Of a DNA stretch of 64,000 nucleotides, positions 1 to 64,000 are shown piece by piece. The position numbers and the translations under genes are program-made. Each line of letters opens with the position of its first letter. The stretch's first letter is position 1. Source of the stretch: Ascaphus truei (Eukaryota > Chordata > Amphibia > Anura > Ascaphidae); NCBI GenBank assembly GCA_036426205.1, contig CM071574.1, forward strand, positions 13,879,124 through 13,943,123, read 5' to 3'. The notes below the pieces were generated by a model. That model worked only from the letters and a program-made list of their open reading frames with translations. It was not told the DNA's origin and ran no database searches.

Positions 1-442
1 ATTTAACTTAGCCCTGAGCAGACAGGGAAATGGCCACCAGCTGATTCCCTGGAAAAAAAACATTTTTGAATATCAATTTAAAACTAACAAGCAAAGGTAG
101 TATGCAGGAAATCAGATCCGGGGAAAGCTCTTCCGCTGAACTTAAAGCACTGAGTGCAGTATACTAATAGTTGAATAATATTCATTAATAGTACAATGAA
201 TATGATATATAGTAATTCTTCAGTTTCTACAGTAAGAGTGCAGCCTTAAAACAATCAAAGTAAAAATGCCACAGTGACTTGATACCTTGGAATAATGTTT
301 ATGGGAAATACAGTATACATATTTTTACACAACCTTAATTTTTTTATTTTAAGCAAAGTTACAGGTATGTTATTGTGTTTATTTATATTTTTCAAACAAA
401 AAAATACAATAACATTGTAGTTTTAAGGAACAGATTATTTTC
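1..442. other. AT-rich unassigned sequence
   Basis: I see no coding signal, terminal repeat or known repeat family in this stretch. Confidence 0.5.
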
Positions 443-458
443 CTACTACTACTACTAC

Positions 459-512
<54 letters not shown>
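443..512. repeat. (CTA)/(TTA) trinucleotide microsatellite
   Basis: About six CTA units run into about 17 TTA units without interruption. The tyrosine run seen when it is translated is an artefact of the repeat. Confidence 0.97.
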
Positions 513-1360
513 GGAGTAAGACAATACCAAAGGATTGAACTAAATTTATACATAACACGTGCTAAGAACACAGTACATATTACTATTTGGTTACTCTTGT
601 GTAAATAGGTTCTGTAGCAGTCCAATTGTGCAAATATGAATCAGTACTTTAATAGTATATGATACTTTTTTATTTAAAGGAACACAATATATTTTAAAGA
701 TAAGTCTTTGAGAGCAGTGCTCTCTTCTTCAGGTCTGGCAGTACTGATTTGTCTTGAGTAAGGTTGACGAATTACCAGTACTGCTTGACCTGAGATGTGA
801 CCTGAGCATTTAAAAATACTTTTAAAAGCTTGACTTTAACACACATTCTATGTGTCCAATTAAAAAAGAACTCATTCTTTTGTACAGTAGATATATATTT
901 ACACAACGCAAAGAATTATGCTTTTAAACTCAATTACTTTTTAACCAAAACTATGTATGATTATTATGATTTCCATATTTCTTAAAATACTATATTTATG
1001 TCATTGGCCCATTTGTATTGTGTACCATATTCAAACAATATTTTTCTATAATGCACCCTTTTTCTGTTAAGCCCTATACCAAATTATCTGTATCTCAAAG
1101 GGTCCTAGTATACTTGCTGGAAACAATGTAACTTCTGGTGGAAATGAACATATTTAAAAAAACAAAAATAGAAATGAAAACAGCTACAATCTGTAAACTG
1201 TCATAATGTCTAAAATGTTGATTTTGTTTGTCCCTCTAAACAGGTTATTTTCCACAGTACACAGTGCTCAGATAGAGTGGATTGAATACAGTTCATTTTG
1301 GAATGAGTAGTTGTGGTCAAAAGTTACAAAAGTGGGGATCAATAAAGTGTTAAACCTGTT
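513..1360. other. AT-rich unassigned sequence
   Basis: There is no long reading frame and no recognisable element; this is ordinary AT-rich intergenic or intronic DNA. Confidence 0.5.
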
Positions 1361-1938
1361 TATATCAAAGCTGGGCCTAACACAGTGTTATAACAAGGAT
1401 ATAAGCTGGGCCTAACACAGTGTTATACACGAATATACTGGTGCCCCACAGTGTTTAACAGGATATAGCTGGGCCTAACATCAGTGTTATAACAAGGATA
1501 TAAGCTGGGCCCAACTCAGTGTTATAACAAGGATATAAGCTGGGCCTAACACAGTGTTATAACAAGGATATAAACTGGGCCCAACACTGTGTTATAACAA
1601 GGATATAAACTGGGCCTAACACAGTGTTATAACAAGGATATAAGCTGGGCCCAACTCAGTGTTATAACAAGGTCTAAACTGGGCCTAAATCACATGTTAT
1701 AACAAGGATATAAGCTGGGCCCAACACTGTGTTATAACAAGGATATAAGCTGGGCCCAACTCAGTTATTAAAAGGATATAAACTGCGCCCAACACAGTGT
1801 TATAAAAAAGGATATAAACTGGGCCCAACATAGTGTTATAAAAAGGATATAAGGTGGGCCCAACTCAGTGTTATAAAAAAGGATATAAGCTGGGCCCAAC
1901 ACAGTGTTATAAAAAGGATATAAGCTGGGCCCAACACA
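1361..1938. repeat. 35-bp minisatellite array
   Basis: About 16-17 units with a consensus close to 35 bp are arranged head to tail. Each has a GGATATAAGCTGGGCC core followed by the near-palindrome AACACAGTGTT. Units differ by C/T in GGGCC(C/T)AAC and by small indels, and those near 1415-1460 and 1760-1800 are shortened or scrambled. The palindrome in every unit means the array could form a series of small hairpins. No coding role is apparent. Confidence 0.93.
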
Positions 1939-2085
1939 ATTCTCAAAGGAAAAGCTGCTTTACTGTAGGTGGGTGAAAGTGGGCAGTCATTTGTAGTATG
2001 GCTTCATATGGCAGAAAGCTTACTTTTAGAAACTGGTAAAGAACCTTTCATGTTAAATGATGTATAATCTATTTTTAATCACTAT

Positions 2086-3102
2086 GGACCAGATGCATTA
2101 AGCTCCGATAATTCAGGGCAGACAACGTCAGGTTCTCTAAATAGGTAATATGCACTAAGCTAAACATATGCAAGAACAATGGCTATCATTTAACTCATTA
2201 GCATAGGGTTAATGTTAGGTTAATTTAGCACAACCTTGAGTTTGTTTTAAATAATTTGACGTTAATTTATGTTTTACCTAAAGTTGGCGTTAGCTCTGTC
2301 CGGACCCTTAAATATGGGGTTTACTGGAGAGGAGGAGAGGAGTCATTACAATAACTTTGCATATCATATTAGCATATCTCCCAGGTGTACTCTTTTTTTT
2401 TAGTATGTGTATCTCCATGAGTTGTTTGAAGGAAAGTTTCAGGGGATATAAATAGCATTTGGGACATACCTAAAATAGGTGTCTCTCTTATATGCAATGT
2501 TAGGGGGACATCTATTTTGCATATCATTAGCTCTAGTGGCCGGGGGAAAAAAATAACTATATGTTATTTAAAGAGTAACACTGGGTTAGCGTTACATTAT
2601 TTGCTTTAGTGGATAGTCGTTATGATTAAAGCAACAGAAAATAGGATACCTTACATGCTTTTTTTTTAAATCAGTTTTGTAGTATTAGATAATACAGTAG
2701 TGACTGTTTTTTATTATTCTTATTCAACTCTTAATGACATGTTAATGAGTTATTTAATATACTGATCATCCTTTGATTTCTGTAGCAGGTTTTAGCCACC
2801 TCCCCAGCAGTGCAAGATCCTTGCAACTCTTTCCTGTGTGTGATCATGTGTTGCCAATGTTCCCATCAGTTTCAGCTGTAAACTATAACAATAGATAATG
2901 TTACCTTAGTACTATCAGGATATATTATAGCTGCTGTGTTACACTGACTGAAGCAGCCATTCTGTTAGGCACACTATCATGATTTTTACAGCTTTATAAC
3001 AGGAGCACCAAATGATTGCCAGTTTAGGTAAGAATGTAGAATTATACATTGTCACATGCACGTTAGGTTAAATTGGCTAACGGAGCTTAATGCATCTGGC
3101 CC
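2086..3102. mobile_element. Non-autonomous Harbinger-type element (about 1 kb)
   Basis: The left end begins GGACCAGATGCATTAAGCTC and the right end is its inverted copy, GAGCTTAATGCATCTGGCCC, with one mismatch over about 22 bp. The interior is AT-rich and has no transposase frame, so it is a deletion derivative or MITE. The termini resemble those at 10180 and 18931 (GGGCC..ATGCA.TAAGC), which groups these elements together. I assign it to PIF/Harbinger from the terminal style and the transposase found in the larger relative. A clear 3-bp target duplication cannot be picked out. Confidence 0.7.
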
Positions 3103-3420
3103 AATGTTTTCTATTTTCTGTCTCCCATGGATAACATTTATATTTTTACAGAAGAACTTCATTTTCAATCTTGATTTTGGATGCAATTAACACATCTTTT
3201 CCCTTGGGCCCAATTAACCTCTAGCAGGTAAACAAATTATCCCCTTGCAAATTCCACATAGTGTGAGTATAAAGGTTATCTTCCACAGGTTATTTTTAAG
3301 CTTCCCTAAAGCATTATTTACTTAATCTATATTTTTTGCAATATTTATTACCAAACAATGTAAGGAACGCACACACTTTGTATGTTTGTTTAAGATTGAT
3401 GCTTGCGTTGTTTTCTAGTT
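3103..3420. other. Unassigned sequence
   Basis: I see nothing recognisable here. Confidence 0.4.
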
Positions 3421-3620
3421 GTAGTCAGAAAGTTGGTTGTTTATGCTGATGATGTTGTCATCTGTTGTGAAGGGTAGAACATATCTCTCATAAATCCGAT
3501 TCCTAATTCACATTTTAATTCATGGGAAAGATGGATCAATCAGCACAAATTGGTTATTAAAAAACATGAAGACAAAGACTCTGCCATCCACCTGTAATTT
3601 GATTCAAAGTTGAGGCAAAT
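3421..3620 (+). pseudogene. Possible reverse-transcriptase fragment (YADD box)
   Basis: A short frame starting at 3421 reads VVYADDVVICC, which matches the catalytic YxDD box and flanking hydrophobic residues of L1-type reverse transcriptases. A stop follows at 3475. A weak continuation with a Trp-Glu-Arg-Trp-Ile segment appears in another frame downstream. The fragment is tiny and decayed. Because the match is so short, chance similarity cannot be excluded. Confidence 0.35.
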
Positions 3621-4563
3621 TATAATGATTAATGGATTTCAGTAAAGAATTGCCAATACATGCTAATTGTTTAATCCAAACCTACATATCCTATTGCAGG
3701 TGATAAGGAGTTCACCAACAGCCAGGGTTGTATGTGCTTGTATAAATAAATATAAGTTTAAAAGATTTCTGATGACAGGATTGTATAGTTCTACAATTTG
3801 TACATTTTCATTATCATTTGAGGTATGTGCAGAAGAATTGCTGAGAAATGGGAATCATGCATTTTTGGGCATTGTTGATCTACAATTCCAATTGAATTTC
3901 AGTGAAAAGTCACCAAAAAAACCTTTGACCGATTACATTTGATTTTGATCATGCAATCAACTGAAGCACATACACATGTAGCAGCCGTTATTGCTCCCAT
4001 TGGTGCATTGCTGTGGGACATGCAACGCGCCAGCGGGAGCAGCCGCCATTGAAACCGAATTAGCTGCTTGCAAAAGAGGGCAGGGCTAAGATGCTAGTGC
4101 AACTGCTGGTGTGCACCTGCTGCAGCTGTAGCTGTATTTCCTCCGTGCTTTATGAAGTGGAATTCACAGCTGTGAATGATATAATTTAAATAGAAGATAT
4201 CTCTATGGATTTTAGTGGAAATTACCTTTTTCTTATGTTTTCTCTAGAATTGAATCACAGTTTAAGGCACTGAATCATTAAGCAGCATTAGCATTTTTAC
4301 CATGGTGTTAACCCATGTCAGCACGTGCACTAATTAATAGTACACCATATTTACTGAAGGTAATAATTATTCCACCCTTTATATAAAAGGAATGGAAGTA
4401 ACGTAGAATAAATTATATTCATCTGATATATACTAAGCAGCAATTTGGTTACTTTACTTAATTAACTCAGGGGGAAAATGCCATGATGATGGGGCTTACT
4501 TTAGAATCATCATACACATTTAGATCTCTTCACAGCAGTGCCAACCACACGTGCCCCCCATAC
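3621..4563. other. Unassigned sequence
   Basis: Short open frames of 90-odd codons occur, for example at 3667-3942, but show no recognisable domain. Nothing here supports a gene. Confidence 0.4.
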
Positions 4564-4627
4564 TCAGTGCCAAACAGGATTGACCCACCTGTGCTGAAGC
4601 AGGGATATCCTGAAAACCTGAAAGGCT
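4564..4627. mobile_element. Truncated hAT-type MITE (half element)
   Basis: The segment with CACCTGTGCTGAAGCAGGGA and then ATATCCTGAAAACCTG matches the inner right half of the complete MITEs at 8338-8522, 33476-33668 and 46541-46732. Neither terminus is present. It abuts the LINE endonuclease remnant that follows. Confidence 0.65.
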
Positions 4628-4980
4628 ACAAGAAAAAATGTGGTGATCAGAGAAAGGAAAGAGTAAGTTATAGTAGAAAAATCAGAAATGGAGCAAGGAC
4701 GAGAGAACACAAAATCCAGGGCATATTCCTGTGTGGGTGGCAGCTGGTCCATTGAGAGAAACCAAAGTATGAAGTTAGACAGAGGTGATGAGGTGTCAGG
4801 ATTATCAATGGCGATGTTAAAATCTTCCAAAATTAAAGCCAAGGGTTAAAAAAGAGAAAATGGGAACCAAGTTATCAAGAATCTGGAAGGCAGCCATATG
4901 TGACCAATAGATAACAGCTACATAGAGTGAGTGAGGAGAGAAGATATACTGTGAACTGAAATAGGCATTTCTGATTCATT
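4628..4980 (-). pseudogene. L2-like LINE endonuclease fragment
   Basis: Read on the minus strand, the segment contains a decayed apurinic-like endonuclease region: VAVIYWSHMAAFQILD, then, a frame away, DFNIAIDNP. These correspond to the 'IYRPP..FLDEL' and 'GDFNIHIDNP' landmarks of L2 endonucleases; here the Gly of GDFN is Glu. Frameshifts separate the two parts. Downstream it runs into the hAT fragment, so the reading frame up to 4564 is chimeric. It is a dead fragment, comparable to the one at 45745-46440. Confidence 0.65.
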
Positions 4981-5401
4981 TGCTGGTTACCTAAAATGCA
5001 GAGTTGTGGTATATATTTTGGTCCTGGAGAAGGGCAGAATCATTGAAAGTTGTAATACTTTTTAATTGACCACAAGGATAATTATTCATTGATGTAAGAG
5101 AGAGAGACTCCCAGGGATATGCTAATTAATACAGAGCTAAATCAGAAAAAGATATCTTGGATTATTGTTTTTTTTTGTCATAACACAGAGTATTATCACC
5201 AATTTAACAAAGTTGAAATGTATCCAGGCCTTACTCATGAGATTTCTTACATATTTTGATACCTTCTACGAGTGACGTACAGCTGTGAAATACACGTTAA
5301 AAACAGAGCTGGTTTGAACTGTCATGTGGGTCCACTAAACAGTGTGTAAAATTAGATCAGCTGCTCTGAATATGTATTATTCTAAAGACTAACTTTCTAG
5401 G
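4981..5401. other. Unassigned sequence
   Basis: AT-rich DNA without recognised features. Confidence 0.4.
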
Positions 5402-6745
5402 TTGCAGTTTAACCTTCAGTGCTACACTGCCCTCCCAGGCCTGATTTATACACCCACTCTTTCAATTCCTACTCTTCTGGCCCTCCAATACCTGGAAACT
5501 CTCTCCTCCTATGTTTCTCCTCCTGAATCTCATTATGCCCTCCCTATTGCTTTTTCTGTTTGCGGTTTCCTCACTCCTTTGTAAACGTTTCTGTTCTCTC
5601 CAACTTCCCCACTCTCTTCTAGCTATTTCTTCATCTCTCCTTCTCTCCACCTATGCTTGTGCCCATACACTGCACCACTATTTACATACCTCTTTCCCAA
5701 TAACCTTTACGCCCTCAATAAAAAGCACCCCCACAAATCCTCTACTCACCTCCTCTCTCTACTCCTTCTTGCCGCTGTAGATATCTCTCCTAATGAAATT
5801 GAATGAGTGACCTCGCTCAAAACTCTTATACCAGTGAGTGGTGTAGGTCGCGTGCTGCCAGGGATAAGACCATAGACAAAAAGGGATACGTGTGTCAAGA
5901 ACACACGACAAAAGATCCCCACTAAGGCGCACCGCAGGCCTGAGTTGAATTAAATCCTGGTCCTAGGTTAGGAAATTCCTGGGTGAGGTATTAATGGTAT
6001 TAATACCTGCTATAGCAGAGGGATATAGCAGGTATATTTATATACAAACTTAGCCATTGATGTATTGCCTCTTATCAACATAAGGTGTCTATAAAGGTAT
6101 ATTAATACCTCACCCAGGAATTTCCTAAGAGGCAATACAACTAGCAAGAGGGAATATAAGAAGAGTCACAGATACTCTTTCTGCCGTATTTGACCTTATT
6201 TGATTGGACTTGATTTCTTGTTACACTGGAGAAACTAAGAGCTTCTGGGTTTTTTAACATTTTATTAGGATTTAAATAAAATATTTATGTTGTATGTCTA
6301 GCGCACCATAGGACCAGGATTTAATTCAACTCAGGCCTGCGGTGCGCCTTAGTGGGGATCTTTTGTCGTGTGTTCTTGACACACGTATCCCTTTTTGATA
6401 TCTCTCCTAATCCTGGACTCATCTAATTTAACACCGACCAGCCTTAAAACTCATCTCTGTAAAGAAGCATCTTAATAGCCTGAACTCATGACTACTTTCC
6501 CACTCCTACAGTCACTCCTACCAACTATTGTGGCCAAGCACTTCCACCTACAGTACTGCACTTATTCCCTCACATGCTGTCCCCCAACATACCACTTAGA
6601 TTGTAAGCTAATCAGGGCAGGGATTTCCTTTCCTATTGTCTTACTCTGCTGCGCTTCTTCTATTATTACAATTCTCTGTACTGTATTGTCTTTGTCAGGC
6701 GCTGAGTACACTGTTGGCGCTATATAAATAAAGATAAACATACAT
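5402..6745 (+). mobile_element. Internally deleted L2-like LINE, interrupted by a foldback
   Basis: The 5' part ends in the peptide LLAAVDISPN, and when the insertion at 5795-6396 is ignored it continues PGL. This resembles the segment that precedes the endonuclease in frog L2-like LINEs. It then jumps directly to a SLKTHLCKEAS-like stretch typical of the last residues of ORF2. A 3' UTR follows, ending GGCGCTATATAAATAAAG near 6720-6745. Nearly all of endonuclease and reverse transcriptase is therefore missing, so this is a short deletion derivative that needed another LINE's proteins to move. Confidence 0.65.
5795..6396. mobile_element. 602-bp foldback insertion with 15-bp target duplication
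   Basis: The insertion is flanked by the exact 15-bp direct repeat GATATCTCTCCTAAT (5780-5794 and 6397-6411), and removing it restores the LINE frame. Inside are long inverted repeats of about 87 bp (5878-5964 against 6309-6395) and a nested 26-bp pair (about 5972-5997 against 6103-6128). The left arm does not start at the boundary: 83 bp of non-repeated sequence precede it, while the right arm ends almost at the boundary. A 15-bp duplication is long for most cut-and-paste transposons and fits LINE-style target-primed insertion better. No protein is encoded. Confidence 0.8.
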
Positions 6746-7162
6746 CAGTTAATTCAAGAACAGAATTTAAAATAATTTGTGATATCATGATAAAACCAAC
6801 AGGGTTCTGGCAACTTATAAACATTTGCTGGATCCAAACATATGTCACATTTAAGGTAGAACTATAGTGTCCTTTTGGTACGCCTCACCCTTTAGTTTTA
6901 ATAATAGTAGCTATTACAATGAAAAACCCTCTTATTTCAACACATACAGAGGTTATTCTTTAATCTGCAATAGTGCCGATTTGGACACCATCACACAGCA
7001 ACTCCAACAGACTTCAATGGGAGTTTTTGTGCGAGAGTGCCCTGTTTGGCATCATTACAGCTTAATGACACCCTTCCCCTCCACAAAGTGCAGAATCGAA
7101 CATTTTTATAAGCTTATCTTACGCATTTAGAAGGCCTGCAAGAATGTTTTAATACTTGCAAG
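6746..7162. other. Unassigned sequence
   Basis: I see no recognisable feature. Confidence 0.4.
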
Positions 7163-8255
7163 TGTAACACCTTTTCCCCCACCCTATCGCAGATAGGGAC
7201 CATGTGGGGAAATCTACACTTATGTTACCTGGTGTGGTGCGTTACCTGATAGGCTCACAGAAGACCTGAACCTCCACCACTGGGAGCCTGGGGTTACCTG
7301 ATTCGTCGTACACAGCGCCTCCACCTGTAAGGGTTCCCACCTGAGTGGGATGGTCCTCTTACAGGAACCACAATAATAAAACATGCACACAGTGCATGCT
7401 AATAACTGTTTACTATTGTAACTACTAATAATAACTTCGGTACCTGTACCACACAGAATAATGTGTATACACACACATGGACGTGCACTGGGTGCACACA
7501 CCAACATATGTATTCCCCAAAGTACCTTATGTCCAAACCCCACCCACATGTGATGGAGATAGCGCTATCCCTGGACGTGTTGGTGCACTCTTTATAGATA
7601 CCTGCCCGGGCTCCAGCCACGGGTGCCGCTATACACTGAAGTGGATCCGCCTGATCCGACGTGATGTCCTCCTACGCGTGGGGTGACTTCCAGCGTGGAT
7701 AATATCACTGCAGCTCCGCACCGTCTGTACTTTGATGGGGATCCATCTGCAACCAGCCGCAGTCACTGCTTTGCAGGGCCTCCGAGAAGATAGTCTCTAT
7801 ATAACTCTGGGGGGTCTGAGCCCAGACCCAGTAATCAGGCTGCGCACTACTGAGTGGCTTCTAACTTAACCAAATAGCTAAAGGGGCAGATCTCCTTACG
7901 TAGGGCCTGTCCCTGAAGCAACCACAAACTGGGGAATGGTAACTTATCTGGGACCTCTGGGGGTAACTAGGCCTAGTGCTAGGGGCTACTGCTCCCTGCA
8001 CACACACCCTAACTCCCCCAGCTCCCAGCTCCAACTCTGAACTCTTTTTTAAAAGCTGTCTAAACTGTCATCTCTCACAGCTTCACTGGTTGCCTAGCAA
8101 CATGTAACTGCAGCCTTAACTTTCTCTATTCAGAACTATTCAAAACTGCCAGCGCAGGCTCCCTTGCACTGAAAAGGCCTTAATTGCAAATGCAGCCACC
8201 CTATTGACTAAGCCGCAGCATGTGACAATCCCCTGAGGGATACGGGGGCTATACA
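7163..8255 (-). mobile_element. Solo LTR, same family as 26806-28042
   Basis: On the plus strand it runs from TGTAACACC to GGGCTATACA. Read on the minus strand it starts TGTATAGCCCCCGTATCC and ends GGTGTTACA, aligning with both ends of the LTR at 26806-28042 and sharing its GGTGGAGGCGCTGT motif near the 3' side. No internal gag-pol sequence flanks it. A target duplication is not clear (GCAAG against ACAAG is only 4 of 5). I infer an old solo LTR of a Gypsy- or ERV-like element. Confidence 0.6.
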
Positions 8256-8337
8256 AGTATAATACTGTACCAGAGTATTTTTGCCCTTAACAAATATACA
8301 AGCCTTTAGTTTATGCCTTTTATTTAAACCCTTACAG

Positions 8338-8522
8338 CAGAGGTTCTCAACTCAAGTCCTTAATACCCCTAACCAATCAGGTTTTCAGGATATCCCTGCG
8401 TCAGCACAGTTGTGTCAATCAGTGTCTGTCTTTGATATATTGCGCCACCTGTGCTGAAGCAGGCATATCCTGAAAACCTGACCTGTTAGGCGGTCTTGAG
8501 GACTGGAGTTGAGAACCCCCTG
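8338..8522. mobile_element. 185-bp hAT-type MITE
   Basis: The terminal inverted repeat begins CAGAGGTTCTCAACTC on the left and ends GAGTTGAGAACCCCCTG on the right. It is flanked by an imperfect 8-bp duplication, CCTTACAG (8330-8337) and ACTTACAG (8523-8530). The interior is a near-palindrome containing CACCTGTGCTGAAGC. An 8-bp duplication with CAG..CTG ends is the hAT signature. Relatives lie at 33476 and 46541. Confidence 0.88.
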
Positions 8523-9384
8523 ACTTACAGTATATGCATGTATAGGAAACCCCTGAAACAGACTAGATAAAATATCCAAACTATATAATGAAAGTGTTTA
8601 GTCATTTGTAGACATTCATATATTGTGCAGATCTCAGTAAACAGGAAATCAACATTTTTCTAATAGAGATGTTTAATCTATGTTAGAAAGGAGCCTTAAA
8701 AGCAAAATCTTTTTTTCCTGAGGTCATTTGTGCAGGTATTGATTGTGAAAGTGATATTGCACAAAGGTGCATTGATATGGGATTGGTTAACAAAAAACTG
8801 CAAAGAATACTTACTGTATAATCTAAGGCTCTACCAAAGCCCTACATCCATTTGAAATCCAATCAATATGGATGATTAAATGACACATACAAGAGAGATT
8901 TCCTGTACAACAGCAACTAGCTACACACAATGAACAAAACAGATCTGAGAATGGAGGCCTTTGTAATGGAAGATCATGGACCACGACTAACACATGCCCC
9001 ATTTGACCTTGGGAAAGTTAAATTATCTTCTTCACAGTGAGAACCAAATGTTTGGGGATAGGATTTGGTGTACTGTATGTACATTGTTTTGCTTCATGCA
9101 GTATAACATGCAGAATGCAAATATTGCAATAACTCTGCCATTGTTGTGCTATATTCACTGAACATACAATACAATCACAATGTTGTGTTGATTTAACATG
9201 CAAGAGTTTTCATTTCAGACGATCGTGCGTTCATCTGTAAGCAGTTGTCAACATTAATGTTATCTTTCCAATAATTATGTGTGCTCCTGCTGTATCATAA
9301 ATTTATGTACTAATATAGTTATGCCCTTTGTATTGGTAGTTTTTTAAACAGAGTTCAATTATCACTTTCTGCACTATAGTGAAG
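8523..9384. other. Unassigned AT-rich sequence
   Basis: No coding signal or repeat family recognised. Confidence 0.45.
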
Positions 9385-9394
9385 TAATAACAAC

Positions 9395-9810
9395 TAGAGA
9401 AGGGATGATTTTTATTGCGAATTTTGATCCACCTCGGATTGGCCGGTTCTTTGGTCTAAGAATTTCTTCGAATTAGTCTCAAAAAGGCAAATCCGCAGTT
9501 TTGGCTTTTATTTTAGAGAGAAATCTGAAAATCTGTGGTCGGATTGTTAAAAATCCAGATGTGGATTAATCCGCGGGGGATATCTCTCTCTGTCAATTAA
9601 TTTACAGTATGTGGGAATTTTTAACAATCTGACATGGATTTTGGAATCCATGGATTAATTCTTTCAAATCCACCTGGATTGACAGATGTGTATTAATTCA
9701 CACAGATTTTTTTAATGCTCAATCCGCTGACGGATTTGGGTAGAGGGACGGATTTCATAAAAATAAAAAAAAATTGGGAAACGTATTTGGACTGGTTCGT
9801 CCATCTCTAA
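9395..9810. mobile_element. MITE with TAGAGATGGG-type ends
   Basis: The ends TAGAGAAGGG and CGTCCATCTCTAA are inverted copies, and the interior is rich in repeated 'GGATTT/AATCC' words forming imperfect palindromes. A 10-bp flanking repeat, TAATAACAA plus C or G (9385-9394 and 9811-9820), matches at nine positions. A related element begins at 40737. A 9-10 bp duplication would suit a Mutator-like or related superfamily, but I cannot assign it firmly. Confidence 0.6.
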
Positions 9811-10179
9811 TAATAACAAGAGTTGAAATTAATAAAATTGTGTATTTGAGAACCCAGAATTCCAAAATAGAACAGAACTCCATAAAACACCTTCCAGTGA
9901 ATGGGCCAACAGATATCGTCCAGCGCTGGAAGGTTTCTTTTGGAATGGCACCATTTATTAAGTACTATAGGGGCTTTCATGTCCACTTATTTTCTGTAGC
10001 GCTATTGGAAAATGCTAAAACACTCCAACTTAGAATCGTCCAAGGTGAAAAACACACGGGTCCGTTTTTTTTTTTAAATGTCTGTCTCTTTGGGTAATAA
10101 TACCCAGCATACTACTCTCTATTCTATATTTCGTTGCGTTGTCTAAAGCTTCTGAATTATCTTCACATTTAGGGTCTAT
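9811..10179. other. Unassigned sequence left of the Harbinger end
   Basis: It contains short inverted words around the 'CCTTCCAG' and 'CTGGAAGG' pair (9891-9935) but nothing I can name. Confidence 0.4.
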
Positions 10180-10500
10180 GGGCCTCATGCAGTAAGCGCC
10201 GATACGGCTTTTATTGGCATTTTCCCGCCAAAATTGGATTTGAGATTCAGTAAGCGCCGATAAGTGGTCAAAATCGGCGATTTTTCTTGCCGATAAAAAT
10301 TTATCGGCATGCGGCTGCCGATAACCCACTTATCGGCACTTTTTGGCACTTTTTGAAATCGGCTGTATTCAAGTAGCCCAGATCAGCTTATCGTTGCTGA
10401 TCGGCACTCAAAAATGGAGATTTCATCGGTAATTTGTCCCGCCAACTAAAGTTGGCAAGTTGGAGGGAAGAAGTATCGGCAAGGTTGCCGGGACGGCACT
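10180..10500. promoter_or_regulatory. Subterminal GCCGAT/ATCGGC repeat cluster
   Basis: At least nine copies of GCCGAT or its complement occur within about 300 bp of the left end. One 15-bp word, CAGTAAGCGCCGATA, occurs twice (10191 and about 10246). Subterminal repeats of this kind usually serve as binding sites for an element-encoded DNA-binding protein. The right end has only weak matches (ATCGGGCGGG near 18872). Confidence 0.6.
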
Positions 10501-11574
10501 TAGAAAAAAAAGCTCATCTCTACATCAATGGAGTCAATGGAGCGGGGACATATAGCATTATAAGAGTGTTTACGTTCTATTGCTCATAATAAAAATGTGA
10601 TTGGCATTAGAGTGTCGATGTCATTCACTTCATCATGTCAGCGCTTACGTTTATTATTGGCAGAACATTGTACATTTCAATGTTATGATGATTTGCGTGG
10701 CACATTAGTCTTAATGTTATGATGTGTCAAGGGAAACTCCTATAGTAAACTCTTAAAGGAACAGGTCACATAATATGAAACATGTTACTTAAGTGTGCTT
10801 CAATTTATTATATGATGTAACAGATTTCACACATCTAACAGATCCAGCGTATAGTAATGTTGGTATACATTAGAGAATGCTTTGAATATGTAACGCATGA
10901 TCAAATGTAAATGTAGCTGTTTGTTTTCATGTTTACTTTGTGACCTCCCTCTTTTGATGACATCCGCAATTGGACACTCAATAACATTGCATGTTTACAT
11001 TGCACACGATGCATTAGAATCACTTCATGCTAAGTTATACACACATCTATAATAGTTACTCATTTTTACACGATTGAAACATAATCAATAGCAAGTATCC
11101 TGATGGCATTAAATTATGCATATGCAAATTACAATTAGTTCATGTGAACATGTGACAATAACATGCCAAATTAGACATGTTGCAACATAATTTTTCCACG
11201 TCAATGTCATGGTTGTATCCTAATGAGATGACTGAGTGTTGCATTCAAAAGTGGTACATGCATTACACATTCCATAAATACTTGCGAATAAATGGTTGTA
11301 CAAAGCTTAACGTTACATCATTGTCAAATATCATGATTGCCTGGTGAACACACATAAATAATCCATTTAATTCGTACTGGATACCCGTTTGGAGTTAACT
11401 ACTTGGGTATGTTAATGTAACACCATGCACTTCATCAAGTCACTTGACATCATCACATAGCTATTTAAAGGAGGCTAATTACCTGCGCATTGACAGCTAC
11501 AGACCTGAAAATGATGCAAATGTTTATGAGACGGAGGAAGATTCTATTGGAGGAGAGGCTAGCTGAGGGTCAGG

Positions 11575-12780
11575 ATGTCACAGGCCAAGGAAGGGACAGG
11601 GACAGGGACAGGGATGCGGAGAGGGAGAGGACGAGGGAGAGGGCAAGGAGATGAGAGGAGAAGAGAGAGGAGAGAAGTTGTGCCTAGTCCTCGTTTGTAC
11701 AGGGAGAGAACCATGTTATATGGGATGAGTGAGGAGGAGATTATAAATCGCTATCGTTTGAGTTCAGCAGCAATCTTAGCTCTTTTGAAGAGATACGGGG
11801 AGATTTAGATTTTGTGACAGCCAGAGGTCGTGCAGTCCCTGGGCTTGTTAAAATGCTGTGCTCATTACATTATCTTGCTTCGCGTCATTCCAGACAACTG
11901 TGGGCATAGTGGGCGGGGTCTCGCAATCTACATTCTCACGTGCCTTTACCCAGTTTCTATGTGCACTGAATAGACGCTCTAGGAATTATATTCATTTTCC
12001 TACAGAGCACACAGAGTGGCTGGAAGTGAGGAATGGCTTTTATACCATAGCCGGGATACTATGTGTGATGGGTGCAATAGATTGCACCCATGTTGCTTTG
12101 ATCCGCCTAGTCAGAGTGAGCATGCTTACCACAACCGTAAGCACTACCATTCCCTGAATGTACAGGTGGTATGCGATGCCATGATGAAGATTATGCATGT
12201 GGTAGCCAAATTCCCTGGTTCCAGTCATGATTCCTCTATCCTGAGAAACTCATCAGTCTTCCATGCTTTCGAAGAAGGCTATTTTGGACCTGGTTGGCTG
12301 GTGGGTGAGTACATATTATGATGTGTTAACAAACAACTCTATTTTTTCTATGAACTGTTGAATGCAATCATGTTAACACTAATTGTATCATATTTGTGCA
12401 CGATGGATTATAGGTGACTCAGAATTAGGCCGTGGCTGTTGACCCCTGTGACAAACCCTCAATGTGAAGCAGAGGAGAGGTACAATGTTGCCCATATATC
12501 TACCGAGATCTGTCATAGAGAGGACATTTGGGGTTCTGAAGACACGATTCAGGTGTTTAGATAGAACTGGAGGGGCACTTCAATATAAGCCTGCTAAAGT
12601 GTCAGATATTATAATGGCATGTTGCATTTTGCACAATCTGGCACTCCGCAATAATTTAGAAACCGACATACGTCAGGGCTTGGAGGAGGAGCATCCCGTA
12701 AATTTACCAGCTGACACTGAGCAAACAGCCAGTGGTGTGGAGACACGTCGGAATGTCATAAACACATATTTTTCATGTAA
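11575..12780 (+). pseudogene. PIF/Harbinger transposase, frameshifted pseudogene
   Basis: The pieces in order resemble HARBI1-type DDE nucleases. An Arg/Gly-rich N-terminus leads into RLYRERTMLYGMSEEEII (about 11692-11745). A segment with VPGLVKMLCSLHYLAS follows in another frame. Next come VSQSTFSRAF (helix-turn-helix side), MGAIDCTHV (first catalytic Asp, about 12067-12093), KFPGSSHDSSIL (second Asp, about 12208-12243) and, past an intron, VIERTFGVLKTRFRCL (catalytic Glu, about 12508-12555). All three acidic residues remain, but frameshifts near 11805, 11885, 12105, 12430 and 12510 break the frame. In the source family the enzyme cuts DNA at the element ends with a Myb-like partner. This copy cannot make a full protein. 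Confidence 0.88.
12305..12413 (+). other. Probable 109-nt intron in the transposase
   Basis: The frame ...GWLV is followed by GTGAGTAC, and the homologous GDSELG resumes right after TTATAG. Joining 12304 to 12414 recreates the expected WLVGDS motif exactly in frame. Both splice sites are canonical GT-AG. Confidence 0.75.
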
Positions 12781-12802
12781 GCAAATACATATATGTTCAT
12801 AG

Positions 12803-14475
12803 TACTACATAGATGTATTAATTCATTGTAATGATAAACACGTGTCCAAATACCATTCACTTAGGAAACAGATCAATATGGTTCTCACACCTTTCTCTTC
12901 TCTGCTGTGTGGACAATTGCATGTGGCACCAGTATGTCATTCATCAACAGGTTGTATTATACTTCTTACCACTGAAAGGTGTTGTGTGTACGTGAGGAAA
13001 TAATGTGTACTACATCTATATTTTCTGTACATGCTCCTTTTGGTTATGCATACACAATAAACCTACTATGTTGATAGCCAATAGCTAGTGCAGTATGGTT
13101 ACATACAATTTTTCTTTTGGAGTGTGACATGTGTGTCACAATGATGTGTAGACTATTGTGTATTTAAGATCATATTTGACGTATTCTAGATTTTGTTTCA
13201 TATCACATACAAAATTGTCACTTCTGTATGTTGCTTACCTTAATGAACATGTCATGACAATGATTTATATTCATTCATGTTTTCTTTTTCAAGGTATATC
13301 ACTCCAAGGACTGCTCATGGTATGTATTTGAATTCACATCTGTCATATGATGTGCAAACCTCGATACAGGTATAGTTACAGGATGTATAAACAGAACGTA
13401 ATGAAAAAGATGTGACAATTGAAACATGTCGTTTCTGTATTGTGTCCGTGCGTTTATCTACACTTGGTGGTTATTGTGCAGTGTGTTTTCAAATCATTAC
13501 GTACATTACATAACATGTAATTTTGGCAACGTAACAACATCCATTCATGCACTTGAGCGATGTTAACACTCAAAGCATGTTTGTATAAAAAGACCCAAAT
13601 GTGTTAAACATCATTAACATTGCAATGTATGTGATTAGTTCTTCTCTCACTTCATCTTCATTTTGATAACTACATTGTCACATGTGTATGTATAAGTCAA
13701 AGATGTGTGTTGATTTGACGTTCATCTAACATTTGTCAAAATGTTAACACCATTCCAAAGTATAGTTCTTTGGATTCTCAACTTTTCCTAAATCATTCAA
13801 CACAATGACAATGTAGTTAATAATTTTTTTATTTAATTCACGTTAGTTATTCATAATGATCATGATCCTTTATAACTACTGTCAACATATGAACATAAAT
13901 GAAGTGGACATTTGCATACGCACACATTTCAGCAACATAGTGTGTGTGTGTGTTGAAGTTTTTGTGTGATGCATGTATTTCGACCAGAAATAATATAAAC
14001 CAACATAATAATGTTGCTTTTATGATCGGCCTCACTTAGCTATATATGTGTAGAACGTTTACTAATAACACTAAACTATAGTTACTCGTGTGAATTAAAT
14101 GTACACACAAATGTTAATGGTTTAATGATCTGTACCTAACATTCATTAGCTCATGCATGTTAAGTTATCACTACAACTTAGGTGATAATATAACATTCAC
14201 ACGGCTAAACAGTTTCTATCACCTCCCTGTTATTATTGTGTACGTTCAGATACAATGTCTATGAGTTATGTAGCATTTACATTCTTTGACAAGTCACACG
14301 TGAGATTATAATATATAGTAGGTGATATATTGAGTTCAATATAGCGCTCTTCTGACAAAAGAAATCAAATTAATACATGTGACAATTAAAAACCTGTGAT
14401 ACAAAAGTACAAAAGATTGTCCTGGAGCTGCCCAAAGGTTGTTCTGGTCTCTCCCAACCAGAAGTAGATATATAG
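12803..14475. other. Non-coding interior of the putative Harbinger element
   Basis: AT-rich sequence with many ACATGT/GTTAAC-like words. Apart from the polyadenylation signal I see no domain-bearing frame and no inserted repeat. Confidence 0.45.
13056..13061 (+). promoter_or_regulatory. AATAAA polyadenylation signal
   Basis: It lies about 280 nt downstream of the end of the transposase homology, on the same strand. The hexamer alone is weak evidence in AT-rich DNA. Confidence 0.4.
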
Positions 14476-14756
14476 ATGGAAAAAACCTCCTGTGGCGCTG
14501 AGGTAAGGATATGGATGTGGTCGTGGATGAAGTTCTTTTCTTAGACAGTTACCTCAAGAAAAAAAAAAACATACAAAAAACACTGCAATAGTGCATTACC
14601 CAGGGACAAAAATGGATAAATATAATGGAGCAAATTGAATAAAACAATTAACACATAAAACAATTAAACAATTAATCAAAACATAATATAATAATATGAC
14701 AAACATATATCAATGGATGCCAATGTCAAATTTTCCTGTGCGTCTGCACTATGAGG

Positions 14757-15158
14757 AATGAACTTGCTCCGCCTTGATAAAATTGAAATCCTACTCACCA
14801 AAGTAAGCGTCTGGCTTATTTTACCCCACGGCGAGCGGTTTACCTGGCGAGAAAGACCTTAAAACAAATGGGCATGTCCTAGTCACCTTTGGTGAGTAGG
14901 ATTTCAATTTTATCAAGGCGGAGCAAGTTCATTNNNNNNNNNNNNNNNNNNNNNNNNNNNNNNNNNNNNNNNNNNNNNNNNAATGAACTTGCTCCGCCTT
15001 GATAAAATTGAAATCCTACTCACCAAAGTAAGCGTCTGGCTTATTTTACCCCACGGCGAGCGGTTTACCTGGCGAGAAAGACCTTAAAACAAATGGGCAT
15101 GTCCTAGTCACCTTTGGTGAGTAGGATTTCAATTTTATCAAGGCGGAGCAAGTTCATT
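14757..15158. repeat. Exact 177-bp direct duplication flanking the gap
   Basis: Positions 14757-14933 and 14982-15158 read identically as far as I can compare by eye. Each begins AATGAACTTGCTCCGCC and ends in its inverted complement. The exactness and symmetry around the N run suggest a duplicated contig end at a hairpin rather than a biological tandem repeat. Confidence 0.9.
14934..14981. other. Assembly gap (48 N)
   Basis: A run of 48 undetermined bases at the centre of a palindromic element. Confidence 0.99.
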
Positions 15159-15441
15159 CCTCATAGTGCAGACGCACAGGAACATTTTACATTGGCATCC
15201 ATTGATATATGTTTGTCATATTATTATATTATGTTTTGATTAATTGTTTAATTGTTTTATGTGTTAATTGTTTTAATGAATTTGCTCCATTGTATTTATC
15301 CATTTTTGTCCCTGGGTAATGCACTATTGCAGTGTTTTTTTGTATGTTTTGTCTTTTTTCTTGAGGTAACTGTCTAAGAAAAGAACTTCATCCACGACCA
15401 CATCCATATCCTTACCTCAGCGCACAGGAGGTTCTTTCCAT

Positions 15442-15957
15442 CCATATAATATATAGTAGATTAATGTGTTTGCTGAGTGATAATGTTGGTTGCATATATC
15501 ACATGGCAATACATATGTTAGTAGAAAAGAAAAAAATATCAAAATAAGTTCTAACTTCAGTGCTTAGCAACATCATTATGATAATTAAGTGCATAGTAAA
15601 TATTTGCACAATAGGATAACATTATGTAGTGATTGTTAATCTGCGCACCAATCATTGAAAGCATTGTTACATATTTATTATAATAGTTGTTCGCTAGTCG
15701 TCACAATCACCTAATATAACGATTGGCCATCTGAAATCATACATTGGTCCCATGTATTCATCATCGACATCTGTGAAATACAGCAAACACATGATGTTCA
15801 AAGATGGCACATTTATCTATGTCTCAGCATGACAACGCTTAACACATCTCTATATGATTGTGGATATTCACGCATAAGTTACGTATATGTTTAAATTGCA
15901 AGGATAAAACTACAGATGCAGAACTGTCTCATTTTTCAAATGGCGATACTGGCATTA
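15442..15957. other. Non-coding AT-rich interior of the putative Harbinger element
   Basis: I see nothing specific here. Confidence 0.4.
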
Positions 15958-16520
15958 CTACTGATATGTTTGTTCCGGTGCTTGTATACATAATAATGTG
16001 CGTGCACAACGTCTGTTGCGCGCGCACGTCACAAATGTGTGGACTAAGTCTTAGCGCCTACGCAAAATTATGTGTACGCTGTGCATTCAATACATGTCCC
16101 TCCATGGTGCTGCTAGCATTACGCATATCATGGCTGAAAGTTATGATATGGAAGCGAAACAAATTCACTTCTACACACGTACATATGTAAACTTTGTAAA
16201 CGGACGTGTGCCCACGGCAAAAACGGACGATCAGCCAATGAGCGAACAAAATACGTGTGACGTCATGTTAAGGCACCGTGAAATGCACGCAAACACCCCT
16301 CCCACTGAATGAACATTGGCCTCCAGCGCTGTGCACGCACCGCCCCACCGACGCGCGCGCATGACACACTGCACTGACCGTAACAATAAGCTACGGGTAC
16401 AGCCAATACTGTTTCACGCGTGCATGTCGGTTGGGGGTGGGGCTTGCATCGGTAACCTTTTAAGGACGCCTTGGGACCTGACCACGTTTCCACGTCATAT
16501 GTGGGCGACACTTTGTTTTT
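15958..16520. promoter_or_regulatory. CpG-rich block with CRE palindrome and CCAAT box
   Basis: This stretch is clearly richer in CpG than its AT-rich surroundings (for example GCGCGCGCACGTC and CGACGCGCGCGC). It contains a full CRE palindrome TGACGTCA at 16258-16265 and a CCAAT box at 16235-16239. It lies downstream of the stop codons of both flanking genes, so it is not an obvious promoter for either. It could drive an antisense or unannotated transcript, or be an inserted CpG-rich element. Confidence 0.45.
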
Positions 16521-16818
16521 ATATGTTGAATGCTAAACAGTGTGTGTGTGTGTTACAGTTAGTGTAACATGTTGAAATGATACTTTAAAAGCGATTATAA
16601 TCTATGATTTAGGACTCTGTCACCAATGTGTACTAATGGTTTGTCATGTAGTATATTTTTATAGGAAATAATGTCTTTGTGCACGCTACATGTAAGGCTG
16701 TCTGCAATGTTAAGCTGTATCCACTCATTTGGCTAACAAATGGTGTATATTATTAATGTACACATATATAATTTGAGTAAAGGCATAACGAAATTTGTGT
16801 TTACCATTCTTGTAGAAG

Positions 16819-17457
16819 TCAAAACTGATTTGGCTGCAACAATTCGCTCCAGGAAGGCACAACAGTATCATCCATGGTTGAGGCAACCGTTGACTCCTGA
16901 ATCACACACATCTCCATGAGGGTGTCATATGGATCTGCAGTGGCTACTTCAAACAAGACGTCCGGAGGTACGTACAGTTGTTGGTTGTTTTCACATCCAC
17001 ATTGGTATTGCCCATATAGGTTTTGATACATATCATAGTAGTTATGTCCATCTTGCATGTGGTCTTGATGAATCGAGGGTGCAGGTATATCAGCAGACGC
17101 AACAGTCGGTGCGGCTTCAGTGTAACTGGTATTAGGCAAAAATATGCTATTTAACAGAAGATATGTTCCATGTTCCATGGTAAGTTTAAATGATGGCGCA
17201 ACATGCCAGCATCCATATCGTTGATCTAGCCGATCATGGACACGCTCAAAACATTCATTTGCGGATAAAGTGAATCGTACAGAAGTTTTAAAATTTTGTT
17301 GTTTGTCAGGTTCTTGGTAGTATGGATATTTCTTTTGGATCAAGTCATAGATTTGCCCCACGGTTGCCCTTTTCTCTGGCATTGATTCGATTGCTTCATA
17401 AATCATAAATTTGTATGATTTACGTGGATGGCTAGGCAATGTGGAAGCTTCTGCCAT
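16819..17457 (-). CDS. Divergent forkhead (winged-helix) domain protein
   Basis: An uninterrupted ATG-initiated frame of 212 codons; the ATG at 17457 has G at -3 and G at +4. A forkhead-like domain spans about residues 12-101: SYKFMIYEAI (helix 1), PEKRATVGQIYDLI then YPYY (helix 2), SVRFTLSANECFERV (helix 3 and following), CWHVAP (wing region) and MEHGTYLL. The layout matches canonical forkheads (PEKR..L..IY..I...PYY, S.RH.LS.NECF.KV, YW...P). In the recognition helix, however, the usual Asn and His contacts are replaced (KTSVRFT where NSIRHN is typical). The C-terminal half has an Asn/Gln/Tyr-rich stretch (about 133-165) and ends acidic-hydrophobic. By family it would be a nuclear DNA-binding regulator. 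It lies inside a probable Harbinger element, convergent to the transposase. I cannot place it in a Fox subfamily. Confidence 0.82.
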   Translation of the reverse strand: MAEASTLPSHPRKSYKFMIYEAIESMPEKRATVGQIYDLIQKKYPYYQEPDKQQNFKTSVRFTLSANECFERVHDRLDQRYGCWHVAPSFKLTMEHGTYLLLNSIFLPNTSYTEAAPTVASADIPAPSIHQDHMQDGHNYYDMYQNLYGQYQCGCENNQQLYVPPDVLFEVATADPYDTLMEMCVIQESTVASTMDDTVVPSWSELLQPNQF

Positions 17458-18011
17458 TTCTTCTCTCTTCAAGTGTACAGTGTCTAAGTTGAACGCATAC
17501 GGATGTCTGCTGAATGTGTGAATAGTTACATGTTATCTTTGCGGTTTGTTCCAAGGTTATAATACAACCTAATAGTTATACGCCTAGGTTTTCTCCCATA
17601 AGAAATTTGTTACAATAATTGGCTGAAATTCTTTGTCTAAGATACACTCTACACAGGAATCGAAACTTTACTTTCGGCTTAGGCAATCAACATGTGCAAA
17701 ACAACTTGACTCTTTTAATTACAATAACAATGTGTGTGAAATCATCTACAGTGCTATGATGAACAGATTTCTGCTTACACTTAGCTAGATTTAACCATAC
17801 ACAAACATCTCTCTCTTTGTCTCTTTTTCTGTTTTTCTCTCTCTCTGTTTCTCTATCTCTTTGACTCTCTCTGTTTGTCTCTCTTGATATATACATATAT
17901 ATATATATATATAAATAAATATATATATAATTAGATAAATATATTAGATAAATATATATATTGTGTAAGACATGCAAATGAACATACAGTAATATTTACC
18001 GTTGCTATATA

Positions 18012-18012
<1 letters not shown>

Positions 18013-18046
<34 letters not shown>
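18013..18046. repeat. (CA)n microsatellite
   Basis: About 16 CA units, followed by TGTGTGTG in inverted sense. Confidence 0.95.
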
Positions 18047-18047
<1 letters not shown>

Positions 18048-18546
18048 TGTGTGTATATACATATTAGATAGAGATACAGAGAGACTACAGATATATTCAT
18101 ACACACTTACAGATCTGTTATTGTAACCAAAAATCATACATGATCACATGCCAACATTATGAACTATGAAACAAGATTAAGGTAAGTAATGTCTTACAGA
18201 GTTAAGACACCAGAAAACATTACATAAAAATGTATGCTGTTATATGGGTACTTACTTAAAGTTGTATGTCAATAATATTAGCATGAAATGACTATCTACA
18301 TTACCAAAATAACCCACATACATCTCATCTTGAACAAGAGCTAAGTGAATGTCATCTTCCATTAACAAGTGTGTAATAATGTTGTACCATTAATCAACTG
18401 ATTATTAATACATATTCATATGTTATCAAATATGCCTTCATTCAGTCAGTGAGCATTTCTAAACATTCATGTGTATAAGGACATACTTGAATGTTATCAA
18501 GCATCTGTACATGATCATACATACACTATGCATGAAATAGTCTGCA

Positions 18547-18553
18547 GTAAACA
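18547..18553. promoter_or_regulatory. Forkhead consensus-like site GTAAACA
   Basis: A match to the classic Fox core GTAAACA. Three more (as TGTTTAC) lie at 10567, 10930 and 10992, between the left end and the transposase. Such heptamers arise by chance in AT-rich DNA. Confidence 0.25.
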
Positions 18554-18590
18554 AAACCAGGACACCAACAAATTTAGTGAATGTGATTAT

Positions 18591-18890
18591 TTATTTTTGT
18601 TTATCCTTTTGAGAGCGAGTCACAGGCCTGCTTGTTGGCTGTTGTGTTTGCCTTTTCCCTCTTCCAAGTACTCTGGCCTTAACTGTACGACTTGTACTGG
18701 CCTGTGGTAGTTCTGTGGCACTGGGTGTGGGCTGTGTCACTTCAGTAGCACTAAGTGTGGGCTGTTGCACTTCAGGGGCACTGGGTGTGGGCTTTTGCAC
18801 TTCAGGGGCACTGGGTGTGGGCAGTGGCAGTTCAGTGGCACAGTGAATCGCGCCTCCGGCTTCACTTTTTATCGGGCGGGTTATTTTTTT
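18591..18890 (-). pseudogene. Pro/Thr/Ser-repeat reading frame at the right end of the element
   Basis: On the minus strand an open frame without an ATG runs from about 18890 to a stop at 18591. It contains three or four copies of a 10-residue repeat (PTPSAPEVQQ, PTLSATEVTQ, PTPSATELPQ), a 30-bp DNA repeat, followed by a basic tail (VKARVLGRGKRQ, then RSQKDKQK). A terminal exon or C-terminus of an element gene is possible because it lies just inside the right end and is directed inwards. I recognise no family, and it could be a translated minisatellite. Confidence 0.35.
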
Positions 18891-18936
18891 TCAGCCTGAC
18901 GGATAATCACGGAGCTTAGTGCATAGGCCCCATAGT

Positions 18937-19174
18937 ATTGAAGCAGGGGGTCTCTGGAGCTGGACCGCATTCATTTCAGCCCCGGGGACCCCCTACTTCC
19001 TGAGGTACAGGTTCCGGTATCTCTCTGCAGGCTTAATTCTCCCGTGTCACATGACTGGGACATTTAAACTTTGTGGAGATACTGGCACCCCATACCGGTG
19101 CCTGTAACTCAGGACACAGGGGGTCCCCGGGGCTGAAAAAATGTGGTTCAGTTCTGGAGACCCCCTTCTTCAAT
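18937..19174. mobile_element. Foldback MITE fragment with 'GGGGTCTC' arms
   Basis: The left arm ATTGAAGCAGGGGGTCTC and the right arm GAGACCCCCTTCTTCAAT are inverted copies, about 55-60 bp long and both including CAGCCCCGGGGACCCCCT. The same arms occur inside the element at 52692-53125. It lies directly against the right Harbinger end, so one may have inserted next to the other. Confidence 0.7.
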
Positions 19175-19935
19175 CCTATGAAATTAAAATAAAATTAAAG
19201 CTACGTGAAAGAGAGTCTAGGTAGCCACGATGGCACTCAATGAGTAGCTGAAATAAATATTTTACTTACCCCATCCTAAATGACGGCCTCCATATTCAGG
19301 GAAATTAGCCCTGCGCTCTTTTTCAACCAAAAGGGCCAATGTTAAACCATCCAAAAAAAACATTTCAAAGGCCAGATGGCCAAAAAACAGGCAAACAAAC
19401 AAAAAATACACAAGCCCAATGGCAAAAAGAAACAAAAAAAAATACAAGAAAAACAAAAAAAGTTAAATCAATCCAGGCCTGATGGTGTATTTGTAATCTG
19501 TAGCAATCCAAGCTTGATGACATTGGCTCCTCAATTTGCCACAAAGCCCTCGATGCTCAGTTGATAGCAGAGAGTTTCCTGTAAGTATTTATTTCCTATC
19601 TTCTTTTCTTTTTTTTTTCTTTAAAGCTGTCTTCTTTCTTCTCTTCTATTTCAGCCACCGGATGAGGCCTTTTCAGCTTCTTCCTGCTTTCTGAGATAGC
19701 CAAGCCTTATATATTGCCAAGGCCAAAGAATTCTCTACTACTCTGCGTTAGGTGCCAGGTATAGCCGTGACCTAAATTAACATAGCATTAAGTCACACGT
19801 GAATTTGAACGATGCTGTGGATATGCATTGAGATGGTCCACACATCTTTTACATATTATTAGCCAACCGTCTGTTAAAGTTAACGATTGGCCTTCTTAGC
19901 TTTAAGACAGCAGATAACACCTCGTTAGGGAGCTT
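19175..19935. other. Unassigned sequence
   Basis: Contains A-rich and T-rich tracts (19413-19465 and 19602-19622) but no recognisable gene or repeat family. Confidence 0.4.
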
Positions 19936-20182
19936 TACATAGTTACATAGTAGATGAGGTTGAAGAAAGACTTCCGTCCATCAAGTTCAACCTATGCTAA
20001 ATTTAGACAACAGATACTTTATCCTATATCTATACTTATTGATCCAGAGGAAGGGAAAAAAAACCCCATTAAGGGAAAAATGAATTCCTTCCTGACTCCA
20101 AGAATTGGCAATAGGATTAATCCCTGGATCAACATCCTTCCCATGTATACTTATTTGGTATATCCCTGTATACCTTTCCCAT

Positions 20183-20578
20183 CTAAAAAGATGTCCAACC
20201 TTTTTTGAACAAATCTATTGTATCTGCCATCACAGTCTCCATGGGTAATGAATTCCACATTTTAACTGCCCTTACTGTAAAGAACCCTTTCCTTTGTTGC
20301 TGGTGACATTTCCTTTCCTCCAACCTTAAGGGATGGCCCCGAGTCCTTTGTACTGCCCGCGGGATGAATAGTTCTTTTGAAAGCTCCATGTATTGTCCCT
20401 GAATATATTTGTATATAGTTATCATATCCCCTCTTAGACGCCTCTTTTCTAATGTAAATAAATCTAATTTAGCTAGCCTCTCCTCATAAGTTAGAATGTC
20501 CATCCCCTTTATTAATTTGGTGCTCTTCTCTGCACTCTCTCTAGTACCATAATTTCTTTTCTTAGGATTGGTGCCCAA
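20183..20578 (-). pseudogene. CR1 C-terminal domain after reverse transcriptase
   Basis: This conserved CR1 tail contains TYEERLAKLDLFTLEKRRLR, GDMITIYKYIQG, TRGHPLRL and FFTVRAVKMWNSLP, ending near FKKGWTSF. It is open for 131 codons in a different frame from the RT core. Its function is not known to me. Confidence 0.8.
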
Positions 20579-20639
20579 AATTGTACTCCATATTCAAGGT
20601 GTGGCCTTACTAATGCTTTGTAAAGGGGCATAATTATGT

Positions 20640-21333
20640 TTACTTCCCTTCCATCCATTGCCGTTTGATGCAAGATAAGATCTTGTTTGCCTTTGCAGCT
20701 ACTGCATGACATTGGGCACTATTGCTAAGCCTGCTGTCTACAAGCACTCCTAAATCCTTCTCCATCAAGGATTCCCCCAATATATCTCCATTTAATTTGT
20801 AAGTCGCCTTTTTATTCTTGTATCCCAAATGCATAACCTTACATTTATCTGTATTAAACCTCATCTGCCATTTACCTGCCCACGTTTCCAGTCTCTCCAA
20901 GTCCTTCTGAAGAGAAATTACATCCTGCTCTGATTCTATTACCTGACAAAATTTAGTATCATCAGCAAAGATGGAGACTTTGCTCTCGATCCCAACCTCA
21001 AGGTCATTAATAAACAAGTTAAAAAGCAGGTGTCCCAGTACTGATCATTGAGGTACTCCACTCACGACTTTAGCCCAACCTGAAAAAGTTCCATTTATGA
21101 CAACCCTCTGTTGTCTGTCCTTTAAACCAGTTTTCAATCCAGGTGCATATATTATTACTGAGTCCAACTTTCTTTATTTTGTACACCAACCTCTTGTGTG
21201 AAACCGTATCAAAAGCCTTTGCAAAATCTAAGTAGACCACATCAACTACATTACCCTGGTCTAGATTCCTACTTACCTCCTCAAAGAAACAAATAAGATT
21301 AGTTTGGCAAGATCTATCCTTCCAAAAATCCAT
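20640..21333 (-). pseudogene. CR1 reverse transcriptase core
   Basis: Motif A is VVYLDFAKAFDTVSH (about 21215-21170). Motif B reads SGVPQ, then a TGA stop where Gly is expected (21045-21047), then SVLGHLLFN with His for the usual Pro. Motif C is FADDTKF (about 20960). The downstream thumb-like part contains WQMRFNTDKCKVMHLG and MEKDLGVLVDS. In a live element this enzyme copies the RNA at the nicked target. The nonsense codon in motif B and frame breaks near 21068 and 20640 show it is dead. Confidence 0.88.
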
Positions 21334-21573
21334 GCTGACTATTACTAATAATTTTGTTTTCCATTAGGTATTCTTGAATATTATCCCGTATTAAACCTTC
21401 AAGTAGTTTCCCTACTATTGAAGTCAGGCTTACAGGTCTGTAATTTCCCGGTTGTGATCTAGCTCCCTTTTTAAATATAGGCACCAAATCTGCTTTACGC
21501 CAATCTTGTGGTTCTGAGCCTGTGGAAATGGAGTCCTTGAATATTAAATATAATGGTTTTGCTATTACTAAGC

Positions 21574-22365
21574 TTAACTCCTTGAGAACTCTTGGATGTA
21601 TGCCATCGGGCCAGGTGCCTTATTAACTTTAATTTTTTCATGTCGCTTATGAACTTCTTCCTCATTTAACCAATTGTTCATTAATATGGAGGTTGTGGCT
21701 TCCTCCTGCGGCACTACTATTGAACTTGATTCTTCCCTGGTAAACACAGAGGCAAAGAATTTTTCCTTATCTCCAATAATCTGCCTACCCATCTCACACT
21801 GAAAGGGTCCTATATTTTCTTTTCTCATTTTTTTGTTATTAAGATACTTAAAGAATTTTTTAGGGTTGACCTTACTTTCTATTGTAATCCTTTTATCATT
21901 ATCCATTTTTGCTAATTGAATTGCCCTTTTGCAATTTTTGTTACATTCCTTATAATTCTGATACGATGTCTCTGTCCCTTCTGACTTAAATAATCTAAAC
22001 GCCTTCCTCTTCTTGTCCATTTCCTCCCCTACCTGTTTATTTAGCCACATTAGTTTTGACTTATTTCTTTTATACTTATTACCCAAAGGTATACACTGAT
22101 AAGTGTGCTTTTCTAACAATGTTTTAAAGACTGCCCATTTATCTTCTACATTTTTCCCTGCAAAAACATCATCCCATTGTATTACTACTAGATTAGACCT
22201 CAGTTTATTAAAATCTGCCTTTCCAAAGTTGAAGGTCTTTGTTGAACCCAAGTTATCTGTTTTTTGATCATTTATTTCAAATGAGACCATGTTATGATCA
22301 CTGTTACCCAAATGTTCCAGAACTTGAATATTTGTTATTACTTCTACATTGTTTGATATGACCAA
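21574..22365 (-). pseudogene. CR1 linker between endonuclease and reverse transcriptase
   Basis: An open stretch of 263 codons joins the end of the endonuclease (SDHNMVSFEI) to the start of the reverse transcriptase region (about EEVHKRHEKIKVNKAPGPM, ending near 21590). It contains a Lys-rich helical segment around MDKKRKAFRLFKSEGTE. It is the longest surviving connector in this copy. Confidence 0.75.
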
Positions 22366-22930
22366 ATCCAGAACTGCCCTCTCCTGGTTGGTTCCTCAAT
22401 AATTTGGGTCATATAATTGTCTTTAAGCACCCCCAAAAACCTGTTCCCTTTTGTTGTAACGCTAATCTCATTGCCCCAGTCTATGTCTGGATAATTAAAA
22501 TCCCCCATTATGCAAACATGACCCAGTTTTGATGCCTTCTCCATTTGCAAAAGTATTTTAGCTTCCTCAATCTCACAGATATTTTTGGTGGTTTATAGCA
22601 TATTCCCACAAACATTTTCTTTATAATTTTACCTCCACTAATAATTTCTATCCACAAGGTCTCTACATTTTCATCATTCCCTTCATAGACATCATCCTTT
22701 ATAATAGGTTTTAGATCCGGTTTAACATATAAAAATACTCCACCTCCCCTTCTATTTGTTCGATCCTTCCGAAAAAGAGAATAACCCTCTAAATTAACTG
22801 TCCAGTCATGAGATTCATCCCACCATGTTTCAGTAATGCCTATGATATCATACTGTTCCCTTGCAGCTATTAATTCAAGCTCCCCCATTTTATCTGTCAG
22901 GCTTCTTGCATTAGCAAGCATGCATTTAAG
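22270..22930 (-). pseudogene. CR1 endonuclease domain
   Basis: The reading frame 23428-22508 runs from the esterase end into MLANARSLTDKMGELELI, IIGITETWWDE, GYSLFRKDR, GGGVFLYVK and VGICYKPP. The next frames hold MGDFNYPDIDW (about 22510-22475) and LGNSDHNMVSFEI (about 22320-22280). These are the standard apurinic-like endonuclease landmarks: catalytic Glu in TETW, Asn in GDFN and His in SDH. In a live element it nicks target DNA to prime reverse transcription. Frameshifts near 22550 and 22360 inactivate it. Confidence 0.85.
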
Positions 22931-22969
22931 TTTTTTTTCAGCATGTACTATTATCTTATCTGCTCCTTC

Positions 22970-23661
22970 CTTTCTGCGCCCATTTTGTTTAGTCTTTAGA
23001 AGTTTTCTAGTATTATCTGTATTTACTATGGGTGTCTCACTGCTTGTCAAACTTGCACTTGCCCCCATTCTACCTCCATACCACCTTGTATCCTCATCTA
23101 TTCCATTTAGTTCATTATCTGTTTCATTCCCCTCCCCCCTCCATCTTAGTTTAAATTCTCCTCCAACCTTTTTAGCATTCTCCCCCCCTAGCACAGAAGA
23201 TCCCTCTTCATTGAGGTACAATCCGTCCCTAGAATATAGATGGCACCTCTTAGAAAAGGACTCCCAGTGCTCTAAAAACCCAAACCCCTCCTTCCTGCAC
23301 CACTTTCTTAGCCATGCATTAACCTCCCTGATCTCTGACTGTCTCCCTGCGGTAGCGCATGGCACTGGTAGTATTTCAGAAAATACTACCTTGGAGGTCC
23401 TTGCCTTAAGCTTTTGGCCTAGATCCATCTTTCTCTAACTTTGTCATTGGTGCCAACATGTACCAAGACCGCCGGGTCAATCCCAGCCCCCCCCAACAAT
23501 CTGTCTTCCCGATCCACAATGTGCCGAACCCGAGCACCCGGGAGACAACAAACTGTTCGGTTCATGCGGTCCCGGCAACAGATTGCCCTATCTACCTTCC
23601 TAATAATGGAGTCCCCTACCACCACAATCTTTCTTTGTATCTGAGCATCCAGGGTCCCCAC
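22970..23661 (-). pseudogene. CR1 ORF1-type SGNH esterase region
   Basis: The blocks seen are VVVGDSIIRKVD (block I with the nucleophile Ser, about 23600-23630), VLVHVGTND (block III, about 23443-23470) and DGLYLNEEG (block V, about 23205-23235). Block V normally holds the catalytic Asp and His of a D..H pair; here Tyr stands in the His position, so activity would be doubtful even if the frame were intact. A frameshift near 23425 splits it. CR1-like elements are known to carry such esterase domains in ORF1, though their role in retrotransposition is unclear. Confidence 0.75.
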
Positions 23662-23698
23662 TGTGCTGGAGGAACTATTCCCCTGTAATCAATTTTTA

Positions 23699-23815
23699 GG
23701 ACCCTCCATCTTTCTCTAACTTTGTCATTGGTGCAAACGTCTACCAAGACCGCCGGGTCAATCCCAGCCCCCCCCCCCCCCAACAATCTGTCTACCCGAT
23801 CCGCAATGTGCGGAA
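23699..23815 (-). repeat. Duplicated segment of the CR1 esterase region
   Basis: It repeats 23421-23522 almost word for word (CATCTTTCTCTAACTTTGTC to GATCC.CAATGTG), with an expanded C run (about 14 C against 8). It suggests a local tandem duplication or an older 5' fragment. Confidence 0.85.
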
Positions 23816-23979
23816 GAGTCCCATAAGCCCTTAATGAGATGTTACCTGAAGTTAATTAATTATTTATTTATAAAATATTTTACCAGGCAGTAATACATTG
23901 AGAGTTACCTCTCGTTTTCAAGTATGTCCTGGGCACAGAGTTAAGACAAACAATACATGTTTACAAATACAGTTACATA

Positions 23980-24311
23980 CAGGCATACCCCGCATTAACG
24001 TACGCAATGGGACCGGAGCATGTATGTAAAGTGAAAATGTACTTAAAGTGAAGCACTGCCTTTTCCCCACTTATTGATGCATGTACTGTACTACAATCGT
24101 CATATACGTGCATAACTGATGTAAATAACGCATTTGTAACAGGCTCTATAGTCTCCTCACTTGCTCACAGCTTTGGTACAGGTAGGGAGACAGTATTGCT
24201 GTTCAGGACGTGCTGACAGGCGCATGCGTGAGCTGCCGTTTGCCTATTGAGCGAGATATACTTACTCGCGAGTGTACTTAAAGTGAGTGTCCTTAAACCG
24301 GGGTATGCCTG
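23980..24311. mobile_element. 332-bp MITE with TA duplication inside the L2 3' UTR
   Basis: The inverted ends CAGGCATACCCCG and CGGGGTATGCCTG match over 13 bp and are flanked by TA on both sides (23978-23979 and 24312-24313), the duplication typical of Tc1/mariner-like elements. ACTTAAAGTGA words are repeated inside both halves. Confidence 0.8.
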
Positions 24312-24371
24312 TAATGAGCAGGGTATACATTATATACAAGACATTGCATGCACAGTTAAAGATAATTTATA

Positions 24372-25093
24372 TTATGGGTGTATGAAACAGTTACAGACCA
24401 GATTAAAATGTGTGACAGCCTTAGATTTGAAAGAACTTAGACTGGTGGTGGATGTAAGAGTCTCTAGTAGGTTGTTCCAGTTTTGGGGTGCACGGTAAGA
24501 GAAGGAGGAGCGGCTGGAAACTTTGTTGAGCCTTGGGACCATAAACAGTCTTTTGGAGTCTGATCTCAGGTGATAGGTGCTGCATGTGGTAGGGGTGAGG
24601 AGCTTATTCAGGTAGCTGGGTAGCTTGCCCATAAAGAATTTGAAGGCAAGACAGGAAAGGTGAACTTTGCACCTAGACTCGAGTGATAACCAATCTAGTT
24701 CTTTGAGCATTTCGCAGAGATGTGTGTTATAGTTGCATTGGAGAACAAAATGACAAATTGAATTGTAGAGGGTGTCAAGTTTGCTAAGGTGGGTTTGAGG
24801 TGCTGAGCATATACTATGTCTCCATAGTCAATAATTGGCATTAGCATCTGCTGTGCGATACGTTTTCTGACCAGGAGACTTAGGGAGGATTTGTTCCTGT
24901 AAAGTACCCCTTTTTTGGCATGGGTCTTGGTTGTCAGAGTATCAATGTGCATCCCGAATGTTAAGTGGGAGTCAAACCATATGGCCAGGTTTTTAAAACT
25001 ACTAACAGGAATTAGGGTGGTGTTAGTGTTGGTTCTAATCTGGCGCTCAGTCGATGGAAGCTTTAAAAATTTAGTCTTGGTCCCAAACACCAT
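24372..25093 (-). pseudogene. L2-like LINE C-terminal region
   Basis: Two shifted frames follow the reverse transcriptase: NLAIWFDSHLTFGMHIDTL (25093-24695) and then HLRSDSKRLFMVPR and SFSYRAPQNWNNLLETL (24710-24372). The latter matches the 'AP..WN.LP' tail common to L2 ORF2 proteins. A frameshift separates them. Confidence 0.8.
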
Positions 25094-25113
25094 TGTTACA
25101 GTCTTGTCAGTGT

Positions 25114-25524
25114 TTAAAAACAGTTTGTTTTGGGAAATCCAGTTTTCGAGTCTGAAAAATTCAGACGAAAGTTTGTGTTGAAAGTATGGCTGTGTGCATA
25201 TAGCATGGCGTCATCTGCATACATGTGTATTGAGGCTTCCTGACAAGCTGTGGGAAGATCATTGATGAACACTGAGAAGAGTAGGGGCCCCAGAACAGAG
25301 CCTTGCGGGACGCCACAGGTGATATCCAGGGTGCTAGAGTTAGAGCCACAGATGGACACATGTTGGGATCTTCCTGATAGGTAAGTCTGAAACCAGTTTA
25401 AAACATGCTTCCCTATTCCAGAGCTCTGGAGTTTGTTGAACAGGATAGCATGATCAGCAGTATCAAAAGCCTTTGCAAAATCTAGGAATACTGCACCAGT
25501 GAGTTGACCCGTTCCATTCCACAC
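25114..25524 (-). pseudogene. L2-like reverse transcriptase core
   Basis: One 136-codon frame holds motif A (VFLDFAKAFDTADHAIL), motif B (CGVPQGSVLGPLLF, then INDLP) and motif C (HMYADDAMLYAHS) intact. It is in the same frame as 25615-26700 but separated from it by a stop. The sequence is typical of the L2 clade, unlike the CR1 copy next door (FADDTKF). Confidence 0.88.
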
Positions 25525-25614
25525 TGGATTTCATTGACAACTTTTAGCAGGGTAGTTACGGTAGAGTGTTTGGGGCGAAAGCCAGATTGGAATTGGCTAG
25601 GGAAATTTGTCTTG

Positions 25615-26700
25615 TTATAGTAATCGCTTAATTGGGAGTGTACACATTTTCCATGACTTTGGATAGGATTGGGAGAAGGGAGATTGGCCTGTAGTTTGAG
25701 ACAGTGTTTTTGTCCCCACTTTTGAAGATTGGGACAACTCTGGCAGCTTTCCAGGTCTTGCAGACAGGATAGAGTTGACTATGGAAGCAATTGGTTTGGC
25801 AATTGCTGGGGCACCAAGTCTTAGGAACCTAGATTGTAGTAAGTCAGATCCACATTGGCTGCTTAGTTTTAATTTGAGAAGCGCTTGTGTAATCTCCTCT
25901 TCGGATACTGGGCCAAATTGAAAATTGTGGGCAGTGTTGGGAGGGGGTGGGCCTATAGGGGTACTCCCAGGATGAGATTTAGGTTTGTGGTTTGGGTTGC
26001 GTTTTGCTAATAAGTTAGTAGCACACCCCACAAAGTAATCATTGAATGCATTTGCAATGTCGGTGGGGTTTGTCAGAGTAATATCGCCCTTAGTGATATT
26101 ACTTGGGTGTTGTTTGTTAGAAGGCTCGAATATGTTGTTGATAACCTTCCAGAAGTTAGCTTGGTTTGATGTGTTCTGGAGGAGATTGTCAGAGTAATAT
26201 TGTGCTTTTGCATGCCTTGTTTGCTTTGTGCACATGTTCCGCAGGCATCTGTAGTGATTGAGATCCTTGGTAGTGCCAGTTATTTTGTGGCTTTTCCACA
26301 AGGCATCCCTGAACTGGTAGAGTGCTATAAGGTCAGGTGTAACCCATGGAAGGTGGGCACCCCGTATCCTTATTCTGCGTAGTGGAGCATGGGTATTACA
26401 GAGTTTTAAGAACTCGGATTGGAAATAGTCGAGTGCAGAATCTGGGTCAGGAATTAAATCGATTCTGTGCCAAGGGCAGTTGGTAAGGTCAGCCAGAAAC
26501 TGTTGTGGGTTAAAGTTTCTAAATGTTCTAGTGAGGAGAACTTTAGGGCTTGATTGGGGCGGTTTAATTTTCCTTAAACAGTATACTATTGCATGGTCAC
26601 TGATAATGGCAGGAAGGATGCCAGAGGTTTGGATTCTGCTGGGATTTGAGGAGGGAATCCAGTCAATCAAGGAATGGTGTGCGATTTCAGGTTTGTTCAT
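25615..26700 (-). pseudogene. L2-like endonuclease end and linker
   Basis: A 361-codon frame begins in the endonuclease C-terminal part with the catalytic-type ISDHAIVYC. It continues through RTFRNFNPQQFLADL, a long basic linker and SEEEITQALLKLKLS just ahead of the reverse transcriptase. This is the longest open frame in the window, but it starts mid-domain, showing 5' truncation of the element. Confidence 0.82.
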
Positions 26701-26805
26701 GTGGGTTGGGAAATGAGTTGCGATAGGTTAAGCGACTTGATTTGTCTCCTTAAGCCACTAACAGAGCTCTGTGCATCTACATCATAGTATATGCATGTAT
26801 GTATG

Positions 26806-28042
26806 TGTAGCAGGGTATACCTCCAGGGGGTGTTTCCAAAAGTCCTCAGCCTTAGACTGAGCTTATAGTGCCAGCGACGTGACCGATTACGTCACCCGTC
26901 GCCATTGCAAAATTTGCATTTAAAGTTTAGGTGACGTCGCTGGCTACAAGGCCAGTGACATCAGAAAAAGGGGAGGGCAGAGGGACGAAGAAGCTCCTGA
27001 TTGGCCGCAAGGGAAGACCGTCGCCGAAAAAAAATCAACTATCAGTGACTACCAGATTTATAGTAGCACTGTCGCTCCGTCGCTTTGTCGCTGTTGCGTG
27101 TACTATATGCGCCGACAACGGCGACAATGCATTTGTTTTGACACGACGGTCACGTCGCTGTTGCCCGCACTATAAGCGCAGCCTTAGTCTGAGGGAACTG
27201 TAGCAGCGATGCTGGTAGATGCAGAGTAAGAGACTATTGATACCTTTGAACAGATTGATACACTTGAACTGCGAGACACTCAGTCAGTGCTGGAGGAGCA
27301 CATGAAGTGGACAGACTGTCTTGGGAGCCAGTTAGGTGGCCTGGGACTAGGACAGAGTTCCCAATAAGACTGAGCTAGGCCCCAAACCCTGTAGCTAAGT
27401 ATTATAGGGATGGCCCATAGTTAGGGACACTTCCTATTAGGACAAGTGCCAGTGACACTGCGGATCCGGACGTACCCAAGCGGAGAAGTCTTCAGCCTTC
27501 AGAGACCATGCATGCGGCTGTGGTGGTAAGGAGAGAGAGGAGTTGTGTTGGAGGCCCCACATCGTTGGACACTGTGTCTGCCTCCATCCGGGGAGCAAGG
27601 CTCACGTTGCACGAGTTTCACAAGGGAAGGTACCCAACCGTACACCAACAACACTGAGTGGGGTAGCGCTACCATCCACACACTATAGCACGGCGTGGGT
27701 GACACGTGCTATTCCAGGGTGACCATTACTATTGCTTGGTGTGCTATTATTACTGTTCCTATATGTGTTGTGTTTATGCCCTGCTGGTAAAGTTATTATG
27801 GTTCATGTTATGGTTATTCACATTAGTGGTTATGGTTATTCATATTAGTGGTTATTCACTCAGAGTATAGGTTCCTGTGAGGGGGTCACCCCGTCTGTGG
27901 TGGGATCCTCACAGGTGGAGGCGCTGTACTTGCACCCCAAGCTCCCACTGCACAGATTCTGAGGCCTTCTGTTACCACACAGATTAGCCCCATAACACCT
28001 TATTACCTACATATATCCCTTGGGGGGGATAGGGGTGTTACA
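26806..28042 (+). mobile_element. Solo LTR with 4-bp duplication
   Basis: It begins TGTAGCAGGGTATACC and ends GGTGTTACA, with TATG on each side (26802-26805 and 28043-28046). It shares ends and the GGTGGAGGCGCTGT motif with 7163-8255 in opposite orientation. A MITE (26859-27179) sits just inside the left end. There is no flanking gag-pol. Because TATG also occurs in the local TATG repeat, the duplication is suggestive only. Confidence 0.68.
26859..27179. mobile_element. 321-bp MITE with 11-bp imperfect duplication
   Basis: The ends GAGCTTATAGTGC and GCACTATAAGCGC are inverted copies with one mismatch, and CGACGTGACCG words follow inside each end. The flanks AGCCTTAGACT (26848-26858) and AGCCTTAGTCT (27180-27190) agree at 10 of 11 bases. 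A duplication of 9-11 bp would fit a Mutator-like element. The interior is CpG-rich and carries no ORF. Confidence 0.72.
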
Positions 28043-28395
28043 TATGTATAGCTTTATTTATATATCGCCATTAATATACATAGCACGTCACAGCAGTAAT
28101 ACACCTGACAAATACACCTGAAAATCATATAAATAACAAATAATACAAATAACACATAATGGGAAGAAGCGCTTCAGACATAAAAGTGACACTTATGAAA
28201 AGGAATCCCTGCCCAGAAGAGCTCACAATATAATTGGTAAGTAGGATGAACGTACAGATACAATAAGAAGATATTCTGGTAAGTACGTCTGCAAGGGGTC
28301 AACGTCGATGTATAAAGTATGTAAAGGATCAGCCACAGAGCTACTCATATGCTTCGATAAGGATGTGTGTTTCATGATGGGTCTTAAAGGTGGAG
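28043..28395 (-). mobile_element. 5'-truncated L2-type LINE 3' end (copy 1)
   Basis: Shares the words CTTTATTTATAT, GTACGTCTGCAAGGGG and TCCCTGCCC.GA.GAGCTCACA with the 3' region of the LINE at 49043. Only a few hundred bp of its 3' end remain, as expected from incomplete reverse transcription. It abuts the right edge of the LTR. Confidence 0.78.
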
Positions 28396-29637
28396 AAGAC
28401 ATTAACGATTAAAATTAATAAATGTGATAGAAAATCTTACTTATTAAGAAATAATATCCACATTGTTACTGTTCACTTTACAAATAAGGCAATAAATTAT
28501 CATATCCACCTTCACCATATCGTGATGGTGGATATGATAACTATGAAAATATATCCAAAACCAGTCAGTTGACACAGAAGTGCCCATCATTATTAGGGTG
28601 CATCCATAAATTCCTGGGGAGCAAAATATTTACCATCCAGCCCTCGTGTCGCATCGCTATAATATTGTGGCGTCACGTGACAGTGTGTTGTCATGGCACA
28701 TCACATTATGCCGCGACGTCGATGGAGGAGGGCTGCTCTCTTACAGAGGTCCCGCTCTCTCCTCTGTAACCGCGATCAAATATAGTTAAATATATGAAAT
28801 TCTAGGCGGGTGCAAATGTACCCTTGCACCCCACTTCCCGCCCCTAGGAAGGGCAATATAAACCAAGTTTACCTGATCATGCTATCAGTCCTTCCCCTTG
28901 AAGAAGCACGCAAGACGCGCAAAACGGCCGTCAGGTTTTATTGACGTAATGACGGTGGAATCGGGAGGTGGAGACAGATGCAGCTAGTTGAACTCTGCTG
29001 ATTACTGGTAGTATTGCAATATCCCCCCATCTACTCTCTAGAGATACGCACAGGAGCCAGACTAAAATCACATACTGTGTGGGCTTGTATCACTCTACCC
29101 ATGGCTTTTTACGCCTCATGTACTGTACGGGGGTATAGACACTGTCTGCTCAAGATATCTGTAGACACAGTGTATACATACTACATCACTGACGGAGATT
29201 GTCTATTATTTGTCCTAGGGAGTTTTGTGTCTTCCAGGATAGGACTAGAGGGTTGTACTCACAGCCTGCTGTATTCATGTGGATTATTTTTTAGAGCTCA
29301 ATAGATGTTACTCTATCCTATCCACTCTATTGAGTATGCACATAAGGTTATATATTTAACCACACCTGATAACTGCATATTAGGGAATCCTTACCCTTTG
29401 GTTTGGGATTTTAACTACCTTTATTTTGTGATTCTGCTACCATGATCGCTTGTTTTATGGTTTTTAATAGTCAGATTAGAAATTATCTCTGACCCTAAGC
29501 CTTTGTGTAATTACCAAATAGTATATATTAATAATTGGAGACTATCTGTCTTTGTTTAAATACACACATACTTTATGGATGAGTGCAATCTGGGGAATCT
29601 TTTTTTATGTATATACAGTATGTATACTGTACAACAA
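28396..29637. other. Unassigned sequence with a 'GAAGAAGCACGC' repeat fragment
   Basis: The words TTGAAGAAGCACGC and GCGCAAAACGGCCGTC (about 28900-28935) resemble the 'GAAACGCGT' type repeats at 33215 and 54460. Otherwise nothing is recognised. Confidence 0.4.
28497..28541. repeat. Short hairpin
   Basis: ATCATATCCACC and GGTGGATATGAT form 12-bp arms around a loop of about 18 nt that is itself partly self-complementary (TCACCATATCGTGATGG). Confidence 0.75.
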
Positions 29638-30020
29638 AAAATAAAGAAGCCAAAGCTACATCCAATATGACACAAATATACAGTGAAATACCTATATATC
29701 TCTTTGAAAAAAGGGTCATTTAGTTAAGTTTAAGCTTGCCCCTCCCCAATTTTCATGTAAGCAGTTCTTTATTCATGCAGCTGGTTGGGACAGATCAAAT
29801 GAAATCATTCTTCCTCTAACTATAGAGGTAAATAAGAATTTTAATCAGTTAGTGTTAGGACCTGCGATATTTGGTCATGACTTGAAGTGGATTGCAGGCT
29901 TAAAATGCTTTGGCCAAAGGGTTTAACTAAATTACCCTTTTTTCAAGAGATACATACTGTAGGTATTTCACTGTATATTTTTGCCATATTGGATGTAGCA
30001 TTGGGCTTCTCTATTTTTAG
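29638..30020. repeat. Foldback with about 80-bp arms
   Basis: The left arm (about 29638-29715, with GCTACATCCAATATG and ACAGTGAAATACCTA) is the inverted complement of the right arm (about 29934-30020, with TAGGTATTTCACTGTA and CATATTGGATGTAGC). The spacer is about 220 bp. It is probably a non-autonomous foldback element. Confidence 0.8.
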
Positions 30021-30048
30021 CCATGCCCAGTAGCACTCCAATTGACAC

Positions 30049-30054
30049 AAACAC

Positions 30055-30136
<82 letters not shown>
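30049..30136. repeat. (CA)n microsatellite
   Basis: More than 40 CA units in a nearly perfect run. Confidence 0.98.
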
Positions 30137-30143
<7 letters not shown>

Positions 30144-30208
30144 CATATACATACATACTGTATATATTAGTGGTTATTTTGGGGTTTTCTTAGAGCTTGC
30201 TGGGTATC

Positions 30209-30390
30209 TGTATGTATGTATGTCTTTATTTATATAGCACCATTAATGTACATCACAGTAGTAAAACACGTGACAATCATATAAATAACAAATAATACAA
30301 TAACAGATCATGGGAATAAGTGCTTCAGACATAAAAATAACATTTCGGCAGAGGAGTCCCTGCTCCGAAGAGCTTACAATCTAATTTTTT
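30209..30390 (-). mobile_element. 5'-truncated L2-type LINE 3' end (copy 2)
   Basis: Begins with a TATG repeat tail, then CTTTATTTATATAGCACC, and ends at GAGCTTACAATCTAATT. It is homologous to the segments at 28043 and 49043. Confidence 0.82.
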
Positions 30391-32455
30391 CATCCTTCTT
30401 GGATCACACTGTATATTTATACAGGAGAAGCAGAACCCAGATGAATTAGCAATGACTTCCAATACAAATCACCCTGCATTATACCTGCATTGTCATAAGT
30501 GACAGAAGAAATCAAGAGATCACTTCATCCTGAAGAAAAAAAAGATGATCCCAATCATTCCATTGTAAATGTAATTCTGTATAACACATAAAATTTACAG
30601 TACAAGGACATTTTTAAACATTTGAAGATTGCATATGTCTCTAGCTTAATATTTTCTCAAAGGTCGAGTTCAGGGAGGTTAGGCCAGTGTAAAGATAATC
30701 AGTATAATTTTAGACTGCAATATTTCCTTTTCCGGAGTGTTACTTTTTTTCCTGGAACATGAAATATTGTTTTAAGCATATACAGCGTTGGTTTTGAATC
30801 AGCCACTGAACTATTCAGTTTAGTTAACAATTTATGTATTTACTTTAATATATTCTGGGGCTTTGTCTGCATAGTTTCATAAAGACTAATAATCTAATCT
30901 ACTGTACATAAATGATCATTGTTTTCTGAGGGAGATATTTTGACCCACACTATTAGGTAAAGCACATACTTTACTCAAAGCATAAAAACATAAACAACCA
31001 TAAATTTGCCTTAAATAGCAATGCTAAGAAAAACAATCATATTTTATAGTAGTGTATTTCAGTATAATTATGCAGTAGTATCAGAATAATGTAAACATAT
31101 TTTAATGGCTACATATATATTGCACCATAGAAATATTGAATAGAAATGCAGCAATTTAATACCAATTTGCCCAAGTACACCATTAGAAAATAACTTTAGA
31201 GACTATTGTACATTCTCTCATAGCAAATAAATCATGTTATGACTTCTTTTAAACTGTCTGTTATCATGATTGTATCACTACTTTATTTGATGTGATAATT
31301 GCTATGCATCCATCACTCAAATGTCCAGTAATGGTGTAGCTTGTTACCAAGAAAAGTGAGGCAGCCTCATGACTCGAATCTAAGAGACACATAGTTCTGA
31401 GCTTTCAAACAGAGTCTCTGAAGCAACAATATAATTCTGGTTCAGGTATTCTGATCCTGTTAAGTTCAGATGTGTTCAGGTCAGGCGTAATAAGTATGAA
31501 ATAAATACTGTGTAACTAGAGGCATGATAATACAGGATGGGAGAATTTGGGTTCAGGAAAAGATCCTGAGGGCTTCTAAATCATCTGCATTAGTGAAGAT
31601 TCAGTGAACGTATTATCAACCAACATTTCATAAAAGATACTGTAGATATGCACTGTACATGCAACATTTATTTGACTTTGTATCAAATCGTTCCTCTTGA
31701 AAGTCTCTGCATTAAAAGGATTCAAAACTCAGATGATGCATTAACAAGAAAACAATATAATAATTTGTGTTAGAAGACTCAAGGTTGGCAATTTGTAATA
31801 ATTTGTAATAATATGGTAAAAATTGTGTGATAAAAATAATCAGTATTCAATTAGTTATTTAAAAATAGTTTGGACAGTGGGCATTTCATCTGGCCATACC
31901 ATCTACCGGCTGCTGGTGGGAGAAGAAGAGTCCATATGCCTATCCAAGACAAAAATAAATATAAAACAAGATGCTACTTGTAAAAATGTGTAAATTAGGC
32001 ACTAGGATACTCTCAGTGGTCATTTCAATGAGAAAATCCTCTTCTCGGCTCAATGATATGTAGAATTTTCCTAGGTAAAGTTCATGATTTTTTAAATGTC
32101 ACTTGACTGACAGGGTATAGAACAATTCATTCAAAATTCATCCGAAAAATTGGTACAATGACAATAGAGTAAAGATCTGTAACACCTCAGTCTATTTTTA
32201 GTAGAGGCAGCTGGAGATCAGATGGAAAGTTTCAGACTTTGCGCTATCTGTGCTGTGCACTGTTAGATCTACTGCCTCTGTGCTGAGGCTCCTGTCCCGG
32301 ATTCTGGTGGGCCTGGCGCCCAGTTTACACTCAGCATGATACATCTTCAATGCATTTCAGCTTTTGGCCGTATAGATGATTTTAAGAAGAGATGTTCTCC
32401 TGCAAGAAGTGTCCTTACTAATTAATAGCAGCAATCAAATAAGAATTACATTCAT
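30391..32455. other. Unassigned AT-rich sequence (2 kb)
   Basis: No reading frame of note, no terminal repeats and no recognised family. It is the longest featureless stretch in the window and may be ancestral single-copy DNA. Confidence 0.45.
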
Positions 32456-32539
32456 ACATTATATATATATATTCATATATAGATTATCATCTTCGGCCCT
32501 TGTTGATCCACTGCTGGATGAAGGGCTTTGCAATGATCT

Positions 32540-33260
32540 TACAGGTACTGCAGTTCCATGAACAAAAAAACAAAAGAGAGAACAGCGCAAGACCTCATGG
32601 TAAGTATATAAATAATTTATATTGGCTCATTTAGCAGATAAGTATTGCACATATATCAATGAAATATATATTAGGCATGACATGTTATGGACATGTTACC
32701 ACATGCAGCTAGCAGCAGGGAAACACTTCAGGTGCGGCTGGGCTGGAGGATGAATGGACTTCTGTCTCTCCCCGGATGGTCCTGGGTCTCTCTCCTCCCG
32801 GCTAGTAATCCCCACACCGAACAAGAAAACACAATGCTGTCAACCCGCGACGTTGGTGCTGGGCGCCTCTTTCCCCGGTGTGCAGTAATGCCACCACACG
32901 GGGTGTCTTGTCTCAGGATGGGCTGCCGCAGTGATGCCAATGTGTGGTGTAGTTTTTTCAACGCTGATACCTCACTTCCCCGGTGCACACTAATGACGTC
33001 ACTCTGGGCGTCCTGTCTCAACGGGGTTAGACTCCAAAATGCCTTATACCGGTAATCCTACTTCAGCATTTCAGTGTTCTCTCTTGATCAGAATGGGTAA
33101 ACAAAGGCAGTGCACTGCCTGCAAAAGATGGAGGAGGCTATTGGTAGCAAAAAAATCCTTTTAATGAATGAAGGGCTCAAACATCACCCCTGGATCACCC
33201 AGAAAACGCTCACCTACGCGTTTCGGGCCGTGCGCCCTTTATCTATCTTGATCACACAGC
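32540..33260. repeat. Unclassified repeat with 'CTACGCGTTTCGGGCC' motif
   Basis: The right part reads CACCTACGCGTTTCGGGCCG (33211-33230), close to the hairpin stem at 54460. The left part contains GTAAGTATATAAATAATTTA. The GC-rich centre (32740-33010) has no credible protein. I recall ACGCGTTTCG-type repeats as common in frog DNA but cannot name the family. Confidence 0.4.
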
Positions 33261-33475
33261 TTTATTTGGTTAAATATCACTTTATTGTTGTATAAACTGA
33301 ACACATCTATACACCTTTATTTTAATGTTATTCATATCTCTACTTAGTATATCACAAATCGTTGCGCGCAGTATCACCCCTCTTTTCTCACTGCAGTTCC
33401 ATGCCGTGCTTCTCCATGATCTTCCAACAAATTTCATCCTCTCATCAGGCTTTTGGTTGTTTTCTTAGTCTAGGG

Positions 33476-33668
33476 CAGGGGTCTCCAAACCTGTCCTCAA
33501 GAGCCGCACACAGGCCAGCTTGTATGGATATCCCTGTTTCAGCACAGGTGGCTCAATCAGTGCCTCAGTGCTTGACTGGGCCACTGATTGAGCCACCTGT
33601 GCTGAAACAGGGATATCCATAAAAGCTGGCCTGTGTGCGGCTCTTGAGGACAGGTTTGGAGACCCCTG
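33476..33668. mobile_element. 193-bp hAT-type MITE
   Basis: The palindromic element begins CAGGGGTCTCCAAACC and ends GGTTTGGAGACCCCTG. It is flanked by GTCTAGGG (33468-33475) and GTCAAGGG (33669-33676), which match at 7 of 8 bases. The two halves are nearly perfect inverted copies, each with CACCTGTGCTGAAACAGGGA or its complement. Confidence 0.92.
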
Positions 33669-33950
33669 GTCAAGGGGAGCGCAAACTTTTGGAGCTGCGC
33701 CCCCTGCCTGCTCCTCCTCCGTATCGCACCCCCATGCCTTTTTTGGCGGCGTCATTTTGCGGGGTCACGTTGTGATCCCGTTACCATGAAGCCGGGCGTG
33801 TGACGTCACTGTATGACACTGCGGCGTCATTTAACGCCGCGTTGCCATGGCAATGGGTCACAACGTCAGAATCAAGGTAGGTTTATTGTTGCGAAGGCCT
33901 CATGCGATCCCCCGGCATTTAATTTAAATGCCTCAGGGAACAGTGTTAAT
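33669..33950. mobile_element. Diverged relative of the hAT element at 36851
   Basis: Shares GCGCAAACTTT, GCGTCATTTAACGC, GCGTTGCCATGGC and GGCATTTAATTTAAATGCC in the same order. Its left edge coincides with the right flank of the MITE at 33476, which therefore probably landed in or beside its terminus. The right end is not clear. Confidence 0.65.
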
Positions 33951-34249
33951 TATTATCCAAAGGTCAAATGTGCTGCAAAAATGCAATTTTTTCGCAAGTG
34001 TGAATATTTGTGAATTTGGCAAAAAAAAGTTTGCATATGCAAAGTATAATTAAATGACAACTATAATATTGTATATCCCAGGTTTTTATAAAGCTGTGTT
34101 TGGGGTTGTATATAAGCAACCTGGGAGACATGTTTTCCACTTTAAAAGTTCTGAGAGTGTCTGTGGTCTCTTTGTTGTTCTGATTTGATTGCATAAGCAC
34201 CTGGGAGAAGCATAGCATATGTTCGTAGAATGCAGCAAAGTTCCACTTT

Positions 34250-34250
<1 letters not shown>

Positions 34251-34283
<33 letters not shown>
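34251..34283. repeat. (AT)n microsatellite
   Basis: An uninterrupted AT tract, followed by smaller AT and CA tracts to about 34360. Confidence 0.95.
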
Positions 34284-34287
<4 letters not shown>

Positions 34288-34379
34288 TGACATGAAAATG
34301 AGCACACCGTATATATTAAATATATATATATACATATACATACACACACACACACAAATTAAGTATATACACATATGTG

Positions 34380-34558
34380 CACTCCACCAGACACCAATTA
34401 AATAGACACAGCATAAAACATTCTGGTCCTCTCTGGCACTTTCCTTGGGGTTATGGGAGAGGACCGAAACATTGGTTTCTGTAATTTGGACAGTAAAGAT
34501 GACATTTTGATATTCAACCTTTTAGTGCTGTGTCTATTTCATCGGAGTCTGGTGGAGT
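34380..34558. repeat. Inverted-repeat element
   Basis: CACTCCACCAGACACCAATT at the left and GGAGTCTGGTGGAGT at the right are inverted copies, extending through AATAGACACAGC and GCTGTGTCTATT. The centre holds GAGAGGACCGAAACATTGG, similar in style to other 'CGAAAC' repeats of the window. Confidence 0.7.
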
Positions 34559-35052
34559 ATTCATCCATCTTTTGATTTTCTGTTTGACGCTTGCACTAGC
34601 CATATAGAGGCTGGATACATAATTGCAGTGCCTGTTATCAAGTTTTCTTTTATAAATACATGTATATATACAAAGAAAAAAGCGCCTGCTACAGTACATA
34701 ATGTAAAAAAAGTGTTTGCATTTAATCACACAACTACGACAATATCTCACTTACAGCAATGAAGAGAAAAATCAGCTTATGTGCAAATCATTGCATGAGT
34801 TAACGGCCGCCCCAGGTATATATAAGGTGGTCTGATGGACACCTGCCTCTGCGGACTCTATGTGCGGCTCCATGTGTTGGCTTTGAATGCTCCCCTTGGA
34901 ACCGGAGAAGCTTCCACAAGTATTTCCCGCCAAACTCTTTATCTCCTCAAACGCTGTGCAGAGCACCAACATTGGGATGTTAGTACTTGCGAGATGCACC
35001 GTCAGCCCTACGCATTGTGTTACCCAATAGCATGACTTAATCTCCCCCTGAG

Positions 35053-35056
35053 ATAT

Positions 35057-35087
<31 letters not shown>

Positions 35088-35127
35088 CATATACAGAGAT
35101 AGATAGATAGATAGATAGATAGGTAGG

Positions 35128-35173
<46 letters not shown>

Positions 35174-35174
35174 T
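35053..35174. repeat. AT and (GATA)n microsatellites
   Basis: An AT tract (35053-35075) and ATAC repeats are followed by about 18 AGAT/GATA units with one AGGT interruption. Confidence 0.97.
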
Positions 35175-35882
35175 GATAAAGTGGCTTGACCAAGGATACT
35201 GGTATTTGAACTGATTTCAGAGACACTGACAATACCACAGAGCTATTCAAATAGTCAATGTATTTGTACTTCTTTTTCCTCTGCAACGGCTCCATTGTAC
35301 AAGGTATTTTCTCCTCAGCTAAGCAGCATTGGTGATATTGATGCTGCTGGGTTTCCTTTGGGCAAGGTCTCTGCTTAAAGGGATGGATGCAAAGGTTGTA
35401 TCTGGGATGTCATTTTCCTTACTAGACCACGGGGTACATTTATTATGACAAAAGCATTTATACGTATGATCACTATATATAAATAATAGCATATTTTATT
35501 TTTATTTCAAATTTCCTTTACTCTGATGTTGGCCCAACTGTAAACTGATCACTTACAATTGTACTTGGGTGTTTAGTGACCAGAAAATGTACAAATGCTG
35601 CTTCTGCCAGAATAGCTGAAAGTGCACAAGCAGATTGAGGGAAGTACTACAGGCAAAAATTAGCCATCATTACTTACTCCTGCTAATACTGCAGAAACAT
35701 GTTTGCCTCACTGAAAATTGAAGAGCATGGCTGAAGTTTATCCTAAACAACAACATTTTAGACTTTCTAAGCAGAAGGTAAAGCATTTCAACGGTATAGA
35801 ATTATTCTGAAATGCCAAGTAAAAACCTGAGAATATTGTACAATGTTATATGCTGTACTTAAAAAAATAATAATAATAATAA

Positions 35883-35912
<30 letters not shown>

Positions 35913-35913
<1 letters not shown>

Positions 35914-36122
35914 TACATAGTTACATAGTAAATGAGGTTGAAAAAAGATGTACGTCCATCAAGTTCAACCTATGCTAAATTTAAACAACAGATACTTTAT
36001 CTTATATCTATACTTACTTATTAATCCAGAGGAAGGCAAACAAAAAAACACAGAGTCATATCATCCAGTGATATCTCATAAGGGGAAAAATAAACTCCTT
36101 CCTGACTCCAAGAATTGCAAGT
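35913..36122 (-). mobile_element. 5'-truncated CR1-like LINE 3' end
   Basis: Carries the same TTACATAGTTACATAGTA tail and the AAGTTCAACCTATGCTAAAT and CAACAGATACTTTATC words as the 3' end at 19936. It keeps only about 210 bp, ending at CCTTCCTGACTCCAAGAATT. The long AT tract before it may have been the insertion site. Confidence 0.88.
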
Positions 36123-36842
36123 AAAAAATAATTAGCTAACAGTTTAAGCAAAACTTTCCATTTCCATTTAGGTATTCAACATCACTGATGACCTTCTTGT
36201 CAAGTGCAATCCTATAGCACCTGTTACAAACGCTACGGGCTTCCATGCACATGTGCCACCATATTGCAATGATGCAGTTCATTTCACATAACTCGAGAAG
36301 GTACACAATATTTAACAGCGTAACAAAATCAATGTACAGTAAAATATCTCTTTTACTTAAAGGCTCTCTTTTTTGGCAGCAAGCACAAAATGACTGAGAT
36401 TGCTTTGCTTTAAAATATTAAAAAGAACAGATAATGCATTTTGCCCATTACAGTACTTAGTTTGACGTATTTAATTCATTAAGTCTATTTGAATTTCATA
36501 TTTTGTCCATAGGAACTACATGTACCACACAAAATATTCAAATTATAGTAGTTTAACTATATTAACTTAGCTTTAAGTAACCAGTAACTAACAACATCAA
36601 TTAATGCAGCTGAAATCTACTCTGCTTTCTGAAATAGAAAATAATAAACTCTTTAACATGCATATTTGCAAATTGTTCAGATTTTTTACTGCTAGTTTTT
36701 TAATAGTAAAGATAGACATACAGATGTGCTGATTTTGTCAAATTGATTGTAACATTTCAGTAAATATGATTGTAGCCCATGAGAAGCAACTTCAAAATAT
36801 ATTTGAGCTATGTTGTGTTCGTACAGTAAAAAGTCTCACATC
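36123..36842. other. Unassigned AT-rich sequence
   Basis: Nothing recognised. Confidence 0.4.
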
Positions 36843-36850
36843 CTGTAAAG

Positions 36851-37114
36851 CAGAGGTGCGCAAACTTTCCCCCCTGTGCCCCCTGTCTGCACTGCCCCCT
36901 GCTCGCACCCCTCTCCTTACCACGTTTCGGCGTCATTTAACGCTGCGTTGCCATGGCGACATGTCGCCGAGACAAGTCAAGTTAAGTTACAGAGGCTTCA
37001 CGCGATCCCCGGCATTTAATTTAAATGCCTTGGGAAAGAGCAAGAGGCCTATGCAACCACCGTGACCCCCCCCCCCCCCCGAAAAATCTCGCGCCCCCAG
37101 TTTGCGCACACCTG
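36851..37114. mobile_element. 264-bp hAT-type MITE with exact 8-bp duplication
   Basis: Begins CAGAGGTGCGCAAACT and ends AGTTTGCGCACACCTG, flanked by CTGTAAAG exactly on both sides (36843-36850 and 37115-37122). The interior is GC-rich and includes a C run at 37067-37080. Related to the diverged copy at 33669. Confidence 0.93.
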
Positions 37115-37252
37115 CTGTAAAGAATCCTGTCGTCATGTAGCACAAAGGCCTTATTCTATAAAGTATGATAGCGTCGATGCGGGGTTACTGCACAGAAAGC
37201 CCCATTGACTTCATAGAATAAAGTCCAAAGGCCTGGAGTCATCAAACTCTGA

Positions 37253-38100
37253 TGCAGATATAGCAAGACTTACTGTCCTTGTGACCGCAGAAAAAAAGGG
37301 GGAAAATCGGGGCTCAATCATGGCCTCTCCTCGACCACAAGAACAGTACTTTTGGGGCCCAGATGGGTTAAAGCTGTGGGGGTCCATGCTTTTGAATGGG
37401 CCCCCCAAGAGTTAATCCTATATTTGAATGGGCCATCTACAGGGAGAGAATAATGGTACTTTTAGATGAGCTGCACACCTGTCTCTCCATCTCTCTGTGT
37501 GCAAGCGTATCCCAGCTGTGCTGAAGTTAAGATGTAGGGCTACATTTCCTTCTCCCTGGATGCCGTAGATTCCATTTTACTATATGAGGTTCTACATCAT
37601 GAGGGGAAGGCTATATCATCATATTGGTCATCTACATCATCAAGGGGATATAATGGTAGAAGACCTTATACAGGGCTCTACATCATGAGGAGGAGCCTAT
37701 ATCACCATATTTAATCATCTACATCATTAAGGAGCTGGACATCCCCTTGATGATGTAGATGACCAATATGATGATATAGCCTTCCCCTCATGATGTAGAA
37801 CCTCATACAGTATAAGGGCATCTACTTCATCCAGGGAGAAGGTAATATAGCCCTGCATCTTACCTTCAGCGCTGCTGGGAGATGGCTGCAGACGGAGAGA
37901 TGGAGAGACGGCTGTGCAGCTCATCCCAGCAGATGGCCCAAAAGAATTAACTCTGTGGGATCACATTCAGAAGCATGAACCCACGCAGAATTAATCCTCC
38001 TGAGCAACTTTCTGTCTGTGGGGCCATGAGAACTGTAGCCACAGAGCAGCCACATCAGCACAGTTGAAATTGTGGCACCGCGGACAGCAAGTCTTGCTAC
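37253..38100. repeat. Long foldback with about 370-bp arms
   Basis: The inner arms are strongly complementary (about 37540-37630 against 37737-37830, with GATGTAGATGACCAATATGA and its complement). The match continues outward with more divergence through CTGCACACCTGTCTCTCC against GAGAGACGGCTGTGCAG. It reaches ATAGCAAGACTTACTGTCC against GGACAGCAAGTCTTGCTA. Transcripts would form a long imperfect hairpin. Confidence 0.8.
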
Positions 38101-39896
38101 TGTACATCTGTATGACAAAATGGTGGTATTATAGGCCAAAAAAAAATGCATTATGTTTATGGTACTAGTAATCAATGTTGTACCACAAAAATATCAGGAC
38201 CAGCACGAAAATGACTAAATACCACAAATGCTGCCATGTTGGTGCTAATCATCACCGGGCTAACACCCAAAAATACTACATTTATGTATTACCTTCAGGC
38301 TGGAATTAGCCCTATCTTATAATGGCCATTACTTACGTAGGCAATATTAACTAAAGCCACGTGAAATAGGTGATAAAACATAGCATACAACACAATTAAC
38401 TAAATGTTAACCTCTTAGTAGCCCAAGTTGTCAGCTAGCTATGGGTTTCCATGACTAGCTGACAACTAAGGTCTGTAAAGGAGTTAAAACACAAATAAAA
38501 GTACACTACCTACCCCTATTGGCTACCTTCACGGCTAGTAAGGCATTGCCACTATTCCTTACTAACCGCTAAGACAAACAAGGGGTTAACCCCATACCCC
38601 TAATCTGATTGGTTGATGTACCATGTGTCCTTATGACACATCTTCTGTGACGATTCTATCCACTATAAAAGGTCAGGGCCCACGCAGAAGACCAGAAGTG
38701 TTCAACAAGGCCACATCTGAAGATTGAAGATTAAAGAAGTCAATAAAAGGTGTCTTTTAGGAATAAATGATGAACAGAAACACAAAATACTTACAGATGA
38801 AGATACTTAAATTAACTGAAGATCCCAGGATTTGTGTCAAGTTGTGGATGCCCCGTCGAGGCCCATGAATTGGCATGGATTACAAATAGGCCATCAGCCT
38901 GGATTATAAATAGGTCATCGGGCCTAAATTATAAATGTACTTGTTTATGTTTTGTTTTTTTCTTTTTTGGGACTTGGATTAATTTTTAGAGGGGTGGTGG
39001 TTTATTTTAGTTTTTGAGTGGTCATTGGGCCTTTGATTAATTTTATGGATTTTTTCCATTGATTGCCAATATGGATATCTAGGCTCCATTTGAGAGCGTC
39101 TAGCTAAACATAGGGACAATGAATATGTTTATGTTGGATTTATTTTATTTTAAAAAAAAAATGATTATTACTGTTGATGTTTTTTTTTTTTACTTACTGT
39201 AATATTGTTTCTACTATAGTTGCAAAAATCCCTATTAAAGTACTGGTCTCCTCTATGACAGAGATACAAAGTGAAAGTTCTTTATGGGACTTGAAACGTT
39301 GTCTTTCCACAGTTTGGGCTGTCACATTAAATGGAGAATTACATTATAAACTTGTAAGTAGAGCTCTACATTGTATCTCTGTCCTAGAGGAGACCTGGTA
39401 CTTTTTTTTTGTAATTTTTTGTCTATGTTGTGTTGGCTACACAAGCAGGATTCTCCTCGCCTGAAAATGTTCCCCTGCACTTTGGAACTGTACAAAAAGC
39501 CCTATTAGCCACATGGGGGAGTTATGTGTGTAGTGGGGAGGTGGGGGGGGGGGGTGTTGGTTGGTGGTAATTGCAATGGGGAAGGTAGATGGGGTTAACC
39601 CCTTGTTTTCCTTAGCGGTTTGTTGGCAATGATTTATTAACCACTTTGATGCCTGTGTACCCTATGGTAGAAATATTGCATTACCCTCCCCCATTGGATG
39701 GCTATGCAGTAAATATCCCGTTATTATCTGTTCCGTTAATTACCGCACCATGACTAGTCTTAAAATATCGAACACCGGAAAATATTACGGCAATCTTGAT
39801 GACTTAGATCATAAAATTGCGGTAATACCATCCAGTATAATTTTTTTCCTGGGTGCGATATTAACTCTGTTTTAACGGAGTTTGATGACTCTAAGC
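38101..39896. other. Unassigned interior right of the foldback
   Basis: Contains poly-T (39180-39190) and a G run (39544-39555). I see no credible coding region; the 96-codon frame at 39174-39464 has no recognisable domain. Confidence 0.4.
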
Positions 39897-39897
39897 C

Positions 39898-40736
39898 ATA
39901 GTCTCTCACCCATTGCTCATTACAAGTGTGTTATATAGAAAGTTTTCTGGAGGCTTTGTTAAGAAGGCAGACAAGGAATATAATATAGTATCAAGACTCA
40001 TAAATCAAGTGCACTTGCAGATTTTCTTTCAGTTACAGCTCTGTCTTACACATTAGACAAGTCATAATTACACTTCAGTACACACTGTGTGCAGCGGAAT
40101 GAGCTACAACATAATGCACAATAAACCCTGCCATATAAAGGCAAACAGTATAAAACAACAGTGGCAATACTCCATTTTACATCACACTATAGAATTACAC
40201 CGTGACATAGTGTAATATTACAATCAATCATGATCCCATCCAAAACTGACAGCAAGTACAGTAGTTGGAAAATTAGGCATTTGTTTTATTATTCTGCACA
40301 CAGATTAAACCGGTGACTGTTAGAAAGAGGACATATTCAGTTATCTTTTAACTGAGGGTATTTTTCTGTAAATAACATTTGCTTCCAGCTACTATTTTCA
40401 GTTTAATTGTTTAGAACCAGAACTTTTTAAACCCTTTCACTTATTCATGTAATGAAAACAATGGGTGCTTATAAGATTTTTTTGTATCCATTGTTAGGGC
40501 GCCCATAACCTCTTCTAGAACCCTTAAAGTAACAACTCTTATGAATAAAAATATAAGATGTGACGCACAAGTTAAAAGTACAAATGAGTTTAGTATTAAC
40601 CACTAAATATGCAAGAGATGCATCAGGCTTTAATAAATAGCGTTGTTCTATAAAATGATCTCAGGATCTATTTAATGTTTCCATTGCAAAAATCTAATTG
40701 GCCTACTCAGTCTATCATTTACAGTATCTTGGCAAC
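39898..40736. other. Unassigned sequence
   Basis: Nothing recognised. Confidence 0.4.
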
Positions 40737-41633
40737 TAGAGATGGGCGAATGTTTTTGGTGGATCCGCAGTGGATCGGCCGGTTCCTTTGGTCTGCGGAT
40801 TACACCGGATCACTTCCAAAAAGGGTGATTCGTGTTTTCCAGATTTTTTATTATTGTTACCAATACACTCTGCAGATTCCGCAACCCGTGGTCTGATGTA
40901 TTCAGCAATCCATTGGTGGATTCCTAAGAATCCGCCAAAAAAGATTGCTGAATCCATGGATTGGATCCTACAAAGTATCCAATGGCGGATTTTTATGAAT
41001 CCGCACAGATTAAAACCGACCAAATCTGTTTTTCGGATTTTACACTGCAAAACTAATTTTGGGGGGAAAATATGAGAAAATCCGGGAAAGGGATTTGGCC
41101 GGTATAACAGGGATTTATCACTGTTGGAGAGAAACTGCCTCTAAATCTGGCAGTGTGCTGGTTAATTGCACACAGGCAATCAACCAGACTCCACCTGGCT
41201 GATTAGGACTGTTAGAAAAAGCCTGCTCTGAGAAACAGGAAAGAGATTCCTTAGCTCACAAGGGAGCTGACAGAAGGAAAAGGATGGCTGTGTCCTGAGA
41301 GAAAGACACAAGGGGACAGACTTCTATGTCTGGACCCCCAAGCAGACACCTACCCAGACTCCATTGACCTGAAGGGCCACCTGTGTTAAGGTACCGCTGA
41401 GACTTTGGGGTGATAAGTAGGTAAGGGGCTTATCCCCCCCCCAGCCTTTCAGAGAGGGACTGGGGAAGTAAGTTAGCCCCCACACAGGGATAGGTGTTAA
41501 TTGTTTTATGTATATTTGTTTGCTGTATTGTTTAAAGGAACAGGCAATACAGACTTATTTAAATTTCACCTTAAAAACGGTCTCCATTGTATACCTCTGC
41601 ACACATCTGTTAGAGGCGGATTCGCCCATCTCT
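40737..41633. mobile_element. MITE with TAGAGATGGGCGAAT ends, probably carrying an insertion
   Basis: The left end TAGAGATGGGCGAAT and right end ATTCGCCCATCTCT are inverted copies, relating it to 9395-9810. The left 350 bp are rich in GGAT..ATCC palindromes like that relative. The part from about 41100 to 41610 is different in character (GC-richer, AGAGAAAC words, C run at 41434) and is probably an inserted LTR-like sequence. No target duplication is clear. Confidence 0.5.
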
Positions 41634-41744
41634 TGTGGAAACCAATGTTATCATGCTCCTCTCTAACTTACTGTACATTTTAGGCTCCATATTATCAGGT
41701 GTTCTAAAAAGATAAGAGGAGCTGTATTTATGAAATACACAAGA

Positions 41745-42000
41745 AGCCAGATGCATGAAGCTCTGTTAGCCTATTTAACATAACTAAAGTTAACATTACT
41801 TTAATCTTAACGCCAAATCATTAAAGAGTTAATCACTGAAATAACTTATTGATACATTTCTACAGACGTTAGGGTCATGCATATGCAAATAAGATGCTAA
41901 TGACCTGTTAGCTATACATCGCAGATACGCTAAACTCCTTTAAGGTTAGCGCAGGGAAATAACGTTAGGATAAATTGGTCACACCTGAACTTTAAGTAAT
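41745..42000. mobile_element. Harbinger-type MITE fragment
   Basis: Starts GCCAGATGCATGAAGCTC, close to the end of the element at 2086, and continues with TTAACGCC and TTAGCGCAGG-like words. I do not find the opposite end. Confidence 0.5.
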
Positions 42001-42009
42001 CACTTGATG

Positions 42010-42170
42010 GCATGGTAACGCAAACGTATTAACCACAACTCATTTTGTACACTACATTGTACTTCATCAGGGGATATCAGGGAATCATCAGGGGGTGATG
42101 AACACCTGATGAAGTAAGTTGTAAAATATGAAACTCGCTGAGGTTAATATGTTTGCATTAGTATCATATG
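42010..42170. repeat. Imperfect inverted repeat
   Basis: ATGGTAACGCAAACGTATTAACC and its rough complement in GGTTAATATGTTTGCATT flank a centre with CACCTGATGAAGTAAG and its partner TACTTCATCAGGGG. Confidence 0.6.
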
Positions 42171-43547
42171 ACTACTCTACCACGAGGATATTTGGTGACT
42201 CAGTTTGATCCTACAAAGAGCATGCCACTACTCTGAGGGCACCTGGCATCCCTTTCCACAGTACTGGTTCTTGGGCACTGTTCCCCTAATAATTTGGAGT
42301 GGTGATCCACCACCTCATTGATTGGGATACCCAACTCCCCATTCGTGAATTTGGTGCTCCTGATAGGTGGAAGCCTCCTAAGCCATGTTCACACCTGTAG
42401 GGTCAGACTAGTATGACTGAAACCGTTCCCTTTGTATTGTGTATTTGTTTGAATTTTAACGTGTGCATGGGTGTTACATTAGGTTCCAGCCACATAACGC
42501 ATGTGCGTTAATTGTAGTACATGTTACATTTTTCCAAATGAGCATGTGTATTGCATGCCTTAAGGTGACTCAGTGCTATTTACTTACCCACTAATGCATT
42601 TATTGCTACGATACTGCTTTTGGTGATAGAGTCTATTTTTTGCATCATTGGCTTAGTGGATACCCAGTAAACTCAGGGAATCATAATTACGTTATTTGTC
42701 CTGATTTGCCAAATTGAACGGAGCATCGTGCAATCAAGCATAGGCAGGTTTGTGGGTTCAAAATCTGAATGTGAATGTGGTCGTTCATTCAGATGTTCTA
42801 GTCTAACTCAGAAAACATTCTCGAGTAAAATAAGAGACAATAACCGAAGAAAGGCTCTATGATAAAAAAAAGTTTTTGTTGTAAACTCAGTAATCTTTTG
42901 TATTCACGAATGAAAATCAAAGTTGACAATTCCAATTTGTAAAAAAAAATGTATTGCTCAGTTCCAATTTTTTCCATATTATTTTAACAAAACTAGAACA
43001 TGATTTTTTTTTATAACCATAACCAAACCACCAGATAAAGCACCCACCCTTAAATAACCCTGTCACAGGCATAGCAATCATAGCTAGCTTTGGTGCTAGC
43101 AGTCCTATTCTGTGTCCTGGTCTCCTCCAGATTTCAAGCAGAAATACGACATTCCCCCCTTTTTTCCTCTTATTTTTATATGTAAAGCATGTGACAATGT
43201 ATAATTCCTCATTCATACCTAAAATGGCAATTGTTTGGTGCCCCTATTATAAATCTGTAAAAATCCAGATTGTGTGCCTAACATAATGGCTGCATCAGTC
43301 AGTGTAACTCAGCAGCTACAATGTATCCTTATATTACTAAGGTAACATTACTGTATCTAGTTTTACATTTTACAGCTCACACTGCTGGGAATATTTTCAA
43401 CAAATCATCACAAATAGGAAAGTGTTGCAGAAATCTTGCACTGCTTGGGAGGTGGCTAAACCCTGCTATAAAAATCAAAGGAAGCTTTAAAATTTAAGAT
43501 TTCACATGTTTTGCTGCGTTAACCAGGATTATATATTTTTATATAAT
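42171..43547. other. Unassigned sequence
   Basis: No recognised element or gene; the 99-codon minus-strand frame at 42917-43216 shows no domain. Confidence 0.4.
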
Positions 43548-44072
43548 TGTAACAGTGTATGCCCCATAGTACCTCTCTTTCCAAATAGTACATCTGTTAT
43601 GTAAGTCCTGTTAGTTGCAGGTAGTAGCAGGTTAAATCTCATGGCCTGTGTGCAGCCTATCAGGGATAGGTACAGTCCATGGGCCCGCACCTGCTTCCTG
43701 AGGAAGAGGTAGAGCTAAAACGTAGTCAGTCCTGCTTTGGAGATCGGAGTAGTCAGGTGGGCTTTGAGTCTCTCCCATTGCGAAGACGAGTGGGCCCAAC
43801 CTCAGGCGTAGACTTTATTCTTATTCGTATCGTTATCCTTTGTGTAGCATGTTTTGGGCATGACCAGGTTAGCTGGCTGTCCTGTTAGTAAGGGCTCAAG
43901 AAGTGAGTTAGTGTCCCTAAAGGGACTAGGCTTTAATTTTCAAGAAAGTAGTTTCTTAAAGGGACAGTGCACCCGTACTTTGTTTTGGATGTGGCTAATA
44001 AACCACTATAGTTGAACATTTCCCACCGTGTCTAGCATCTTACTGACCCTGCCGCAAGGCCGTCCTGCCACA
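43548..44072 (+). mobile_element. Candidate solo LTR (525 bp)
   Basis: Bounded by TGTAACAG and TGCCACA, with an AATAAACC polyadenylation-like word near the 3' end (about 43997). The flanks are AT-rich (ATAAT and ATATA, 3 of 5), so no firm target duplication can be shown. An (AT)n tract follows immediately. Confidence 0.45.
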
Positions 44073-44094
44073 ATATATATATATATATATATAT
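44073..44094. repeat. (AT)n microsatellite
   Basis: Eleven AT units. Confidence 0.95.
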
Positions 44095-45006
44095 GATTGG
44101 ATTTGGATTTTAGTTGCATAATGAGAAAGAAAAGGGCGTATCTTGGCAACATTTTGTAGGTGGAGACTGCCAGACTTCGTGAGGGACTGAATGTGAGGAA
44201 TGAAGGAGGGATCATGGTATGTGAGGAATGAAGACCAGCATCAGGTAAAAAAAAATATTCATTCTTTTATCTTCTATCACTGTCTTCTTTCTTCATCTGT
44301 CATTATTTTCTTCTTTTCTTTAATCTTCTTATGTCATTTGTCAATCCAAAGCCCCATTGTAAATCCACAACAGGATGTTCTCTCAGCAGCTTCTTAAGGT
44401 AAAATGAGACGTACAGGCCTTATATATGTCCCATGACGTCACATTTTATGGTCAGATGGTACAGCTCCAATCCGATTGGACACTGTATCATATGCCCGCC
44501 TCTTTTTTTTTTTTTTAAGGATGTGACGTCATCTCCAAGGGAGGTAAGTCACATCCTTAAAACCTCATGCTATATCACATGGTATTACAGCCAATGGCAT
44601 TGAAGATAATCCCATTGGTTGCTGCACCATGTAATAGGTCACATTAGTTCAAAAGGATGCAACGTCCCTTTAAGGGACGATGTGTTGTGGGAGGGGGATA
44701 TATTTATTTCAATGTATTGCAGATTTTTTTTTGCCACAGGATTGGTACCGCAGGCCAATGGGAACTTGCGGGGACCACCAGAGGGCCTCCAGACAGCCGC
44801 GAGGACCACCTGAGGACACCTGCGGCCTTTGGTATCAATCATGTGGGGGTAGAGGAGCTGTGTATTAGTGTTTATTGTGGGTTGCGGGGTGGGTGAAGGG
44901 GGTATTTGGCCCTTGGTGGGTAACGGGAGGGGTTAACCCCTTCATTGCCTTAGCAGTTAGCCGGTAAGGAAGTTGCCTGTTAATGCATTTTTATTGCATG
45001 GGATTC
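44095..45006. other. Unassigned sequence with short palindromes
   Basis: Includes TGACGTCA-like words (44436-44444, 44522-44531) and the 17-bp near-palindrome CGTCCCTTTAAGGGACG (44664-44680). No gene or family is recognised. Confidence 0.4.
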
Positions 45007-45007
45007 A

Positions 45008-45064
45008 TGCCGGGGGTCTCCGGTGCTGATATTAATGAATATCAGCTCTGGGGACCCCCGGCAG
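45008..45064. repeat. GC-rich hairpin
   Basis: GCCGGGGGTCTCCGG and its complement CTGGGGACCCCCGGC flank TGATATTAATGAATATCA, giving a hairpin of about 25-bp arms. The arms resemble those at 18937 and 52746. Confidence 0.8.
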
Positions 45065-45416
45065 CTATCCGATGCAGAAAAAAGCATTTCTCTAAGTCCT
45101 GCCTCGCCCCCTCTCAGCAGTTTCTCATCAGCCTCACCCCACTTTTCCTGGCGTGAGGATTTTGGGAGAATCTCGCCATTGTAGAGCCGCGATAGGCCTC
45201 GATAACCTAATCGCAGCTACTAGAATTGCACGAGTTTCAGAACCTGACGATAAGCCACCCGGCGATCTTTATTGATGGCTGAAAAATTTGGCGATTCATT
45301 CCTTTATCGCCCCTTATCGAGGCTTACAGATTCGCAGTAGGCATTTTGGCCTATAAGTGCACGATAAGTGGTTTATGAACACTTATACACTGCCGACACA
45401 CTTAATTGCAGTGCGG

Positions 45417-45750
45417 CCAGATCCGCAAGCCAGGAGATTTCACGGCTTGCTAGTGGCCGCCCCTCGGCGTGCCGCGCGTCATAGACGCGCGGTCACGCGT
45501 CTTCGGGAGCCTGCGCCCCTTGCACGCGCGTCCAGGGCTCCCCGAGGGAGCCCTGGTGTCCCGCGATGTGGGGGACGGCGGCAGGGGGTTCCGGGGGACC
45601 CGGCGGACCCGGCAGCGGTAGGGAGAGCACCCCGATCGGAGGGCGCTCTTCCGCTGCTTCGGCGCGCGCCCGTCACCCTCGGGCGCGCGCCAGGCTACTG
45701 CTGCGGCCAAGAACGGGCAAATGCTCGAATAAACTTGGCCGCAGCAGTAG
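45417..45750. repeat. Very GC- and CpG-rich block ending in a hairpin
   Basis: GC content is far above the surroundings. The right end is a hairpin, GCTACTGCTGCGGCCAAG against CTTGGCCGCAGCAGTAGC (about 45692-45751). The 45357-45755 reading frame is Arg/Pro/Ala-rich in all frames, as expected of GC-rich DNA, so I do not call it a gene. It may be the terminus of a CpG-rich MITE. Confidence 0.55.
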
Positions 45751-45751
45751 C

Positions 45752-46440
45752 ATAGGTCCTTAATCTCATCTGTGAAGTAGGTAGGTGGCGAGGTCTTGGG
45801 CCATGAGGGTGGAGAGGGGTGTATTTGTAGTCGGGAGCAGTTGTAGAGATATTGAGAATTGGAGGGGATCTAGGCTGTGTAGGTTTCTGTATGTGTGTGT
45901 GTGGATGTAGGTGTTGTGGGCGTTCCATAGAGTAGAGTGAGGTTAAAGGTTAGGATGTTATGATCAGAGAGAGGAAAGGGCATCTTAGAGGATTTATAGG
46001 CAGACAGAAGTGGGCATAAACCAGGTCAAGGGAGTTGCCATTACAGGACGTAGGAGAGGTGGTTGACTGGGTAAGACCGTTGGAACAGGTTAGAGAGATA
46101 AGATGGGCTGCTGAGGTGGCAGTGGGATTGTCAATAGGTATGTTAAAGTCTCCCAGTTTGACAGTAGGTGTGTCAGAAGAGAGGAAGTGATGGAGCTAGT
46201 CTGCAAAGTTGTCCAAAAATTGGGATTTAGGTCCAGGGGGACGATAGATTACAGCAAAACAGAGAGAAATTGGGGAAAGAGATGGAGAGCATGGACATCA
46301 AAGGATGACATAGAGAGGGAGGGAGAAGATTCTTCATTAGCACTGTGAATACTCGTTACCCAGTGATAGTGTTGCGGGTGAATGTAAAACTAGGTCATGG
46401 CTAAAATGTTGGAGAATAAGTGGGGTATATTACTATAACA
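45752..46440 (-). pseudogene. L2-like LINE endonuclease fragment
   Basis: On the minus strand, decayed frames give a P.GPKSQFLDNFAD stretch, GDFNIPIDNPTATSAAHL and a SDHNILTFNLTLL stretch further along, the hallmarks of the endonuclease second half. The reverse transcriptase is absent. It is a different copy from the one at 49043-51960, whose box reads GDFNCHID. Confidence 0.75.
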
Positions 46441-46540
46441 TTTGGAACAGGGTATACTAAAGTAGGCCAATTTTGCCTGAAATACCCCATTCGCCAGCGT
46501 TAATGGAGCTCAATTACTGCTTTGATAAGGTGATCAAGAG

Positions 46541-46732
46541 CAGGCCTACACAACTCCAGTCCTCGATGGCTGCAAACAGGCCAGGTTTTGAAGATATCCC
46601 TACTTCAGCACAGCTGCCTCAATTAGTGGCTCAGTATCACTGAAACACTAATTGAACAGCTGTGCTGAAGTAGGGATATCCTGAAAACCTAGCCTTTTTG
46701 TGGCCCTTGAGGACTGGAGTTGTGCAGGCCTG
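46541..46732. mobile_element. 192-bp hAT-type MITE
   Basis: Begins CAGGCCTACACAACTCCAGT and ends ACTGGAGTTGTGCAGGCCTG, flanked by ATCAAGAG (46533-46540) and ATCAAGAC (46733-46740), 7 of 8. The interior halves are inverted copies with CTTCAGCACAGCTGCCTCAA. Confidence 0.92.
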
Positions 46733-46740
46733 ATCAAGAC

Positions 46741-47167
46741 TGTAACATTTGGTTGGAGGCAAGGCCAGTTTAAGGGATTAAATACCCTTGCTTGATTTGG
46801 GTTTAGTTTGCCATGCTGGGGCCCAATTATTTGATGAGTTGAATTGTAATGGTTGGTGTTATGGGTTTAATCAGGGGCTCTACACAGGAGCTTTGCTACA
46901 CAGGATTCCTGGCTTTTATTCATCAAAAGGAACAACTCAAATAGCTTATTCAGCAAACGAAAAATAAAGAGTCCAACATACAGGTAGCAATACCTGGAAT
47001 TCTTGCTAGAGCCCTTGTGTAATGTTGCGGACTGCAGGACAGGATACAGACCCGCAGGACAGAGGTAGGGAGTAGTACACCAACCTTGTCCTGGGATCAG
47101 AGGCCTGGGATGCAGGGGTAGTCAATTCCAGTTCCGGGGTTGAAGCAGGCAGCAGGCAAAGGGTAGT
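46741..47167. other. Repeat-like sequence left of the solo LTR
   Basis: The words GGTTGAAGCAGGCAGCAGGC just left of the LTR and GGTCGAGGCAGGCGGCAGGC just right of it show that the LTR landed in a locally repeated motif. The family is not identified. Confidence 0.45.
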
Positions 47168-48221
47168 TGTCATGATCGGGGTATGAGGGGTTAATGGGAT
47201 CTGTGTATATGTTGATCTGAATCCCCCTGCTTCAGCGGAATTGCCTCAGGTCTAAGATGTATTCCCCTAGCAGTCTGTGTTATATTCTGGTATGTGTAGA
47301 AAATATGTCGGGAGGGAAAGAGTTAACCATATTGTGTATATGTTGATCTGCATCCTCATGCTTCAGTAGAATTAATTGCCATGTTATGTATTAACATGGA
47401 GAGAGGGTTAACTGTGTATTTGTCATAATGTAAACCCCATAGAACCATATCTCTATATGTGTTTGTGCTACAAGGCTGAAATTTGGATATGCTTTCCTAT
47501 GCAACGAAACACAGGTTGCATAGATATTGTTAATCTGATTTAAAATATGGGAGAAATAGTTATGTTATCACTGGTTTTTCTATAACTTTGGATATAAGTT
47601 TGGAGGCTCGCCAAATGGTCCCTTTGATATGTAATTGTACAATCAAAGGAGGCCACTTGAAAGGCTTCATTGCATATGCAGCCAGATCCCACAACTAGGT
47701 GATAACCATTTCACCTGTCAAAAGTGACACCCTACATGAAAGACCCCTGCCCAATAAGCATTTTTGCTAGACAGGATGGCAACAAAGGCATTATGTCATA
47801 GTTTTTCATAAATGGGCTGGCCAAGTAGCCACAGGGGAGGGTTGAATTAATGAGGGGCTGGGTAAACCCAGCTTTTTTTGTTACCTGGCAACCTGTGATT
47901 GGGTCAAGATTTGTCTTCACCAATAACTGAACTGCCATGGTAGGAATGGGGGTCTGCGTCTATATAGTTGCGTGCACCCGTTATTCCTGTGTTGGTTGCT
48001 GTCGTTTTGTCGTGCTTGTTGTAACCTATAACAACTAAGGAGCTGCTATTCTGCTGAATATCTCCTTGTCCAACCTCAGTAAGTGTAAATATTTCTGTAA
48101 TGTTATTTGCTTGATGTATTGTCTGTTCTGCTCATAGGAAATAATCTCATTCAGTTAACTATATCCTAGTCTTGTTCAATCTGGCCCGGTTATTGTATAT
48201 ATGTGCTTTTCTCTCGTGACA
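47168..48221 (+). mobile_element. Solo LTR with exact 5-bp duplication
   Basis: Runs from TGTCATGATCGGGG to CTCTCGTGACA (TG...CA ends) and is flanked by GTAGT on both sides (47163-47167 and 48222-48226). It contains a repeated internal word, TGTGTATATGTTGATCTG (47204 and 47334), before CATCC/AATCC and TTCAG. It is 1054 bp with no adjacent gag-pol, so it is most likely a solo LTR left by recombination. A 5-bp duplication fits Gypsy or retrovirus-like elements. I see no protein remains. Confidence 0.85.
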
Positions 48222-49042
48222 GTAGTCAGTTCCGTTCCGAGGTCGAGGCAGGCGGCAGGCAAGGGATAGTCAGGTCCAAACGAGATCCAAGCACAGACAG
48301 GCAAAACAGGGGCAAAGGCAGAGCTTAGACAGAACAAGGTACCAAGAAATTTGCACGAGCAAAGTCCAGTAGCAACTGCCTACTATTTAAAGGCCAGAGG
48401 CAGCTGCTGGCAATGAGAACCAAAGAGAGGCTGATTTACTAAGTGCAGGAATGCCAGGAAGCAAAATAGTCACTGTAGTATCAGTGAGGGTGTGAAGTCA
48501 TAGCCTTCGGCAGCCATCTTGGATTTTCAGACAGATCCCTTATACCTTGGCAGAAGGGATAATACCTTTAGAGGGCAAATATAGCCTGCTGGCACTCATA
48601 GCAGCCTGTCTTTAGTCAGAGTCGGGAGGGTTCTCCAAGAAGCTGCCTTTAAAGCATGATAATCCGTGAAGCTAGGGTTCACTTGAGTCCTGCTCTCAGG
48701 CACCAAAAGCTCATGGAAAAGCCAGACCTTGATTACAGGTACAGGTACCAGGGTGTATTCCAGGGTAACAGGACTTTCCCTGTTATACTTGGTATATACA
48801 GTAGTTGGTCAAATCTCTTTGGGCTACTGTATGTACTGGTCTGGAGTATAGCAGCAGCGGAGATCATAAGCCGCAGTAATTATGTGGGCTCAAGATCCCT
48901 TGCAGTCTAGCAAGATCATCTTATTGTTTATATAATTGAATAATGCCAGGGCCTTGTTTTTCCAAAGAAGCGCTGCATGTTTATTTAATTCAAAGGGAAG
49001 GTATGGATCCACAGGTTCTACAACCTGCACTGGTCATATTTA
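48222..49042. other. Unassigned sequence
   Basis: Contains the flanking repeat motif noted at 46741 and otherwise nothing recognised. Confidence 0.4.
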
Positions 49043-49338
49043 TGTTGTATTGTATTGTATTGTATGTCTTTATTTATATAGTGCCATTAGTGTACATAGC
49101 GCTTCACAGTAGTAATACATGTGGTAATCAAATAAATAACAGATAATATAAATAACAGATCACGGGAATAAGTGCTTTAGACATAAAAGTAACATTTCGG
49201 AAGAGGAGTCCCTGCCCCGAGGAGCTTACAGTCTAATTGGTAGGTAGGGAGAACGTACAGAGACAGTAGGAGGGAGTTCTGGTAAGTGCGTCTGCAGGGG
49301 GCCAAGCATTATGTATCGTGTTTAGAATATCCACAGTG

Positions 49339-49710
49339 CTATTCATATGCTTCTTTAAGCAAGTGTGTCTTAAGGTGGGTATTAAAGGTGGATAGAGAGG
49401 GTGCTAGTCGGGTACTGAGGGGAAGGGCATTCCAGAGGTGTGGGGCAGTCAGTGAAAAAGGTTTACAGGTGGAGCAGGGTTTAGATACAAAGGGGGTAGA
49501 AAGAAGCATCCTTGAGAAGAACGCAAGAGTCTGGATGGTGGCATACCGAAAATTAGGGATGAGATGTAGGAGGGGCAGAAGAATGTAAAGCTTTAAAAGT
49601 GAGGAGAAGAATGGAGTGTGAGATGCGGGATTTGATCGGAAGCCCGAGAGGGATTTTAGCAGGGAGGACGCTGAGACAGATTTAGAGAGTGAGTGATTCT
49701 GGCAGCACAT
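49339..49710 (-). pseudogene. L2-like ORF2 C-terminus
   Basis: A 123-codon frame ends in APHLWNALPLSTRLAPSLST, then THLKTHLLKEAYE, the classical end of L2 ORF2. It includes the RYATIQTLAFFSR segment upstream. It is intact locally but isolated by frameshifts. Confidence 0.85.
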
Positions 49711-49843
49711 TAGGATAGATTGTAGGGGAGACAGGTGAGAGCAGGAAGGCCGGACAGCAGGAGGTTACAGTAATCAAGATGGAGAGAATGAGGGCCTGAG
49801 TCAGAGTTTTAGCAGTCGAACAACAGAGAAAGGGCGTACTTAG

Positions 49844-50612
49844 TTATATTGCGAGGGAAAAAGCGACAAGTTTTAGAAATGTTTTGTATATGTAGGGGCG
49901 AATGTGAGAGAGGAGTCGAACGTGATCCCTAGGCAGCGTGCTTGGGCTACTGGGTGAATGATTGTAGTTCCACAGTAATGTGGAAGGAGGTAGTAGGGCC
50001 AGGTTGGGAGGGAGTATAAGGAGCTCTGTTTTAGCCATGTTGAGTTTAAGGCGTCGGAGGGCCATCCAGGATGATATAGCAGAAGAGACATTCAGAAACT
50101 TGTTGTTTGTACAGCAGTGTAAGGTCAGGTGTTTGAAAAGTATATTTGTGTGTCGTCGGCATAGAGGTGATAATTAAACCCACAAAGAATGTTATTAGAT
50201 CACCTAGAGAGAGTGTGTACAGAGAAAGAGAAGAGGCCAGGACAGAGCCCTGGGGTACCCCCACAAGAGAGATCAATAGGAGGAGGAGGTGTTAGCAGAA
50301 GAGACACTAAAGTAGCATGGGAGAGGTAGGATGAGATCCAGATAGAGCTTTGTTCCGAATACCTAGAGTATGGAGAATGTGGAGGAGAAAGAGGGTGGTC
50401 CACGGTGTCAAATGGGCAGAGAGAGGCTCGAGTAGTAATATGAGCAGAGTGTAATGATCTCTGTCTTTGGCAGCATGGGAGGTCGTCATTATTTTGTGAG
50501 GGCTGTTTTGTGATGGTGAGCGTGTGGAAGCAATTGTAGAGGGTCTAGAGGAATAGGTGTGAGAAAATGGAGCAAGCGAGAGAATACAAGACTTAAAGTA
50601 GTTTAAGAGCAA
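49844..50612 (-). pseudogene. L2-like reverse transcriptase remains
   Basis: Overlapping short frames carry a motif B-like VPQGSVLASSL (50276 side) and LNMAKTELLILPPNLALL (the region after the YxDD box), with frameshifts between them. The YxDD box itself is not clear in one frame. Confidence 0.7.
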
Positions 50613-51960
50613 AAGGCAGGAGAGGAGGACAGGTCGATAGTTAGTAAAGACAGGTAGGGGTCAAGCTTGCTGTTTTTGAGTAATGGATGGACTGTGGCAT
50701 GTTGAAGGAGGATGGAATGTTCCGAGCAGAAAGAGGAGTTAAAAATTGTGAAGTGTAGGGATTATAGAGGAGCTAGAGGGGTTTAGGAGATGGGAGGGAA
50801 TGGTGTCAAGAGGTGCAATGTAGAGGGAGAAGAGGAGATCAAAAGCGACAATCCCCTACTCTGAACAGTGGAAAAAGACTCAAGGAAGGCAGGAGGAGAG
50901 TTAGGAAGAGTGTGTAGGAGTGGGGGAAGACAACAGAGGGGATGTTCTGCCGATGGATTCCCATCCTTTCCTTAAAATAGAGCACATAGCAAGTCCTCGG
51001 CAGAGATGGAGAAGGAGAGGCAGCTGAGGGTGGTTTGAGTGAGTATAAAAGACAGAGAACAGTCGGCGTGGGTTAGGACTTGTGCATGTTGATTAGTGCA
51101 GAAAAGAAGGCTTGTTTTAGCTTGCGAGAGGCAGAGTTGAAACAGGTAGCATAAATTTGTAGTGAAGGAAGTCTGCGAGAGTGTGAGACTTCCTCCAGAG
51201 GCGTTCAGAGGAACGAGTGGGAGGAATGCAGAATGCGCGTTGTGGAATTTAGCCAGGGTTTAGGGTTAGAAGGGCGAGGCGGCAGAGAGAAAGGGGGCAT
51301 GTAGATCACAGAGACGAGACAGACAGAAAGTTGTACTTTCTGACCAGGTGTCAGGGTCTGTACAGAGTGGCTAGAGCGAGGGATGAGGAGGAGCGTAAGT
51401 GGACTCAAAGTCAGGTAAGTGAATATGAGCGCAGGTTTCTGCCAGAACCCGGGGGGGTGTAAGTGAGTGTGGAGAGGGGAGAAGCGAGATAAGAGAATGA
51501 GATGAGATGATGGCGATTCAGAGAGGAAAAGGGGAAAAGAATGTAGAAAATCAGAAGAGAAGTTTTTAGTGAAAACACAGGTCTAAGTAGTGGCCATCCT
51601 TGTGGGTGCTGGCTGCAGTCCACTGTTGAAGGCCAAAGAAGAGGAAGGAGAAGAAAGACGGGAAGCCCAAGAGACGAGGGGGCATCAATGTGGCAATTGA
51701 AGTCCCCAAGGGATAGAACAGGGGGCAGTCTGAGGAGAGAAGAAAGAGACAGACAGATTCAAGTGAGAGAGAAAGCAGAAGGCGGGATAGTAAGGTAGGG
51801 GGCGTAGATGACCGCACATGAACAGGGAGTGAAGGAAGAAGATACTGGACAGTGTGAGCCTCAAAGAGGGAAAAGCAAGAGAGGGGGAAAGGAAGGTTCG
51901 GTAACGGCAGGCAGACAGAGATGAAGCAGGAGCCACGCCTCCACCCCTGCCATGTTCCTT

Positions 51961-52687
51961 CATTGGTTCATGGGACACACTGCACCCTGTAAAGCATTGT
52001 GTGGTACATAACTTTTTTTTATCTTTAAGCCATACACTATATAATAAATGGTGTCTTCTTTTGTGCTCTATTTCCTATAAAGTGTATATTTTTAAGGCCC
52101 TTAGGACCATCTGGAGAATTATAGATTGCTTATTAATTATAATACATTTTTACATCATTCCTGCATATGAAATATATACATTACATGGTTGGAAGAAATA
52201 ACTAATTTACCTTAAATACCAATACAGTACAACAATTACTGAATGCTTTGTGCCAAATGCTAATATATCCTACTTTGGGAATTGTTATAAACCCTCTATC
52301 TAACATAAATGCTTGCATTTTTGTGTAAACACAATCAGAGATTTGCAGAAACCCAGTGAACCATGTTTGTTATAGTTGCCAGGAATAGCTACAAAAGAGG
52401 TCAGAGGTCCAATGTCTTCATGCAGAGACAGATCATGTTCTAGCTGGTACTGAGAAGGAAAAAAACAGTAGGCGATGCTTTAATGAATAGCTTATCATGT
52501 GGAACACACCATGTGATAATAGTAGTGCTGGTTAGGAAAGATGGAAGTACAAACATGAAGGGTTTAGCTTGCAAAAGGTGCATGTGTAAGAATCGTAAAA
52601 CATAAAATGAGCACAGCGGAATTTTCACATTCAAATATAAAGCAATGTACAAAGCAAATTCAAATATGAAATTATCATCTCTGCCAT
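51961..52687. other. Unassigned AT-rich sequence
   Basis: Nothing recognised. Confidence 0.4.
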
Positions 52688-52691
52688 TTAA

Positions 52692-53125
52692 AGTGGCAAT
52701 CCAAGCGGTTTTTATTTTTTAACATTTATTGAAATAGTTTTTTACAGGATTGAAGCAGGGGGTCTCTGGAGGTGAACATTGTTAATGCCGGCTCCGGGGA
52801 CCCCTTGCTCCCGGAGATACTTACCTCTATAAGGGGTGACGGTAGCTGCTCTGTGTCATTGCTAACTGGGAAGTAATGTCCGCTTTTCAAAACTCCCATG
52901 CCCTGCAGGCCAATAGGAAGCCATGACATCATCAGGGTCGGCTTCCTATTGGCCCGCGTGACACGGGAGCTTTAAACTTTAAACCCAAGCTAGCTCAGTC
53001 TCTTACACAGGTTAATCTCACCAGAAATTAATTGGGGTTCAGCTCCTGGGACCCCCTGCGTCAATTCCGTGTAAAAAATTAAATAAATAAATGTAAAAAA
53101 AAAAAAAAGCGCTTGGATTGCTCAT
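52692..53125. mobile_element. TTAA-flanked MITE
   Basis: The ends AGTGGCAATCCAAGCG and CGCTTGGATTGCTCAT are inverted copies with three mismatches near the tips, and TTAA lies on both sides (52688-52691 and 53126-53129). Internally it has the GAAGCAGGGGGTCTC and GGACCCCCTGCGTC arms shared with 18937. TTAA duplication suggests a piggyBac-like origin, although AT-rich flanks make TTAA common. Confidence 0.6.
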
Positions 53126-53129
53126 TTAA

Positions 53130-53944
53130 CATTTCAAATTTGCAATTCTGATCATTTATTTTTTAAATATATATTTAATAAGTAAGTTGCATCTAAAAGA
53201 TATAGTCATAGTGACGGAAAGCGATAAAAAAAGAAAGCACCCAAAACGTTATTACAAATTGGCAAGATTCTCTTGCCTATATTTAAAAAATGCATAAGCG
53301 TGTTTGTGAGTGCAATTGTCATTGAAGTGAACAGCTTGTTGACTTGAATTCTTTAGTGAATCTAGCCGTTTAATGAATCTATACCATTGGATTGGAAGTG
53401 TTAGCTCAGTACAAATCAGTAGCAGAGGAGGGGAATGTTGTTTAAAGTTAACCTTGTATGAACTGTATCTTCTAAGGTATTAGCAACCTGATTGGAATTA
53501 CAGGTAAAACTAAAGTCCCACATCTCGGCCAGTTGTCTAAAGGGAAGGTGCTGTGAGCCTATGAGAAGTGAAGTTAATGAAGAATTTCCTAGGTAGGCCA
53601 TAATATTCATATTACCGGGCATATACACACATATTACATAAAAATATCTAAACATATTATACTACTATTAAAAGAATAATGATTAAGTTCTGTGAGAGAC
53701 GGTACTATGGGAAATTACACAGTGTAAATAAATAGCACTGCATAGTTCCTGAGAATTGTGCTGTGTAAAAGTGAAAAAAAGGCGCTAACTCTACTAGTGT
53801 TCACTACTAATATAAAGTGAATTAATCTTAAATCTAGTGATATAAAAAATGTAAAATAGTGCACACGTGATAAATGACGTGAATAAATGTGTACATAAAC
53901 CTCCTGCTCAAACCAGCCGGTTAGGGAAGGTTCCACTGGTCCCT
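53130..53944. other. Unassigned AT-rich sequence
   Basis: Nothing recognised. Confidence 0.4.
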
Positions 53945-54797
53945 CAATTCGTACAGATTCGAATGTGTCCAGGGGGAGCATGGAAGGAAAATGAAAATAA
54001 ACACAATCTAAGTGTAGACTGTTTTGATAATAAATGGGTTAATACAATGGTGTATTTGGCTCGTATGTGTTGCCTACTCACAGGATCAGACAAAAAACGG
54101 GCAGTGTGACACAGTGGTCTTAGCGGAATGGATCTGTGGATTCCGCCAACCTCGGTGCGCCGCGATGCGTGGGATACTGCTACGCTGACGTTCCCTCCTC
54201 TCAGCCCCCTCCTGGGTGCTAGGGCGTCGGATGCTCTGGTCCCTGCGCTGCCCGTTGGTTTCGGTGTGTGTCTTTGGCTCCCTCAGATGCGCCCCGTCAT
54301 GTCTCAACCGGTGGACTCCGATGCGTCACTTCCGGTTCATCGCGATACGTCAATTCACCGGTGGAGGGCTCCCATCTCCATCCCTACTTCTCTCTCCCAG
54401 TAGGCGGGTACCCACTCTATGTGTTTCCCCAATCGGTACGTGGCTTCGTCAGGAGTGTCCTACGCGTTTCGCCAATCGGTACGTGGCTGACCGAAAGCCA
54501 CGTACCGATTGGCGAAACGCGTAGAGTGGTACCCAGGAGGGGGCTGAGAGGAGGGAACGTCCAGCGTAGCAGTATCCCACGCATCGCAGGCGCACCGGAG
54601 GTGGCGGAATCCACAGATCCATTCCGCTAAGACCACTGTGTCACACTGCCCGTTTTTTGTCTGAATCCTGTGAGTAGGCAACACATACGAGCCAAGATAC
54701 ACCATTGTAATAACCCATTTATTATCAAACAGTCTACACTTAGATTGTGTTTTATTTTCATTTTCCTTCCATGCTCCCCCGGATCACATACGAATTA
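53945..54797. mobile_element. 850-bp foldback element with long arms
   Basis: The left arm (about 53945-54217) and right arm (about 54531-54797) are inverted copies, with GGGGGAGCATGGAAGGAAAA, GTGTGACACAGTGGTCTTAG and CCTCTCAGCCCCCTCCTGGG against their complements. The loop holds CRE- and CpG-rich sequence and a perfect hairpin. All reading frames across it mirror each other, as expected of a palindrome. Confidence 0.85.
54460..54524. repeat. Perfect 29-bp hairpin in the foldback loop
   Basis: The arms CTACGCGTTTCGCC.. (54460-54488) and ..GGCGAAACGCGTAG (54496-54524) are perfectly complementary over 29 bp around the 7-nt loop GACCGAA. A partial direct copy of the arm (CCAATCGGTACGTGGCT) lies just upstream at about 54429. 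Confidence 0.95.
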
Positions 54798-55190
54798 GTT
54801 CCTGAGAATTGTCTGTAATTCTATGCTAACAACACACAATGCATTGTGTTATACATGTGAAGGGCAAAGAAGTGGGCTAACAGCCAACAGTGAGACGTTA
54901 TCAACGTTATTGCAACCTGTGGCACCATCCCATGAGGGTAGCACAATAGCCCTGCCCCCTTCATGCACAGGGCTGATTCAAAACAATGCCCACTTTTCCC
55001 ACTGGAGCGTTGCGTATGTCCCACTGCAACGTTCCATGGGTTGCAATTATATTGGTACATCTGTACATGGCACTTCACTGTAGAATGAGATACTCCACTG
55101 TGTGTGATACCATAACTCTAGGTAACAAGCAATGATGGTAATCATCATATATGTGCAGCCAGGGCTGGTCCAAACTGCCTCTCTGCCTCC
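54798..55190. other. Unassigned sequence
   Basis: Nothing recognised. Confidence 0.4.
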
Positions 55191-55858
55191 TGTCACGTAA
55201 GTCCTTTGTAGCTACAGGCTGTGACAGGCTATCCTAGGGCTTTAAACCCCCTCATGCTGACTCTCTGAGTGACAGAAGAGGTGGTGCCACAAGGGTCTGT
55301 GTACAGCCAATAGTGGTACAGACCTTGTGCCATCCCCTTCTGGTGCATCAGAGAGGAAGTACTAAATTATAGTTCAGCTCCCACCCTCCTGGGGTGAGGA
55401 AGCAAGAAGTTGAGCTCTCATCTGGCAGTGAGACATGCATTCAGTCCCTCATGGGCTGACTGAGCAAAAGAGATTATAGGCCTCAAGTCTACCAGAGAGC
55501 CAAGGCACCATCCAGAGGTCTTGGGCCCATATCAATCCTCATGCATACGCTGTACTGCTAGCAGTGGCTGCAACAATAAATCATCCCCTTTTGTATACCC
55601 CTGCTGAGCTCTCGGTCTATTGGGTAGAGGTAAGGATGGAAACTGCCCTAGTGGGGGACAGTCTCTGGAAATCCTGGAGCCCACTGGAGCTGGAGGCGCT
55701 GACACTCTGAGTGAACATTGACGAACTACAAAAGCTTTCCTGTTCCCCACACCATCACAGACCACTCAGCTCTCCTGGACCCTCACAGGTATGCACGCAC
55801 CACAAACAGAAGTAACCAGTAGCAACATCTTCCAAAGCGGGGGGGAAACTGTGCTACA
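55191..55858 (+). mobile_element. Candidate LTR
   Basis: Starts TGTCACGTAAGTCC and ends CTGTGCTACA, with an AATAAATC word (about 55574) and a GCTGGAGGCGCTGACAC motif (about 55688-55704) like the GGTGGAGGCGCTG motif of the LTRs at 26806 and 60861. No target duplication is seen, so the limits are uncertain. Confidence 0.4.
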
Positions 55859-56071
55859 TATGAAAAGAGGTTTTTGAAGTAATTGTCAGAAATTATAAAC
55901 ATATCCATTGTGCTCAATAGAATTATTTCATAATTTGAGTACGATAATCATTATCTGAGTATAACAGGAAGCCAGGAGCTGCTTCCATATTCACGGAGAG
56001 GTACTGTAGCTTTAGTACCTATTATATTTGGCTGACCATATATTTTAGTTTAGTTCATATATGTTAGCTCT

Positions 56072-56150
56072 TTACTTTGTGCCCAGGACATACTTGAAAA
56101 TGAGGGGTAACTATCAATGTATTTTTTTCCTGGTAATTTTAAATTAAATA
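56072..56150 (+). mobile_element. Short L2-like LINE 3' end
   Basis: GTGCCCAGGACATACTTGAA, then GAGGGGTAACTATCAATGTA and CCTGGTAA match, in inverted orientation, the 3' UTR at 23850-23945. Only about 80 bp survive. Confidence 0.75.
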
Positions 56151-56744
56151 TATTTTAGTTTGATGCTTGGACTGTTCAAATCTCAAACACCATACAGAAC
56201 ACCAATAGAGGTGTGTATCTTTCATTTTATACAGTGTATATAATTGGTCGACAAATCACCCAAAAATCTACTCGCCGAACCAAAAAATCTACTCGCCACC
56301 TAGCCACGCCCATAGCCCCATCCCACTTTAAAACATTTTTTGAAAATTCCTAGTAAGAATTAATAACATTAGCTTTTGACATAAGTTTATTTATTGTATT
56401 ACATATATACTTTACTACAATTAGTCCTTGTTACATGTGTTTGTGTGTGTGTCTGTGTGAATAGTTTCCTGCACCCATTAACCAGTGTCTGGATGCCCCT
56501 GCTTCACAATATCTAAAGAAGCAATCCTACCTGGGATCTTACCTGATCCGCAGTCCCTCAATGTCCAGGTAACCTCATTTCCGCAATGTTATACATTGGA
56601 GGGGAGGTGTTCCCTACCTGTCTTATGGGTTAGGGGGAAATCCGATGTCTCCTGTGTGAAGCTTGAGAGTCAGAAGGAAGAAAGCAGTATAGGTTATTTC
56701 GGTGTAGGTATAGGGCAGTTAAGATATATAGGGTAAATAAGATA
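56151..56744. other. Unassigned sequence
   Basis: The word AAAATCTACTCGCC occurs twice in tandem (56264-56303). Otherwise nothing is recognised. Confidence 0.4.
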
Positions 56745-56746
56745 TC

Positions 56747-57031
56747 CAGAGAGACAGAGTGAGAGAGAGCGTGAGAGAGAGCGTGAGAGAGAGCGTGAGA
56801 GAGACAGAGTGTGAGAGACAGAGTGTGAGAGACAGAGTGTGAGAGACCGAGCGTGAGAGACAGAGCGTGAGAGACAGAGCGTGAGAGACAGAACGTGAGA
56901 GACAGAGCGTGAGAGACAGAGCGAGAGAGACAAAGCGAGAGAGACAGAGCGAGAGATACAGAGCGAGAGAGACAGAGCGAGAGAGACAGAGCGAGAGAGA
57001 CAGAGCGAGAGAGACAGAGCGAGAGAGACAG
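56747..57031. repeat. GAGAGACAGAGC minisatellite
   Basis: About 20 units of 12-14 bp (GAGAGACAGAGC/T, GTGAGAGA). A graded change runs from GTGAGAGA-rich to CGAGAGAGACAGAG-rich units. The Leu/Ser/Arg-rich translations are artefacts. Confidence 0.95.
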
Positions 57032-57040
57032 AGTGGGTGG

Positions 57041-57090
57041 CTGACTGGATGGCTGGCTGGCTGGGTGGCTGGCTGGCTGACTGGTGACTG
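57041..57090. repeat. (GGCT/GACT)n tract
   Basis: Short tandem GGCTGGCT units directly after the minisatellite. Confidence 0.85.
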
Positions 57091-57116
57091 AGTCGGTTGG
57101 TGGGTACTTCTGATGT

Positions 57117-57233
57117 CACACACACACACTCACATCAACACTCACAGTCAATCCCCCCCCCCAACACACACACACACACACACACACTCCCCCACACACG
57201 CTCTCACACTCTCTTCCCCCCCCCACACACACT

Positions 57234-57266
<33 letters not shown>

Positions 57267-57277
57267 ACACACGCACG

Positions 57278-57345
<68 letters not shown>
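57117..57345. repeat. Compound (CA)n microsatellite
   Basis: Several CA tracts separated by C-rich and CT-rich pieces. Further short CA tracts occur to 57660. Confidence 0.95.
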
Positions 57346-57739
57346 CCCACACTCTCCCCCCCACACACAATGCAGGGATTGAAACCACAAATAGGAGGTC
57401 AGCCACGCACCACCAGCCACGACACACTCTGCTCCCCCCCCCCCCCGCGGCCCACTCCCACAACCCAGATGGCCTTGGGAGGCAGGGTATAATGCTGGAG
57501 GCATTGGACAGGCCGGGACACAAGGGAAGCCCAGAACCGTGGGAGGCAGAGGGCCCACTGGAGGCAGAGGAACAGAGGGATGTGTGGGCGGGGGAGAGAG
57601 ATTGTGGGGCGGCACACACACACACTCCTCCCCACACACACACACACACACACCAACACTCCACAGTATCTCCCCCCCCACACAACAAAACAACATTCTC
57701 CCCCACAACACTCTTCACACTCTACATCTCCCGCACGGG

Positions 57740-57905
57740 GGAGGGATGAGCACAGATAACATTCCAAGAGACACTGTTTTTATAGTATACCCTTTGCTTG
57801 CTTCATTCATTTTAACATCGCCGGAAGAAGAGATCAGTGTATCTCGAAAGCTCGACAAAATAAAAGCATTTCGTTAGCCCCAGAATGGTATCGTCTATTT
57901 ATTTT
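57740..57905. repeat. Duplicated block A, copy 1
   Basis: The words CAAGAGACACTGTTTT, ATCGCCGGAAGAAGAGATCA, GTGTATCTCGAAAGCTCG and AAAGCATTTCGTTAGCC recur in the same order at 63150-63305. It may be a dispersed repeat family rather than a private duplication. Confidence 0.85.
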
Positions 57906-57994
57906 TTGATTTTATAACAATATATAATATATAAATATATATATATTAATATATAAAAAAAAACAAAATAGCCGTGTTAGTCCAGTTGCGATAG

Positions 57995-58190
57995 TGCAGC
58001 ATAAATTACTTCTTCAGTATTAGGTGATACCATTTTTATTTGGACTACAATTTATGTCAGACTATGGTATATCAGTATTGCAGACCTGAAAAAGAGAGGA
58101 GAACTCTCGGAACTGTGCCTATAGCATAAATTGTTAGTCTAAATAAAAAAGGTATCACCTAATACTGAAGAACTCATTATTCTGCACTAT
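57995..58190. repeat. Inverted repeat with about 50-bp arms
   Basis: TTCAGTATTAGGTGATACC and GGTATCACCTAATACTGAA, with flanking TGCAGCATAAATTA-like and TAAT..TGCA words, form a hairpin around GAAAAAGAGAGGAGAACTCT. Confidence 0.85.
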
Positions 58191-58204
58191 ATATAGTGGG
58201 TTCC

Positions 58205-58232
<28 letters not shown>
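58205..58232. repeat. (AT)n microsatellite
   Basis: About 13 AT units. Confidence 0.95.
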
Positions 58233-58236
<4 letters not shown>

Positions 58237-58930
58237 TATATAATATATAGTTGATGGATGGAGCGCATTTGGAAGAAAAAAGACCATATTTTCCACTGTA
58301 CTTCAAGAAGAAAGGTTTTGACCAGTGTATTCTGCCTGTGCTCACAATATGGATGTGAAACCTGAACCCTAAATGCAAAAGATAATTCAGAGGCGTCAGA
58401 CAACGCAAAGAAGTATGGAGGATGTATGCGTGGAATTACCTGAAGAGGCAGGAAAAAGAAGGAATGTGTTTGAAACTAAACACAAGTCTCGTGACATCAT
58501 CTCATGGGAGGCGGGACCTCCAAGGTAAGTGTATTCTGTGTGTGTGGTGTGTGTGTGTGTGTGGTGTGTTGTGTGTGTGTGTGTAGCGGCTTTTAATTGG
58601 TTGGTGTCCGCCACTCTCTCCTGAACTCCCAAGTGTGCCCTTGGGACCCCTGCTCTAAGAGACTTATTCTATATCTGCCGAAGCAGACGATCTGGTCCTT
58701 TTCAGCCAAAAGTTCCCATTGAAGACTTTGGGGGCTATACAGTAGGGTAAGCCCTAAGTAACCCCAAAAAGTAGTGCGTGTAGTACTCTTACTTTTACAA
58801 TTGTAGATTCAAAGATAGCACAAACTGACAAATATAGCTTTCTTTAGTGATTGGCACTTGGCCTTGTGTTGTTATTGTGGTTCTAAATACATTTAGGAAT
58901 TTTTGGTTCTAAAAATCTTGAGTTTTGTAT
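58233..58930. other. Unassigned sequence with a GT tract
   Basis: A GT-rich tract occurs at 58538-58583. Otherwise nothing is recognised. Confidence 0.4.
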
Positions 58931-58944
58931 TTGGTCTTAGCATG

Positions 58945-59145
58945 CAAGCTTCTGGCAGTGTTCTGACCCACCCGATTTTGCTCATTTCTAATTGAAAGCC
59001 TAAAAAAATATATATAAGCCTGATCCCAGCAAAAATGTTTTTACATATACTTGTATACAGTAGGCTAACTGGACTTGGGTTCCATAAAGGCGAAGTACAT
59101 TTTATAAGGGGTTTCACAGAGTCAGAAATGTAGGCAACTCATCCC
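58945..59145. repeat. Duplicated block B, copy 1
   Basis: TTCTGGCAGTGTTCTGACCC, TCATTTCTAATTGAAAGCC and GGTTTCACAGAGTCAGAAAT recur in order at 63548-63735. The second copy lacks scattered single bases. Confidence 0.88.
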
Positions 59146-60310
59146 TGTATGAGGTTTTGGGGATTTAGCTGAATAGCAGCAATACATGAAATATCACTCC
59201 TCATTTTCTTAACCTATGTCTACTGTACATACACTTATTTTCTGTTAAAGTTTACGTTTCAGATACACCACAGGAGTTCCTTTCCCAGGCAAAAGGCAAT
59301 ATGAGGTGAGAAAAGGATCATGCTGGCTGTGCAGGTATAGGCCTGCATAATGGAACTATAACATTCAAAAAATAGGTGTTTCATTTTAACAAATTTTATG
59401 ATAAGGACAGAACATAATGAACATGATGTATTTGAAGCAGCGGATAAAACATTAAGTACTCAAAAGCTTACAGGCAAAATGCTTTGATATTATTTCATTC
59501 AAATATTATTTTAACCTTTCCAGTGCTTAGAGGCCTACAATGCATTGCAATGCCTCTCCCACGCAAAAGATGCTCAATGTCCATCAAAGAATTGAAAAAG
59601 TAGAATATTATTGTAAGGTTCTGAGTGTTTGAAAAATGTCAGAAAGGACTAGGTTATTTTTACATGCATGGCATTTTCTCTATATTTGTTTTTTCTAAAT
59701 TTCTCTCAATTTCCTGTATCCCAGTGTTTCAACTGTTCTTAAAGTATCATACAGTATGGATTTAGAAGAGTTTACTGCCACAAATGTTAAGGTGTCCACA
59801 TTACTATATATGTCAATGCACTGATTACACCACAACCTCATACTGTACTTGCAAAGACTAAAGTAATCAGTAATAAGTAAAAGTCATCAAATATAAGTTC
59901 TGCACTAGAAAAATTGCTTATGACTCTGTGTGGAAGTGGGTTCACAGATTAGCATTTTGCTGCCTGATACTTTATTTGCAAGACTTTGAATGTAGCAATG
60001 TAGAAGTAGGCCTATGCTGTGTGAGATAATGCTTGCCACTCACAAATTCATAAGGCTCCTGACCTCTTGTTATCACACTGGTAGTCTTTGGTACTGCCGT
60101 ATGCTGCCTACTACAGTATGCTAGACCTTCTTATTGCAGTCTGTCCTGCTGATACTACAGAACATGTTCAGAGAAGGAGACAGACCAGATCTTGTGCGGC
60201 CAGCTGTGATAATAACTGTACTCAAACCACACATTGTCATCCCTTTTATTAATTGATAGATAAAAAGACAGAAATGTAAGAGAAAAAAGGAGGATGATAA
60301 GTATGTGTGT
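59146..60310. other. Unassigned AT-rich sequence
   Basis: Nothing recognised. Confidence 0.45.
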
Positions 60311-60311
60311 A

Positions 60312-60333
60312 TATTATGTTATAATATATTATA

Positions 60334-60379
<46 letters not shown>

Positions 60380-60388
60380 TATATATTA
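60312..60388. repeat. (AT)n-rich tract
   Basis: Alternating AT and ATAT/TATT units over about 75 bp. Confidence 0.95.
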
Positions 60389-60856
60389 CAACAAGACAAG
60401 CTGCCTGCCACAGACTAAGCAAATAATGAGTACTTAAATAGTAATAATAATAAACCACTAACGGTGCTGAGGGACAGAAGTACATATAACATGAAAAGAA
60501 AAAGAAAAGCGTCCCAACTCAGCACTCAAGTATACTTAGAACAAATATCAAAGAAAATTATGATTTAACAGCACAAATAATCAAACATAAAAAATACAAA
60601 AATTATTAAAACAAACCCTGACATCCTCCTGTGATAGAAATGTATCAGAAAGGGGAAATCCCTATGAAGATACTGATGGACCCCTAATACCCAAGGCAAG
60701 GGAAAAAAAGCCCTATATACCACAAAATAATGAAGAACAAGGGGTTACAATAACCCCTTGAACCTACAAGGATGGCTACCTCCTAGTAATATAAAACCAA
60801 CAAGCAAGCATAGATAACACATGCACCAAATTGTCTAATACATGCTGATGTCAATA
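60389..60856. other. Unassigned sequence left of the LTR
   Basis: The GGGGTTACAATAACCCCTTG near-palindrome at 60741-60760 is the only structure noticed. Confidence 0.4.
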
Positions 60857-60860
60857 CATA

Positions 60861-62100
60861 TGTAGCCGGGCTGCCCTCGCCCGCATTTGTGTTGTCGGGT
60901 GGAGGGGTTGCAGCAGGGCAGGGAAACATCCGGTATACGGATGGTTCCGCGATATCAGGGCGCCGCCATGTTGAGGGTTGGCGCAGGCGCAGAATGTGTG
61001 GAGCAGGAGGTCGCGCATGCGCGGGCATAGCAACCAAAGCCCGCGAAGGAGGAGTAGTTCCCATAGGTTGGAGCATAGGGAACTACGAGTCTCAGCGGCC
61101 CCGCGAGACCACATGACACCAGGGAACCAATCGGGTGGTTGGGAGAGAGGAAGGAAGGGAGATATAGGGTCGGAGGGCGCGCACGTTGTTCAGAGCTAGC
61201 GGGAGGAGGAAGGAGACGGAGCTCCAGGTGTAGGGAGGCATTCAGCCCCTACCTAGGCCTTATACCCCATGCCCAGTTAGGCCCTGAGTCCCCGTAGAGT
61301 GGAGCAGAGATAGGGATTGGCCCTAGACAGGGTCCGGGTTCCCCTTATTGTGCCGTTCAGTGATCACTTAAAGAGACAGTGTTTATCTAGCAGGAGCTCA
61401 GACCCTGCTACTGTGGCTGCAGTTTGTCTGGGTGGGATCGCCCCTGACGCCTATTGCTGGAGCCACCTCGCATCTGACCCTTTGTGAAGATCCTTGGCAG
61501 GCCCGGGTACTGGAGTGCCCGGCAGGTAATCAACACGTGCACCAACTATATCACCAGTCATACAGGACATAGTGGCTGCGCATTCACCCATACATATTCG
61601 TTATCTCACTTGAGGGTGGGGGACATATTGTGTTGGGGTATTGGACACAGGGTGGGATCACCCGGGGAAGGAGGGGAAAGAAGCGTCCTGCGAGATGCAG
61701 TAGATAGTGTCTCTCTTAGGGAGGGACACCTGTTGAGATATATATTATATATATATATATATTATATATATTATTAATATATATATATTATATATTAATA
61801 AATGTATATGTTATATATATATGAGCCTATGCAGACAAGTAAGTTATTCGGTTGTTTATATGCTGTGTGTGTGTATGATATATAATTGTCCTGCGAGGAA
61901 CCACTCCCCCTCTGGTGGGAGCCATCTCAGGTGGAGGCGCTGCACCAAGTATGAGGTATCATCTATTATTACGCGTGCCCCAGGCTCTCTGTGGTGGAGG
62001 CTTAGGCCCTGTGAGCCTACTGATAACTTTTTTTTTAAAATCTTGTTTCTCTTCTACAGCATATGGTAGCAGTCTGTGTTCACTAGGAAACAGGGCTACA
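60861..62100 (+). mobile_element. Solo LTR with 4-bp duplication
   Basis: Begins TGTAGCCGGGCTGCCC and ends ACAGGGCTACA, with CATA on both sides (60857-60860 and 62101-62104). It has a CpG-rich 5' half (60870-61200), a GGTGGAGGCGCTGCACC motif (61931-61947) like the LTR at 26806, and an AT tract (61739-61820) that may have expanded after insertion. No gag-pol remains flank it. Confidence 0.72.
61739..61822. repeat. (AT)n-rich tract inside the LTR
   Basis: Mixed AT and TTATAT/TATTAAT units. Confidence 0.93.
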
Positions 62101-63145
62101 CATATATTATATAAATACACCGTAAATGCAGTTGGTATAATCAAGGCAAACCAGGCACAGTACCAAAAAGAGACTGTTAGTATGGGATCAACAATGGTTA
62201 ACAGTTCATATCAGTTACCATAGTCCATGAGACCATCCATGCCACACTGTGATTGTAAAATGCCCAAAGGGTAAAGATCTTCCAATTGAGGGGTCCATCC
62301 GCAGGGGAGTCAGGGAAAAACAAACGCCCTATATATATAGTCAATGTTGGCAGATGGCACTCACTTGTATCATAGATATAGTTGGTGCTTGTCCCGTAAT
62401 AATAAGATAAATAAAGTATCCTTACCGGGCAGACCCTTTTCAGTAGACTTTACAGAAAGAATGAGACAGCACGCAAATTAATCCAAATTAAAAATGTATT
62501 GCAGGTAAATGGCACACACCACATTTCGGTCCTACAAACAGGACCTTTCTCAAGGGAGTGGCTCAGTTATATATATATTATATAATTTATAATATAATAT
62601 ATATATTATATATATATATACATTTCTCTGATCTGGCCATAAGATGAACGATCTGAGGGTTCCCATAATCAAAGGTAATCTTAAAACCCCGAAGAGAGAC
62701 GGTTTGCATGAATACAAATGTATGCAACTGTTCGGGATACTAGCAGTGGCCTAAACAGAGATCGAAATTTATGAGTCATTACTGACAGTAGTGAACTCTC
62801 GTCCCATGAGCGCTAAAGGCCATGTCTGTACATACGTGCTATATGTATGCACACACAGCTGTCTCTCACACACATACTTATACTCCTTGTTTTTTATCCC
62901 TAACACCCAATAGGGACCACTAAGTATCCACACACACTTTTAGTTGTGCTACAAACTCTCACATTTCCACACCCACCCACACCATTTACATCCCCTCCCA
63001 CTCCACACACACCTTGTGTAAAGCACTGTATATTACTGTGGGCTCTCCATTCATTTTTATTCACCATGATACACATACACACTCTTCTTCACTTGCTTTC
63101 AGGAACCTTTTGACACTCTAGCCATAAAACACATCCACACCGGGG
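62101..63145. other. Unassigned sequence with a 'CATTTCGGTCCT' repeat fragment
   Basis: ACATTTCGGTCCTAC and AGGACCTTTCTCAAGGGAGT (62521-62560) resemble the frog repeats with 'CGAAA' centres found elsewhere in the window. An AT tract follows at 62566-62625. Confidence 0.4.
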
Positions 63146-63149
63146 AAGG

Positions 63150-63305
63150 ACACCACAGATAACATTCAAGAGACACTGTTTTAAGTATACCTTTGCGTCA
63201 TTCATTGTAACATCGCCGGAAGAAGAGATCAGTGTATCTCGAAAGCTCGCACAAATAAAAGCATTTCGTTAGCCACAGAACGGTATCATCTATTTATTTT
63301 TGATT
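63150..63305. repeat. Duplicated block A, copy 2
   Basis: Homologous to 57740-57905 with several single-base deletions, for example in the CATTC(C)AAGAG and TATACC(C)TTTG words. Confidence 0.85.
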
Positions 63306-63352
63306 ATTGAAGCTCGGCTAACACGGTACTGATACCTCTACATGTAATAATA

Positions 63353-63405
63353 TATATAGAATATATATATATATATAATATATATATATAATATATAATA
63401 TAAAA
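63353..63405. repeat. (AT)n-rich tract
   Basis: AT units with TATAATA interruptions. Confidence 0.93.
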
Positions 63406-63547
63406 TATACATACACCTTTACTATAGTGCGGTGAAAAGGGTGACAAGAACTCCACCGTATAGCATATAGCAAATAAAAAGATCACTTGTGAGACATTAC
63501 CTGTCATAGAAGGTCTGCAACCGCCTTTCACCATTACCACTAGTATA

Positions 63548-63735
63548 CCTTCTGGCAATGTTCTGACCCACCTGATTTCGTCATTTCTAATTGAAAGCCT
63601 AAAAAAAATATATATAAGCCTGATCACAGCAAATGTTTTACATATACTTGTATACAGTAGGTAACTGATTGGGTTCCATGAAGCGGCAAGTACATTTTAT
63701 AAGGGTTTCACAGAGTCAGAAATGTAGGCAACTCA
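63548..63735. repeat. Duplicated block B, copy 2
   Basis: Homologous to 58945-59145. The copy is about 7% shorter through scattered one- and two-base losses. Confidence 0.88.
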
Positions 63736-63774
63736 ACTCGTAGGCACTGTATAGTGCTTCACTGCAGCAAGGGA

Positions 63775-63845
63775 TTCTGCAACAGGTATATCCTTAAAAC
63801 TGACCTGGTGGTGGCCTTTGGGTCTTGAGATGGCAGCCCCTGATG
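63775..63845. mobile_element. Half of a hAT-type MITE
   Basis: GCAACAGGTATATCCTTAAA, then GGCCTTTGGGTCTTGAGA and GCAGCCCCTG follow the right half of the complete MITEs at 33476 and 46541. The left half is not found. Confidence 0.5.
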
Positions 63846-64000
63846 TAGGCACTCATAAAAGACAACCTTTTGTTGACTGAATGCACTGCATTTGTTTTTG
63901 ACAAGGTCAGCTAGACAAGAATGTGAACACTAATGATGTGTATTTTTTTTGGTACATAATTGCTGTATCCTTCTCACAGTTTGTTGTCTGTGTAACACAG
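63846..64000. other. Unassigned sequence
   Basis: Nothing recognised. Confidence 0.4.

Follow-up and report, generated by a model that had tools for sequence, protein, structure and literature searches.

Our analysis points to a three-gene DNA transposon in the genome of the frog Ascaphus truei. The element belongs to PIF/Harbinger, and its third gene, an open reading frame for a forkhead domain, is new relative to the two-gene layout of this group. We consider it fairly probable that this ORF is the third gene of a high-copy family, that it likely goes back to one captured Fox domain and that its product is, by prediction, an element-specific DNA-binding protein. The starting point was a window of 64,000 nucleotides (contig CM071574.1), that is, the whole stretch of DNA that was analysed, in which a truncated and decayed copy of the element extends on the plus strand from its left end to the last exon of a Myb-like gene (10180..18841; ~86 to 97% identity to copies elsewhere).

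The forkhead gene lies on the minus strand (16819..17457) and comprises 212 codons. Its product matches the forkhead domain of Pfam (PF00250, 3.6e-20) with 72.3 bits, the gathering cut-off being 27, and the stop-free frame around it has 237 codons, a length reached in none of 400 simulated segments (largest, 221). Both results bear out the intact 212-codon forkhead ORF that a sequence-only reading of the window had described. The closest solved structures in the PDB, with the first 106 residues as the query, are FOXG1 (2.6e-12) and FOXC2 (5e-12); searches of NCBIfam and PHROGs with the protein gave no lead, and a single-sequence structure prediction had a mean pLDDT of 37. An origin of the ORF as a retrocopy was rejected, since no A-run of at least 8 lies downstream and the direct repeats around it are only 10 to 11 nt long.

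Searching the genome (2.82 Gb) with the forkhead protein yielded 12,043 loose candidates, and each of the 150 places scored, including the window, matched (86 to 100% identity, E < 1e-120), which sets a lower bound and does not give the copy number. From among the best matches without a stop in the forkhead frame, ten further copies were fetched with their flanks; since mostly open frames were chosen, the apparent intactness of these copies is inflated. Upstream and downstream of the forkhead ORF, all ten can be aligned with the window; they lack an insertion (14322-15444) that the window copy carries. Transposase sequence is present in nine, the stretch of copy c3 starting downstream of the transposase. 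The exact 18-nt left end was found in six of the ten and a right end closing with TCGGCGCTTACTGCATAGAGCCC, or a near variant of it, in seven. Both ends occur in four copies, three of which are flanked by a matching 3-bp target duplication (c4a, GTA/GTA; c1a, TAA/TAA; c2b, TTA/TTA); the flanking trinucleotides of the fourth, c2a, are CAT/ATG and show no matching duplication. In these four copies, the left terminal inverted repeat GGGCCTCATGCAGTAAGCGCCGA, identical to that of the window (10180..10202, plus strand), has as its counterpart, at the true right end, GGGCTCTATGCAGTAAGCGCCGA or a sequence that differs from it by 1 nt. Copies bounded by target duplications measure 9 to 14 kb, and the gene order at different loci is transposase (plus strand), forkhead (minus strand), and Myb-like gene (minus strand). 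Recurrence between the same ends at a number of loci, which had been suggested as a check for cargo, is thus what the copies display and, together with the relatedness of the domain to host Fox proteins, it upholds the idea that the forkhead gene is cargo of the element. That the forkhead genes are instead a host family beside which Harbinger elements inserted by chance, as the presence of host-type Fox genes in the same genome (21 places, 107 to 140 bits) might suggest, is almost inconceivable, because the same kilobases flank the forkhead ORF at ten other loci, between ends with target duplications. A host gene at a single locus was likewise rejected.

The element encodes a HARBI1-type DDE transposase with two exons. 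Both exons are open in c2b, the transposase of c2a matches DDE_Tnp_4 with 2.2e-17, and that of c4a is broken. In the window copy (11511..12790, plus strand), the pieces of the gene are scattered over several frames, and it is therefore frameshifted; its two matches to DDE_Tnp_4 (4e-15 and 1.2e-9) nevertheless agree with the HARBI1-type transposase previously noted in the forkhead segment. Querying the PDB with two pieces of this transposase gave no lead. The insertion mentioned above (14322..15444) is palindromic and specific to the window copy, c4a having the empty site, and on either side of it lies one copy of a 15-nt target duplication (14307-14321 and 15445-15459). Scanning the window for Rfam families and tRNAs gave no lead, and two pattern matches in viral contigs revealed no relative.

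The sequence-only reading had also taken positions 10180 and 18931 for the inverted ends that bound the segment. These ends are indeed alike over their outer 26 nt (score of 30), and a 26-nt end probe scored 27, compared to a maximum of 23 in 3,000 shuffles. However, another end, near 3103, resembles the right end just as much (score of 29), the DNA inside the two ends has no match beyond chance (956 of 2,000 shuffles were as good), no target duplication is seen around them, and the family has a different right end of its own, the one present in seven of the ten other copies. We therefore rejected them as a pair. Position 10180 is the left end of the family, its 18-mer recurring in other copies as described, but 18931 is not its partner. 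It belongs to a foreign Harbinger-like end (18842..18931, minus strand), which joins the copy at 18841/18842 and to which the matches at the 39 other places scored for the tail do not extend. Ends from two different families, an outcome that had been named as speaking against cargo, are therefore present in the window copy but not in the family. The window copy is broken and truncated; it has lost the remainder of the Myb-like gene as well as the right end proper to its family. Subterminal GCCGA/TCGGC repeats give the same picture of the ends: the first 300 nt of the window copy contain nine of them (10198..10480, plus strand), and over the same length five left ends contain 7 to 11 and seven true right ends 5 to 9, compared to 0.17 for the window as a whole; the window's right end has none.

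What is left of the Myb/SANT-like gene in the window is its last exon (18594..18841, minus strand; head missing), which encodes PTPSAPEVQ repeats and KDKQK at its end. The same stretch is present in c3, and 39 other scored places match it; the minus-strand ORF with the proline-rich repeats (18594-18848) had no match in Pfam. In full copies, the Myb/SANT exons lie on the minus strand near the right end (Myb_DNA-bind_5, PF13873, 1.3e-12 for two exons after joining). By tblastn, the Myb/SANT DNA-binding exons were detected with at least 89% identity in half of the ten copies (c4a, c1b, c3, c2b, and c4b) and as remnants with 50 to 59% identity in c1a; they were not found in c5071, whose contig ends, or in c9, c5, and c2a. 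Copy c3 holds all recognised exons of the gene, including the last one, which corresponds to the ORF at 18594-18841 of the window. In c4a and c2b (target duplications GTA and TTA, respectively), transposase, forkhead gene, and Myb DNA-binding exons are found together within a single duplication-bounded element; therefore, the element has three genes, and the forkhead gene is not a Myb replacement. The earlier suggestion that the forkhead protein substitutes for the Myb-like partner could appeal to the window copy, which has no Myb DNA-binding exon and in whose segment 20 further ORFs gave no Myb match. It conflicts with the conserved Myb/SANT exons in half of the copies and with the last exon kept in the window. 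At the level of the family, c4a and c2b refute it, and we regard it as very improbable.

As a family, the elements have what defines PIF/Harbinger, that is, a HARBI1-type DDE transposase, a Myb/SANT-like protein, and short inverted ends with a 3-bp duplication, whereas the window copy by itself lacks the paired ends and the duplication owing to its foreign right end. They depart from the canonical two-gene layout in that the forkhead gene sits between the transposase and the Myb-like gene in c4a and c2b. Vertebrate two-gene Harbinger elements, as far as they are described in the accessible parts of two papers (PMC9179366, PMC9710019), share with them the DDE transposase, the Myb/SANT-like protein, the short inverted ends, the 3-bp duplication, and subterminal short repeats; the forkhead family adds a third gene, and its bounded copies are large (9 to 14 kb). 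The Harbinger elements of the newt Pleurodeles waltl also expanded in a large vertebrate genome and have a Myb-like gene, but no forkhead gene is mentioned in the accessible part of the report (PMC5741667). ISL2EU, a member of the Harbinger-like superfamily, likewise has a second gene beside the transposase; this gene encodes a YqaJ exonuclease, and the part of the source at hand names neither a Myb-like nor a forkhead gene (PMC9179366). In a search of a literature collection that includes few subscription papers and no Repbase, a forkhead gene was not encountered in any Harbinger element.

Where does the forkhead domain come from? A forkhead profile search separated the 150 places scored into 21 with 107 to 140 bits and without stops, which are probably host Fox genes, and 129 with 73 to 94 bits. 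Sixteen of the latter were fetched and comprise several diverged types. Six diverged forkhead repeats were inspected with 6 kb of flank, and five of them are accompanied by related Harbinger sequence: open transposase exons with 73% identity (L058), a transposase with 56 to 89% identity per piece and the left end GGGCCTATGCAGTAAACGG (L054), transposase fragments (L055 and L050), and element DNA with 76% identity (L063). No Harbinger sequence was found in the 6 kb of flank of the sixth, L059. Thus, the association of forkhead and Harbinger looks old. In a phylogenetic tree, from whose sample host Fox genes with intron-split domains were absent, the 12 forkheads from elements are separated from 21 host or PDB rows with a support of 100/100; if two poor host rows are kept, one of them translated in an incorrect frame and the other having a long branch, the support for one clade is 55/96, and it is recovered in 58% of the bootstrap trees. 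In the same tree, the FOXG1 domain of the host-type place L072 is identical to its PDB counterpart, which fits a vertebrate genome. The forkhead gene of the element probably derives by capture from a regulator gene of the host, and we tentatively infer one old capture of the domain. The forkheads of the family consensus and of L058 share only 28% identity while the transposases share 73%, and separate captures may therefore have taken place.

The question of whether the gene is of use to the element was addressed by its variation. The 32 forkhead copies compared, most of which were chosen for open frames, are 93.7 to 99.2% identical to their consensus; 28 of them are free of stops, and a 3-nt insertion is present in one. 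Variants within this young family are near neutral (0.82 for singletons, 0.52 for those shared by two or three copies, and 0.92 for those shared by at least four). Between the family consensus and diverged relatives, dN/dS is 0.45 (L061), 0.54 (L062), and 0.56 (L063), and values as low were obtained in 12, 52, and 11 of 1,000 neutral simulations, respectively. The youth of the copies and their near-neutral variants would also be expected if a captured host Fox exon were a passenger hitch-hiking with the element, its open frame reflecting nothing but a young burst. We consider this unlikely, since the frames are open in diverged subfamilies as well, even though open frames were favoured in fetching, and since comparison with the consensus gives dN/dS values under 1. 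Such values suggest that the forkhead gene is functional, and it appears to be maintained by weak purifying selection.

Like FOXG1, FOXC2, and FOXA/HNF-3, the protein has a forkhead domain of ~80 to 90 residues, but it is encoded by an element and short (212 residues), and its recognition helix reads FKTSVRFTLS in place of the WQNSIRHNLS of FOXG1 and FOXC2. The Asn and the His of the helix, which contact bases in canonical Fox proteins, are thereby exchanged for Thr and Phe. The repeats L050, L053, and L054, which are more Fox-like, retain both (WKNSIRHNLS in L050 and WKNTVRHNLS in L054), while L063 has WKTSVRFTLS. Because the base-contacting Asn and His were lost, the DNA specificity seems to have changed along the lineage that led to the forkhead family of the window. 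This bears on the possibility that the protein is a hijacked host regulator that steers transcription of the element and is thus an expression factor, not a transposition factor. The Fox core motif TGTTTAC occurs three times in the left 1,300 nt of the element, a number reached in only 2 of 300 shuffles and in line with such a role. Over the whole 11.1-kb core it is not enriched (five occurrences, a number that 65 of 300 shuffles attained), and the residues that make the canonical base contacts are gone, which makes a purely transcriptional role rather unlikely in our view.

The likeliest role of the forkhead protein, as predicted from its sequence, is that of an element-specific DNA-binding helper. 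It would bind element DNA, either in the promoter region or at the subterminal GCCGA repeats, and would aid expression or the assembly of the transposition complex together with the Myb-like protein. In the Harbinger elements studied so far, as described in the accessible parts of the sources, the Myb-like protein carries the transposase to the nucleus (PMC9710019, PMC9179366), and that of Harbinger3_DR binds a 9-bp subterminal motif (PMC9710019). By analogy, the GCCGA repeats at both ends are candidate sites for subterminal binding of this type.

In sum, we tentatively propose, as a quite possible course of events, that a Harbinger lineage captured a host Fox domain once, that the domain became a third part of the transposition machinery with its helix re-tuned from host Fox sites to the element's own DNA, and that the lineage then radiated into several families. 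If true, a DNA transposon would have recruited the domain of a developmental regulator as a part of its own. The three-gene element offers a direct test of how new specificity evolves in element-encoded DNA-binding proteins, and what is annotated as a forkhead gene in genomes of this kind may turn out to be a transposon gene.

A second Harbinger-like element is present at window positions 2084-3103, where its ends, GGACCAGATGCATTAAGCTCCG and GGGCCAGATGCATTAAGCTCCG, are paired, and an end related to these lies at about 41745. The foreign right end joined to the main element directly adjoins a short repeat at 18930-19182 whose ends are inverted (CATAG.ATTGAAG...). Remnants of a LINE-like element, among them reverse transcriptase and endonuclease domains, lie on the minus strand at 20183-26700. 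A tandem array of 16.5 copies of a 35-nt unit occupies 1368-1938.

Within the palindrome inserted in the main element, an exact duplicate of 177 nt flanks a run of 48 N on either side (14757-15158); this arrangement is probably an artefact of the assembly.

In c4b (L026-L027), another genomic copy of the forkhead-bearing family, a minus-strand open frame of 538 codons runs from Myb-like sequence into apparent reverse transcriptase sequence, and perhaps reflects the insertion of a retroelement into the Myb-like gene. The forkhead repeat L058, together with its accompanying stretch L066, is a diverged candidate for a three-gene element: over its transposase and forkhead side, the part covered here, the exons of the transposase are open and a frame for forkhead is present.
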